Assembly: GCA_023627715.1 (NCBI GenBank)
Contig: JAMAHW010000011.1
Location: 434,001-498,000, forward strand
Length of the DNA: 64,000 nt
DNA from: Periconia sp. R9002
Taxonomy: Eukaryota > Ascomycota > Dothideomycetes > Pleosporales > Periconiaceae
Direction of reading: 5' to 3'
The notes under the pieces: generated by a model
Database searches by the model: none
Told to the model about the DNA's origin: nothing
What the model saw: only the letters and a program-made list of their open reading frames with translations
Position numbers and translations under genes: made by a program
In this document: positions 1 to 64,000 of the stretch, piece by piece
Numbering within the stretch: the first letter of the stretch is position 1
How the letters are laid out: every line of letters begins with the position of its first letter

Positions 1-1135
1 CGCGGCACTGCGTTCATACTATGTTAGTGATTGGGACAAGAATTATGTTCAATGTGAGGTCATTTCCGTACAATATACCTAGACTCATACTGATTATAAT
101 GACAATCTTTTCCTGCTTCTTTATTTGAAGTGTCCAGATAAAAAGCCAAGGCAAACCCGCAAATAGCAAGTCAACGACAACGGTAGTAACTAGAAGATGG
201 TCAGACGTCATTACTGAAAGATATTCTGTGACAGAAGAACAGATATCCTTACTGTTTAGTACTGTTGATGCTGGGATAGCGCTAATATGGCAATATCCAC
301 CAGGAATTCGACGATCCCATAGGTATTCATACGGGGTACACCTAGAATCTGTCAACAGATGCAAGATTCACCAAACGCTTTTTCCTTCATTATTCTTCCT
401 GTCAAAAACGGGATTCGAGACGTACTAGAAAGTATCTGATTAGCTTTGACCCGGTTAAATGTACATTGAATAGAGGGTGCATGGCCTTACCTGCATCCAG
501 AATGTGAATAATACACTTATAGACGCTCCCATAAGACAAACCATTGCCATCCATATCAAAATTTTATGCCAACGTTCTATCACCAGCCGCAGTAAGAACA
601 AACCAAGAGACCATTTTGCAATAGCTGTTCCAAGAACAGTGAAAGTTTGGCCAATAGCTTCCCATAGTATGGCGCGTGAAACAAGATCCAGATCTCCGAT
701 TTCGGCAACGGTCTGCCCGAGTCCAAGAGTCGCTGACTTTGTATACAAGGAAGTCATGACGAGAAGAAAGATCTTGAACACCAAAGGATTAGCCGAGCGC
801 GGCATGCGAAAGGGCGCGTTGACAGTAGAAGACTGACAAATGCAATGTTGAAGACGTGGTCGTCGTTGCCGAATGCTTTCGTTATAGCAAGACGAGTATA
901 AAGTCGCAGCAAGAGGCTCACAAGAGTAAGACCAGTGAGGACCCACACTATAGATGGAAGTTAGCATTTCATGTTCATCAGATTCACACGAGTTGTTGGA
1001 GGGGAGACGATGGTGAACTGTTGTTGCGATGTCTGCGTCGGCGCAAACTCATGGAGTTCGAGATTAAGAAACCAACGCAACTAATGTTTACTCACTGGCA
1101 GCTATAGCACCTACAGCTTTGCCTTTGATCGCCAT
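1..1135 (-). CDS. Fungal rhodopsin-like 7TM membrane protein, partial
   Basis: Gene runs leftwards and leaves the window at base 1. Proposed exons on the minus strand: 1135-1096, 947-856, 772-491, then an exon around 350-72. Start is ATG at 1135 (MAIKGKAVGAIAA). Visible family features of the fungal 'rhodopsin domain' (PF20684-type) are an RLYTR motif after the first helix, GNDD at the start of helix 2, GLGQTVAEI, several hydrophobic helices, and CTPYEYLWD followed by a G-x-C loop. These proteins are usually of unknown role in the plasma membrane. The first three exons join in phase. The junction from 491 into the exon holding CTPYEYLWD does not join in frame with a normal GT donor; a GC donor at about 496 to the AG just before 349 would. 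Either a rare GC-AG intron or a frameshift is present. It flanks the P450/UstYa/precursor locus, but a link to it is only positional. Confidence 0.6.
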
Positions 1136-2036
1136 TTTTGCTGGTTCAGGCTGAAAAGACTAGGCTACAGATGAGTTATGGAGCATGAGAAAAGCACATA
1201 AACGTAAATGTCACGTCCAGACATGAAAATGTAAAGTAGAACGGCAACATATTCAATTTCATCCCACGAGTGTCAGACGAGCTCGGAAATTGAAGAATGC
1301 AAATCAACAAGGCTTGAGCGACGGGCGTTTGACTCCCCAACCTGGAGTTCTTGCCAAAGCTTTCCTACGCCGCAAACCTGGAACCAACCATCCCAGGGTC
1401 ACATTGCGTACATCAATAGTAGCAACCAATGAAAATGAAAGTGCTGCCTTAAAAAGCAGCTTACTGCGTCCGCCACGTAATTGCCCCATCCCTCCTCTTT
1501 TCGCCACGCTGCATCAAGTCAATCAAAAAGTTGCTCGCCGCATCTGACCATTCTGGGTTGTGACGTTATATACTCGCGCCGTCTCGCCTATTCCGGTGGA
1601 ATAAATAGGCGAGATGGCGCGAGTAGGTCAGTAAGCAAAGGACTGCTGACCAGGCTCAACATTCGGGTACTTGTAGAACCAATGATCGTTTATTGATCGT
1701 CTTGTTATCCTTTCGGGCTCGAGTGCACATAGCAGCATTCATGCGAGTCGCATGGAGGAATGTGATAGACGCACCAACGCGCAGACACCACTCTATCCAT
1801 CCTTTCTATCATGCATGATTGTAGCCCGTAGCCGTCAAACTCATGGGTCAGAGACGTTTGATAATTTTGAGATAGACTACAGGTATGTTTAGCTATTGGG
1901 GGCGTCGGAAGAATCGTGATGATATTGCATCTAACGCTTTCTGTACCATTACCTCGAATATATTATCCAAAGCCTATCGTACTGGCTTTGGCGGAAAGAG
2001 AACCAGAATACACCATAGCCTAGAAACTGATCAGGA
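1136..2036. other. Intergenic region between 7TM gene and P450
   Basis: About 900 bp lie between the divergent 7TM and P450 genes, so the stretch holds both promoters. Short open frames in it show no family features and I do not call them. The one structured element is an inverted repeat at 1571-1625, listed separately. Confidence 0.6.
1571..1625. repeat. 22-bp inverted repeat with 11-nt loop
   Basis: The arm at 1571-1592 is the reverse complement of 1604-1625 with a single mismatch (G opposite T, a wobble pair if transcribed). The loop is 11 nt. The arms are GC-rich (core TCGCGCC, CTCGCCTATT). It sits upstream of the P450 and could be a cruciform-forming regulator site, a hairpin in a transcript, or a short miniature-element relic. 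No open frame supports a gene here. Confidence 0.75.
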
Positions 2037-3892
2037 ATGATTATGAATATCACATTGAAATTGGTTTTCCCAAGTTTCGTTGTTCTATTTTGCTGGAGAC
2101 TGTTTCGTATCGGACGGCGACCGAGAGATTATCCACCTGGCCCTCCTACCATTCCTATACTGGGTAACCTGCATCTGGTAATGATTGGGTTCAATCGGCA
2201 TAGTGTAGCAACATGTGTCTTGCGTCGAGCTTTCTGACGATGTCTAGATCCCTAAACAAAATGTTCATCTCCAGTTTCAGGCCTGGGCCCGGGAATATGG
2301 ACCAGTGTGTAGTGTCATGTTGGGAAGTAAGACCATGATTCTGTTGTCAGATGACCAAGCAGTCAAGGAAATTCTCGATAAGAGAAGCGGAGTCTCAAGC
2401 GATAGAATGGATCTGTATATGGGCCAAATTCTGGCTAGTGGTGGGTTGAGAGTCCTGCTCATGGTGAGTAGCATTCCAATATGAGGGAGACCCCAAAATA
2501 GTCGTTAAGCCAGATTAACATCAGCGGTACGGACCTTCATGGAGAATGGTAAGTATAGGCTTGTGATGGATAAGAAGTCAAGCAAATCCTTGATCATGGC
2601 TCAGGTCCGACGAATCCTCCATCATCGACTCAACATCAACTCCGCTCGCTCTTTTGAGCCGTACCAAACTCTCGAAAGCCAACAAATGATATATGACATT
2701 TTGAAGCAGCCAGAGCTATTTACACAGCACGTTCGCCGCTACGCATATTCTCTGACTACCGCGACTACGTTTGGGTAAGGAATTGCACTTCTATTACAAC
2801 GCTGGTCGCCTTCAAATTAAAAAAGCAACGTTTAGTTTTCGAGTTCCGGTATACGAGGATCACCATTTTCAGGAGCTTTTCAAGGTCTTCAGTGAGTTTG
2901 TTCTACTGGCTCAGACGGGAGTGGCCGCCCTTCTTGACTATATGCCTCTGTTACGATTTATCCCAGAATGGATGCTGCCATCAAAACGGCGGGCCAAAGC
3001 CCATCATTTACGGGAGAGGACCCTCTATAGGTATCACTGGGACAAGGCTAAAGCAAATGTTGTCGGTTCGGAGAAACCCAATCTTTCTTTCAGTATGGGT
3101 CTAGTCGAAGAGCAAAAAAAGAATAAGTTCAGCGACGACTTTGCTTCATACATCACCGGTACCCTTCTTGAAGCGGGAAGTGATACGACATCGAATACAC
3201 TTATTGGGTTCCTGTGTGGTGTTCTTCTTTTTCCTGATGTGCAGCAGTGCGCACAGGAAGAACTTGATCGAGTGATAGGAAAGCACAGGCTGCCTCGTTT
3301 AGAAGACCAGGCAAATTTACCTTACATACGCGGCTGCGTCAAAGAGTCACTCCGTTGGATGCCAACCACAGTCTTGGGAGCAGTGCCTCATGCTCTCACA
3401 AGAGACCAGTATTACATGGGATTCAGGCTGCCAAAGGGAGCTGGCCTGATGAACAATGTGTACACTATTCACAATGACCCCACACGCTATCCGAATCCTC
3501 GCCGGTTCGATCCCCAACGGTTCAAAGACGACGATCAGTCTCTCTTCGAAGCCGCGACAAATCCTGACGTGTCTAAACGCGACCACTTCACGTTCGGGGC
3601 AGGACGACGCATTTGCCCAGGCATACATGTAGCGGAGCAGAATCTTTTCCTGGCAATATCGAGACTCCTCTGGGCCTTCGACTTTCATTGCCCTGTAGAT
3701 GAGCACGGCAATCAGATACTACCGGATCCAACAAAGATTACGCAAGGCTTTGTATGCGCACCCCTACCATTCAAATCTGTTATCACACCAAGGGATGCGG
3801 AAAGAGCAAGTATCATATGCGAGGAGTGGGAGCAGGCGAAGGAAGCAAACTTGGCCCCGGATACAATGCAATGGAGGGTATTTCCCCAATGA
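2037..3892 (+). CDS. Cytochrome P450 monooxygenase (UstC-like candidate)
   Basis: Five exons: 2037-2177, 2248-2463, 2525-2548, 2605-2774, 2836-3892; all junctions keep frame and give 535 aa, a normal microsomal P450 length. The N-terminal membrane anchor is followed by the proline hinge PPGPPTIPILGN (from about residue 33). The I-helix motif AGSDTT lies near residue 297, the K-helix ExxR (KESLR) near 352, and the heme-binding loop FGAGRRICPG near 436. The overall pattern resembles fungal P450s of the O-methylsterigmatocystin-oxidoreductase-like group. It lies tail-to-tail with the UstYa gene (about 207 bp apart) and near the repeat precursor. The likely role is oxidation of the RiPP peptide, as UstC does in ustiloxin biosynthesis; that role is inferred from neighbours. 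Exon 3 is only 24 nt. Confidence 0.92.
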
Positions 3893-4099
3893 TACAGCTT
3901 TCTGTACGGTATTTTGAGACTTTTCCAGATTGGGGAGATGGTATGAAACAATATCGAAATGAGTATCTTGTCTTTGTGTGAAATTATGATTATGAGATAA
4001 CGTACAGTTCTGCATAAAAGTCTGCGCTGAGGATCTGAAAATTGAACAAACTCGTATCTGCAGATACATCACATAATATCGTGTATGTAGACTTATCGG

Positions 4100-5023
4100 T
4101 CAGTTTGTGATACCTCCTTCATCACTGTATCGGTGCTTATGTGTCCACTCCTTGAGGGCCTCGAAGTTGCGACATTGATGGGTAGTCCCCCAGCCCTTGA
4201 CGCCACCCACACTATCATCTCTCTCTTCGAGTGTTTGATCTGCAGCGCAAATAAGCGCCTGCCGGATATAGTCAAAGCAATGAAGCATGTGCGCTGACGG
4301 GAGTGCATGGGCCGTTGCAGCAGCGTAGTAACCCCGGCGCAGCATATCCTAAAACGGTCAGCAATGCATAATGATACTGCCGTTGGAACGTCCTCCTCAC
4401 CAGACAATGCAGCTGATGAAATACCGAGACGCAGTATCGTCCTTCTTCACCAGAATCCTCATTTACAATTCGCACAAAGCCCCGGCCAGCTATCAATTTG
4501 TCAGCTTGATCTCGCAACAATATGACTGAATGGGGTATATGCACACTCACGGGGAATCAAGCTTTCCCAGGCAGCATTGGAGTCCTGTGAGGGTGGTGTG
4601 GTGAATGTCTCGTTCGCGACGAAAGTCATTGGTTTCATAGATGAGGCCGGTAAGGCCGATGCGTTCGTCAACCCATTGTGATTGGTAGCTATGACCGCTG
4701 CTGCTTGCATGTTATCCTATCTTGCCACTCCAAAGTAATCTTGAGACAACGCAAAGCATACCATCAGAAATTGCCGTTCCCCAGAAATGAGATCCGAGCA
4801 GGAAGCCAAGGAAGGAGGTGGCCAACGGCAAAAGAAAATTGGAAAGATTTGAGAGGGTGTTTCCTGGCCAGGGAGTATTCTTCGGAGAAATTTGAGACAT
4901 TTTGAAATCTTGTTGTTCAACTGGATGTTCTTCGTTCTGGTTATCGCCCCCGAGAAAGAGCGTTGGAGATGGAATGTAAAAAGTAGGCATATAGCTAAGC
5001 CTAGAGATGGAAAAAGATGTCAA
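4100..5023 (-). CDS. UstYa/DUF3328 family oxidase, membrane-anchored
   Basis: Four exons on the minus strand: 5023-4762, 4703-4551, 4489-4401, 4348-4100 (introns 58, 61 and 52 nt, all in phase), giving 250 aa, the usual length of the family. Order: cytosolic N-terminus; one membrane segment (about residues 57-79, FLLPLATSFLGFLLG); an LIPPGRGFV loop; the paired signature HQLHCL (163-168) and HMLHC (188-192) followed by FDYIRQ; then C-x-x-D-x-T-L-E. UstYa proteins oxidise and cyclise RiPP precursor peptides; the His/Cys motifs are thought to bind a metal. Start chosen at 5023; internal Met codons at 4990 and 4900 are possible. It is divergent from the precursor gene and convergent with the P450, which fits a co-regulated cluster. 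Confidence 0.93.
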
Positions 5024-5665
5024 CGAGGCAACGTAGTGGAGATAAGCTTGTTCACCCGGTTGTTCAACTATCAGTAGTCACACCTTCCACATGAAGATGT
5101 CGCCTCCTCTTCCTCACGTCCGGCAAAGCGAACGAGGCAAAACGAGGTGGGGTTAGAGATGATCTCATGCGCTTATCTGCATATGTAGATAGAGACATAG
5201 GGATTCAAGGCATGTATCCAAGCAACGCAAGACAGTGAATATGGTCTAGGTTGCGGGGTGGCCGAATGATCAACAGCCAAGGCTGTCATATGAGTCCATC
5301 TTCTCACGAAACCGATATCGGTTAAAAAGAAATCAACTACATGATGCGGGGCGGCCAGAAGTCTACCCGGTATTTTCAGGCAGGTGATATTGTAAATGTG
5401 AAGAATCTGTTGTTAATTGGCAGCTTCACGCATGGATCATTGCTGAAAGGTCGATGGCATGCAGTCGATGCATCACAAAGCAACATGAAAGATTGCAGCC
5501 GAGCCCAACAACTCCACTTCTATCCTACTTAACAGCGAGACACTACCGCTTCAAAATTCATTCCGTGCAACTCTGAATCCTTCACAGTGATTCTGCGACA
5601 GCGGCACCACTCGAAAACACATTCTTCCGTTTGCACTGCTGTGCTGTACTTTTTTTTAAACACCA
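5024..5665. promoter_or_regulatory. Shared divergent promoter of UstYa gene and precursor
   Basis: About 640 bp separate the start codons of the UstYa gene and the repeat precursor. No coding potential is visible. The stretch contains a perfect palindrome at 5310-5323 (separate entry). Divergent arrangement suggests joint control, as is common in fungal secondary-metabolite clusters. Confidence 0.6.
5310..5323. promoter_or_regulatory. 14-bp palindrome AACCGATATCGGTT, CCG-N4-CGG type
   Basis: A perfect dyad of 14 bp with inverted CCG...CGG half-sites spaced by four bases. Zn(II)2Cys6 (Gal4-type) fungal regulators bind inverted CGG triplets with family-specific spacing, so this is a candidate operator for a cluster regulator. 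No such regulator gene is visible in the window. The position between the two divergent cluster genes is what gives it weight. Confidence 0.45.
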
Positions 5666-5704
5666 ATGAGTTGCGCCATCAGACCTGCCATTGCTGTGAA
5701 GAAG

Positions 5705-7066
5705 ATGCATTCTTTTTCTTTGTTTGCTTTACTTCTGGGGAGATTTGTCAGTGCGGTACCGATCAAAAATACTGGTCAGTACAGATGAAGGAATCTATAT
5801 CTTTCACTGACCTAGCCCAGCCATAAATGATGCAACTAACTGGTACACCGATTCTTCCTCTGGCATGTCCAATGCTATCAATGCTCGCAACCAGGCATCC
5901 AAGGAGAATGCTGGGCTGCTTGCTTCCTTGTCTCCCGAGAAGCGTGACCAGACAAACTGGTACTCCGATTCTGCTGCCGGGATTGCCGAGACCTTGGAAG
6001 AAGAGAAGCGCGATCAATCTTCTAACTGGTACACAGACTCTGCTTCTGGAGTTGCTGGTTCTTTGCAAAATAAGAAACGCGGCACAGACACAGGCGCCAA
6101 CTGGTACGCAGACTCTGCGGCTGGCGTGGCTGAATCTCTGGCAGAAGAAAAACGCGACGAAACTGTCAACTGGTACTCAGACTCAACTGTTGGAATTTCA
6201 AAGAGTTTAGAAGATAAGAAGCGCAATGAAGAGACCAACTGGTATGCGGATTCTGCTGCCGGCATTGTAGAGTCTCTGTCAGACCTTCCCCACGGAGAAA
6301 GGTATGAGCATCTCTCTTCAACTCGTTTAACTGCATAACTTACTTGCAAATCAGGAGGGAAGAGAACGTCGACTGGTACTCAGACAGTGCTTCGCGAGTT
6401 GTCAATTCTCTCGAACGTTCGAAGAGGGCATTAGCCGATGAAAACACAGATTGGTACTCGGATTCATCTTCAGGGGTGGCCAAGTCGCTCGACAAGCGGT
6501 CCTGGACCAACGCCGAGAAAGAAGAGTACGAGAAATCTCTCAGAGAATGGATCTACCAGGATATGCGGCGTCAACCTTTGCGCGAGAGTTCGGAACGAGG
6601 TAAGGCATTTTTCGAGTTTACGCCGAAACCCCGCGACGATGTGGTTGATCGGGACCATGTGCCTGTCGAGCTGCAAGAGCGCTTCAACGCGTCCGAGACA
6701 ACGGATGCTGAACGCGTCAGTATGCTGAACTACTACCTCATGGTGACGGGGCGAGAGCCGAAGCCGGCCAGTGAGCTCGGGTTTCAGCCAACTTCAGACA
6801 AGCCCGGGCTCACAGAAAAGAACGAGGTTGGGTTCGGCTATGCGCTCGCGGGACAGCACCAGACTCATTGCACGGATTTCGTGGCCGATGCTATTGACAT
6901 CGGCAAGGATCACTTGAACGATTTCTTTTTGAGACATGCGATTCATTGTTTGGGTCTTTTGAAATATCTCGCTCCTCAGTTAACGATGAAGCAGCCCACG
7001 AGTTTCTTACTGCCTGAAGCGAACGAGCGGGTGACCAACGACTATCCCCAAACGATACAGGATTAG
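5705..7066 (+). CDS. Kex2-processed RiPP precursor fused to a UstYa-like domain
   Basis: Exons 5705-5774, 5821-6301, 6355-7066 (introns 46 and 53 nt, in phase) give 420 aa; an in-frame ATG at 5666 would add 13 residues. Residues 1-17 form a signal peptide (MHSFSLFALLLGRFVSA). Residues 24-232 hold eight repeats of 22-42 residues, each with a [N/D]WY[S/T/A]DS core and ending in KR or RR, the Kex2 site: units end at 65, 87, 110, 135, 158, 185, 208 and 232. Residues 233-420 form a further domain with HQTHC (352-356) and HAIHC (378-382) followed by LGLLK, matching the paired HxxHC motifs of UstYa proteins; spacing is 26 residues against 25 in the neighbouring UstYa. This domain has no membrane segment. 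Precursors such as UstA carry signal peptide plus repeats only. Inference: substrate and second oxidase in one secreted chain, split by Kex2. A pheromone-type Kex2 precursor is the main alternative for the repeats. Confidence 0.88.
5821..6472 (+). repeat. Eight tandem coding repeats with WYxDS core
   Basis: Coding repeats of the precursor. The cores in order are NWYTDS, NWYSDS, NWYTDS, NWYADS, NWYSDS, NWYADS, DWYSDS and DWYSDS. The spacer following the core (usually [A/S][A/S]G[V/I]xxSL then acidic residues) is also repeated, and each unit ends in a dibasic site. Trp, Tyr, Asp and the second Ser are invariant; the residue after Tyr varies among S, T and A. Codons differ between units, so this is an old, selected array and not a recent expansion. 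Confidence 0.9.
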
Positions 7067-8350
7067 GTGGTAAATTTAAATAGTTTTGACGAAGAGCTGA
7101 TTGTTTTCTCATTCTGACGAATGAAATTCTCTGCTTTGATATGCCACTACTAAGGACGTTATTGTGACCATTTAGTGTGTGGATTCCGCGAGTAATCCAG
7201 TACTTTGCGACGATACATTATGAAAAATTGACAATCCGTTGATAGCACTGTGAGTCTGGAAGCCGGAAGTTTGGTGGTGGGTGGTGCATGGTTCTGTGGA
7301 TATCAATGATGTATCCGATCAGATTTAGGTATTTCATAGTATCGCAGTACTAGGGGCTATCCCTGCCCATTTAATAATCTTAATTATGTAAGGCAATGAT
7401 TTGTTAATGTTACGTTAGCTTCTTATCACGTGCGCAAACAGTTAGTCGATACCCAGGGTTGCCTCGTTAAGCGCTGCGATCGACTGACGTTCTTCCAACC
7501 ACAGGATTGCTTCAAATGCTAATTGAGACAGCTAGAGAACTTATACTGCTAGATCTTAGAAAACTCCAACTTTAATAATTGGAAGACAACAACAGGGCTA
7601 ACTCCTACAAATTGAGGGCATTCCTAAAAAGGGAAAGACTATGCTGCTCTGCGGCATTATTAGCAAGTTAAGCAAGTTAAAGAGTTAAATATACGAGCTG
7701 TCTTACTTTCATTAAGCTACGGACTTATAAAGTAACAACGCTATGGCCGTGCTGCGAGGCCTGCTTACTCGGCACGTTCGTTTCGTCATCAATCAATCTT
7801 TCGAAACTTTTGAACGGCTACAGTCGGTGCACTGAAGCTTTGCAACCCCTTCGTATCCTTTTCAACCATGTGATCGAGCTCTTCCATCGTCGCAACTGTT
7901 TCATATTACACCCGCATCATCTTAAGGTCCACCGACCACGCGCAAACTGGTCTGTCGAAGCTATCAAAAACGTCACAGGCCACTGACTTGGCGAGATCCC
8001 GACTACATATCTTGCTGCCGATACCCTCCTAAACTACCGCCAATACTTAAATATCTCCTGGTCCCAAATAACAGTAGACTTAAGTCCGGCTTAGGAAAAT
8101 AGCATTAATCCCTGATTCATAGGCCTTTTTCCCCACACGGGGCTGAGAACACAATTTTCATTGACCCCACATACCGGGATGCAGCCTTGCACTTGGCCAA
8201 TTTGGTGGGTCTACTAAGTGAATCAATTCTACGTACAGTATTGCCGAACCTCAAAAGTGAGGCACGGGGTACCGAATGGACGTTGGTAAAGACAGGCTGG
8301 TTTGTTCAAATGACCGGAACGAAATAGTCAAGACTTCTCGCGCCAACATT
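7067..8350. other. Gene-free, partly AT-rich stretch
   Basis: No supported gene in about 1.28 kb. It is relatively AT-rich at about 7380-7740 and includes one copy of a dispersed 50-bp repeat at 7321-7370 (separate entry). The 7800-8250 part has the look of decayed sequence, but I could not recognise a transposon protein in it. Confidence 0.5.
7321..7370 (+). repeat. Dispersed 50-bp repeat, copy 1
   Basis: Matches 14460-14509 at 43 of 50 positions without gaps. Shared blocks include ATTTCATAGT and TAGGGGCTA. Five of the seven differences are C/T or A/G transitions. Both copies lie in non-coding DNA; the element is too short to classify. Confidence 0.7.
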
Positions 8351-9082
8351 TCATGCCCACCTACCGCAATGCGTCCTATCAATCATCGCTTGAGGACAAG
8401 ATACCTCATAGAAGTCGACTGAAGGATTATCCGCGTTTTGAAACCAGTCAAACCTCCAGAAACAACCATTGCGAAACATACCAGCAGGCAGCCGATAGCA
8501 GTCATCCCGTTTGGTGAAGCCGCCATACTGGTTCCCAGGATCGACACCGGGAAACTGCTTGTGCCAACCCTCGACAAAAGCACCAACCCCACCACCCGGA
8601 ATGGCGATATCGAAATGGTTGTCGTTGAGGTCCCCACCCGTATTAGTGACTTGAACAATCATCTTCTTGCCGGCAATAGAGGTGGAGGTAAATGTGAGCC
8701 TGTTCAGCACGTCAAGGATGTTCACGCCCGGACGCCATTGCGAATTCTCGACTCACTCGTAGCAAGAACAGCACCAGTCCCGCTCCGTTTTCCCCGGCAG
8801 CTTAGCCGCAGCGAAACCGTAAGCGAGATAATCGTTGACGGCCCACGGTCCGTTGTTGCTACAGGAGTAGGCTTCTCCAGCACCGCAAGCGGACTGCGCG
8901 TTGGGATCAAGAGGGTTGGGCCATAGGTCCTGCCGGTTGCAGGTGCGCACAGGCTCCGAGACCTGTGCTTTGCCGGGCCAGGCACAAGAAGGCTTGCAGC
9001 AGTCCCAGTAGCGGGTTGTTAATCCATGAATGGCTGAAACTGTAGTAACGAGGAAGAAAAGGGCGAAGAATTGGGAGTACAT
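8351..9082 (-). CDS. GH45 endo-1,4-beta-glucanase, catalytic domain only
   Basis: Two exons: 9082-8757 and 8699-8351 (57-nt intron, in phase), 224 aa. The signal peptide MYSQFFALFFLVTTVSA is followed by the GH45 signature TTRYWDCCKPSC with the nucleophile-side Asp, a CCCxCYE-like segment (WCCSCYE at the splice site), then NTGGD and HFDIAIPGGG with the second catalytic Asp, and FWRFDWFQNADNPS near the end. Length equals a bare GH45 catalytic module; there is no linker or cellulose-binding domain. The enzyme should be secreted and cut soluble or amorphous beta-1,4-glucan. An upstream in-frame ATG exists at about 9145, but a TATA box at 9133-9140 falls between it and 9082, favouring the shorter form. 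It is divergent from a related-fold membrane protein gene. Confidence 0.95.
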
Positions 9083-9132
9083 CGTGATGAGCACTTGAGG
9101 AGAGTAAAGCAAAGCGTCTGGGTACTTGTAGG

Positions 9133-9140
9133 TTTTTATA
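9133..9140 (-). promoter_or_regulatory. TATA box of the GH45 gene
   Basis: Reads TATAAAAA on the minus strand, about 50 bp upstream of the chosen start codon at 9082. It supports transcription beginning downstream of the alternative ATG near 9145. Confidence 0.5.
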
Positions 9141-9739
9141 CGCAAAGCAGCGGTGATTGTCGAGCTAAGAGATACTCCGGCCCCCTACCGGGCATGTAAA
9201 TGTCTCCATGGGGCACTATTGTATAGCGGTGTGTGGTCGGGATGTAGACCTGATGTTACGCGGTCCACAGCCACACTCAAGTTAACAGCTGATTTTATCA
9301 GCCGCACGAATGTTGAACCATAAGTCGAATGACAATAAGACTCGCGTAACCGCTAGTCGCATCGAGGCTACACATAAGGAGGCTGGAGCGCGCTGTGTAA
9401 CTTAGCAATCCTTGTATCTAAAGTCTGACAGGCTTTTGCCCTCGCTTCTTAAGAGTAACTAGTTGTAAATACTCTACTACCTAGCTGACCGCAAGGGTTT
9501 CCACGGTTATAACACGATCAACAAACTGCAACGTCGGAAACACCCAGCTTCACGGTAGGTGTGAAGTCCGATACATATCGATGATCCCCTGCATATAAGG
9601 CCCTCGCTAGCTATCCCTTCACAATTAACCCTCAATCTTCACATAAGGGCGTAATTTTGCAGCCTCAAGCATTCTGACTGACACTTTCCCCTCCGTTTCT
9701 CTTTTCTTCAATCGCCTGGAAATATAATTCACCTTATGT

Positions 9740-10847
9740 ATGAACACCGCTAAAATTTCACAGCTACACATGTCTAACGGCATCTCAAGCGAGGGGGAGG
9801 AGTTTGCGGTTTTTCATCATATGGAAAAGACCGACAAAGGCCTCGTCGAAGCTTACGCGGATGAGACGACCCATGGGCAGGCGGACACAGGAAAAGAAGC
9901 GATTTCGCGGGATGAAGGAGGACTTATACCCGTTGAGACGCCTACACAAAGCCCCCTCTACCCATATTCACTAGAGCCCGGATCAGAGTCGATTGGTGGT
10001 GCTTGGATCGGACACCCACAGATGTGGCCATTATCATCCTCATCGAGAGAAAATCATTTGACAGCACACCATCCTCAACCGAAAAAGAGACGCTTTTCGC
10101 AACCCTGGTGGTGGCTATCGTTTATCACGGCGGTACTCGTCATCGGAGGAGTCATAGCAGGTGTAACCGTCGTCGTTTTGCGCAAATCCCCATCAGGAAC
10201 CTCGACTCCGACCCCTAGCGCGACACCCTCAAGTACCCTGATTCCGGTTGCTTCCCCCGATTCCTCGGCCTTTAATGTGGGCACATCATACAAGGCAACC
10301 TTCACCTACTACGGCTCTGGCGATCTTTCTGGATCCCCGAATTGCAATACTGTGGCTACGGCTTGCGGATTTTATAGCAATGTAAGCGCCCTCGCGCAAA
10401 GTTGCTTGAAGGATAGAGACTGATTGCACCCTGAAGTCGGGATTTACAGTTGGTCTCTCGCAAGCACTCTTCGGCGCCGGACCAGGCGAAGGCCAAGGAC
10501 CCGCCTGTGGAACCTGCTGGAAGTTAGAGGTTAAGACAGACAGCTCCGGGAATGGGTTCAGGAACGGCTCGCAGTCGATGGTGGTAATAGCAAACAATCT
10601 TTGCCCAGGTGTGTCTCTTCGAGCCATGAAAAGCAATCGACTAAATCAACGAGTAGCGCTTGGAAATCCACTCTGCGGTCAGCGGAATCTAGGCCTAACA
10701 AATAAATATGGCGCTAATGTTAATATTAATTTGTGCATTGATTCGGGTGCGTCAGATGCCATGTTTGGATCGTCCGGTATTGGACTGGGGGTAGGCACCG
10801 CAACGAGAGTCGATTGCTCTGAATGGAATGGGAAACGGGCGCAATAG
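9740..10847 (+). CDS. Type II membrane protein with GH45-like/expansin-like domain
   Basis: Three exons: 9740-10381, 10437-10608, 10657-10847, giving 334 aa; a start at 9770 (MSNG) is also possible. Residues 1-110 are cytosolic and polar, ending in KKRRF; one membrane helix follows (WWWLSFITAVLVIGGVIAG), then a Ser/Thr/Pro linker and an extracellular domain. The domain resembles GH45 subfamily C and expansin-like double-psi beta-barrels: ATFTYYG, TACGFYS, FGAGPGEGQGPACGTCWKLEV, MVVIANNLCP, NPLCGQ, DCSEWNG. In active subfamily-C enzymes the segment corresponding to NINLCIDSG reads HFDIC, so the catalytic Asp appears replaced by Asn here (comparison from memory). Inference: a wall-loosening or glucan-binding protein held at the cell surface, not a hydrolase. 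TATA-like sequence at 9594-9599. Confidence 0.82.
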
Positions 10848-11558
10848 GATGGCTAACTGAGACTTCTGAGGCTTGGAAGCTGAATTCTGGGTGTGGCCGA
10901 GATGTTGTAAGATGCCGAGCACGATCTGTTTATAACCTTGCGGCGTAAATTTGTTTTGTACGCGTAGTTCCTCAGGTGCTCCGCGCTGCCGAGTGCTATT
11001 AGGCGGGAAGCTTCCACGCAATAACACCCTGCATGTACAGATTAAGGGAATGTATATTTAGATGTCTAGATGCTGGCGATAGTGGGTTGTGTGAGTAATG
11101 AGTGCCGGCTTTCGAGAAAAAAAGTATAGGCATACCCAGCAACCCTACGGTCATGTGACCTTGTCCTTAACTTCCAGAGGCTGACTCTGGTTGCCTAATA
11201 GCAGAAAGAGAAGGTTCTGGAGGAAAAGCACCCAGACTGACTGGCGTCGCAGCACGAGCTCGCACGAGCATACCACGCAGACGGACAGGTGAAGAAGGCG
11301 GTGGAGCTGTTGGAACATGTTGTAGCCGTAGGAACGCTACATGCTAAGGGAAGTTAGAGGATAATTACTTGAAACTAATTTCATACTATAATTACAGAAA
11401 AGAGCCTTGAATTCTTTGGCTCATATGCACTACCAGTGCCGCAGGACCTCATAATCTCAAACTCCAAAGGCCAGTAATAAAACAGAAACACAGAAAAACA
11501 AAATCATCAAAAAACCTCCGAAACCCGCAAAGTGTAAAAAGCAAAAGCAAACAAAATG
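10848..11558. other. Gene-free stretch
   Basis: About 700 bp between two tail-to-tail genes. I see no coding segment, repeat or RNA gene; it should contain the 3' ends of both neighbours. Confidence 0.5.
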
Positions 11559-12221
11559 TCAGCAAGGAAAACAAGTCCAAAGGCCCTGCCGCATCAGGCA
11601 TTTCGCCTGCGCCTTGCTATCCCACGGCTTGCACAGCTTATTGCATTTGCCAATCTCGGGCCATGTGCCCATGGGCAAACATTTCGGATCCTCGTCCTGT
11701 TGTGGTTTTTCCGGTTGGTTGGAGGATGTCGGGGACGGTGCTGATGCCGTTGGTATTGACACAGACACTGATACTGACACAGTGGTAATAAACACCGTCT
11801 GCGTAGTAGGGACCGTCGTTATAGAAGTGTTGGTCGTGTATACAGAAGTAGTCGTTGTGTAATTTTTGGTGATGGGTGTGGTGGTGTTGATGAATGAAGT
11901 TGTCGTGTAGGGTACGGTGGTCGTGAGTATTGAAGTAGTGACGTTGGGTGTAGTGACGGGGGAAGATCGTGAACCGAGCTTTTTGCCCGTGAAGATAGCG
12001 CCGGTGAAGATGAGGCTGAAGGCGATGAGACCAAGTACGCTCCACAAGATGATTTTTTTGTTTTGTTGAGGGAGGATGGGAGGTGGTTGGGCTTCGACGT
12101 TACGAGGGAAGTGGGGGTGGTTTGGATCCACAAAGTCGGCTGGGATGGGTTGATGTGTGGGTTTCGGGACCGAAATGGTGTCGGTGTTGTTGACAGGAAC
12201 GAAAGGGTTGTTGGAAGCCAT
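11559..12221 (-). CDS. Ser/Thr-rich single-pass membrane protein with Cys-rich tail
   Basis: Single exon of 220 aa starting at MASNNPFVP (12221); the frame stays open upstream to 12362 but without features. A polar N-terminal region of about 60 residues leads to KK and one membrane helix (ILWSVLGLIAFSLIFTGAIF), then a long Thr/Ser/Val-rich stretch (likely O-glycosylated) and a C-terminal motif with six cysteines (C-x13-C-x3-C-x10-C-x8-C-x2-C). The layout is like the neighbouring type II protein: short cytosolic part, helix, glycosylated stalk, Cys-stabilised head. I do not recognise the head as a known domain. A role at the cell surface is inferred from layout only. Confidence 0.75.
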   Translation of the reverse strand: MASNNPFVPVNNTDTISVPKPTHQPIPADFVDPNHPHFPRNVEAQPPPILPQQNKKIILWSVLGLIAFSLIFTGAIFTGKKLGSRSSPVTTPNVTTSILTTTVPYTTTSFINTTTPITKNYTTTTSVYTTNTSITTVPTTQTVFITTVSVSVSVSIPTASAPSPTSSNQPEKPQQDEDPKCLPMGTWPEIGKCNKLCKPWDSKAQAKCLMRQGLWTCFPC

Positions 12222-12358
12222 TTTTTGTTGTGTGGTGAAGAATATGAAAGGTTCGGAAGTCCAGTGGAATTTATAAGGTTGTAGGCGGGAGGCGTGAACA
12301 ATGCGCACGTTGTGTGCTGGGGATCGGGTTCCCACTCTGTCGAAATAACATTCTTTCT

Positions 12359-13564
12359 TCACAAAAGTTCGTTTTCGGACTCCGTCACTGGGCCTAGACG
12401 GGGAGGTGCGCTGGCACGAGCGGGTGCGTTGGCCTTGGACTTGTAAACGTTCACCTCCTCGCGAAGTTTCTTGATCTCCGCCTTGTAGCCTTTAATTTCC
12501 TTTTTGGAGGCTTTTGCCTCTAGCTTGTAGGCTTTCAGCACCCGTTTATATGCCTTGATCTCCCGCTTCTGTACCTTGCACTCGGCCTTGTACTCCTGCT
12601 TCTGTGCCTTGCACTCGGCCTTGTACTCCTTTGCTTTGCGGCGCAAATGGCTCATCTTCTTTTCCTTCTCACGAAAGACCTTTGTCAACTTCGCTACCAC
12701 CTCCATTGGAGGTGGACGGGATTCTTCAGTTGTGTGGGGAGGTGAGGCCAGTGACTCGATTGGGCCACCGAACAGAGAAACTTGAGGGGCTATTTGGTTG
12801 CGATGCGGTGGCGCAGAAGCCGTAAAGGGGTTCTCCTCTTCATCTGCGTGAGGTAGATATTGCTCCCGGGGTCTCTTGGCCCGCCGGTTTGCTTCATCAT
12901 CTTCTTCGTGGTCGTGACCCTCGTCCCATTCAGAAGGCCTGGAGCGCTTGAGAGATCCATTTGGCTGATCCTGCGTCTCTTCTACCGCAGTGGACCTCGA
13001 AGTGGAAGAGATAGATATGTGATCCTGGAATTTATAGCTAGGATCAAAGGGTGGGGAGGTCGGCGAGAACTTTGGAGAGGATGGCCTAACCGGACTATTA
13101 TGTCGAGATTCTTCCCTAACAGCATAACATGGACTCGTGGGTCCTTGTTCTGGATTAGGCACGGGGGTTTTCTCGCGGACGACCGGAATGCCTTTCTGGG
13201 TGTTGCTCGACGAAGAGTCACCCTTAAGAATAGAATCAATTCTGTGGAGATGCCCTTCCATATGCTTCATCTTCTGGAAGTAATCGACGACATACTCCAC
13301 GATTTCCTGTGCCGACCAGTAGTCTCCAGGGCGACCCTCGGCATACTCAAAGTACCTGCAATCATAAGCGGCATTGAGCAGCTCGGTGGCGATCTCGGAG
13401 CTGTCGGCCATGAGCTCTGCGAGCTCTTTAAGAGCTTCCTTTAACCGCTGGTCGCAGTGCCGAATATTATGTGGCATTTGGATGACGGTCTCGGGATGCT
13501 GGGCCCAGACGAGTTCAATCCGCCGGAGGAGGCTGTTGGCATTGCTGTAGTGGAAATAGTTCAT
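12359..13564 (-). CDS. Unrecognised protein with C-terminal hendecad coiled coil
   Basis: Single exon; 401 aa from ATG at 13564 (MNYFHYSNAN), with an open frame upstream to 13798 that lacks support. The N-terminal 130 residues are predicted helical (LKEALKELAELMADSSEIATEL). A disordered Ser/Pro/Glu middle with a basic patch (RRAKRPREQ) follows. Near the end lie six consecutive 11-residue Lys-rich units (about residues 312-377), for example KEYKAECKAQK and QEYKAECKVQK. Eleven-residue periodicity is typical of right-handed coiled coils. No enzyme motif is visible. The basic patch could be a nuclear localisation signal. It starts only 137 bp from the end of the neighbouring membrane-protein gene in the same direction. 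Confidence 0.7.
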   Translation of the reverse strand: MNYFHYSNANSLLRRIELVWAQHPETVIQMPHNIRHCDQRLKEALKELAELMADSSEIATELLNAAYDCRYFEYAEGRPGDYWSAQEIVEYVVDYFQKMKHMEGHLHRIDSILKGDSSSSNTQKGIPVVREKTPVPNPEQGPTSPCYAVREESRHNSPVRPSSPKFSPTSPPFDPSYKFQDHISISSTSRSTAVEETQDQPNGSLKRSRPSEWDEGHDHEEDDEANRRAKRPREQYLPHADEEENPFTASAPPHRNQIAPQVSLFGGPIESLASPPHTTEESRPPPMEVVAKLTKVFREKEKKMSHLRRKAKEYKAECKAQKQEYKAECKVQKREIKAYKRVLKAYKLEAKASKKEIKGYKAEIKKLREEVNVYKSKANAPARASAPPRLGPVTESENELL

Positions 13565-14991
13565 GGTGAATATATATTGGAGAAGCGGCTTATATCTTGG
13601 GGGTATGTCTGTGAATGTAGTGTGAATGGCGTCGTCGTTGTTGCGATGAACAGACACAATGGTGTCGCGCCTCTCAAACCACGGACGATAGTCGACACTT
13701 GCACGACAAAGGACGGGGCAGGCTTGTATGAACGGAAGTAGTAGTAGAAGAAGATCGTCTCCGATGCAACAAAGCTTGGGTTCAATAGAATGAAGCAAAA
13801 AGGTGGGTGGGTGGAGTGCCGGGCAGCGGTGGTTGGGAAGGAGGAGGGAGAGGCAGCGACAGCACCGCTAAATATTGTACGATCGGATTATCTAGCTCGC
13901 CGGTTCCGTGAACAAACGCGTTCCTTGCCCACGATATGACGGAACGGGAAAACGTTGACGCAGATGATTCACTGTAGAGCAAGAGATGACTCAGTGTGTG
14001 ACCTCCGTACGACCAATCACGTGACAGCTATTTACTTATGTGTGACTGGTACGATTCTAGCCAACGCCGTGCGCACGGGAGCTCTGCTATTGATGCTAAT
14101 ATCGCAAGTGGTCCTTTCTTATTCAGGGATTAATCAATAGGAACACTTTATCTATTGAAGGTAGGATTCCTCTACCTCAAGCCGTATACTTATAATCGGC
14201 GATAATATTAGCAGACCCTACTCATATTGTACTCCTTATTCAATAGACCACCTTCTCCACAAAAAGAAGTCAATACCCCTCCATCATGAACGGCCTAAAA
14301 TATACATACTGTGCGCTACTTCTGTATCCCTCTACTATTTATAGTGTTGACACACTACATATCTAAACCCAATCCACCAGTCATCATCATCCCTCATACG
14401 TACCAACCCATACAAAAACCAAATTTTCATTGAGCCATCAGTCGCAAACATTACCTACCAGATTTAAATATTTCATAGTACCGCAGAACTAGGGGCTACC
14501 CTTACCCATACACAAAATAAAATCATATATCAAACACACAAAAAAAACGTTACTTATTACTCTCGATGCATATTCTTCCTATCGCGCTTTTCTTCTTTTG
14601 AATTGGCTTTGTAAGGTTTTAGTGTGAAAACCACTTGCACGGGAACGATGTCTCTGTGGTGTCGAAGTTGAAAGTTATGTAAGTAACCAAGGTTGGATTT
14701 CGTGCGTATTTTAGATAGGTATGTATATGTCTGTCGAACAGCTTGGAATGTTTTAGGCAGATACATGGGTAGGTAGGTATATGTGGTTATGATGGTCGAG
14801 GTTTAGAGTTAGTTTTACAACACCTCTTTCTATATTGAGGTGGTTAGATGCATGTCACGTAATTGGTTTGTTGAAGGAGAGATTTATGGGATTGGAAGTC
14901 ATCAAGTTCGTACATGATTATGTTGAATAGTTTGGTTTAGTATACGAAAAAGCACCATCTGTTTCCCTGTGCATATATCTGCGCGCAGAAA
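13565..14991. other. Gene-free stretch, AT-rich in places
   Basis: About 1.4 kb upstream of the coiled-coil gene and downstream of the ECM4-like gene. Short open frames lack features. It contains the second copy of the dispersed 50-bp repeat at 14460-14509. Confidence 0.5.
14460..14509 (+). repeat. Dispersed 50-bp repeat, copy 2
   Basis: Partner of 7321-7370, same orientation, seven mismatches over 50 bp. It lies in non-coding AT-rich DNA. Confidence 0.7.
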
Positions 14992-16296
14992 CTACTCCTC
15001 TTCCAACGGCCGAATATTCGGCACAGGCCCAGCAGGCACCACCAAATTCTGCGCCCTCGCATATCCGAGTTTGATCTTTTCGCCGCCACAAAATCAGCCC
15101 CTGTACGTACAAGCCGAAACCAAAAAAAAGGGAGTAAGGGGGGTAAAAAAAGTGCAAGGGAAAAAAACATACCGCCTCAAAATCCGTCGTCCTCCCAAAA
15201 GCCCCCCCATTCGTCCTCTCCCCCTTATCCCAATAAACCTCCCTCAACCACCGCTCAACCCTCGGATACCCCCCACCCCTCAACATCCTCAAATTACACC
15301 TAAAAAGCGTAAAATACGCGACATCGAACCTAATCAACGTCGGAAACAACCTCACATCCGCTTCTGTCACATTCTCACCGAATAAGAAGGGTCCTCCGTG
15401 GGGCGCGTCGGCGAGATGTTGCTCGACGCGGTCGAGGGCGTCGAAGAGCGGGTACACGTTGGCGTCGTAGGCGGCCTGCGTGGTCGCGAAGCCGGTTTTG
15501 TAGACGCCGTTGTTGATGAGGGGGTATACCCAGGCGTTCATGGCGTCGATGGCGGTGCGGAGGTGAGGCGGGTAGAGGGGTTTGGTGGATTCGTGGAGGG
15601 AGGGGGGGAGGTAGGCGTCGAAGGCTGTGTAGAGGATGCGGATGATTTCGCTGGATTCGTTGTTTACGATTTTTTCTGTGGGAAGGGGTGGAGGGCGTGT
15701 TAGGATTGATCTTGATATGAGAGCCCGTCGATGGGAAGGGAGCGTACGGGCCCGACCCTCTAAAAAAGCCCAGTGTAGTTGACAAAAAATAGGACATGAT
15801 GAATACATACCACCCTTCCTATCCCACAACATAGGCACCGTAAACCTCCCCTCATACCCGGGTGCCCCCTTCAAATAAACATCCCTCAAATACTTAAACC
15901 CATACAACGGCTCCCTCCCCTCGCCCGCGAAGCACCACAGCACCTTCGAGCCGTCCTTCTCGGAATGGTCAAACGTCACGAGCTGCAGGATGCTGTCGTC
16001 GAGGCCCTTGAGCGAGCGCACAATGTTGGCGCGGTGCGCCCAGGGACAGCCGCGGTGGATGTAGAGCACGTAGCGGCCGGGCTCGGCGGGGAAGGGCGCG
16101 GACGGGTCGTCGGGGGTGATGGTGGAGCGGAAGGACGAGTCGACGCGGCGGAAGTGGCCGTCTTTGTCGGCGAAGTTGGCTGGGGTCTGGGGGGTGGGTT
16201 AGTGAGGGGAGGTTGGTGGGAATATCCCCTGACGAATTGTCTTTTCGATGTGGGTTGTTTTTGTGAAATTGTGTAGCTTACATCTTGCGAGGCCAT
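14992..16296 (-). CDS. ECM4: Glutathionyl-hydroquinone reductase (omega-type GST)
   Basis: Four exons: 16296-16282, 16186-15811, 15675-15173, 15075-14992; all phases agree and give 325 aa. The first exon codes only MASQD. Family features: a thioredoxin-fold N-terminal domain with YIHRGCPWAHR, where the Cys is the catalytic thiol that takes glutathione from glutathionyl-quinones; VPMLWDRKGEKIVNNESSEIIR, the glutathione-binding segment; an all-helical C-terminal domain with ADVRLFPTLIRFD; and a terminal NLVVPAGPVPNIRPLEEE. These cytosolic enzymes reduce S-glutathionyl-hydroquinones. The last acceptor was placed at 15075/15076, because an upstream AG leads into a stop and only this one restores the conserved C-terminus. 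Confidence 0.93.
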
Positions 16297-16792
16297 AGTT
16301 TTCTCTAAATATCCTACCTTTCCAACAAATAAACAGAAAAAAATCGATTAAACACCAAATCTTACAATTCTCTCCGTTCCAAGACGTCTCTAAAATACCT
16401 ACACAAGTAATTACAAACCTTGTTCAACAAAGGTGGGGTAACTCCCTCACAATGAGGTGAGTGGCGCGGGGTTAAGTCAGGAATCCCCAAACCGGCCAAA
16501 GGAGCGAGGAGGTATAGTGTAAGCAAGAAGAAAAGCTCCGAGAGATGATTACTCAACTCGGCGCATCCCTGGAAGATGTGCTCTCGGTAGGGAACATTGG
16601 TACTTTCTTTTTAGCCAATCAATAAAAGGCGCTGGTCGCTGCTTTTTTCTTGGGTGGATTATGTGAAGGGTATATGTGTGCATGTATGTCTGGGTGGGAT
16701 ATACGTACATACATACTCAACATTATACAACAAGTCTAACTATCCATGCATGCATACATGTAACCCGAACAAAAGCTCAACCAACATATAAA
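16297..16792. other. Short gene-free stretch
   Basis: About 500 bp between the ECM4-like start and the 3' end of the Smr gene. There is no gene; it includes short ATGCATACAT-type simple sequence near 16680-16760. Confidence 0.5.
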
Positions 16793-18466
16793 CTACCTCC
16801 TAGCAACCCCCAAAACCCTAACCTCACCACCCGCAACCTCAACCTTCCACCCCTCTTGAATCAACGCCCTACTAACCGCAGGTCCCAACTTCCCTCTCCC
16901 ACCCTCACTATGCCTCCCGACGCCGGTAACAACGCGGTACCCATCCCCAACACCCTCCCTCCCACCACCGGGGATGCGTTTCTCGCCCAGCGCATCCCAC
17001 CATTTGCGCGTCTCGGTGGTAGCGATGCGCACGGCGTCGGCGACGCTCGCGCCGTGGAGGTCGAGGACCGTCGGGGAGGATTGCGAGGCGATGAGGCGGT
17101 CGGTGTCGGCGGCGCGCGAGGCGCGGAGGAGGGCGTTGGCGTCGCGGCCGAGTTGCGAGTAGTACCCTGCGGCTGCGCGCATGAGGGGGTCGGAGCGGCC
17201 TTTGCGGTAGGCGGTTGAGGCGGAGGTGAAGGCTTGGGTGCGGGTCGTGGTTAGGGAGGCGCTGGTGTGGGGGGTTAGGGATGGGGGGAGGGAGGGGAGG
17301 GTGGTGGTGGTGGGTGGTTGGGAGGAGGAGGAGGAGAGGTTGAGGGGGATGTATTGGGGGATTATAGGGGTGGTTGTGGTTATAGGGGAGGTGTTGGGGT
17401 TGACGAGGGCTTTGGCGAGTTGGTGCGCGTTGGCTGTTGAGGGGTCGGTGAGGCGGATGAGGGAGAGGGCGTGTGGGATGGAGAGCGTGGGGAAGTCGGA
17501 GGTTAGGTCTATGGCGGATTGGATGTGGCTGGCGTGTGGTTCTTCATTCTCGTGCGAGGCGGTGTCATTCTGGATGAGGGCCATGATGGTGGGCGCGAGG
17601 GCTGCGCCGTTCTTGTGGTAGAGGGATGTGATGAGTTTGGAGGGGAGGTCGGTTTTGGAGGCGATGAAGTTTATGTCTTGCTCGGCGTTGTTCCACCTGT
17701 TGGTCGGCGGGGGAGAGTAGGTATCGGTTTCTGATGCGGCGTAGCTTGGATTTTGCAAGGCTTTTCTGCCGTTCTTGTTCTTCTTTTTCCCTTTTTTGTT
17801 CCGGTTTGATACGTTGAATTCTTCCGCAAATGCATCTATTCCCCTGGGGGCTGACTCTTCGCCCGGGCTCGACTGGGCATCTTCAAGATACACCCGGTTC
17901 AGCAGCTCATCTGTGGCTCTACTCAGATCGTTGCCGCACTTCTTCAACGTGTACGTCACGAGCTGCAGTCGCAGGCTCGGAAACGTCTCGGCGAGCAGGA
18001 TCTCCTTGGTTGGCGTGTCGAAATGTTCGGTATCTCTGTAATATCCGCCATTCCACGAGTCTTCTGAACCAGAGTTAGTTCGGTGTCCGAGGCCAAGTGA
18101 TCCAAATTCAGCGGAGAGGCCAGTGTCATCCGTCTCGGTCGTTTGCGAGGCCCAAGAGTTGGTGTTGGTATGGGGCTCGTCCACTTCTGCTTGCATAGGG
18201 GCTCCGCTGCTGCCAGATGGGTCGAAATCTGTCAGCTGCTCAGCAGCCGCAGCTTGCTTGAACCCATCCAGTAGAGTCCGGAGGGTTTCGATTCCATCGG
18301 GCTGTTCGTTATAGTCGAAGTAAAGCGCATGCAGAAGCGCGGGGTCCAAGGGAGGACAATATTCCTTCTGCCAGAAAAAATTAGCCTACACTCTACGCAG
18401 GTCGTCTGGCGTCTTCTTTGAACGCTGCCGCATACGTACTTCGAGATCAGACAGGGCGTCAGCCAT
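16793..18466 (-). CDS. CUE-like, DUF1771 and Smr domain protein
   Basis: Two exons: 18466-18440 (MADALSDLE) and 18367-16793, joined by a 72-nt intron with a GTACGT donor; 533 aa. The join yields EKEYCPPLDPALL, which is typical for this fungal family and decides the start. About residues 125-165 form a CUE-like helix bundle (LLAETFPSLRLQLVTYTLKKCG), which usually binds ubiquitin. Further on are a disordered Thr/Ser/Pro region, the DUF1771 segment (YRKGRSDPLMRAAAGYYSQLGRDANALLR type) and the Smr domain opening with LDLHG and containing GVGRHS. Smr domains are nucleic-acid endonuclease folds; eukaryotic CUE-Smr proteins act in mRNA or ribosome quality control. Inference: cytosolic, possibly a Cue2-like no-go-decay nuclease. 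Confidence 0.88.
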
Positions 18467-19420
18467 ATTTTGTATTATGAGATGTGATGGGTCCTGAGTT
18501 ACGTCTATATTGCATAGTCGGAAGTCTATGATATTCAGCCCAGAAAAGAAATAGTATCCAATCCAAAACCCAGTGGTGGAGCGGTCACGGGGTGTTGGCA
18601 AATGTATGAAGGGGCAGGCTCTCAGTTAAGTATCAATGGTTGACGGTGTGGCGGGGCTGTGCCAAGATACGTCTTGGCGCAACAATCAACAACCAAAAAC
18701 CAATATTCACCTACGAAGCGTGTTTTGTGTACCAGCGCAGCGTCACGACATGGTGAATCAACAAAGAGAGGGACTGGTTTTTCTCCCACAAAATCAAAGA
18801 CGTCACGGCCTGACTGCGTCGCTAATTATTGACGCTAAACAGGGACCATCCGACTTGATCTTTAGTAAGCGGAGCTACAAGATAGATCGAATTCTACAAC
18901 GTCAGGACCTTCACGCATAGGAAGCAAACAAGTTTGTTAATCACGATTTGAATTCTTGATCATGCTACCACATACCATGGGTTGAAAAAAACAGCCGGCA
19001 CTTTGGCAAACTAGCTTTCCTACAGAGAGAAGAAAGAAAAAAAGTGTAAAAAACGGGCCATTCAATCCACAGTAAGTATACGCCCATAAAATGTACATAC
19101 AAAAAAAGAAGACTGCTCGTGGAACGCCATAGGACGAGCTTTGCGTCCAAATGCAAACCGCCCCTTGTATGAAATGACTTGCTTGACTGCGTAAAGTGAG
19201 GGGACAAAGAAGAGAGCCATGCCAAGAAATCATCCGTCCATTCGTCCCTCGTCTATCTTCGTGACTTGCAAGTAGGAAAACGAGAGGAATGAAAAAAAGA
19301 CGTGCCTGTACATGCTCCTGATCGCAAAACCCATTTCATTTCATTTCAATCCGCCACGAAAAAAAGTTCCCTGAGCGCCATTCGCCCAACACTGATGATT
19401 TGTACCTCATAATGCAGCAT
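18467..19420. other. Gene-free stretch
   Basis: About 950 bp holding the promoter of the Smr gene and the 3' untranslated region of the HECT ligase gene. No coding support for the short open frames here. Confidence 0.5.
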
Positions 19421-22400
19421 TTATGAAAGATGGAAGGCACCCTGGCCTTCTCGAATTGCAACACTCAATCTCTCCTTGAGGACCTCTATGTTGCTGTAGT
19501 CTGGCATCTTGAGATAGTTGACGCACGTCATAACGCTGGGGAGATAGTCGTCCGACGTGTAGGGCGGTTCGCTTGGCTTGCAGACAACGGTGAACATTGG
19601 AGTAAGATTCTTGAAACCTAAGATAGAGTTAGTGGTGCGAAGATCTTCAAGGAAACGTCGCATGAACTGACCTCCAATGGGTAGCTTGGGACTGCCCGTG
19701 ATGAACTGCAAAAAGTCTCGACGCTGTGTGACTGTAAATTCGCTCATGACCTGCAGCAGGTTTCGAACACTCTTGCTGTCAAGGTTGAAGCCATGATCGG
19801 CTTTTATGGAATCCATCAAGGCTAGGTTGGGGTTAGCAACTATTATGCATAGTGTAAGGGCTGTAGAACTTACTTTCGAGCGACCAGTCTTCATCCACAC
19901 GACCAAACAACATGACCAGCTCGGCAGGGGTGAATGCCTTCAGTGCAGAATACGGGAAGACCTCCGAAAATCCAGCGCGGAAAGCGTCTACCTGACGCTG
20001 GACTCCTGAGCCGAGGGTAAAATCAAGTACGGCGTCCACATATTGGTCCACGTTTTCAATCGTTACGGACTGCTCACTTCCTCCTTCGATCAAATCAATG
20101 GGATAACCAGGGAGTGTGAAATCTAGACCCAGGTCCTCAACGTGACAGTCTTGGATGACAATTCCATCGTAAGCTTGTTTTTTCTGCCTCAAGTCCAAGT
20201 TGGGGTCCTCATCGACGCGCTTCTTTGCATCCGCAAACTGTTTCAGCAGCTTGAGAGACTTGGCGAGATCGTGATCCACAGACTGAACAGCTCCGAGAGA
20301 TGGAGCGACAGTGGCACTTCCATCTCCGACGCGGAAGAAGGTGGGGTTGAATGACACATCAATGATTCGAGAGTCCAGCATCGAACGAGCAGCGAATTTT
20401 CCTAGTACCCTGAACAGTTCGAGTACCTTCTTGCCATTCTCATTCTCGGCTTGTTGGGCGCTCATAGGAGCTGGGAATAACCCGCGCTTGCCAAAGGCAT
20501 ACTCGTCTCCTGGGTTGGATTCATTCTCACGCCACAACTTAAGCTTCTTTTTCGAGAACTCTTTGGAAACAGTGGCGTAGAATTCGAGCGTCGGGCCGAG
20601 GCCGGTGCCAACTTCGTCGAAATATTCCACCTCGAGAATGCTTGGAGAATGCCCATACAAATGCATCACCTTCATAGCCGACTCTAGGATCCGTGTACGT
20701 GAAATGCGCACTTTTTGTCGCTGAAGACGGCCGAGGAATGGGCGTTCGTCGCGATGGCGGTCATTTCGAGAATCGCTCGTCGTTTGCGAGTTCTGCCATC
20801 TAGTCATGGATCGCGAATAGCCAAACGAAGTAGACTGCAAGAAAAGGTGGCGCGTTTCAAAGGGAAACAAGAAAGGATACAGACGAGCCAAGTCTTCGCT
20901 CCAGCTGGGAAGGCAGTTGCTGGCAACGATGAGTGGCTCCTCCAATTGACGGTTCAGCTTGGCAGTCAACTTGGTGTTGACAAACTGCGAAGCAGGCTCC
21001 ATGTTGATTTTGAGTTGTTCACGGTGATCGGAAATGAGATCATCCAAGTTAGCGTTGAGATTATGCAATATGCTCAACAAACGCAGGATACCCGAAGTCA
21101 CTGGATATTTGTCGAGGGAGCCGGGCATGCCTGACACTCCCGCCTTCGACTCTGGAGGTGGAGACCAGGCCTTTGTCTCCGTTGGAGGAGGGCCGGGCAC
21201 GCGCTTGAACTTGATGGTGTGAATAGCGTTCCAGACAGTACGGTGCGGAGAATCATTGGCTTGGCTAAAATGCACAGCACGGTATATAGTAGTGTCATTT
21301 GAAATAGGCTCATCATCAACACTGAATTCGATATGCCAATCCTGTGGGATAGCTTGCACAGCAGCTGCGTAGGAAAGAGCACCGGCAACCCCACTCAAGT
21401 CTCGGAGACTGGAAGACTGGCCCAAGATTGAGGATAGACGAGAGGGTGTTCGCTCTTGAGAGGCAGGCGTCTTGCTCGCAGACTGGGTCTGGACCGGTGT
21501 GGCCACCCTGGTTCCATCCTCTTTGTGGGCGGTCACTTTGCCGGTCGGCGCCACTTCCACACTCACAGCCGAAGGATCAGCCTCGCTTTCCTCCATTTCA
21601 TCCTCCAGGTCACCAACAATGGTGTTCAGAGCGCTGCTCTCGTCCAGAGAATCCCCGTCTGAAAGTCGTTCCTCGTCAGCACATTCTACGGGCTCCTGGT
21701 TGCTAGTCGTACGTGGCATAGTGGGAGGTGGAGGGGGCGGCGGAGGAGCTTGGGTTTGCTGACGACGGCTCGAGCGGCGTGGCTTTTCTTGAGGGGTGGA
21801 ACTGGGACCTGCGTGGGGTGGTGGTGGTGTTGAAGAGCTGGACGGTTTCGATTTTGACGATTTCCTCAGAGAAGAGGACCGATTAGTGGCCTCAGACGGA
21901 GTGTGCGGAGGCGGAAAGGTAGGCGCACGTCCTTCTGCAAGTGCCTGAGCATATGCAGCGACATGATCGCGACTCCTAGACGCGCGAGGTCGCTCAGCAA
22001 TGCTGATCCGAGGGCGTAGATAATCATCCAAAGCCTTAAAGGTGGCTATAGCATGGATAGAGACCATAATGTTCCGATAGGTTTTGGGAATTCCGGAATC
22101 GTCATCGGCAACAAGCTTCAGCCGCAGCTGCTTGGCCAACATGGAGGTTGCACTGCCACGGCTATCATAGGAGTGTTGATGCACAGTTACCACCTCGAAG
22201 TGTTCTGATCGGCTGAGTAGATCTTGAAGCTTGCTAACCAGGACGCTGAAGGGGGTAGCAGGCGAAGCGCTGTTAACGGCATTGACCTTGCTTTGTTGAC
22301 TGGCCCCCATGAAAGCCTCCAAGAATAACGGACGAGGATCAATCTCATGTGGGGCGATAGGCTTGGAGAAAACTTCGAGCAACGCATCGACAACATTCGT

Positions 22401-25175
22401 TGTCATCAGCTCGTAACTAGTGATGCTTTCAAGTGCGTCGCCGACAAAGTAGGCAGCCAAGCGAGTGAACAGATGCCCACAGTCTTTGGACCCTTCTTCC
22501 AACACGCTCTTCTTAATCTGCGTAGCAAGCGACTTGATATCGTCTAGAATCTGGGCCGACTTATCACGGACCGACTTGCAGTTCTCTTGCTCGTGGACTT
22601 CGATGAATTTTCTCGCTCGAAGAGTGATTGTATCTTCGGTGTTCATAGATGGAGGTGCAACGTAGCGATCGGAGGACGAAGAAGAATCGGAATCGTCGTC
22701 ATCGTCATCGTCATCATGATCTTCGTCATGCTCGATTTGTACATTCTCCAAATCGTGATCATCCTCCTCCCCAGAATTCATATCAGCATCCATTTCATCC
22801 GCCTGGTCTTGATCGCCATCAGCTTCTCCAGCAGCGTTGGTGCTCGTCTCTGAATCAGCGGCTGGCTCAACCTCGATTGTGGTTTTGGAATCTTTTGCTC
22901 CAGGCTCCGGCACTTTGAGGGGTCTGTTTGCGAGATGGGAAATTTCCGAAATGACACCCTCTCTATAGAATTGATACCGATAGACTGGTTCCAAGCGCTT
23001 CAGCAGAATCTCGGCCGCCTGCAGTGCATAGGTCACCAACATGGGATGATCCTGCTGCGAGAAGATGGATGCCAGGTGCGAAGCATAAGGGACATATCGA
23101 AGGGCTTCTTCCAATATTTCCGTATCGAGATTCGAGAGCATTTTGAGATGTGCCGTCAGTACCTTTTCCCGAACGCTCAGATTCACAGTGCTAGAGTAGA
23201 CGTCGGTCAGAGTGGGCAGCAGCACAACTGCGAAGTGCTTAACTTCCTGTTTGCAATCGTTCAAAAGCTTGATGCGGGTTTCATTGGTCGATTGATTGGT
23301 ATCAGAGAGCGGCGGTAATTTCTCCCCCGGATAGCCAGCATCCACGAGATCTTCCACATACGTTAAGCCTTCCTTGGGTAGATCCGGGAGCAGCTCGCAG
23401 ATGACATTAAGTGTTTCGAATACCTGGTCTTTGGGCCGATGGATAAGAGCTTGCATAATCACAACACTGTCGATGCGTGTAGCGACATTGTCAGTGCCGG
23501 ACGGTGGTGAGACGCCGGTGAGGATCTGGAACAGAGTGTCTACAACGTTCATTTTGAACAGTTCAGCGGACAGTCGCGGGCTTGCCTTGGCCGTATAGGC
23601 TAGGACTTGGAGAAATTGAGTGTGAATGTTGGGGCCGATCATGTTGGTGGTACCAGGAAGAAGCAGTCTCAGGATAGCCCGGAGGAGCTCAGGGCTCACA
23701 AGCTCTTCCAGTTTGTCCTCGTAGTGTTTGAAGCTCTGAACGATCCTCGACACGCACATGCAACCTTGCTCTACAACCTTTTGGTCATTGTTGTTCAGAA
23801 TATCCTTGAGGATGGGCATAACATCGCGCACGGTGGAGAAGGAGTCGGATGGGATATTGCGACAGCAGTTGGCAGCCGTAGTAACCGCCGTTCGCTGGGT
23901 GCTGGTTGCGAAGAAATCGAGATAGGTCAAGCACGCAGTCAGACCCCCTTCCCGCACAATCGAGGAGGGGAAATCGATCGAGATTTTTTCAAGTGTGCTG
24001 AGGCACTGCTCGGCGAGGTCAATGAAATTTATTTCAAGCAGCTTGGAGCACAGCACAGGCACTGCGCCTCCGTATACGACATTGGCTGTAGAAGCAGGAA
24101 GAGCTTCCATCATATTGGCCAGAGAGCGACACGCGAGGAGCATAACCTCGGGATTCTCCTCTCCGTACTCGTTTGGTTGCATGAGATTAACAAGCTCTTT
24201 TACGTAGGCATCAGGGGAGAAGTGACCCGCCAGCGAATCTTCATTCGACAGGAGCAATGCCTCTGAAAGCGAAGTGAGAGCTACAAGTTGGTCCGACACA
24301 TCGGGCGACCGTAACCCCTCCAAAACGCCGCGAAGCTTCTGAGCAGTGCCGTTCAAGTAACCGGCCATGCCCGTGAGCTGGCGAAGGGCACTGAGGGAAG
24401 AAAAGCCCCGGCCACCGAGGAAACCTGGACTGAAGCCATCGTCCTCGTCGTCCTCTTCGTCCTCATCTTCGTCTTCTTCTTGATCATCATCGTCGTCGTA
24501 GACAGCGCGGAGTGCTTCGCCGATGATTTCAGCGGCCCTATCCGGTCGACCTGGCCCCGAGCCAGAGGGGCGTGTGTCTTCCTCCGCTTGTGTCTCCGAT
24601 GCGTCCGCCATTGTTACATCATCGTCCCCCTTGGGTGCTGATTTGCGAGTCTTCCGTGATGCCGAAGGCGATCCGTCTGCACTAACGTCCGTGTTGGATG
24701 GTTTGGAGGATTTGCGAGAGCTGCTATTGTCAGTGCTCCCCGATTTGCGGCTGCCCTTGGCACGCTTTGATGAGGATGATGAACGCCCCGACGGGCCAGC
24801 TTTTGCCTCATCTCCATCTGTTGATCGCCTACTTGGCATCAGCAACTCCATTTCAGCATCAGAAGGATCTTTGTCATCATACCCAGGCGCCGACATTGTA
24901 GACTTTCCTTTCCCCTTCTTGGAAGAACCTGGTGTAGCGGCAGGGGGATCTTGCAGGTCGGTCTTTGTGCGCTTAACACGTCCGGTGCGGACAGGTAGCG
25001 ACTGTCCCTGCGCGGGAACTGGGTCGTCGGGGGTGGGCTCGCGTGCGGGAGCTTTGCGTTTTCTAGACGATGCAGTAGACGGAGGGGCGGATGGCGGAGC
25101 GGGTGGGTTGTTGGGCGGAGAGGTGGTGGAACCTGCTGAAAGCCTCGCAGAAGAGCGAGTCACTCTGGACGACAT
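19421..25175 (-). CDS. UFD4: HECT-type E3 ubiquitin ligase, Ufd4/TRIP12 family
   Basis: Four exons: 25175-19874, 19821-19672, 19617-19421 (introns 52 and 54 nt; the 54-nt intron keeps frame and has no stop), so three junction-confirmed exons, 1882 aa. Order: a disordered Ser/Lys-rich N-terminus, acidic tract DDDDDQEEDEDEDEEDDEDDG split over a short stretch, armadillo-like repeats (about 250-720), a second acidic tract, Pro-rich linker and a C-terminal HECT domain. HECT landmarks are EVEYFDEVGTGLGPTLEFY, ADHGFN, LPIGGFKNLTPMF and the catalytic Cys in PSVMTCVNYLKMPDYS. Ufd4 attaches ubiquitin to ubiquitin-fusion and N-degron substrates in the cytosol and nucleus. The second intron is called because its removal restores LPIGGFK. 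The gene is by far the largest in the window and looks intact. Confidence 0.95.
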
Positions 25176-27577
25176 GAGAATTTGAGTTGTGACGAGGATG
25201 TAATGGAGGGAAAAAAGCTCGAAGTTGTAAGCAAATCAGCCCAGCAGACACGGCCGCGAGACATGTGCCGGATGGGCGATTGATACAGGTTGAGAAAGGC
25301 AGGGTTGGATGTGGTGTGGTGTGGGGTGATGTAGCGGTGGCAGGAGCGAGGTGGAGGATAAGAGCAGAGGCCAGCGAGCGGTATGGTTGTCGGCGATTGC
25401 TCGTTGGCCGTCGGTGGAGAAGGGGAGTGGATTGTGGATTGAGCGGGTGGGATTGAGTTGGGTGGAAGAAGAAGAAGAAAGGAAAAAAGAATGGGTGGGT
25501 TGGCTCGTGTGTGCGGTTGTGGATGTAGTAGTTGTGGTTGGGGTAGATGGAGCAGAGGAGACGGCGGGGGTAGTTACCTAAAGGCCGACGAAGTAGGAGA
25601 TGGAGATGGGACCAGTTGACGGTCTCTTCTTTCCATATGGCAGGCAGTTACGTAGCCATCAAGGTGCGATTGCGGTGAGAGGCAACGGCGCGGGCAATCA
25701 GTTGACCCTTGTTGGTTGGTTGGTGGGTTGATGCAAACGCAGCGAGTGGCACTGTGAATGTCGCAAAGGTGCGGTCAAGGAGGAGGAAGGACAGGCACAC
25801 GCGCGCACGTGTCGGTGAGTGTGCGGCGTGTATGAAAAGAGAGAGAGGGAGAGAGAGAATGGTTGGTTGTTGTAGTGGTGGTGGTGATGTGTCGACGTCG
25901 GATCGGGGTTGTGATGTAGGTTGGTGCGTGGAGATGGCTATGTCGGTGGTGAGGGTAGAATGGCGTATGTAGGGTTAGGGTAACGTGACGGAGATAGCTG
26001 GTTATGGACGATGGACTACATAAGTAAGCTGTAGGCGCCTAGGCTGGCGGCACCGGCAGTGGGGGAGAGGAGACAAATGCACGCATTAGGCGAGTTTGAG
26101 TATTTTGTAGCAGGCCGAAGCTCAGCTGGTACAAGACGCAATCAATGGCATGTATTGGTGTTGCTTTTCGTCAACATGTACACACACAGACAGCTATATC
26201 CGAGAATGCGTGAGGATATGTACAGTAGTATATAGTGTAGGTACATGTATGACCCATGCTGTGGGACCCGCCATGTGCGTACAAGTACGAAACGCCTGGA
26301 ACTCTCTGTCCTGCTCTGCTCCGCGGCCTTGATTGATTCCCTTTTCATCCAACGTTGGCTGTTGTTGAGGGGATAGAATGACGGGCCGTCTTTGACGTGC
26401 GCAGATTTCCTCGTTGAGAAGGCCGAGGTTAGTAATCATCACGTCCATTTTGAACTTGGTGACTTGGACCCAGAATTATCTACATGGATGGGCACAATGC
26501 CTGTACTTAACAGCAGATTTTGGCTTGTCTAGGGCATGAGGGGATGGAACAGTGATAGATAGCGGTAGGTGGACGCGGTAGGCGTGACAAGAGTCCCCAC
26601 CAACAAAGACTGACCAGACCAGCACCAGCAAAAAGATACACAAGGTCGGGGGGATTGCTATACACAAGCACAAGTGGTTCTTTCTCCCGTGTGGTTACTG
26701 TTGTACGTGTATCTGTGTGGTGATGGTGAAGGTGGCGGCGGCGTTGATGGAATTGACGGAGGTTCCGAAAGCGGAACTAGAGCCTTCCATGTTGGTATGA
26801 TGCACGTGATATATCCATGGAACCCCCCACCTCGTTTCCAATGTTGATTGCAAATGCAACTCCAGCATTAGCATGGCATTTCCTTGCACCCGCCGGCTAT
26901 CGGCTTGCCTGGGAAAAAGGAAAAGGCGACGGAAAAGGTTTCAACTCTGAAGGTGCAGGTGGATCTTCGCTACAAGCAAACAAGGGCACGACAGGGAAGC
27001 GCCGCCGCCGGTGGCTTAACCCCGCTGCGCCCATGGTCCAAATGGCCTTTTTCTGGCCATTTGCCGGCGGATCGTGAAGAGCACCATTCCCACTAACGAA
27101 TACCTGTGAAGACGAGGCCTGGCTGGCTGGCTCATCAGATGTAGTCAGTCACCATGTAGCCTAGACGCATCAAAAATCCCCTCTTTCCCGTTTCTTCCCT
27201 CTCCTCCGCTACAAAGACCCGCCTCCGCCCGCCGCCTACAACTACTAGCTATCCATCCATCCCACCCTCCAACCATTTTTCTCTCTTCTGCCACCAAAAC
27301 GGTTTTTTCGCCTTCTCCCGCACACCATCACCAGCCTCCTAGCAATCTTACGAACTGCCGTTTGTACATTGGCTAACCCTCCGCCATCGTCCTCCCGTGC
27401 TTTCGCATCCGCGCGGTGCCGCGGCTGTTGCCTCGCCTCCATCTACACCCACGCCTGCCTGCATCTATAAGCAAACCAACCCGCCGTTGTCTCAACCCCC
27501 ACCCGTCTCAGCCTTATATAGCCTCCGCCGTCCCGTTAGACACCGGCTTCTTCCTCACTCCTCCTCCACATCTCACC
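25176..27577. other. 2.4-kb divergent intergenic region
   Basis: Separates the Ufd4-like and NMN adenylyltransferase genes, so it holds both promoters and long 5' leaders. Purine-rich GTGG/GGTT simple sequence dominates 25280-25960. Pyrimidine-rich CT tracts precede the NMN adenylyltransferase start, typical of fungal promoters. No gene is supported. Confidence 0.55.
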
Positions 27578-28501
27578 ATGAGCTCCAACTCGCAGCCTGT
27601 CCTCACGGCCGGCCTCAACGACGCCCACACCATGTCGCTCGACAACTACACTTTCCCCACCGACAGGCTCAAGATGACCCTCTCCGACGCTAGCAAGACG
27701 CCTCTGGTCCTCGTATCCTGCGGCTCCTTCTCTCCCCCCACCAACCTCCACCTGCGCATGTTCGAAGAGGCCGCCGACTTCTGCAAGTTCGAAACAAACT
27801 ACGAAGTCCTCGGCGGCTTTTTCAGTCCCGTCGGCGATGCATACAAGAAGGCCGGTCTGGCTCCCGCTCAACACAGGATAAACATGACCCGCATTGCCGT
27901 GCAGGACAGTTCCAAGTGGATTGGTGTTGACCCTTGGGAGCCGCTCCACAAGGAGTACCTGCCCACGGTCAAGGTCCTTGACCATTTCGACTACGAATTG
28001 AACACCGTCCTAGGCGGCGTCGCGACTCCCACCGGCGAGAGGAAGCGCGTTCATGTTGCCCTGCTCGCTGGTGCTGATCTGATCCAGACCATGAGCACCC
28101 CTGGTCTGTGGGCGCAAGAAGACTTGAACCGCATCTTGGGCCACTATGGCGCCTTCATTCTCGAGCGCAGCGGCACCGACATTGGTGAGTCACATCAGAG
28201 AAAAGCCGAAATTCCCCAACCGTTACTGACTGTTTTACCCGCAGATGATGCCCTCCTCACCCTCCAGCAGTTCCGTGACAACATCCGTGTCATCCCGCAG
28301 TTGATCCAGAACGACGTTTCATCCACTAAGATTAGATTGTTCCGCAAGCGCGGCAAGAGCATCCGCTACTACATTCCCGACAAGGTGGTCGATTACATCT
28401 ACGAGCACAATCTCTACGTCGAAGACGACAAAAAGCAATCCGAAAAGGGCAAGGAGAAGGCTTCGAGCGCCGGTTCAAGCTCTGCTGTGGCTGCCAGTTG
28501 A
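27578..28501 (+). CDS. NMA1: Nicotinamide/nicotinate mononucleotide adenylyltransferase
   Basis: Exons 27578-28184 and 28245-28501; the 60-nt intron (GTGAGT...CGCAG) is in frame and lacks a stop, but removing it restores GTDIDDALLT. The product is 287 aa. Start at MSSNSQPV; the frame is open further upstream but those codons lie in a CT-rich leader. Family motifs: GSFSPPTNLHLRMFE (the GxFxPxxxxH nucleotidyltransferase motif), LLAGADLIQTM, WAQEDL and SSTKIRLFRKRG (the ISSTxxR ATP-binding motif). The enzyme joins NMN or nicotinate mononucleotide to ATP's AMP to make NAD or deamido-NAD, in nucleus and cytosol. The C-terminal Lys/Ser/Ala tail is not conserved. Confidence 0.95.
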   Translation: MSSNSQPVLTAGLNDAHTMSLDNYTFPTDRLKMTLSDASKTPLVLVSCGSFSPPTNLHLRMFEEAADFCKFETNYEVLGGFFSPVGDAYKKAGLAPAQHRINMTRIAVQDSSKWIGVDPWEPLHKEYLPTVKVLDHFDYELNTVLGGVATPTGERKRVHVALLAGADLIQTMSTPGLWAQEDLNRILGHYGAFILERSGTDIGESHQRKAEIPQPLLTVLPADDALLTLQQFRDNIRVIPQLIQNDVSSTKIRLFRKRGKSIRYYIPDKVVDYIYEHNLYVEDDKKQSEKGKEKASSAGSSSAVAAS

Positions 28502-29894
28502 TGGGTCAGCTCTTCCATGTAGGAACACGATACATGCGATTGAACAGTGACACTCAAATCCCAACAGCCGACCAATATCCCCCGCAATTTTGCCTGACAC
28601 GCCACTCGACCGGGCTTCCTCACCGTACTGTACAGAAAATCATCATCATCATTTGGGAGGCAGATTGGAATTTTGACTTTGGATGGGCGCCCTCCGATTT
28701 TCCGCCTGTGTGGGGCAGGGGGGCTGAGCCTGAAGACCTATACGGAACGCCTTCATCGGCATTATCAAAGGGCCGTAAACGGGCGACCCAATGAGCACGG
28801 CTACATGGCCACGAAATGATACCATAGAGATACCAATAACGCAGCGAGTTGATCGCTTTTTTCCACTTTTACCTCAACTGGGTCATTGCTGTGCACTGTC
28901 GTCTTCTGCATTTCTAATTGTCACCACAGCTGTGATTCCTTATTTCCATGTAGCAGTAAATGGAGACTTGGGCGCATGTAACGACGCGATGAAGATGGAT
29001 TGATGCTGACGAGAAATGCCACGCGACATGACATCATGAGGTGAAGACTGCCAATCATTGCCGGCGACGGATGCGCGACATCGATGTAGGTATGCAGGGT
29101 CCAATCTGCAGACACGGTGGAAATCAATGCTCGAGGCCTGTTTATGCCGTTTGCGCATTCACAATAATTACTTGGTTGCGAGCTGAAAGAGAATCACCCT
29201 TGCGCACTTCTTCCTCGAGCTCAGTAGGTACAGATGATATTAACCTCGTTCAATGAGGCGCGGGGTTATCACAGCCAATCCCGCCTACACTTCATTGTAC
29301 ACAATCACCCAACCCATCGACAAGCCCGACACGTAGTCAACTAACAATAAACATTGATCCACATCCATGCATCATAACAAGACAAGATGACAACAGTCTC
29401 AAAATCAAGGAAGCCACTGATGAGAGTGGAGGCGCTAAGCCCGGGGCCTTTCTTGGTATGTATCGTGTTTTGTTCTTGGGCCAAGGTCGCCGTAGCAACC
29501 GCGGGGGCGTCTATCAGATGTAAAACCACCAGCCACGACACTCTCGTACGCCGCATCCAATATGAGCTTACCTGTCTAATCATGTCGATTTTTTTGACCC
29601 TGTACTTGTACATACTGTCTTCATTGCCTTGACGATTCGGTGCGTCTTTTCTTGCTTTCAGTTCTGCCTCGCTACATACCATTGCATACATTCGTACGTT
29701 CGTGCATCCATCCCACTCGCACCTCTCCAGCCCATCACCACCGCATTCGCAGCAACCCAACACCGCATCACCGTCTCGCTACTATCGCCACCTCTATCGC
29801 TATACCATAATCCCTATTATTGCGTCCAGAACACAAATCACGCATCCCATTCAACCTAAATACTCTCTGTCTACCGCCATAAACCTCACCCATA
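28502..29894. other. Gene-free stretch
   Basis: About 1.4 kb between two genes on the same strand. No coding support and no RNA gene recognised. The last 200 bp are C/T-rich and likely the promoter or leader of the glucanase gene. Confidence 0.5.
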
Positions 29895-32560
29895 ATGTCC
29901 GACCGCGAACGAGATCGCGACCGCGAGCGGCGCCGCCGACGCCAATCAAGGCAACCCGCCGACGACGACGAAGCCCACGAACGTCGTCGTCGCCGCGGTC
30001 ACCGCGCTACAGATTCCCAGGGCGAATACCTTCTCCCATCCCCGCAACCACGCAACACACCACGCACCTCGCGGCACCAAAGCGACTCGGAGCGCGAATC
30101 ACCTCGCAAACCCCGCGCGCGCAGAGAGTCTCATTCGCAATCACAATCGCGCACACGCACGACGGATTCGGGAAGTGGAGGACGCACGCGGCGGAGCAGT
30201 CGAGCGGCGGAATCACCCGTTGCGCCGTTGAGTCTGGATGCGTTGGGGAAGCTAGATAAGGCGAATGCCAAGGCTGCGACTGGGTGGCGGGGGACGAGGG
30301 CGTATGATTACGACGAGGAGTATTTGAAGGAGGTGAGGCGGAAAGAGGAGAGATTGGAGAGGGAGAGGATGAGAGAGGAAAAGATGGAGAAGAGGAGGGA
30401 GAGGAAGGGGGATGGGTTGGAGAGGGATCGGGAGAGGGAAAGAGAAGAGAGGCGCAGTAAGGAAAAGCGGAAGAGTGCTGCCGCTAGTGCTGCGGCGGCC
30501 GGCGGTGCTGCAGCTCTGCTATCTTCTGGGAAGACGAGACGCGGGAGTGTTGTTGAATCAGCGGACGAGAGGGAGAGGCGGAGAAGGAGCAGTTTCTCGG
30601 ATGGGGAGAGGGAGGATCGGCGGAGACGGCGTGAAGAGCGGCTTGCGGCAGAGGAGCTTGCGGCGAAGAAGGAAAGAAGGAGGAGGGAGCGAGAGGAGCA
30701 TGAGCAGAGGAAGCGGAGGGTTGTGAGTGGGCCTCTGGCGGAAGAAGGGGGTGTCGACGATGACAGTGAGTATCGGTACATGATGGAGAAGCGTGGAGGT
30801 GCTGGGAGCGCGCCCTCGCAGTACTCAGAAGAAGAGCTCGCGCGGAGGAAAAAGAAAAAGAAATGGATAAGTGAGTTCCTGTCCATTCCACTATTGATGT
30901 AAATTTTGTGGCTAACATTCAAACAGTAATCGCGGTGGTCTCTATAGTAGCCCTCCTCGCCATCATAATACCAGTGGCCATAATAGCGGGCAAGAAGAAA
31001 GAACCGCAAGAGAACGCTTCTGGAGGCGCCGCAACTGGGCCCGACCAGCCAGCCAACAAGAACCTCGAAGGCAAAGACCGCAACAGCGTCCCCGAATCCG
31101 ACCGTGGCGGAATATTGGACCCTTGGTCGTGGTACGACACCACCGACTTCAACGTAACCTACACGTCCGAGCAAGTCGGCGGCCTCCCCATCATGGGTCT
31201 CAACTCAACATGGAACGACGACGTGCAATGCAACGACGCGGTACCCAATCTTCAAAAGCCCTTCGAGTACGGCAAAATGAAAGTCCGGGGCGTCAACCTG
31301 GGCGGTTGGCTCAACCTCGAACCCTTTATCACGCCCAGCTTCTTCGAAAAGTACGGCGCGCGCGAAAACATCGTCGACGAATGGACCCTCTGCACCAAAC
31401 TCGGCGCCGCCAAAAGCAAAGAAACCCTCGAAAAACACTACGCAACCTTCATCAACAAACAAACCTTCTCCGCCGTCCGCGCCGCCGGCTTCGACCACGT
31501 GCGCATCCCCTTCGGCTACTGGATGATCGAAACCTACGATGGCGACCCCTACGTCGCCCAAGTCTCCTGGCGCTACTTCCTCCGAGGCATCGAATACGCG
31601 CGCCAGAACGGCCTCCGCGTCAACCTCGACATGCACGGGGTCCCCGGATCCCAAAACGGCTGGAACCACTCAGGCAGACAAGGCGCCATCGGGTGGCTCA
31701 ACGGCACCGACGGCGACAAAAACGCCCAGCGCTGGCTCTCCATCCACCACAAACTCTCCGTCTTCTTCTCGCAACCCCGCTACAAAAACCTCGTCACCAT
31801 GTACGGCCTCGTCAACGAGCCCCGCATGGTCGACCTCGACACCGCCCTCGTCGTAAAATGGACCCAAAAAGCCATCGACCAGATCCGCGCCGACAACATC
31901 ACGGCCGTCCTCATCTTCGGCGACGGCTTCCTGGGTCTCGACAACTGGCAAGGCCAGCTCCAAAACAACAAGAACCTCCTCCTCGACGTCCACCAGTACG
32001 TCATCTTCAACACGGACCAGCTCTCCCTCTCCCACACCGACAAACTCAACTTCGCGTGTAAAGCCTGGACGCAACAATCCCTCCGCTCGTCGGACACAAA
32101 AACCGGCTTTGGCCCGACCATGTGCGGGGAATGGAGCCAAGCAGATACGGATTGCACGCAGTACATCAACAACGTCAACACCGGCACCCGCTGGGAAGGA
32201 ACCTACAACACCGGCAACGCATCCACCTCCATCCTCAAACCGCAATGTCCCGCCCACGACAACACGTGTTCCTGCTCCAAAGCCAACGACGATCCCTCAT
32301 CCTACTCCGACGCGTATAAAAAGTTTTTGTATCAGTTCGCCGTCGCGCAGATGCAGGCGTTTGAAGCGGGGTGGGGGTGGTTTTACTGGACGTGGGAAAC
32401 TGAGAAGGCGACGCAGTGGAGCTGGCGCCGCGGTCTCGACGCTGGGATTTTACCTAAATCGGTGAAGGGAGGAGGGAAGGACGCTTGGGGCTGGGAATGT
32501 CCTGAGAAGGTCGAGGGGTTGGAGGATTTTGGGAAGATGGGGTTGAGTGAGACGTATTAG
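29895..32560 (+). CDS. exgD: Membrane-anchored glucan 1,3-beta-glucosidase D (GH5)
   Basis: Exons 29895-30870 and 30927-32560 (56-nt intron, phase 1), 869 aa; fungal ExgD proteins are of this size. The first 325 residues are a cytosolic tail rich in Arg, Glu and Asp, ending KKKKKW. One membrane helix follows (IAVVSIVALLAIIIPVAIIAG), so the catalytic part is outside: a type II arrangement. The GH5 domain shows VRGVNLGGWLNLEPF, FDHVRIPFGYW, VNLDMHGVPGSQNG, YGLVNEPRM with the acid/base Glu, and CGEWSQADTDC with the nucleophile Glu. The enzyme trims beta-1,3-glucan at the cell wall. The intron falls directly before the helix. The strongly charged tail has biased codons and could be mistaken for a separate gene, but the splice joins cleanly. 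Confidence 0.95.
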
Positions 32561-35500
32561 ATCTCTTTCTTTTCTTTTCTTGTTGCATGGCACGGGATTG
32601 GGGTGAGTTGGAGAGGGATTATACATACGTACATGTGGATTTTTTTTTGGGCGTCCTCGCGTGTTTTTTTTTTCTGGCTTTTTTCTTCTGCTTCTAGCGT
32701 GTCAACCTTCTTCCCCCCTCCCGTTCCCTTCATCTTGGATACATTATCGTAAGTAAGTAAATAAGTAAACTGCATATACATTGGCTAGATAGGTAAATAC
32801 ATATTGGTCACAACAAACACAGGGTTGAATTAATAAAACGTCTTTTAAAGAAGTACATGTATGAAATAGAATCAATGCAAAACTGAATATGATTGGGTTT
32901 AATTAGTATAGAGCATTGATAGTCTGAGGGTGAGGGAAGACGGACGTGTGTGCGGAGTGATGGATTAGGATGGGATGGAGAGGGAGTGAGGGAGTTGGAT
33001 ATTTGTGCGGTGAGTGAATAGGGGATGGGATGGATCATCATGGATGGGGAAGAGAAGAGTAGAGAGAGGGAGTTGTAGGGAAAAGAGGGGGTTATTATAG
33101 GATATAGGATGGAGGCTTAAGGCTTGTAATGTTAAGTAGTTAATAGTTTTTAGGGTCAGGTGTAGAGGTAGATGAAGAGGAGTTAAAAGTTGTGGGGAAA
33201 GAAGAGAGTGATGGGTGGCTGTGATAGGTAAGTACATAGTACTGAGGTGTTGTTTTTTAAGTGGTGGTTCTGAGGTGGAGGTAGAGGTAGTAGCTTAGGG
33301 TGATATAGGATGGAAGGGAGGAGGAGAGGGAAGAGTGAGAAGGGTGGAGTGGTCAGGGGCGATGGATGGATGGGGGTGGTCAAGGAGGTGAAGGAGAAGG
33401 AGAAGGAAGAGGAAGGATTGTGTTTAGTTTTGATATCTATTTTTTAAGAGTTGGAGTTAAGGTAGATTTATTGTGTTTTCATGTTGTAGTGAGAAGGATT
33501 GCTTTATTTATGATGATAGCTTAAAGAGAAGTAGGGTAGGATAGAGAAGAGTGGGGTGGTTGGGCTAGATGGATGGATTGGTTGGACTGGGGGTGTAAGG
33601 GGGGTAATAGGGAATAGAGTGGAGTGGGTTTGTGCTGTTCAGCTCCCACTAGATAAGTATTAATTAAGATATCTACACCCTATCAAGTGTCTTTCAAGTG
33701 TCTTCTTCTTCGTAATTGATTAGTGTAATCAGTTACGGTATTAATATACACCCTATAAACTAGTTCGTCCTATATCGAGATTGTGGATTTCAGACGCTTG
33801 GAATAGTACCAGTACGTATTGATACTTCTAAGGGTGTCTAGGCCTCAAGGCTAATTTGAAAAATTGTCTGGAAAATGTAGGGGGTAAAAGATTTCGTAGT
33901 AAGTGTCCAGATCATCAGGTGTGAATTTCATTGGAGGGTCTGGTAGGTTATTGTAGCTCCACCTGACTTTATTTATTTGATTTTGAGGAGTCCAATAGGT
34001 ACATCATTGATATATATGTACCTCGAGGGCTATGTATAACACTCAAGTGTTCTGTATGCACATACGTTTCCCACAGCTGGAAACCAAAAGAAAATATGAA
34101 CACCGACAAAGTATCTCATTCAGTGTCAAGCCCCGGAATCCCTCAACAACTTTTCACCTAAAGTACTACACAAGAGTTAAAGCCTTACCTAATCCAATGC
34201 CTGGGGTTGCCTTTCCGCTGCAACAACCCCGTTTCGCCTCATCCGCGCTAACGATGCGCAATGCGCATCAATCGGGCCTAGTCAACGCCGGGGCGCTCAA
34301 ACTTTGTTTCCACTCCCGCCATTGTTCACTTTAATCTCCCTTGGTCCTATTTTGCGGGGAAACGATTGAAAGGACTATCGATGTTGAGTTCTGATAATTG
34401 AGGGGGTTTGTAGTTCGATTGCGTGCGATTACGCGTCTGGAGGTGGGGTGGTGGGGGGAGGGACGGTGCTGTCTTAAGGGATGAGAGAGGGTGGTGGATT
34501 CAACATTAAGTGTCTTTACTAACTACACACTATGGTGTACAGTACCAAAAGATGCGAGGCGAGGTCGGTCGAGCGAGTCTCTGAAACGACGCCGCCGCCA
34601 TGTCAAAATGTTGCGATTGGTTTGTTAACCAAAACTCGCACCGTCACAGACCAACCCGGTTCCAGCGAAATAACGAAAAACAAAATGGTCGTTTTCTGGT
34701 ACTGCACGGTTTAGCGACGCTTTAGTTCATAAAAATAGCCTTCTCTCAATTCTGCGACAATGGTGGAATGGAGCCCAGCCGCGTTTTGCTGGGGACGTTT
34801 CAGGGCCTGGTTAACGTTCAAACAAGACAGTCTTGCGCCGGCTGGCGGCGGCCGCTCGGGCGCGCGCGGGATCGTCGTCCGCTGTTGCAGCATTTCTCCA
34901 CTTTCCACAGTTACGGTTGACCCTGTTACAAGCTACAGAAGATGTGTTGTTCCTCTTGCGAGGAGAGGTTCAAGGCTGAGAGCAAGCCTTCCCTTGTAAC
35001 GTGCCTCGTCTGACCGTCTAACATGTGTTTTAACGCTTTTTACATTTCTTGGACGTTTGTAGTAGCAGATTGCATAGCGCGGAACTGCGAGTGTTACCGG
35101 TCTCGGTGCCCACGGACGGGCTGCACTTGGGCGGGCTTTGATTGGGAGGTTGTTACGTTACGAGATGTCATCGAGGCATGGAGAATGACGGGAGAGAACG
35201 AGCAAAGCAAATGCTGCAACGGATCTACGCAAGGGGTCCGCGCTCGAGATAGAGAGCTCCGAGGGTACCTCTTTTTTTCCGAGGAACGAGGTTGGATTTG
35301 AGACAGCGGATGCGAGCGATTCATGAATCCGTCTGTCTTTGTGTGGGCGTGTGTGTGTGTGCGAGTGGAGACCCATCACGACACAGAAAAGCTTGAATGC
35401 GTTTAACGTGCTGTATGCATTACGATTCCGTTTTACCTGCCCCATGGAGTCGGCCAGGCCAACCTTGTCCACCGTTCCCTCCCCCCCCCCCGTTCTAGAT

Positions 35501-35760
35501 TTGAGAAAGTGTACGTCTAGGCTGGATGTTGGATGATATATCTAGCACCCTTCACCTCGCTCTTGTCACTTCATCATCATCCACCTTCCTCACTCCTTCT
35601 GTTCAACGAGCTTGTCCCACTGCTGCTAGTCGGCCGGATATACATATCTTCACTTCTTCTTCTTCAAGACTTCATTTTCTTCACTGCAGTGCAGTACCGT
35701 TCTCAACACTCTTTGTCATCTTTTTTTCTTGGATAACAATCCCCCCCACACACATAAACA
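32561..35760. other. 3.2-kb gene-free, low-complexity region
   Basis: No supported gene. Stretch 32880-33640 is strongly purine-rich on the plus strand (GAGG, GGAT, AGGG runs). At 33640-33780 it turns AT-rich and carries one copy of the dispersed TCTTCTTCTTCG repeat (33695-33747). At 35483 there is a C homopolymer of about 13. Open frames in 34000-35550 lack any family feature. CT-rich DNA from 35550 leads into the next gene. Confidence 0.5.
33695..33747 (+). repeat. Dispersed AT-rich repeat, copy A
   Basis: Shares TCTTCTTCTTCG followed by an AATTGAT/AATCAGTTACGGTAT-type block with 46311-46368, and the AATTAGTGTAAT/TAGTTA block with 46431-46468. It contains an internal dyad (GATTA...TAATC). 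Likely a remnant of a small transposable element or its terminal repeat. Confidence 0.55.
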
Positions 35761-37295
35761 ATGAAGTTCACAGCCACTCTCCTCGCGGCATCCCTCGCTG
35801 CCAGCGCAGCTGCGGCCCCTGCCCCCTACGTCCACGCACGTCTCTCCAAGAAATACGTTGACCCCAAGGGCGACTTCACCGCATACGCCAAGCGTCAGAT
35901 CCCCGGTCTTGATGCGTTGACTGGTGCTGCTGGTACGTTCCCCTTTCTTGCTTTTATCATCACTGCTCGATTACACATTGCTTCTCCACCCTGCACAATC
36001 TACAAAAAAAGAAGCAAACTGACTGGAGACGTATCTAGGCGGAGCAGCAGGTGGCCAAGGCAAAGGAGCAGGAGGCGGTCTTGCAGGCCTCCTCGGCGGC
36101 TTGGGCGGTGGTGCTGCAGGCGGCGCTGGCGGCGCGGGTGCCGCTGGAGGAGCCGGTGGAATTGCTGATCTCATCGGTGGACTAACAGGCGGAGCTGCTG
36201 GCGGGCAGGGTAAAGGTGCCGCTGCTGGCGCCACGGGTGCTACAGGTGCCACGGGTGCTGCTACGGGCGCGACTGGCGCGACTGGAAAGGCGGGTGCCGC
36301 CGCTGCTGGCAAAGGCAAGGCGAACGGTGCCACTGGTAAGTTTCTCCCTTCTAGCGTCATGATTGATTGAGTTGGAAAACTGACATGTACATCGCAGGCG
36401 TCACTCCTCCTGGTTAGTCTTCCATTTGACAAGGATTCCATTCAATATCAGAGAATTTCAACTAACGCACTTCCCCACCAAACAGCTTCAGGAACCACAG
36501 GAACTGCCGGTGCCGCAGGTGCTGCGGCCGGTAAGGGCAAAGGAAAGGGAGCCGGTGCCGCTGGTGCCGCTGCCCCTGCTGCTGTAAGTCGAACTCCCAG
36601 CCCGCTATAGAGTTTGATGAAAAGACAGCTGACAATTGAACAGGCCGGCGCTGTAGCTGGTGGAGCTGCCACGAACGGAACCGCCGCTGCTGGTATGTCT
36701 CCATCCCATTCCCTCTCAAAAGTCCCTTGTCTTGATTGTGACGGTGACTAACTCATCGATCAACAGCTCCCGCCGCTGGTGCAGCCGGCAAAGGCAAAGG
36801 AAAGGCTGGTGCCGCTGGTGCTGCCGGAGCTGCTGGCGCTGCTGGAAAGGGCAAAGGCAAAGCTGGTGCTGGTGCCGCTGGAACTGGTGCGGGTGCTGCT
36901 ACTCCTGCCACTCCTGCTGGTGAGTGATTCTCGCATTCAAATTGCCTTGAGAATATGTATCTAACGTGTCTGATATAGCTGGCACTGGTGCAGCTGGCGC
37001 TGGAGCTGGTACCGCTGGAACTGCGGGAACTGCTGGTACAGCTGCCGGCACCGCTGGAACTGCTGGAACTGCCGGCACCGCTGGAACTGCTGGAACTGCG
37101 GGAACTGCTGGCACCGCTGGTACTGCTGGGACCGCTGGTACTGCTGGCACTGCTGGCACTGCCGGAACCGCTGGAGCTGCCGGCACTGGTGGTAAGTTCC
37201 CCTTCTCTGTCTCTCTTCCCTCCCTTCCAAGATCATAAACTAATCCATCTCCAGCTACCGGAGCCAACACCGGCGCCTCAGCCGCAACCGCTTAA
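35761..37295 (+). CDS. Secreted Gly/Ala/Thr-repeat protein, eight exons
   Basis: Exons 35761-35932, 36039-36335, 36398-36412, 36486-36583, 36644-36692, 36767-36919, 36979-37191, 37255-37295; phases agree throughout and give 345 aa. The signal peptide MKFTATLLAASLAASAAA leads to a short pro-region ending in KR (YAKR|QIPG), a Kex2-like site. The rest is almost only Gly, Ala, Thr and Lys: GGxGG-rich, then GATGAT runs, GKGKG blocks and a long (GTA)n array. Six of seven introns are in phase 1 and one exon is just 15 nt, which fits growth by exon duplication. No cysteine-rich or catalytic module is present. Inference: an extracellular matrix, wall or adhesive protein. Splicing is strongly supported because each exon continues the same composition, but short introns leave some uncertainty. 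Confidence 0.85.
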
Positions 37296-37984
37296 ACACC
37301 TCACCACCCCTTCTTCACCCTCCTCTCTCCATCCTTCACACTCATTGCACATATACCATCCGGAGATGAGTTTTGCAAATCTTGTATATAGGAAAGAACG
37401 CACAAAATGGCTCACTGAGCCGATTAGATTATTTTGGTCTTGCATACGACCCTTTGATATTGATAAACGTAAAATGTATGGAATGAATAGATATCCGCAC
37501 TGTCGTTTCCGACGATGACTTTTTTTTGCTTGCGTGGGTCGTGAGGTTTGTGAGGTTTGAGGTGAACAAATTCGAGTGATGGAAGTTAATTTGTAAAGTA
37601 AGTAGTCTTCGTTCTTACATGTTTTGCAGAGCTCATGATTTACATCGTATCCGTCTCTGTTAAATTAAATGTAACTGTCTAGCGCTTTCGCAAATCACTG
37701 CATCTACCAAGGTACAGGCGACGTTGAAGAATTACCATTTTGGGCTAGCGTAAAGTACCCCACACATCGGTACCCGTAATCTGATTCAGTTTTATCGCAA
37801 CGTTCTTCCATCCCATCCATTACTTGTTTATTAATCACGAAAGTCTTGGGTGTAATGAAGCTATTGGGCCGAGGTCAAGGGTAGTGTGCTCGACATCCTT
37901 ATCGCTCGCAATTACCCCGAAATCCGATCTACCTTTTCACAATCTTCACCGACCGGTTCCGAAACGTAGCTTGATATCGCAACT
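37296..37984. other. Gene-free stretch
   Basis: About 690 bp with the 3' end of the repeat-protein gene and the promoter of the esterase gene. Nothing else is recognisable. Confidence 0.5.
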
Positions 37985-39856
37985 ATGTCGAGATTGACCT
38001 TGTTCTTCATAAATCTATTGAGTACTATATCAATCGCAAGCCGACCCGACGATATTGTCGATAAATACGTCTCAGCCACTATTGATCAAATTATATATCG
38101 CCCGTCATGCGAGCCGAAAACCTTCCAGAATTTGCATACAAGCAAAGACGTCACGATCATCTCTCTAGAAGCAACGCCGCAGACAAACTACAACACCACC
38201 AGCACAGTGCCATTTGTTCCTTCATTGACAGGCCTCGACTTCTGCCAGGTCAAGGTTTCGTATAGTCCCGCGGGTAGCACCCACGAAGTGCGTGTAGAAG
38301 CATGGCTGCCCCTGACGCGCGACGCATTTAACAGACGATATCAAGCCACAGGAGGGGCAGCCTTCAGAAGCGGCGTTGGTGACCTATTCTTAGGACAAGC
38401 TGTGCAAGATGGATACGCGGTTTCCTCCACCGACGGAGGCAACCCTAGTGAGGACCACTTTGATTTATCTTGGGCTCTCGAAGACGACAAAACAATCGAC
38501 TGGGAACGCCTGCAAATTGCGTATACGAGTAGCGCAGTAGATCAAATCCTGATCAGCAAACGCCTCATCACAGCTTACTACCACGATTCCGCCCGTTACT
38601 CGTACTGGAATGGTTGTTCGGCGGGCGGAAGGCAAGGATACATGCTCGCACAACAGTATCCACAGCTTCTTGACGGCATTCTTGCGAATGCTCCTGCGAT
38701 CGGAATCACAGACCTCGCTATGGGAGACTTCTGGCCGCAGCTCGTCATGAAGGAGGCTGGCTTGTGGATGTCGAGCTGTCAGTTCAATTTCTTCAGGCAG
38801 AAGGCTATGGAGGCTTGCGATATGTTGGATGGGGTTAGCGATGGCGTTATTTCGGATCCGGATATTTGCGACTTTGACCCGTTGCATGTCGTAGGGAAAA
38901 CGTATTACTGTGATGGAGAAGAGGCGGCGGTCACGACGACTATGGCGAATATTGTGAGGAGGATTGAACAGGGACCGACTACGCCTATGAAGATGCCGAT
39001 TTGGCATGGCTTTTCTCCCAGTATTAGGATGGTATGTTTTCCAAGATACCGCGATTGGAGATTGCATCACGTGATCTCTCAGATATCTTCAGACGTATAC
39101 CCTTCGCTAACCTCATACACCCACCTACAGTCCTCAGTTGGCGCAACACAACCCACAGCCGACAGACATCTCACATCAAGCCCCTACCCCGTCTCCTCCA
39201 GCTTCATACGAACTCTGCTCCTCAAAGACCCATCTTTCAACCTCACCTCACTCACCTACACAGACTACATGGCTCTGTGGACACAAGCAACCCAAAACTT
39301 CTCCTGGCTCTGGGATGCCACAAACCCAAATCTGCACCGCCTCAAAGTTTCAAAAACCAAACTCCTAACCTACCACGGCCTCGAAGACACCGAGATCCCC
39401 TATCAAAACACGCTGCGTTACCGCAAGCGCGTCGAGCTCGTCATGGGCGGCGCAAACGCAGTCGATGAGTTCTACCGCGTGTTTCTTGCTCCAGGTGTGC
39501 GGCACTGCTATGGTGGTACAGGCCCTGAACCGCTAGATCCGCTTGCGGCGTTGGTCGACTGGGTCGAAAAAGGCGAGGCGCCGGAGACTATGGATGCGGG
39601 GACAATCAACAACGACGGTGATCTTGTTACTAGAGAACTCTGTGCGTTTCCGGGGAAGGCGAAGTATATGGGGCTTGGGGACTCGAAGCGCGCTTCTAGT
39701 TGGAGTTGTGTTGGTGGGACGGAGAGGCATGTTGAAGAGGAGAAAGGGTTTGAAGGGGAAGAGCAGAATGTGCTTGGAGACACACAGGCTGGACGGATAC
39801 TTGGGGGGTTGAAAGATAGGTTTGAGGGTTTGAATTTGGGGTTGAGGATTGGGTGA
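37985..39856 (+). CDS. Tannase/feruloyl esterase family secreted enzyme
   Basis: The frame is open for 623 aa, but a GT-AG intron is likely at 39032-39130 (99 nt, in frame, GTATGT donor and CCTACAG acceptor), giving 590 aa. The signal peptide is MSRLTLFFINLLSTISIAS. Family marks: AWLPL, GVGDLFLGQAVQDGYAVSSTDGG, then the nucleophile Ser in GCSAGGRQG (about residue 210), ILANAPAIG, the acid residue in GLEDTEIPY and the catalytic His in RHCYGG. Paired Cys residues adjoin Ser and His, as in tannases and feruloyl esterases. These enzymes free gallic or hydroxycinnamic acids from plant esters; which substrate this one uses cannot be told. A retrotransposon relic begins just beyond its stop codon. 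Confidence 0.92.
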   Translation: MSRLTLFFINLLSTISIASRPDDIVDKYVSATIDQIIYRPSCEPKTFQNLHTSKDVTIISLEATPQTNYNTTSTVPFVPSLTGLDFCQVKVSYSPAGSTHEVRVEAWLPLTRDAFNRRYQATGGAAFRSGVGDLFLGQAVQDGYAVSSTDGGNPSEDHFDLSWALEDDKTIDWERLQIAYTSSAVDQILISKRLITAYYHDSARYSYWNGCSAGGRQGYMLAQQYPQLLDGILANAPAIGITDLAMGDFWPQLVMKEAGLWMSSCQFNFFRQKAMEACDMLDGVSDGVISDPDICDFDPLHVVGKTYYCDGEEAAVTTTMANIVRRIEQGPTTPMKMPIWHGFSPSIRMVCFPRYRDWRLHHVISQISSDVYPSLTSYTHLQSSVGATQPTADRHLTSSPYPVSSSFIRTLLLKDPSFNLTSLTYTDYMALWTQATQNFSWLWDATNPNLHRLKVSKTKLLTYHGLEDTEIPYQNTLRYRKRVELVMGGANAVDEFYRVFLAPGVRHCYGGTGPEPLDPLAALVDWVEKGEAPETMDAGTINNDGDLVTRELCAFPGKAKYMGLGDSKRASSWSCVGGTERHVEEEKGFEGEEQNVLGDTQAGRILGGLKDRFEGLNLGLRIG

Positions 39857-39872
39857 GGAGGGGTTATACGCA

Positions 39873-40097
39873 TCATCCAAGGAAGGTTTTGATTATATGG
39901 TATGGGCAAGCCGGCCCCTCCACTGGTTCCAGCTGGCCATGCTCCCTGTACTTGAGTGTTTGCAGCGCTATGCACTGCGGGCAGTGCTTTACCCATGCCC
40001 GCACGGTTGCTGACAATCGCCTGATGTAGTAGGTTGCCCTTATCCTGTTGTACGTCCTTTCTATTCCGAAATGCATGTCACTGTGAGCTTGTTTCAT
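39873..40097 (-). mobile_element. Ty3/Gypsy-type integrase zinc-finger relic
   Basis: A 74-residue open piece on the minus strand matches the H2C2 zinc-binding region before retroviral-type integrases: HFGIERTYNRI, TYYIRRLSATVRAW and the CPQC pair. No reverse transcriptase, protease, catalytic integrase core or long terminal repeats are seen next to it, so it is a fragment. It ends about 17 bp from the stop codon of the esterase gene. Confidence 0.75.
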
Positions 40098-41494
40098 GAT
40101 CTCCGGTACTATAGTTCGTGGAATGTACAGTCTCTTTGGGGTTTAAATACGCGTTCGGGTTTATGAAATAGATTAATATCTGCGATTTATGTTTTTGTAC
40201 GAGTATATCAGTGCTTATAAGTGATATCATCGTAGATAGAAAGATAAGGATGGTAAAGAGTCATGTATTTACAACATATCGGATGTAATGATTGTATTGC
40301 ATGCCATTAAACGGCGCTAGGGCGATTTCAACGTGCGTACTAACGGAAGGATAGAGTTCGGTCTGAACGAGCTGATAGTCGATGCGGTGGGATACGATGA
40401 AGATCTTCGGGTCATGCAAGATATCCTTAACCTCATCCATAAACTGACGCAGCTGGTCCTTCGTATAAAGATGATCACCCTCCCCCTGCTGCGAAGCATA
40501 CCGCGGGTTAATAATCTCCTAGTCCTTTAGCACCTCCTAGTCCTTTGGTAACTCCGCGAAGGCTTTGCGTTCGTACATAAGGGTTCTATTCACGTCTAGT
40601 TAGTGAATACGATCAGTTATAGCGACGCTCACTTCAAGGATATCGTCAATACCGGACGGGATCTCAGTGCTGCGTCCAACAACGTGGGTAGCCATAAATT
40701 AAGTGGGTTCAGGCGGATTCGCGAGAAAGCGTACTATATTAAGATTCTATACCTCCCCAGACGTTCGCAGAGAGTCACCTATTATACAGTTAGCATGTAT
40801 GCCTAAATAGCAGGCAGAAGGGAAGGAACGCAAAGAGTTATTCAAAGGCATCGTTTATGGCATCCGCCTCAGCGGCTTCCTTATCGGCTTAGTTAATTCC
40901 TACACCCCAGGCGAGATGTCCATTCATGAAGCCCTTCAGCCTCAAACTGACATGGGCTACCCAGCGACCGGTTAGGGTCAGCGAGCGCAGGTGACCAACG
41001 GAGAGCCCGTGATTACATCACTGGTTGCTTGTGATCATCTATATAATTAATTTTTACAATGTTATAGAACTATATTTTAAAAAACGTGTAATGTATATTA
41101 TCACGAATTGATGGATAAATATGAGAAAGATGCAAAAACATATTATATCATCTACGTTGAGGATTGTCGTTGAGTTCATGTCGACTAACAATTCATTATT
41201 AACACCACTTACTACATAACAATGTAAACCGCGACTCCTATTTACAACACACGTTAGAAGTACCCGGAATCTCTAAAATACTATAACTAAGTAGCGGAAG
41301 GTCGATGCATTGCAGTCTCCGGTATATCATAAGCCACTATTAGCCAACTTTGCTACACCGCCTAAAAGATCCTGATTCACCTTACTTTCTCCATGCATAT
41401 CGACCTTGAACTCATACGTTTTGATTTGCTATATACGTCATAACAAACACAACCCTTCCCAATTCGGAAATTGGAGCCTGGTGGTCCGCGCACA

Positions 41495-41742
41495 TATAAA
41501 AGTCGTCCGCCTCTCCTCGACCTACCTCCACAACACCATTTTCATACCTCTCTTAACGAATCAAGACATCATATCCTCGGCCAACAATGGCACAAACCAC
41601 CCCCCTCCAACCCCCCATGATGTTCCCCAACGCGGCGCGATTTTTGCGTGGAGGTTTGCTTGCGGTGTCGCTTGTGGATGACGATTTCGAAGGTGCTCGA
41701 CATTTTTTCCTTGGAAAATGGAGGGAGGTGAGCCATGAGTGA
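41495..41742 (+). CDS. Possible very small gene with TATA box
   Basis: TATAAA at 41495-41500 is followed after about 90 bp by ATG at 41587 and a 51-codon open frame ending at 41742. The peptide begins MAQTTPLQPPMMFPNAAR and has no signal peptide or known motif. A GT donor (GTGAGC) at 41728 could extend it into further exons that I cannot fix. It is a weak call that rests on the promoter-like spacing only. Confidence 0.2.
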
Positions 41743-42502
41743 TGGGAAATGGTGATATTTGCATGATTTCTGGTGGGAAAATTGGGGTATTGAGGGTTTT
41801 TCTTTCTGACCCAGCATATTATGACTTACGAAAGACCTGGCGTGTTTTTGAGTTGACGGCGTCCACTCCCACAAATGATACCCACATGTATGTACTGGCG
41901 TTTTACAGAGTTATAATTTGATACATCGTCTTCAACCCCAAAGGCCACATCCCTCTCCATCTACAGATTACACCACGAAGACAATTCCAACCAAACAACC
42001 AAAACATCTCCCCTTTCCCTCCTATTCTCCCTCCCCCTAAGTCCCCCCATCCACAACCCCCCTCCACCCAGCATCCCTCTCACTCAATTAATAACTCTCC
42101 GTCAATCTATATTCCGTGTAATCATCCGGTACAACTAAACCCCCCACCCACCCCCAGCACATTAGCATTCACCCACTCTCCCCCACTCTCCCCCTCAACA
42201 ACCCACAACCCACAACCCACAACCCACACACCAAAAATCCTCCGTAAACAACATAATCTTATATAGAAGCGGGCCATCCGCATGATCCCTGACGCCGCAT
42301 TGGATCTGCACAGTGTCGTTGAGACGGTAGGCGAATTTTACGTCGGTTGGTTATGCGTTGTAGAAGGCGGGTTTGAGGGTGCGCATAGGTTATGGGGGAG
42401 GGGTGTTGGATGGTGGGTGTGTAGAGCTAGGGCTTGAGATGTTTTGAAGGGTTGGTGGGGGTTAGTGGGGGTTGGGGGGGGGGGTGGGGGGGTGACCAGG
42501 TG

Positions 42503-43547
42503 TTACGAGCGGGTGGTGTAGTGGATAGGGTTGGGGTGGTTGGTGGTTGTAGGGGAGTGGGAGGGGAGGTGGTGTTTTGGGTCTAGGTAGAGGTAGGTTG
42601 GGCCGCAGTCTTGGAGGGAGGGGGCGTCTGTAATGTGTGAGCGCGTGGGAGTCGATTCGGATAGATATGGTATTGGAGATATCAATGTAGAGGGGGGATA
42701 GGTGGTTAACTTTGACTTTGACGTACCCCTGAAGTCGTAGAGTCCGGATTCGTGCACGTAGCAATTGCTGGCTGTTTTGTACCAAGTCCTGTTACCGAGT
42801 CAGCATTCTCACCGCCGTTTACTAGCATCATGATTGACAAGTCCAAGAGTGGAATCACGGATCATGTTTCTCGACTCTTTTTTCTAGACGCCAGTGAAAA
42901 AGAGCTCACCAACTTCCATCCCCTATCACATCCGACCCGTCATACGTAGCATTCGGCACCACACACGTCAAATCCAAATCAACCTCTTCCCTGTACATCT
43001 TGATATTGTGCATATCTTCATACCCGATCGACGGAGACGCCAGGCATTCGGTATAAAAGCGCATGCGGCCTGTCGTGTGCGTGAGGTGTTCGGGCACGCT
43101 TCCGCAGTACGGCAGATCTTTAGTATCTTTTTATTTAGGGAGGTTTGATAAGAAGGATGTAATGACATTTTGGATGGAGGAGTGCAGGCTTACAATCTCC
43201 GTTGTACTCGACGAGATCGTATTGCGTTACATAACAACCGTCTTTCGTTCTGAGCCAGGTGCTTTTTTGTTCTGTCTTAGTAAACTCTCATGTTTTCCAT
43301 AAAAGTAAAAAATAGCCTCCGTGTCGCCCACAATCTCACTACCCTCGGTCCAATAGTTCAGCGTCGTGGTGTTGGTTTGCGTGTTCCTAGAGTAGATGAG
43401 CTTATTCGTGCATAGATTATACGGACAAGTCTTGCACTCTGTTGCTCCTTCGATGGTGGTCGGTATATCTGCTGCTACTAGACTGCCACCGAAATCCATT
43501 GTAATGAGTACGGCGGCGAGAAAAGAGGAAATTGGGAGATGGAGCAT
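42503..43547 (-). CDS. Unrecognised secreted protein, five exons
   Basis: Exons on the minus strand: 43547-43343, 43271-43194, 43117-42910, 42788-42727, 42627-42503; phases agree and give 225 aa. Start MLHLPISSFLAAVLITM is a signal peptide; an in-frame ATG at 43622 would only lengthen it with polar residues. The mature protein has paired Cys (CKTCPYNLC, GCYVTQY, LPYCGS, YTECL, LTCVVPN, SNCYVHESGLYDF, QDCGPTYLY), several N-glycosylation sites (NTT, NAT) and a His/Pro/Thr-rich tail. The two GCYV/NCYV stretches look like a diverged internal repeat. I know no family with this pattern. Small size, signal peptide, Cys content and repeat-flanked position fit a candidate secreted effector; that is inference. 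Confidence 0.6.
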
Positions 43548-44374
43548 CTTTAGTTTCCACTCTGGGTATTTGTGGAATTCGTGGATCTCGGTGAAAATGA
43601 TAGGAGATTGTGTTTTTTTCATGGACGCGACTGATTGATAGAAATAAAATGAGATATCTGCCACAAGCAAACTGAGAAGCCTCCTTTTATATTCAGTTTT
43701 TGAAATGATCTTCTCCTCACAAAGAGATGAACAACATATCAATGGCATTGGCGGATACGCTACTCTATTCAGGAACAACCCCTGCCTGCCCCTCCCTTTT
43801 CACCTCCCTCTTGCGTTTTGTTTTCTCCAGCTATGAATATTGCATTTCCTTATGTTAAATATTCCTCAATCCTGCTATGGTTTCCCGGGGGCATGAAGGT
43901 CGCCTATGCACGTACGCGTGCGAGTAGGTCGCGGGACACTGGATGACTAAATTACATGTATTAAGTAAGCTTTGGAAATACGATGAACACACGTGATAAG
44001 ACACGGTACCATTATTTTTATTTGCCTGACCGGAAGGCTAGGAAGGCGTATGCATCATAGGTATAGAGAATTTGATACCGTAACTATATTATGAGAACCA
44101 GCTACAGAGGAAGCCCTCGCTCACTCCCTAAAACCCATCCAGCAATTCCGCATCTTCGCTCACATCTCAGGCTACCTCACATCCTTCACTAAAGGATGCC
44201 GTTCCCAATTCGGAAGTCTCAAATTCTCACAGCCTTGCATCCGCAGCGTGCGCGGGCTCGACTAGTCTATGGTGTTGGCAGAAGTCTACTTAAGCATGGT
44301 GCCCCGCTGTGGTCTGGTCCGTCCCGTAGTCGCTCGCCCGCCCAAGACAACCGCTTCCGTTAGCAGCTACAGCG
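43548..44374. other. Divergent promoter region
   Basis: About 830 bp between the secreted-protein gene and the second P450. No gene is seen; it includes a short Thr/Ser-poor open frame upstream of 44375 that I regard as leader sequence. Confidence 0.5.
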
Positions 44375-46031
44375 ATGGATTCCAACACACTCAACACCAC
44401 GCTCTGCCGCCTGTACCTCATTGCCGCCGTCGGCTTGGCCTACGCCGTCTTCAGCCGCCTGCGTGAGTACTGGCGTCTGCGGAAGTTCAAGGGTCCTTGG
44501 TCCACGGGCTGGTCGTGGCTCTGGCACTCCCGCGCCGTGCTCTCCGGCGACGCGCACCTGTGGTATGGAGACGCCACGGACAAGTATGGTATGGGCGCGC
44601 GGCGTCCCGGGTTTTTCAACTGTTGACGTTGACAGGCCCCATTGTGCGTGTGTCGCCAAACCATCTGATCACGTCGTCGCCCGAGGCGTGGGCGCACATT
44701 TGTGGGGTACGCTCCCCCTACAAGCGGGCTGAGTGGTACTACCACGTTGCGCGCTTTGAGCCGGGCAAGGACAACGTGTTTACCGAGTGTGACAACGACA
44801 AGCACGATGCTCGGCGGAAGCACATGGCGCCTGGGGTAAACTTGTCCTCGTCTGTTTTGGTTCCCCCCCGCTGACCGCCTACTGACAGTACTCGGGCAAA
44901 GAAAACTCTGGCTTGGAACTGACCATTGATACCCATGTCCAAGAGCTCATCCATCTCATCCGCTCCAAATACGCCTCCCCTGCAGCCTCGGCCAAGGCAG
45001 GCACCCCTATGGACATGGCCAGCAAGATCCAATTCCTCACCTTGGATGTCATCAGCGACGTGGGCTTGGGCACACCGTTTGGCCACCTCAAGGCCGACCA
45101 AGACGTTAACGACTACCTCAAGGCTACTGAAGAGGGCCTCCATATCGCGAACATTTCATTCGGTCTCGGAACCTTATGGCTCCGAGACCTCCCCATCATT
45201 GGCCCCGCCCTCAGCCCATCGGAGAAGGATCCGTCCGGCTTCGGCAGGATGATGGCTGAGGCGCGCAAAGTCGTGGATAATCGCAAGTCCAAGTCCACCC
45301 AGGAGAAGTCCGACATGCTGGCCTCGTTCATCCGACATGGCATATCTGGCGAGGACTTGTTCCAGGAGGTCTTCGAGCAGATTCTCGCAGGGTCCGATAC
45401 CACGGCTGCCTCGATCCGCATCATCATGCTCTTCGTCATAAGCCATCCACGTGTGTACGCAAAGCTGCAGGCTGAGATTGACGGCGCCGTCAAAGCTGGC
45501 ATCGCCCCTGCGACTCCAGGTATCATCCCTGATGCAGAGGCCCGTCGCCTGCCCTACCTCAACGCCATCATCCACGAAGGCTTGCGCGTGCACCCGCCAG
45601 TAGTCAACCTCTTCTCCCGCGTTGCCCCCAAAAACGGCGACGTCCTCAAGATTGACGGCGAAGACTACTTCATCCCCGGCGGCACCATGGTGGGCTACTC
45701 GGCCTGGGGCATGCACCGGAACAACAAGTCGCTCTACGGCGAAGACGCCCAAGTCTTCCGCCCGGAGCGCTGGTTCGTCGACGAGGCCAATCCCCAAGAA
45801 AAGGAGCGTCTGGCACAGATGTACCGCGTCAACGACATGATTTTCGGACATGGTCGTTGGAAGTGCCTGGGCAAGGTCGTGGCCGAAATCGAGCTCTACA
45901 AGACTATCTTCGAGCTGCTGCGCAACTTTGATTTTGCCCTGGCCAACCCGCACGAGCCCTGGGATATCTACAATTCCATAGGTCTCTTCGAGATCAAGAA
46001 CATGTGGGTCAATATTAACGAGCGAGCGTGA
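44375..46031 (+). CDS. Cytochrome P450, pisatin-demethylase-like type
   Basis: Exons 44375-44588, 44636-44835, 44889-46031 (introns 47 and 53 nt, in phase), 518 aa. Order: N-terminal anchor (LYLIAAVGLAYAVF), a KFKGPWSTGWSWLWH hinge in place of a Pro-rich one, GPIVRVSPNHLI, the I-helix AGSDTTAAS, ExxR in HEGLR, RPERW, and the heme loop FGHGRWKCLGK. The KFKGP and heme-loop wording resemble fungal P450s annotated as pisatin demethylase-like (benzoate/phenolic or secondary metabolism). Substrate is unknown. It stands alone among accessory genes, with no synthase or transferase beside it. It shows no closer kinship to the P450 at the left end. Confidence 0.92.
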
Positions 46032-46310
46032 CGGTCCTGCACGTAGAGGTGTATCATGGTAACGACTTTCCTCATTGTGGTCCGGAGTTTTGATGACAGA
46101 CACAGGCATATACATTCATGGAGCTACGTAACCCGCAATTACATATACAATTTGTGACTACTCTCCTCTTCTCTGTGAATTGAATTTGATCTTGACAGAG
46201 TATCGCTACCCTAGGTATTAATATAGGTAGAGGGGGGAAGGGGGGGTAATACTAGGTAACGTTCTTAGCTAGGATAGGTATTATTAAAGTTTTAAAGTGT
46301 CTTCTTTTTA

Positions 46311-46368
46311 TTCAAGGGTCTTCTTCTTCGCAATTGACTGGTGAATTCAGTCACGGTATCAACACTGG
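46311..46368 (+). repeat. Dispersed AT-rich repeat, copy B
   Basis: Aligns with 33695-33747 over GTCTTCTTCTTCG and the following CAGTYACGGTAT block. Differences are mostly transitions. Confidence 0.55.
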
Positions 46369-46430
46369 TTTGAAATCTCATGGTAACGTCCGTGGCTGGG
46401 ACGTGCACACAGGTAACTCTCGGTCACGTG

Positions 46431-46468
46431 ATTGAGTCAATTAGTGTAATTAGTTATAGTATTTACAC
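46431..46468 (+). repeat. Dispersed AT-rich repeat, copy C (partial)
   Basis: Carries only the second half of the unit (AATTAGTGTAATTAGTTATAG and following bases), more AT-rich than copies A and B. Confidence 0.4.
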
Positions 46469-46678
46469 TAATTTAGATTTTAAATTTTTTCGCTAAAAAT
46501 AAAACCCTTTTATCCTTCTAGTAATTATAAAAGCTTAAAGCTTAGGGGGGAGGGAGGGGCGCATGCTTCGGTCACCGGTAGCCAGTCGTTGTCAAGCACA
46601 GAACACCTATCAATCCTAGTAACATCCCATGCAGACACATTGAGATCACCCCAATTCCAGCTTACTGATCTTGCTCCA

Positions 46679-49030
46679 CTAGCAAATGTTGAACACCATC
46701 GAATCCTCCAAACCTTTCTTGTACTTCTCAACGCCTTCCCCATCCATGAGTGCTTTCACGTAGCACTCGCCAATCAGCGTCCAATATTGGCGGTCTGAGT
46801 CTGGCCTCATGATGAAAGGAACTGATCCCCCGAAGAGGATGCACAAGTGGTCACCTTCTCTCATAGCCGCTGGACCCAGACCCAAACTTCCATCTTCGGT
46901 GAAGAACAGTCGGCGGCCACTGCAAGCATTCTGCGACGCTTCCGCGAAACGCCATGCTTCTCCGCGGTCGGTTGGAGGGTGGAAACCTTGGATGAGCAAA
47001 TGAGCTTCTTCGTCATTGTTCTCTTCGGTATTCTTCAAGTCATCAGTTTCAGTTGCAGCGGTACTTTGCTGCTCGAAGCGGGGGTAAAATTTGAAGTCTT
47101 GCTGGTTGTTTCTTGTGCTAGATATAGGCGAGTGTGGCCGTAAAGTCTGCTCAGAGAACCTCGCAGCGATGTCGTCCTGTTGGGCATTATCATCCGAGGT
47201 ATTGGGCTCAGATTTAGTGGTGTTTTCTTCTGGTAGAAGAGATGACTCGGGTCTGAAAAGATTCAATCTTGAGAATACCCATGAGATAAAGTCTGCAACG
47301 TGTGCTTCCTCGTCGGTGATCAAAAGTCCATGCCTATCTTTCCCGGCTGTTAAAGTGTAGGAAAGACGACTTTTATCTTCTGAAACCTGGAGCACAGTTT
47401 GCAAGCGTTGGTTGCTCCCCTTCAAGGCGCCATTAGATGCGGATGGCGTTTTGATCGATCGAAAATCGACTTCCTTCATAAGAGCGAAAACTGATACCAC
47501 TTTTCCAACATTCAAACCCCGAACACCTAGAATGTCGCACTCTCCATCCTTAGACCGCTCCATTGGAATTCCTCCATCCGCTTTGTGATGCTGTGTTTGA
47601 TCACTACTGACTAGTGACTGGGTGAAGACTGCTGTATTCCACATTGGCACCCAAGATGCTTGAGAAGAGCTAACTTCGAGGCCGTGCTGAACGCTTGAGA
47701 GCAAAGAGAGATTACCCTCAGCTTCAATGATCTTCAAAGCTACTGCTTTGTAGACACCTTGGACATCCAAGTCATAATCTGGTTCAATGAATGGATTGCC
47801 GTCCCCGTTCGAATTGGATGATGGTAGTCCTAAGAGCCCGTAAACACGATCCCGAGGGTCAGAAGCCTGGTACTGTTGCGTCATAGTGAGAAGCCGTAGG
47901 AAGCTCAATGATACCGGCTCGAAGACTAAGTTCGAGGCATTGGATATCCGGTACATAAAGTAAGCATTGAATACGCCTGGCATACGAAAATGTTCAAAGA
48001 TTTTAGAGCCACGATACCGAATGTAGGCTGCCGCAACTCCTACGCATTCCCAAGGAATCTGACAGTCGCCCCATATCAAAGACGCTGTCGCAGATAAAGC
48101 AATCTCTTGTATAACCCAGACTCTCCAAAACCAATCTAAACCGAAAAGCTTCTGGAGCGATATCCATCTCTGAGAGTCTACCTTAGGCAATTCTTCTGGT
48201 AAAGGAACAGTTGTAAGGTTGCCGAATGAGGTAAAAGCGGCACTTGTAGACTTGGTATAGTGATTGACCACTTCACAAACAAGGCCGAAAGCTGCGGTCG
48301 ATCTCGCGCCGTTTCCTTCATCATCATTGCCTAACCAGACAAGAACGCGCTTTGCTTTCCTGTATATTTGGCTCATAAGCCGAACTTGTGTTGCTTTCTC
48401 ATCATTATCGGATTGATTGATACACAGCTTGTCAACCCAGATCAACCTTGTCCTGTCCTGAAGACGGACCCTCTTTAAAGCATGGAAGAGGTTAGGAGCG
48501 ACATCAAAATCATTATAGTTGACTTTGATCTTGTAGCGGTCTGCTTCTCGACCCCATACGTAGGAAAGTGCTTCGTAAGTGCGTTGATCGTTGATTTTTG
48601 TGACATAAATTCGTGTGACAATTGGTGCATTCCAAGTTCCAGGAAGTATCTCGAGCAGGCGTTTTGAATCCTCGGAAGGTAGGGATTGGTATATGCCAGA
48701 ACCACAATATTGGAGATCAGACAATTGTCTAGATGGGCCCGAAACCATCCATTTACGTAAAGCTTCTTCTATCGCAGGAATGCTGATGGGATGGTTGATT
48801 TGCACTGATTGATCGCCCGCTATGTTTTTTTGAATCGTCAAATTCATTGCGCGTCCACGGTTTGCCGGGTCTGTAACATTTTCGTCATTCTGAGTCTCAA
48901 CCAGTACGAAACCCTCGTCAGAGACATTATAAACACGGCGGCCTGAGTGCTCGACTGTGCTCTTGCGTTCATCTGAGGTCGTCTCTGTATTCCTTTCGCT
49001 CATTTCGTGATGATATGTATAACGTTCCAA
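46679..49030 (-). CDS. HET-domain (heterokaryon incompatibility) protein
   Basis: Single exon, 783 aa. The HET domain starts at about residue 151 with YEALSYVWG and continues through LIWVDKLCINQ (about 196-206), QIYRKAKRVLVWLG and, further on, WFWRVWVIQEIAL; DPRDRVYGLLGL lies near 400. This is the order usual for HET proteins, which act in non-self recognition and cell death after hyphal fusion. The C-terminal half, with a disordered part (about 620-690) and FTEDGSLGLGPAAMREGDHLCILFG, is the common ending of these proteins. A start at 49001 (MSERNTETTS) is possible. No NACHT or repeat partner domain is fused. Neighbours give no further clue. Confidence 0.92.
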   Translation of the reverse strand: MERYTYHHEMSERNTETTSDERKSTVEHSGRRVYNVSDEGFVLVETQNDENVTDPANRGRAMNLTIQKNIAGDQSVQINHPISIPAIEEALRKWMVSGPSRQLSDLQYCGSGIYQSLPSEDSKRLLEILPGTWNAPIVTRIYVTKINDQRTYEALSYVWGREADRYKIKVNYNDFDVAPNLFHALKRVRLQDRTRLIWVDKLCINQSDNDEKATQVRLMSQIYRKAKRVLVWLGNDDEGNGARSTAAFGLVCEVVNHYTKSTSAAFTSFGNLTTVPLPEELPKVDSQRWISLQKLFGLDWFWRVWVIQEIALSATASLIWGDCQIPWECVGVAAAYIRYRGSKIFEHFRMPGVFNAYFMYRISNASNLVFEPVSLSFLRLLTMTQQYQASDPRDRVYGLLGLPSSNSNGDGNPFIEPDYDLDVQGVYKAVALKIIEAEGNLSLLSSVQHGLEVSSSQASWVPMWNTAVFTQSLVSSDQTQHHKADGGIPMERSKDGECDILGVRGLNVGKVVSVFALMKEVDFRSIKTPSASNGALKGSNQRLQTVLQVSEDKSRLSYTLTAGKDRHGLLITDEEAHVADFISWVFSRLNLFRPESSLLPEENTTKSEPNTSDDNAQQDDIAARFSEQTLRPHSPISSTRNNQQDFKFYPRFEQQSTAATETDDLKNTEENNDEEAHLLIQGFHPPTDRGEAWRFAEASQNACSGRRLFFTEDGSLGLGPAAMREGDHLCILFGGSVPFIMRPDSDRQYWTLIGECYVKALMDGEGVEKYKKGLEDSMVFNIC

Positions 49031-50454
49031 GGACCCGAAGAGTCTGTCAGAAGACTACAAGCTTATCGAATTAAGAAAAAATAGAATTCAAGTTTTAATG
49101 GCTTCCCTAAACGAAAAAGTGAGAAGTCTGTAGGATGTTTGGGCATAGTCTGGAGCGATGGCTAGCTGAATTTACCCACGAGGCTGAAACTTTGCGGGGT
49201 TGTTGGGTATCGACAGCGCAGTCATCACTCCACCAAAAATAGAATCTGGTATACGAGAGAACTGAGGGACTCTTTCAAAGAAAGCAAACAACGAATCCGA
49301 CAGCAAAGGAGCAGAACTATCTCAGATGCTATGTTTTCTCTTCATCGCATTGACCTTACGCATGATCAATAATGATGGCGGAAGTGGATGTGAGCACATA
49401 AACATTGATGTCGAACAGCTGTGATCACGTGTCTACTCCCTTGACGTCTTGTAGACATGTCACCAACTTTGGAATGTTACACAACACCATTTAAATGCTT
49501 GATCGAGCAATCTCCTGCTAATCTACGGTGAATTAATCGAAAATTGAGCGAAATGCGAGATTGTCGAATTGTTGCCGATGAATACGATCTGGTGTCCCCG
49601 AAAGAGGCAACGTCCTTCAATGAGTGCTTGATGGTTCGAAAATCTTTACGATGAAGGACGCAGGTAATGTTAAGGTTATCTCGTATTTGTGCCAAAGTAA
49701 AAAGAATCTACGATAATATCATCACATAGTAATTACCCATCATACCGAGGGGTTTCCCACATTGTAAATACCGTGGGGTAGTGTATACGACGGGGTTGCC
49801 TCTTTCTGTGTAACCGCACCTTTACCTGCGCCCTGCAGTCTAGTAAGCAGCAGACATCGATCTCAGCTTGTGCCCATGAGCGATCTACTTCGTCAAGCAC
49901 AAATTGCATCTTAGTAAGTTTGACCGGCTTTGAAACAACGAATTCGCCCTGTCTAGTAAGCTTATCGAGGCATCGATTAACGCAGCCACAAATTATTGTT
50001 ACGAATAGAGTATTCGCTACGCATGCATGAGCATACGGACACGAAAGCATGAACGAAAAACATACACCTACTCTCGCTCTTAGGAAACCGAGAATTGCGA
50101 GGAAAGGAAGCTCCTCGGCAGAAAGACTTGGCAAGATTGAACTATTGGCTACGGTTGGATACGGTTTGCTGATCCCTAACTGCGATTTTACGCGTTGCGC
50201 ATCCCCGAAGCCCAGGTGTTGCCTCGCCTGTACATTGGGTTTTACTGTGGCTTCACCCGCCACTCGGCGCATTTATCGACCCTTGGCTATGGCCCCCATC
50301 TTATACCATGTTTCCGGTCAACGCGATCAGATCGATAGGATATATACATCACCTTCCGAATGGGCTAGGCCTCTTGACTTGAGACTGCATGTGATTTTGA
50401 AAAACCTAAACCCATTACATTCATTTTCGAGATACCAAAAAGCTGGGAGCTACC
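49031..50454. other. Gene-free stretch
   Basis: About 1.4 kb between two divergent genes. A 179-codon open frame on the minus strand (49733-50272) has no family features and I do not call it. No RNA gene recognised. Confidence 0.45.
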
Positions 50455-51657
50455 ATGACCACATATACTGAGCCCCCAGCAAAGGCGGGGGGCGGCATCG
50501 CGATATCTTCTGTCAGCTTTGGCCTGGTTATAATTACTCTGGCTTTGAGACTCTGGGCTCGGTTTCAAATCATCAGGTCACCTTGGTGGGACGACCTCAC
50601 GGCTGTAATTGCTACTGTAAGAAGATCCCTCCTAGTACTCGCCAGTTATTATTCAATGAGCAAGAAATTTACGCTGATGCATCGCAGTGCTGTTCCCTGA
50701 TTGCACTCGTCCTCAACTTGCTCTTCCGTGGGTGGGGTGGAGACCGCCATTTCGAATACCTCAACGAATTACAGCGTGCCAATTCGCCAGGATTTTTAAA
50801 TGTTGCCATGACGCCATTCCTATTTTGCATCGCACTTACCAAGATATCGATCGCTTTTATGGTCATTCGTTTGACGTCTCAGAAATGGATGAAACGCTGC
50901 ATGTATGCGCTGATAGCGTCGTTGGTGATCGTGAACGGCACATGCATCATTCTCCTGTTTGCCTATTGTCCCGGGACTCATGCCGTTTGGGTTTTCTTTG
51001 TTCACTCAAAGTGTCGTCCCGCAAAAGTGTTGCGCATCACCTCACACGTTCAAGCATGTAAGCTTTCCTATGTAATTGTATTAGGAGACTCCACTGAACT
51101 TATCCTACAGTATGGACCGTTATCACCGATCTTATTTGCACATTTACTCCTCTTCTCATGGTCTGGAAGCTTCAAATGGATCTCCCTAAGAAAATCTCAA
51201 TAACTGTGTTGATTGGGTTCGGTCTGGCGTAAGTAGTCGGTCTGGTATTCAAATGCTATGTGCTGATCAACAGATAGGACCACCGCTTGCTCTATCGGTA
51301 GGATTGTAGAGTATAGCAAGGTCGATTTCCAAAACTTTTCATGTAAGTTGTACATTTCTGGTACGCCACGAACAAGGCATGAACCTCTTCTAACAGCAAG
51401 AAGGGCCTAGTCTCACACTTGGCATTTGGACGACGCTTGAGCAAAATATCGGTCTCATCGCTGCAAACCTACCCCCATTGGGGGCGTTCTCGAGACTCGT
51501 GTATGATAGGATACTCGCTTCGCGCTCTGGAAGGTCGATATCTGCGAGGCTATCCAACAGTCATGTCCCCACAATTGGTGCTTCAAGACCAAGGCGATCA
51601 AAAGATTCAGACTTTGAGCTTATAATACGCACGGAGAATCCTGGCGACTTCAGCTGA
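50455..51657 (+). CDS. Fungal rhodopsin-like 7TM membrane protein
   Basis: Five exons: 50455-50616, 50688-51057, 51111-51228, 51278-51342, 51404-51657, all in phase, 322 aa. Family landmarks of the PF20684 type: helix 1 ending in LWARFQ; WWDDLTAV at helix 2; FLFCIALTKISIAFMVIRL; CIILLFAYCPGTHAVW; WTVITDLICTFTPLLMVWKLQMDLPKK; IGRIVEYSK; and LEQNIGLIAANLPPLGAFSR before a cytosolic Ser/Arg tail. Seven hydrophobic segments can be counted. The family sits in the plasma membrane and has no settled function; it is not a retinal-binding rhodopsin, as no helix-7 Lys motif is apparent. The acceptor of the last intron (51403) is the only one that keeps frame. The gene is a full-length relative of the partial gene at the left edge. 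Confidence 0.85.
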
Positions 51658-52959
51658 AAATTTACATATGCATTTCCAGCACACAAAAACCAATAGAGGG
51701 ACAACGAGAACGAGGTCATTAGAAAGGAGTCATTATCGAGCCGTTCTTTTCAATCCATCGATCATCCATCAGAAAAACCTGTTGTTATGGCTTTCAATCA
51801 TCAAAGGCCCAGTTCTCTGCGACAAGTCACAGATAGACTATCCTAACTACAATAATAGATTTAGATATATGTAACTATACGTACTAGTAAGCTCGAGCAT
51901 TTATAATAGCGTAATCGAACTACATCTTCTAATCAACTAGGAAGAAAATCAAACTTCTCAAGCTATATGCATGGGAAGCCTTCATTGGGTACTATATGTA
52001 CCAACCTTCCCAAAAGTAATACACCTGCATATGATTCAACTTGGGCCAATGAAATATATCTTCTTTTTATGTCGATACAATGAATCACTTAGGTCAATCG
52101 TGTACAATAGTAGACAAAACATTTCCATCTAAGATAAGACGTGCCATCGCATACATGTAGTAATGGACCTACTTGTGATATCGATACAAGAGGCAAAAAA
52201 AGCATAAATACGTCCCCGACTTTGATGCTCACATAAGTAAATTCTTGTCGTTAATATAAACCTCATTAACCTAGTCTTCGAGTGAAAAGCCGATACCTGG
52301 CGCTATTTGTACGTATCAAACGTTTCTGAAGAAGAATCACCAAGGCCATCAAATTTAGATCGATTCCCATCGACTTGGGATGAAGTTTAGTGTTTCTTGG
52401 GAGGGCAAATCTCTCTATCGAATAACCTTATACGCGATGTGTAGGGATTGTTCGTGGACTAAGACGGGAGTTTTGTGAAGTAACGAATCACGTGACTATC
52501 TTACAGCCCACCCATTAGAGAGTGATATTAAAGTATAGTCAATCATCACAGAGTATTATACTCTTCGGAGTATCAAAACAAGGAAAAGAAGGAGTTCCAC
52601 AGACACACTATTTAATTAACTCTCAACATGTATACATATGTACTTCCTAATACTTCTTCAGACTAATCTCATCATATAGGCTTCCACCGAGATCTTGAAA
52701 TACTTTGTCGTGTCTTGGGATAACCTTGTATTCAATGGAAAGACCTCAAGTACTCATACCACATTACATCTTCGATCCTCGTGAAAATTTAATAACTTCA
52801 AGAGACCCATTCTCTACGAAATTAAGTATTAGACGTAGGGAGAACTTCCATCTCCAGTCCGCGACGTAAAAGACTACAGGGCTGAGTTTGTAAACGTCAA
52901 GAAGTAGCCAACCCAATTCTCTCAGCAGGCAGATGCTCTGAATCATACATCAGATACGC
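51658..52959. other. Gene-free AT-rich stretch
   Basis: About 1.3 kb, strongly AT-rich, with no open frame that carries features and no recognisable transposon. Confidence 0.5.
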
Positions 52960-53343
52960 TCAGTCTCCTTGCATTTCAAGAAGTCCCAGAAGCTGCTGCA
53001 CCATTTGTTTTTGCCCACGGATGATTTCTTGCTGCGACTCGATCGTCGCCTGCTGGATCCGTATCGTTTCGGCGTCGGCGGCCATGATCTCCTCGTGAAT
53101 GCGCAGGATAGCTGAGTAGCTCGGTATTGATTTCAGTTTCCCGGTTGAGATGACGTTTTGATCATCGATATGGTCGTGAGAACGCAGTGTTTGCGCGTTT
53201 CTTGGTACTTCCGGCACTAGATGTGGTTGCGAGTTGGATACTTGCATTTCCCATGGAAAGAGGGATGCACTTACAGTTAGTTCTCGGGGAAGAGTCCCTT
53301 GATAAGTTTTCATGTTCTCGACTCCGTTGTCGTGGTGTTGCAT
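52960..53343 (-). CDS. Small hypothetical protein with coiled-coil C-terminus
   Basis: A 127-codon open frame from ATG at 53343. The first half is featureless. The last 45 residues (IHEEIMAADAETIRIQQA... to LLGLLEMQGD) have heptad-spaced Ile/Leu/Met and should form a coiled coil. An overlapping frame rich in Arg/Ser/Pro (to 53557) might be a spliced 5' part, but no good intron joins the two. Either a small gene or a remnant of one. Confidence 0.35.
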   Translation of the reverse strand: MQHHDNGVENMKTYQGTLPRELTVSASLFPWEMQVSNSQPHLVPEVPRNAQTLRSHDHIDDQNVISTGKLKSIPSYSAILRIHEEIMAADAETIRIQQATIESQQEIIRGQKQMVQQLLGLLEMQGD

Positions 53344-56300
53344 GGCGCGTAGACCTGTCTTCGTCTGGGCGGGGCTCCACTCTACGGTTGGGACGTGGAG
53401 ACTGGGGGACGCCCCGGCTCATCCATCCCACCTGTATTGAAGCTGCCAGGAAGATATTCACATTGATATTGGTAAATATCGAGGCGAGAAGAACAAGGGT
53501 GCGAACAAATTGCAGGATAACCGCACAGCAGTCCGATATGGACGAAAGGTATACCATGTTGAAGGGAATTTCCAGGGGCGTTATCGGCCACGATGCAAGA
53601 GTTGTAACATGGTTTTCAAGCGTGGAAGACTGGCGGCCAAAATATGGTGAGTAAGGTGCAAAACAAGGAGGTGTGGCTGTATAAAGTGGGTGGGTGGCGG
53701 GTAGGGGAACTAGTGTTCACGCGGTGTGCTCACATGTGCATGTGGTCCCTGGGATGCACATTCTGATTGGCTGGGGGGCGCAACATCTGAACCCTTCACA
53801 CCCTCAACTTGATATTCTCACCACACCATTGCGGCGAAAGTAGTCTTCTGCCAGTGCGTTTCCGGTATGGGAGCACCCGTTACCCCCTGCGAACCGACTA
53901 TTCAGAGTAATCTGGAGCGGAGGGTTTCGGGTAGAAACCGCAGCCAGGCGAGGCTATGCCCTGTTTCTTGCGCCATACGCATCATCTCCTTTATTCCTTT
54001 TGACCTCGCTTGCTACATGTCTTCCAGGCTATGAGTCCTTCTCTTACTGTTAGTCTCTTTTCTCTTTACCGTTTTGCTTACTCTTCACCGCGATCTGCAG
54101 TGGGAGGATTATGTGCCTTCATCGCTGCTCCTGGCTACGGTAGACTTCGTAAAGTCAAAAACACCTCCCACTTCCAACTTTTTGAGTGTAATGTATTCAT
54201 TACATGCAATCTCATGAATCATATTCAGCCAAAAGGCGGTTCTCCTTAGTCTACATATCTGGGTCAACAGTCCACGTCCCTATTTCCCCTTCCACTAGAG
54301 AAGGATGTCTCATCCTGGTACACTCGCAGAGGGTCCGCTAATCCTATTCCGGCCTTGAGGCCTGTAAATTCTAACGTCATGCATGGAACTAAAGTGCATG
54401 CTTCAGGGATTATTGAAAGAGCAGGAGTCGCTCATCATCGCAGTGTATGGGGTAGTTAGGCATCAGTCATCGTCAACGTCTCTGTGTTCAAGTTTTTATT
54501 CATAGATTGAGCTTAAAACTTGGTACTTCTGCTTTGAAGACGTGTGGTAATTATGCTTTCATCAAATTACATCAATACTACTCAATACGATGCCCTCGTC
54601 ATGCAGGACAAGGGGTGAGCCACGGTAGAAAAGTCATGTGGAGTCTTAAGCCACGCTTATTCGTACACCAATCTGGGTTTGTAACTTCACGTCTGTCTAG
54701 AACTGCACTCTTGTTTCTCAGTTTAGTAGTGACTATACGATGAATTTGAGTCTTAGTTCAAACTTTTCACACCGCTAGGACTCATTTTCATAAGAAACAA
54801 ACTAAACTATAACTTCACGATTGCTTCTGATGCATGGCAAATTCTTTCAAAGAGTGAATGACCCCTACAAAGATATGAAGTATACCAAGTAAAAAAATAT
54901 CGTCCTACTTACGAAAACAAAAAAAAACATACAAATTAATCGCAGAGAGCTTGAATCCAGCTATACCCGCACCGAGCACAAAGCGAACTCTTCGCATATC
55001 GTCAGCGGGCTCATCACCTCTCCCGCCGATTGAAATAACAAACATCCGACCTATCGTGTACCACCAGCGCCACCCTTATCATCCAAATACGCGATAAAAG
55101 TCTCGTTAGATATGTACTTTCTTCCCGTTTTAAATTCTCTGCTGCTTCACTCAGACAATTATGATGAATCAAAAGTGAGAACACTTACCTACAGTTCCTA
55201 TAACTCCCCCGGACGGAAGCAGGGGCATGATGCTCCGGTCCATATTTCCACGAGCCTTCTAGGGTAAAAGACGATGTTTTCATCATCACCTTTTCCCTAG
55301 GTCAAGAATTGATGCTCTGGTACCTTTACGCTCATCGGTATTGCCGTGTCGAGTTGAGAAGAATCACCGAGATTTGTCAAATCATATTGCGTGAAAGCAG
55401 TGTTTTCGAGCCTGAGGGGTTGGAATCGTGATGGACTAAATGACCTCGCAGGAAAGACTTATTACGAAGTGTTACTGCATCGTAAAAACCTCACACCAGA
55501 GAATGTCGATTAAAAACGTCAAATGCATAAGTTTACATGCGTCGAACTATGCGTAGTTTTGTTCTACAAGGTAGCAAACTCAAGATAAACATACCCGTGA
55601 TGCATAACTTTTTATTTTATAGCTGTACGACGCGAACACATACATAAAATGCCAGTTGCACCTAACAGGTTTGTATTCGCAAATAATTCGAGTGCAGCCG
55701 TGATCATATTAAAGACAGTGTATCCTTCGATCCGCTGGAATGGATAAGATCTCACGGTGCCATTACAGCTAGGAACACATACGGAAATTTCACGGATAAA
55801 GTTGTGGCGGTCCCGTTTGTGATTTTCAGGAGGTAGCTTGGGTTCGGATAGAATAATTCCTCTAGTTTTACAGAGACGCCCATGGAATGATAGAGAGGTG
55901 TTTATCTCTAACGTTACCGTTAATGCGAAGATTCTGAGGATTATGAATGAAAAAATTAGGGGCAAAACGATGGACTTGTACATTTCAGAGCCTAACAACC
56001 AATTATGTGAGACCACTGAGGGACTTTTATTCTGTACCGTTACTGGCAGTATAAGTAGCGCTAAAGAGGTCAACATTCAATTGTGCGCTTGTAACTGGAG
56101 TATTGAAATAGGTGGCAGCCAAAATCTCTTTCAAATGCAGGTGTAATGCGTGGTATCACTAAAAGCACGTGAATGTTGAAGGATTGATTGATGTAAGTCA
56201 ACAGTAGCTCAAGACTATGTACACACGTTAGTATTGATTACGCAGCATGCACCCACCCATTATCTCTCGAGTTGATCACGCCCTAATTATCTATCTCTAT

Positions 56301-57698
56301 GTTTGATTCGCTCAGTCATTGAACTCAGAACGGTCCCCACTGAGCAAGATTCTTTGCAACATTGAAAGCACGAATGCCATGGAGCGGGAGAGCAGCAAGT
56401 GCCCTAGCTAGTAGGGGAAAGAGGAGCTTCACAGCGTAACACCTCGCAAACACACCGTCACACAAAATGCGACGCACACCCATTGATTCGATATGACGGC
56501 ATTGCGTTTGCCGGGCAACACGTAATGAAGGCTACATAAAAGGCCGTTGAGTACTACTACGTGGATAGGATTGGGGGTTTGCGCAGACTCCATTGCATTT
56601 GATTGTGGAATTTCCTTTTCTCTTTATGTGTGGTTCCAACTTTACGAAAAGCAATCATCAAAATCGGACACAGACACACATCTCACACGCGATAGGGGAA
56701 AAAAAAAGAAACGCGGGAAAAAAGTAAAGGGAAATCTCGCCATCCCATTGCACAAGCTCGTCATATTGCCCAATTGCGAGCGGCCACACGCACGGATAAC
56801 CAAGCGATACGCAACGATTAGTCCATCCCATTAATCTCGCCGGCCAAGAGGGAAAGCGGCGGTGTGAGAGCCGCAAAGCAGCCCTATGTACCTGAACGGC
56901 GATGTAATACCACATCTATTCTTATTACCACCACCGCCATCGGAGGAGTCATCCCTATCTTCTTCTTCCACATCGTCCTACAAAAGCGCTCTCACCTCAC
57001 CCTCCTCTCCCAACACCGACATCCTCGCATACAGTGAACATGCCGACATCAATGTCAACGCAGACCGTGATATTGGAATAAGTACAGCTTCGTCGTTGTC
57101 GTGGAACTGCGGGAGTGCGTCGTTTGCTCCGCCGCTGCATCGTTTTTCGGCTTGCGGCTCGATTGAGCGGAATGAGATGTGCTCGATTACCTCTGCAGAT
57201 TTAAGGGCGAGGGGAAGGGAGAAGAGGGACCGGTTGGGAAATGAAGGTGAGTTGTGATTTCGATTTATTTGAATGTTGCTGGGTATGGGTTGGGGTCGCG
57301 TGCGCGTTGATGCGATGGGATGCGTCTACCACGGTTGGCCTGGCCTCCCACCGATGATGCTCCTCCCCCACGCACGCGGAAAGCCATTTTGATATAGACG
57401 GATGTCAGCACGTACTCGTCAAAGCGGGACCAGGGCCATGGTGTTGATGTAGTCGTCACGGAAGAAAAGCCCGGAGCCATTCCTGCTTTGTTCCTCCCCA
57501 CAGTTTGGTGGGAGTCCGTCGCCCCCACTAACCACGGGACGAGAAGAGGGTCCGTCCCGCATCTACATATCGCATCAATTTTCGTCATGGCTGTATTATG
57601 CGACGCGATTGCGACACCGCCCACCCGCCGCAATTCATCTTCCCATTGAAAGCTGCAACAGAGATAGCAATCAGGACACAGAAGCTGATGAACCGTCT
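53344..57698. other. 4.3-kb gene-poor region
   Basis: No confident gene. A 154-codon minus-strand frame (55612-56076) contains a hydrophobic segment but no family feature. A 123-codon plus-strand frame (56886-57257) is Ser/Pro-rich and ends at a good GTGAGT donor, yet no following exon can be joined. The stretch 54000-56500 is AT-rich and may be decayed repeats. Confidence 0.45.
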
Positions 57699-60579
57699 AT
57701 GACAGTGTCCTCCCAGAATGGCGCAGCCGGCATGCAGGCCAATGGCCTCACCAAAGCCGAAGATCCCATGCTACCCACCATCACCCATCGCATGAAGCAC
57801 GACAAGTCCATCCTCACCCTCGCCGTATCCGGTCAATACATATTCGCTGGCACACAAGGCGGAGAGATCCTGGTGTATAACCTCGACACCTACGAGAGGC
57901 GCAAGGTGATCGAGGCTCACAGGGGAAGCGTGCTGGGGCTCTGCCTCTCGCAGAACCAAAAGCTCCTCTTTTCCAGCGCAACCGATCCCATAGTGAATGT
58001 CTGGTGCACTTCCACCTTTACACGTCTGTACGCACTTTGGTCGCCTTACGACGCCGGTGACATCTTCTGCGTCGCCTACTCCTCCTACCATGACATCGTC
58101 TATCTGGGAGCCCAGAACACGAGTATACAGGTGCCGTTTTTTATCTGCATTTGCGGTCGGCATGTACTGACTTCACCAGTGGTACGACCTAAAACAAAAG
58201 GATGTCCGCCCACCCCCAGCCCTCGCCTCTCACCCCTCCGAGCGCAAGAACCGCTTCTTCGATTCCACCGGCCCCGGCGGCGTTCAGACGCCCAAACCAC
58301 ACGGCGCAGACACCAAGCTGAGAGATGCGGTGGGAGGCCAGTATTTGGAGATAGACAAGCATGACGTGCAACAATTCGCCCACTACGGCTATGTCCACTG
58401 CATGCTGTTGGGCACCGGCATACTGCCCGAAGCTCCTTCTGAGGAGGTGCTTGTATCCGGTGGTGGAGACGGCCGCATTGTCGTGTGGCGCATTGACTCG
58501 CAGAATGGCGGAGCCATCTCCAGCATCTACACCCTGGAAGATGACCGAGAAGAAGGCGAATCGATCCTCTCCATCGCCCGAGATGGCTATTTCCTCTACA
58601 GCGGCCGCTTCGATGGCGAGGTCAACGTATGGGATCTCGAGACCCGGCAACTCGTCCGAAGCTTGAAGGCAGATACGGGCGACGTATTGACTCTGAGTCT
58701 CGGTTGCGGATGCCTCTTTGCGGGTGGCAAGAATGGAGATGTGCAGAAATACAACCAGAATTACGAACCATTGGCCAAATTCCGAGCTCACGAGGGACTC
58801 ATACTGGCTTCTGCCTACACTACGCTGAATGATAAACCTACCTTTGTGACGGGCGGCAATGATAACACCATTGTCATCTGGCATATACAGGATTGCCCGG
58901 GGTCGAGTGCTAGTGCGCGAAAAAGCAACAACGATCTCATGGTAGCATCACTCAGCGAATTCGTTGCCCATCGCACCGTCTCATCATTGCCCAAATACCG
59001 CGCTGCGTGTCGAAAAGGCGCATCCTTTCTGCGTAGCGTGTTCCGCAATTTTGGCGCAGCCACGGAAATGCTTAATACGGAAGAGCCGTATAACCCCATC
59101 GTCTACGCCAAGTTCAAGGGTAATGCCCCAAGCGCAGGGAAGAGAAAGAAGATCTTATTCTACGGCCACTACGATGTGATTGCGGCAGAAAACGAGCAGG
59201 GAAAGTGGATACACGATCCTTTTACGCTGACGGGGGAGGATGGCTATCTATACGGCCGTGGAATATCTGACAACAAAGGGCCGATCATGGCGGCCATTTA
59301 CGCCACGCACGAACTTGCCAACGAACAACGACTCGGATCAGACATCGTTTTTCTGATTGAGGGGGAAGAGGAACGCGGCTCCCGCGGATTTGCACAGGCC
59401 ATTCAAGCCAACAAAGAGCTCATTGGCGATATAGATTGGATACTGTTGGCAAACAGCTACTGGCTCGACGATCACGTCCCATGCCTGACTTACGGTCTCC
59501 GAGGAGTGATCCACGCGACCGTTCAAATCGAGAGCCGACATCCGGATCTCCACAGCGGCGTCGACGGGAGCTCCCTCCTGGACGAGCCACTCAAGGACCT
59601 GGTCACGCTTCTCTCCAAGCTGTCGGGGCCTCACAACCACGTCGAAATCCCCGGCTTCTACGACCCCATCCTGCCCCTCACCAAGGAAGAGGGCAAGCTC
59701 TACGCCGACATCGCCGAATCCCTCCTCCGCAGCAACCCGGACCTAGGCGACCCTGAAGAGCTCGCGCAGTCGCTGATGCGCAGATGGCGCGAAGCCTCCC
59801 TGACCATCCACGGCTTCCAAACCTCAGGCCCGGACAACTCAACGATCATCCCGCGACTAGCCCGTGCCTCGCTCTCGCTCCGCCTGGTGCCTAACCAAGA
59901 AGCCTCCACGGTCGCCGCGACGCTGAAATCCTTCCTCGAATCCGAATTCCGGCGGCTCGATTCCAAGAACTCAGTCACGGTCACCATCGACCACCAAGCA
60001 GAGCCATGGCTGGGCGACCTCAACAACGAGATCTTCCAAACGCTTGAAAGCGCCATCATGGCCGAGTGGGCCGCGCACACACCGACCCCTGAACAACAGC
60101 AGCAGCAACACCACGAACGTCGCCGCTCCTCCGCCAACGCGCTAAAAACGAACACCCTCTCCCCCCTCTCCGCCATCCCGCTATCCCCTACAGACCAACA
60201 CCACCGCCCGTCCCCTACCACATCCAGCACCCTCGCCAACGGCCCCACCGCGGAGCTCACCACTAACAACACCACGTCTACCTCAAACCCCACCGCCCAA
60301 CCCGCTCCACCACCAACTTCCTCATACTTCCCCGCCATCTCCTCTCAACAAGACACACCTTCACCACCTATACTACCCCAAAAACCGCTATATATCAGGG
60401 AAGGCGGATCCATCCCGTCGATCCGCTTCCTGGAAAAGGAATTCGACGCCCCCGCCGCACATCTTCCCTGCGGGCAGGCGTCGGACTCGGCGCATCTGGA
60501 TAATGAGCGGTTGAGGCTGTTGAATTTGTATCGGAGTAAGGGGATTTTTGGGAGGGTGTTTGGGGTGGGTGGGAGGTAG
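57699..60579 (+). CDS. DUG2: WD40 plus M20 metallopeptidase, Dug2-like
   Basis: Exons 57699-58130 and 58180-60579 (49-nt intron, phase 0), 943 aa. Start at MTVSSQNGAAG. The N-terminal half is a WD40 propeller (for example ILTLAVSGQYIFAGTQGGEILVYNL, LVSGGGDGRIVVWRI, YSGRFDGEVNVWDL, FVTGGNDNTIVIWHI). The C-terminal half is an M20 peptidase with metal ligands in FYGHYDV, GRGISDNKGP, EGEEERGS, SYWLDDHVPCL and SDSAHLDNER. This double layout is that of yeast Dug2, which with Dug3 degrades glutathione in the cytosol by removing the gamma-glutamyl group. A disordered insert rich in Gln, Pro, Ser and Thr (about residues 785-870) parts the last ligand His from the rest of the catalytic domain. Confidence 0.94.
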
Positions 60580-63521
60580 GGATGGGAAGGGGTAGTGTAG
60601 TGTATTGAGTATGTATGTACTTGTGTATCATGTTTTATTGTATCCCCCTTTTTTTTTGTGTTGGTGAAGGCGCGGTGCTGTGCGGTGCGATCTTCTTTCC
60701 CCTTTTTCCGTTTCAACTCAAGAAAAAAGAAGAAAACAAGCAAAGAAGGACAAGATGCTGGATTGGGGATTTCGAACTGTTTTACAAGGCTGTCCGCCGT
60801 CGTCCTTGTACGTGCCCCATCACTCTCAGACTCACCCCCAACCTACCTATTTATATATGTACATACATACATACCTATACATATATACATCGAACGATGT
60901 ACCACTATACTTCTCTCCCCTTTTTCACATGCCGCATACATACAATACGTTGCACCCACCGTACGTACATGTAGGAAAGTCTAGAAGTCTAGAAGTGTGT
61001 ACATATGTACAGTACGTGTGTGTAACGTGACACAACGCAACGCAACGCCACACATTCTTACCCCGCCGCGCCTGGCGCCCCCGCCGCTGCCATCGCGCCA
61101 CGTTGTGCTACGCGCGCAAAGTTTTGCGTGTGTATGGAGGGTTGGGGTAGGTGGGCACGTTCGTCACGTTGAACTCGTTCGTCGCGAGCCTCCGTTTGGA
61201 GGTATGGGGAGTGTGTGGGAGGTGCGGATGCGGGAGTGCGGGATGTGCGGATGAGAGATGAGAGATGTGGGAGGTGCGGATATGTGGGATGACGTCCGTA
61301 TACATCCATCTACCTACATCTGCATGTACATATGTACCGTGACCGTGTATGCAAGGGAATGAGGCAGAAGAATGAAAAAGGGGATTGATTTCTCGGGAAG
61401 GGAGGGGGGGAGAGAGATCGTCATGGTACATAGGTACTGATATGCTTGTATGCATATGGTGTGTATGTGTGTGTGTGTCGATTGAGATGAGATTGATGAG
61501 ATTGAGATGGGGGGGATCAGCGCGACGGTCTTTTGGATTGATGCGCATACATACATGTATATCAGAGGTAGGTAGAGGTAGAGGAAAGTGGAAGAGAGGT
61601 CAAAAAAAAAAACATATCGGTGTATAGCGAGGTTCGCACGCTTCACTCGTTGGGACAACAATTAGTTTGGGCATCAAGGGAAACCGAGGCGAGGTGGTTG
61701 ACACGACAGAGCCAAATGTGTGACAACACACAGCATAAGACGGCGCACGTGGTCTCGACACCGTTCGTCTGGGTCGGCCTTCGTGTAGACGAAGGATCGG
61801 ATTCTTGGGTGGGAAATCAGGGAAATAAGGGTAGGTAGGTTACTTCGTCATCGTTGTTCATGAGAGAAAAAGGAATGTAGGAGAGAATGCAGGTGGGAAA
61901 AAGTGCTTGAGGTAACGTGCATAGTAAGGTGTCTGCTGTACAACTTCGCTGTACGTGCATAACTAGAAGATATGCACGGGCTTTTTTGCATTAATTGGGA
62001 ATGGGAAGGTAGAGTTTGGGGGCAGAAATGATATGTTAATGTCATGTAGGTGAGATTGATGTGTGTGTGTGTGTATGCAGGATACGTACGGGTAGAATTG
62101 GGAACGTGCAGGATGCATTATTTCTGCATGCATATTTTTTTTTCTTCTTTTATTTTTTCGACTTGGGTTTTTTTTTGTTCGTTGTTCGCTGTCTCGGGCA
62201 CATGGGGATTGCTGCACGCACGCACGAGGCAATGAAGGGATTGCGATAGGCGATTCTGGTAGCTGGTAAGAGTTACAAGAAGAATCGGGGAAGAAGGGAC
62301 GCAGTATGATGTAGCCCTTCATGTAGGTGATGATGTTCAGCAGCAAAAACAGCGGAAATATGGGGGAGAGGTCTCAAATGCTGCGGAATTCTGTACAAAG
62401 ACAAGCATGTTGGCGAATGAGGCGTTGGAGGAGAAGGGTGAATTACGCGCCCGGGGACCCGTGCGTGCGGTAGGTACAGTACACCTTGTAGGCTTGTAAG
62501 AGAAGAGTGGAGAGGGATGGGATGTAGTGGATGGGATCCGATAGGGTGCGTTGTTTGGGATTTGGAGTTGGACCTCTCACACGGCGACACGCCTGTGTTT
62601 GGGTAGACTAATGGGTTAAGGGAGTGGGTCAATCGGATGGGTGAGAGGGACTTCCCCGTCCGTGTGTGTGGTATATTCTTAGTCGTGGTTAGGTACTTTG
62701 CATGTATACAGACAGAGGCAGCGTGACGGTACTTGCAGGCGCGCAGGTTGATTGATTACCCGTCGTCGCAACACTCCAGACGCTTCTGTAATCAATCAAT
62801 CAATCAATCAGTGAGTGGGAGAGACTGAGTACGCGAGAGGCGGCGGTTACCCCCGGTCTTTGTGTTTACACCACTCAGCTTCCTTCACCAGTCATTGATG
62901 GCTTGAAGCATCATCGGCGCCTCATTTGACATTCCCCTACCGTTCAATATTTGGTCACAGCACTTAGTACTGACGAATTGCTGCTTGCCGCTAATCCGAA
63001 TGGTCGACTATTAAACCATTCCAATGTCCATGATCAGTACGTGTAGTCGCGCATAGGCCCCTCTTTCCCACATCCATCCATCCACTCTGCTACTGCTACT
63101 CCACCTCATCCATCTCGTCTGCCTCTTTGCTTCTCACGATCAGCATCAGATGATACCGTCGGTAATCAGATCAAGCCCAGTTATCAGTTAGTCTCTGTCA
63201 ATCTGCCGTCGTGCCGGCCGCCGGAGTGGATAGGAACACTTTCCCTAGCAGAGCCGAGTGGAGTCAAATCAATCAGTCAGCCCGCCGCCCGCCCGCCCGC
63301 CAACTTCACCTCCTCGCAGAGCATTGACTTGTTTCTTGACCGCCTCAACCAACCCCCTTCACCTCCTCCACCACCTCTTACAGTACCCGCTTGTTGACCA
63401 GGCCGGCCTCACCGCATTTCCTTTTCTTTTTTTCCTTTTATTTCCCTTTGCCTGCCCTCTGCTCTCTCAAATCGCCAGTTCCTCTGTCGCAGTACGGTAG
63501 GAACAACGTTCATCCGGCGCC
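60580..63521. other. 2.9-kb microsatellite-rich intergenic region
   Basis: No gene supported. It contains many short runs of ACAT/TACA (60855-60900, 60945-61020), GT-repeats near 61455 and 62060, and an AATC run near 62790 (ATCAATCAATCAATCA). A GCCC-repeat lies at about 63280-63300. CT-rich DNA at 63400-63480 probably belongs to the leader of the next gene. Confidence 0.55.
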
Positions 63522-64000
63522 ATGGGCATCGGCGAGACCATCACCGTCATCAACAAGTCGGGCAAGGTCGTGAGCAGCGTGAGTTCCCTACATAACACCA
63601 CAAGCCCAATCTCTCGCTGACGGACCCATCAGAGCAAACACATTGTCAATGTCTTCAAAGAGGCCAAATCCGCCTACCGCGAGCGCAAAGCCGAGATCAA
63701 GGCCGAGCGCGATGCCGCCGCCGCCGAACACAAGAGGCTGCGCGATGACATGAAGTCGCTGCACCTTGACGACGACGCGCGATCCCACGCCTCCAGGCAT
63801 TCCAAAGCCACCCACCGCTCCTCCAAATCGCGCCGCCATCACTCCCGCCCTCCCCTCGAGCGCGGCTACACCGATTCCTTCTTCGCTAATGAAATCGACT
63901 CCCCCCGATCTCCTCAATCTCCCCGACACCGCTTCGAGCAGGACCTCGCCGGCTCTGCACGCGATGCCCACGCCCGCGAAATCGTGCGCCGCAACACCGA
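63522..64000 (+). CDS. Conserved charged fungal protein, 5' part
   Basis: Exons 63522-63578 and 63633 onward (54-nt intron, phase 0); the gene runs off the right edge. The product opens MGIGETITVINKSGKVVSS then SKHIVNVFKEAKSAYRERKAEIKAERDA, a start shared by an uncharacterised conserved protein family of filamentous fungi. A Lys/Glu/Arg helical segment (about residues 25-60) is followed by a Ser/His/Arg-rich disordered part. No catalytic motif is visible in the part seen. Role unknown. The antisense frame at 63588-63971 is a shadow. Confidence 0.75.

Follow-up and report, generated by a model that had tools for sequence, protein, structure and literature searches.

CctR, a DUF3328 protein, carries a paired HxxHC motif that binds 2 coppers and is described in words as lying on 2 helices, and mutants of its His and Cys residues lose all activity; it is a membrane-anchored separate protein with C-terminal cysteines that works as a disulfide-linked dimer, dimerization is needed by CctR, ApnU, and AprY, and purified DUF3328 members needed detergent or refolding (PMC12435403). 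In the accessible text of a paper on Kex2-processed repeat protein (KEP) precursors, DUF3328 proteins are encoded by separate genes lying on average 3.09 genes from the precursor (PMC7329392), and the portions available of 3 further studies likewise assign precursor and DUF3328 protein to different genes (PMC12048977, PMC9233826, PMC9632046). Searches for fungal RiPPs commonly look for a repeat precursor that has a separate DUF3328 gene in its vicinity, as given in excerpts of 2 of these papers (PMC7329392, PMC9632046). The excerpted 2025 lichen survey also found clusters without any repeated precursor (PMC12048977).

Fused enzyme-precursor RiPPs are already known from plant burpitides and from borosins. 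According to the accessible parts of 2 papers, the plant burpitide cyclases AhyBURP and SkrBURP hold the core(s) and a copper cyclase in 1 polypeptide, and split versions occur too (PMC12186524, PMC11253845). The fungal gene described below resembles the fused burpitide cyclases in placing precursor cores and an enzyme-type domain in 1 chain, but plants use the BURP domain for this, whereas the fungal fusion has HxxHC twice and comes with a separate UstYa as well. Borosins (OphMA type), reportedly described in 2017 by Ramm and by van der Velden, are fungal RiPP precursors fused to their own modifying enzyme, and our gene is like them in joining a fungal RiPP precursor to a modifying-type domain; the borosin enzyme, however, is a methyltransferase and not an oxidase, and the borosin precursor is not of the secreted Kex2 multicore type. 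What appears to be new here is the fusion of a DUF3328-type domain to the precursor. The preliminary description knew of no such case, and our literature search of titles, abstracts, and passages, with most subscription journals outside its reach, agreed in finding no paper on a fused DUF3328 precursor. Search rules that expect a repeat precursor and a separate DUF3328 gene could overlook precursors with a built-in domain, or split them wrongly.

We analyzed a window of 64,000 nucleotides from the genome of Periconia sp. R9002 (the whole stretch of DNA under study) and identified on its forward strand, at 5705-7066, a gene whose spliced product of 420 residues comprises a hydrophobic start, 8 WYxDS cores, and a 188-residue C-terminal domain (Table 1). 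Our reading, held at a probability of about 0.57, is that it encodes a multicore RiPP precursor carrying its own oxidase-like domain, which would work, alone or with the separate UstYa, on the attached cores. The layout first reported for this gene, with a signal peptide (by eye), 8 WYxDS repeats, Kex2 sites, and a domain of 188 residues that bears HQTHC and HAIHC, was recovered with the same coordinates, frame, and motifs. The cores start at residues 31, 70, 93, 118, 141, 164, 191, and 217 (the last ending at 221), a dibasic pair is present in all 7 internal linkers, and the last KR occupies residues 231-232. Shuffling of residues 1-232 gave at most 1 WYxDS per shuffle in 20,000 shuffles, compared with the 8 observed. 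Across the 8 cores, Y and D are each encoded by 2 different codons and S by 3, while the residues stay fixed, and the core is therefore under protein-level selection. As in the dikaritin/KEP precursors (ustiloxin, phomopsin, asperipin, and epichloecyclin), we found a signal sequence (by inspection), repeated Tyr-bearing cores, dibasic Kex2 sites, and a DUF3328 gene nearby; unlike in those precursors, the domain is fused, and the accessible text of PMC7329392 contains no fused domain. Cores and a modifying-type domain thus lie in 1 chain, the layout of a fused RiPP cyclase as far as it can be read from genes.

The preferred gene model was chosen from 12 combinations of splice sites that kept the frame open in the ranges examined. 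Intron 1 was chosen because the resulting N-terminus resembles those of relatives, and the signal sequence was assigned by eye from the sequence and these relatives; a second fused copy in the same genome, on contig C136, has a 47-nt candidate intron directly after its signal sequence, close in length to the 46 nt of intron 1. Cores 7 and 8 share the frame of exon 3 with the domain, and the fusion is therefore independent of any intron call. A gene-prediction artifact, in which 2 adjacent genes were wrongly joined, is extremely improbable and already contradicted: this frame is free of stops, the C136 copy has 5 cores and the domain in 1 frame, and all 24 relatives found in our first search are fused, as expected for the single gene originally proposed. 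As a separate observation, Pfam DUF6348 matches the repeats of the fusion at residues 42-119, above the cut-off in the whole protein, and 11 of the 25 members of the first set (the window protein and these 24 relatives) at E <=10; this match looks like a repeat artifact and may mislead annotation.

Table 1. Positions of genes and features at the fusion locus, in its upstream flank, and on contig C136 (window coordinates unless stated)
Feature	Position	Strand	Description
Exon 1 of fused gene	5705-5774	+	Start codon and hydrophobic, probable signal sequence; similar in relatives with intact N-termini
Intron 1	5775-5820	+	46 nt, GTCAGT..CCCAG
Exon 2	5821-6301	+	Cores 1-6 (WYxDS) with dibasic linkers
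Intron 2	6302-6354	+	53 nt, GTATGA..ATCAG; use of an alternative acceptor 3 nt downstream also keeps the frame open
Exon 3	6355-7066	+	Cores 7-8, last KR, whole C-terminal domain, and stop in a single open frame
C-terminal domain	6500-7063	+	Residues 233-420; UstYa-like by motif
HQTHC motif	6857-6871	+	Residues 352-356
HAIHC motif	6935-6949	+	Residues 378-382
Separate UstYa gene (PF11807)	4100-4900	-	Divergent from the fused gene; hydrophobic N-terminal stretch; 3 introns in model
Cytochrome P450 gene	2037-3892	+	PF00067, 202.1 bits on 3' open frame; introns in 5' half; start read from frames
Rhodopsin-domain membrane protein gene	455-1048, continuing past the window edge (9468-9899 of upstream segment)	-	28.3 bits in one part
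O-methyltransferase gene	Just upstream of the window (7636-9018 of upstream segment)	-	PF00891, 77.3 bits in the larger open frame
Glycosyl hydrolase family 45 (GH45) gene	8753-9184	-	Downstream of the fused gene
Second fused gene	Contig C136, segment 14001-24000, 3946-5033 within segment	-	331-residue open frame

The same fusion was then found in other ascomycetes, where the preliminary description had proposed to look for it. A search directed at the domain (the scored region) and limited to proteins of 231-735 residues, a length window that favors fusions, returned 24 proteins, all at E <=4.1e-47, and each of the 24 combined 1-10 WYxDS-type cores with HQxHC-26-HxIHC in 1 chain. Of these, 13 are named NCBI records, belonging to Periconia, Zopfia, Paraconiothyrium, Trypethelium, Cladosporium, Nemania, Biscogniauxia, Xylaria, and Xylariomycetidae (lineages were looked up for 4 of these organisms). 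The second search, made with an alignment of 12 domains, returned 32 proteins of 99-348 residues, 18 of which were new, with a core in 5 and no core in 13; several of the 18 start just upstream of the domain or within it, as last-exon pieces would, and may be such pieces. Taking the window protein and the 42 relatives together, a core was present in 30 of 43 proteins and both HxxHC motifs were whole in 41, the remaining 2 being truncated, and the H, H, and C of either motif were kept in at least 90% of the 43 aligned sequences. The domain (68%-85%) was better conserved than the repeats (51%-61%) in a comparison with 8 relatives.

Among the internal linkers of the family, 88 of 127 contain a dibasic pair and 126 some basic residue, and a dibasic pair separates the last core from the domain in 28 of 43 proteins, including 24 of the 25 in the first set. 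Judged from these sites, Kex2-type processing would fit the 5705-7066 protein well, and the dibasic site is missing from some relatives, notably in Xylaria. The domain could be freed at the site after the last core, and together with its strong conservation this is consistent with a separate secreted protein, either enzyme or effector, that uses the precursor's transcript and signal sequence, is cut off by Kex2, and takes no part in modifying the peptides. We consider this quite improbable, since none of the 42 relatives has the domain directly behind a signal sequence (by eye, with protein P0037 unclear), paired HxxHC motifs are known from peptide-modifying enzymes, and a UstYa gene accompanies the fusion.

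The preliminary description took the C-terminal domain for a second UstYa. The part that stood is the HxxHC(x)nHxxHC signature of UstYa/DUF3328, present as HQTHC and HAIHC and placed on 2 predicted helices; the part that did not is recognition by the family profile, since the 188-residue domain (residues 233-420) reached 11.8 bits against PF11807 (E 0.22), under the cut-off of 25. The whole 5705-7066 protein and the exon 3 protein gave no PF11807 row, and the C136 copy gave no match at E <=1; in the family, 15 of 25 members match PF11807 at E <=10 (best 1.6e-4), the exon 3 protein of 5705-7066 not being among them. Further, 2 UstYa features are absent from the fused domain. One is the N-terminal transmembrane anchor: on inspection, the domain comes right after the cores, and no long hydrophobic stretch other than the signal sequence is present. 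The other is the set of C-terminal cysteines that link monomers by disulfides in CctR: the 2 motif cysteines are the only ones in the 5705-7066 protein. The domain is like CctR, AprY, ApnU, and UstYa/UstYb in having 2 nearby HxxHC motifs, each on a helix (predicted here), a probable secretory location, and the company of Kex2-type repeat precursors, and unlike CctR in being joined to a precursor, without anchor or extra cysteines and below the Pfam cut-off.

A profile-profile comparison with 6 UstYas of the same genome gave a probability of 93.6 (E 2e-7, 63 columns) in an alignment that also covers sequence upstream of the first motif, and other UstYa sets gave probabilities of 70.2 and 85.5 and scores of 36.6 and 39.0. 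When all columns were permuted, the best scores were 21.9 (200 trials) and 21.6 (120 trials), against the observed 36.6 and 39.0; when both motifs were kept in place, the observed score was reached in 24 of 120 permutations, and the similarity therefore rests on the paired HxxHC motif. With the motifs masked, the match fell to 13.1, which is noise next to the 19.8 of the best of 200 masked permutations. The AlphaFold2 model of the domain (pLDDT 87.1, pTM 0.76) places 1 motif on each of the consecutive helices 118-139 and 142-161; a straight antiparallel hairpin drawn from these helix limits, by arithmetic without coordinates, would leave the motifs about 10 residues out of register. A fold search of the PDB with the domain returned no clear match, a result that alone rules nothing out. 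By motif and predicted helices, the domain appears to resemble the DUF3328 copper site, and it likely descends from UstYa. That the paired HxxHC arose independently, in an unrelated helical metal-binding domain with a different reaction, is improbable: the motif-preserving permutations and the fold search agree with such an origin, and against it stand the profile probability of 93.6, with its alignment reaching upstream of the first motif, and the setting in a fungal secretory precursor with an adjoining UstYa gene.

That adjoining gene, previously called a true UstYa, is one: PF11807 matches at 62.1 bits on 1 exon, over the cut-off. Its HQLHC and HMLHC lie 25 apart in the spliced model (1 of 4 tied for best), and HQTHC and HAIHC of the fusion lie 26 apart. 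Both numbers behind the earlier comparison of spacings are right, but they are weak evidence of kinship, as the HxxHC spacing ranges over 24-44 in 9 UstYa pieces of the same genome (some of which may hold unspliced introns) and over 26-57 in 22 relatives of the neighboring UstYa. We identified 25 relatives of this UstYa at E <=1e-10, and in 8 of the 13 named fusion records such a relative occurs in the same organism on a contig of identical length, which we took to stand for a shared contig (lengths in parentheses): Periconia macrospinosa (102464), Xylariomycetidae FL0641 (122404), Xylariaceae FL1272 (623431), Xylaria FL1777 (482508), Zopfia (2039832), Biscogniauxia (483547), Xylaria bambusicola F5B22 (912948), and Xylaria scruposa (628634). 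In 3 pairs the protein numbers are 1 or 2 apart (514058/514060, 742307/742309, and 466416/466417). No matching UstYa relative at E <=1e-10 was found for the other 5 of the 13 (Xylaria bambusicola RRF57, Paraconiothyrium, Nemania bipapillata, Trypethelium, and Cladosporium), and for 17 of the 25 UstYa relatives no fusion from the corresponding record was among the matches.

In both gene trees, built from the 8 pairs and the window, the window, Periconia, FL0641, and FL1272 split from the rest (supports 0.994 and 0.863); the fusion and UstYa trees differ inside that split and in the weakly supported remainder. Periconia is a Dothideomycete, FL0641 and FL1272 are Xylariomycetidae by name, and in both trees the window and Periconia group with these 2 Xylariomycetidae and not with Zopfia. 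This shared split, mixing a Dothideomycete with Xylariomycetidae, suggests that fusion and UstYa were inherited jointly, perhaps with transfer of the pair between fungal classes.

The canonical UstYa alongside, with its same-organism, equal-sized-contig relative in 8 of 13 named records, also fits the main rival to our reading, which keeps the idea of a precursor-borne UstYa-like domain and makes that domain a non-catalytic follower, derived from the UstYa fold or mimicking it, that binds the active neighboring UstYa and presents the cores to it (as recognition element, chaperone, or inactive dimer partner). The need of CctR, ApnU, and AprY to dimerize (PMC12435403) and the distance of the domain from the UstYa model of Pfam speak for such a follower, but mere binding is harder to square with both HxxHC motifs being whole in every protein of the family except the 2 truncated ones, and we regard it as unlikely, though less so than the other alternatives. 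The rival explanations overlap, the independent-origin one with each of the others, so that the weights given to them need not sum to one.

The preferred reading remains a precursor with an oxidase-like domain of its own, and on the sequence evidence the domain would most likely act on its attached cores as an oxidase-like partner together with the separate UstYa. The signal sequence would take the chain into the secretory pathway, where the C-terminal domain would fold and, judging from its 2 HxxHC motifs, bind copper. Alone or paired with the membrane-anchored UstYa, the domain would then oxidize the WYxDS cores attached to it in their Trp/Tyr region, and Kex2-type cleavage at dibasic or basic sites would separate the peptides, mostly of 20-25 residues, both from one another and from the domain. 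A mixed pair of domain and UstYa is attractive because characterized DUF3328 enzymes need to dimerize (PMC12435403). The fusion would keep enzyme and substrate together in 1 compartment, as happens in the fungal borosins and the fused burpitide cyclases of plants, and the earlier proposals of a fixed enzyme:substrate ratio and of release by Kex2 as a soluble lumenal enzyme are reasonable. If the domain does act on its own cores, it would be an anchor-free, substrate-linked DUF3328-type enzyme, which could ease study of the family, and a fungal parallel to the fused cyclases of plant burpitides that uses another domain. A larger claim, to which we give slightly less than even odds, is that these proteins form a new fungal RiPP class of self-modifying precursors, in which a dicopper UstYa-type oxidase is fused to its own WYxDS cores and works in an obligate mixed pair with a membrane UstYa, the class extending across Dothideomycetes and Xylariales and being inherited as a 2-gene unit.

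Several other genes surround the pair. The P450 gene is a possible cluster member, the O-methyltransferase gene just before the window may be part of the cluster, and the rhodopsin-domain gene at the window edge, which we take to be Pth11-like, could belong to it as well. The GH45 gene may mark the other side of the cluster.

A search of the whole genome (42.9 Mb, 267 contigs) with the domain at E <=10 gave 2 matches, both fused, namely 5705-7066 and the C136 copy. The 5 cores of the latter are all WYRDS, and its domain is 58% identical to that of 5705-7066. A UstYa exon (64.2 bits), with the first motif readable as HQLHC, lies about 1.1 kb upstream of the start of the C136 fused gene, and sulfotransferase and pyridine-nucleotide oxidoreductase genes are found near it. 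The same C136 segment (14001-24000) holds at 7346-8311 on the forward strand a frame with a hydrophobic stretch and the motifs HVKHC and HIVHC that has no PF11807 match at E <=1 and is perhaps, by these features, another DUF3328-like protein missed by Pfam. On contig C60, at about 46.1-46.3 kb on the reverse strand, a repeat protein with WYDITYIDK cores lies between 2 UstYa matches; no UstYa-like domain is visible in its 120-residue frame, and this is apparently a conventional split precursor/UstYa case in the same organism. The genome is rich in UstYa genes, with 61 exon matches to PF11807 at E <=1e-3.
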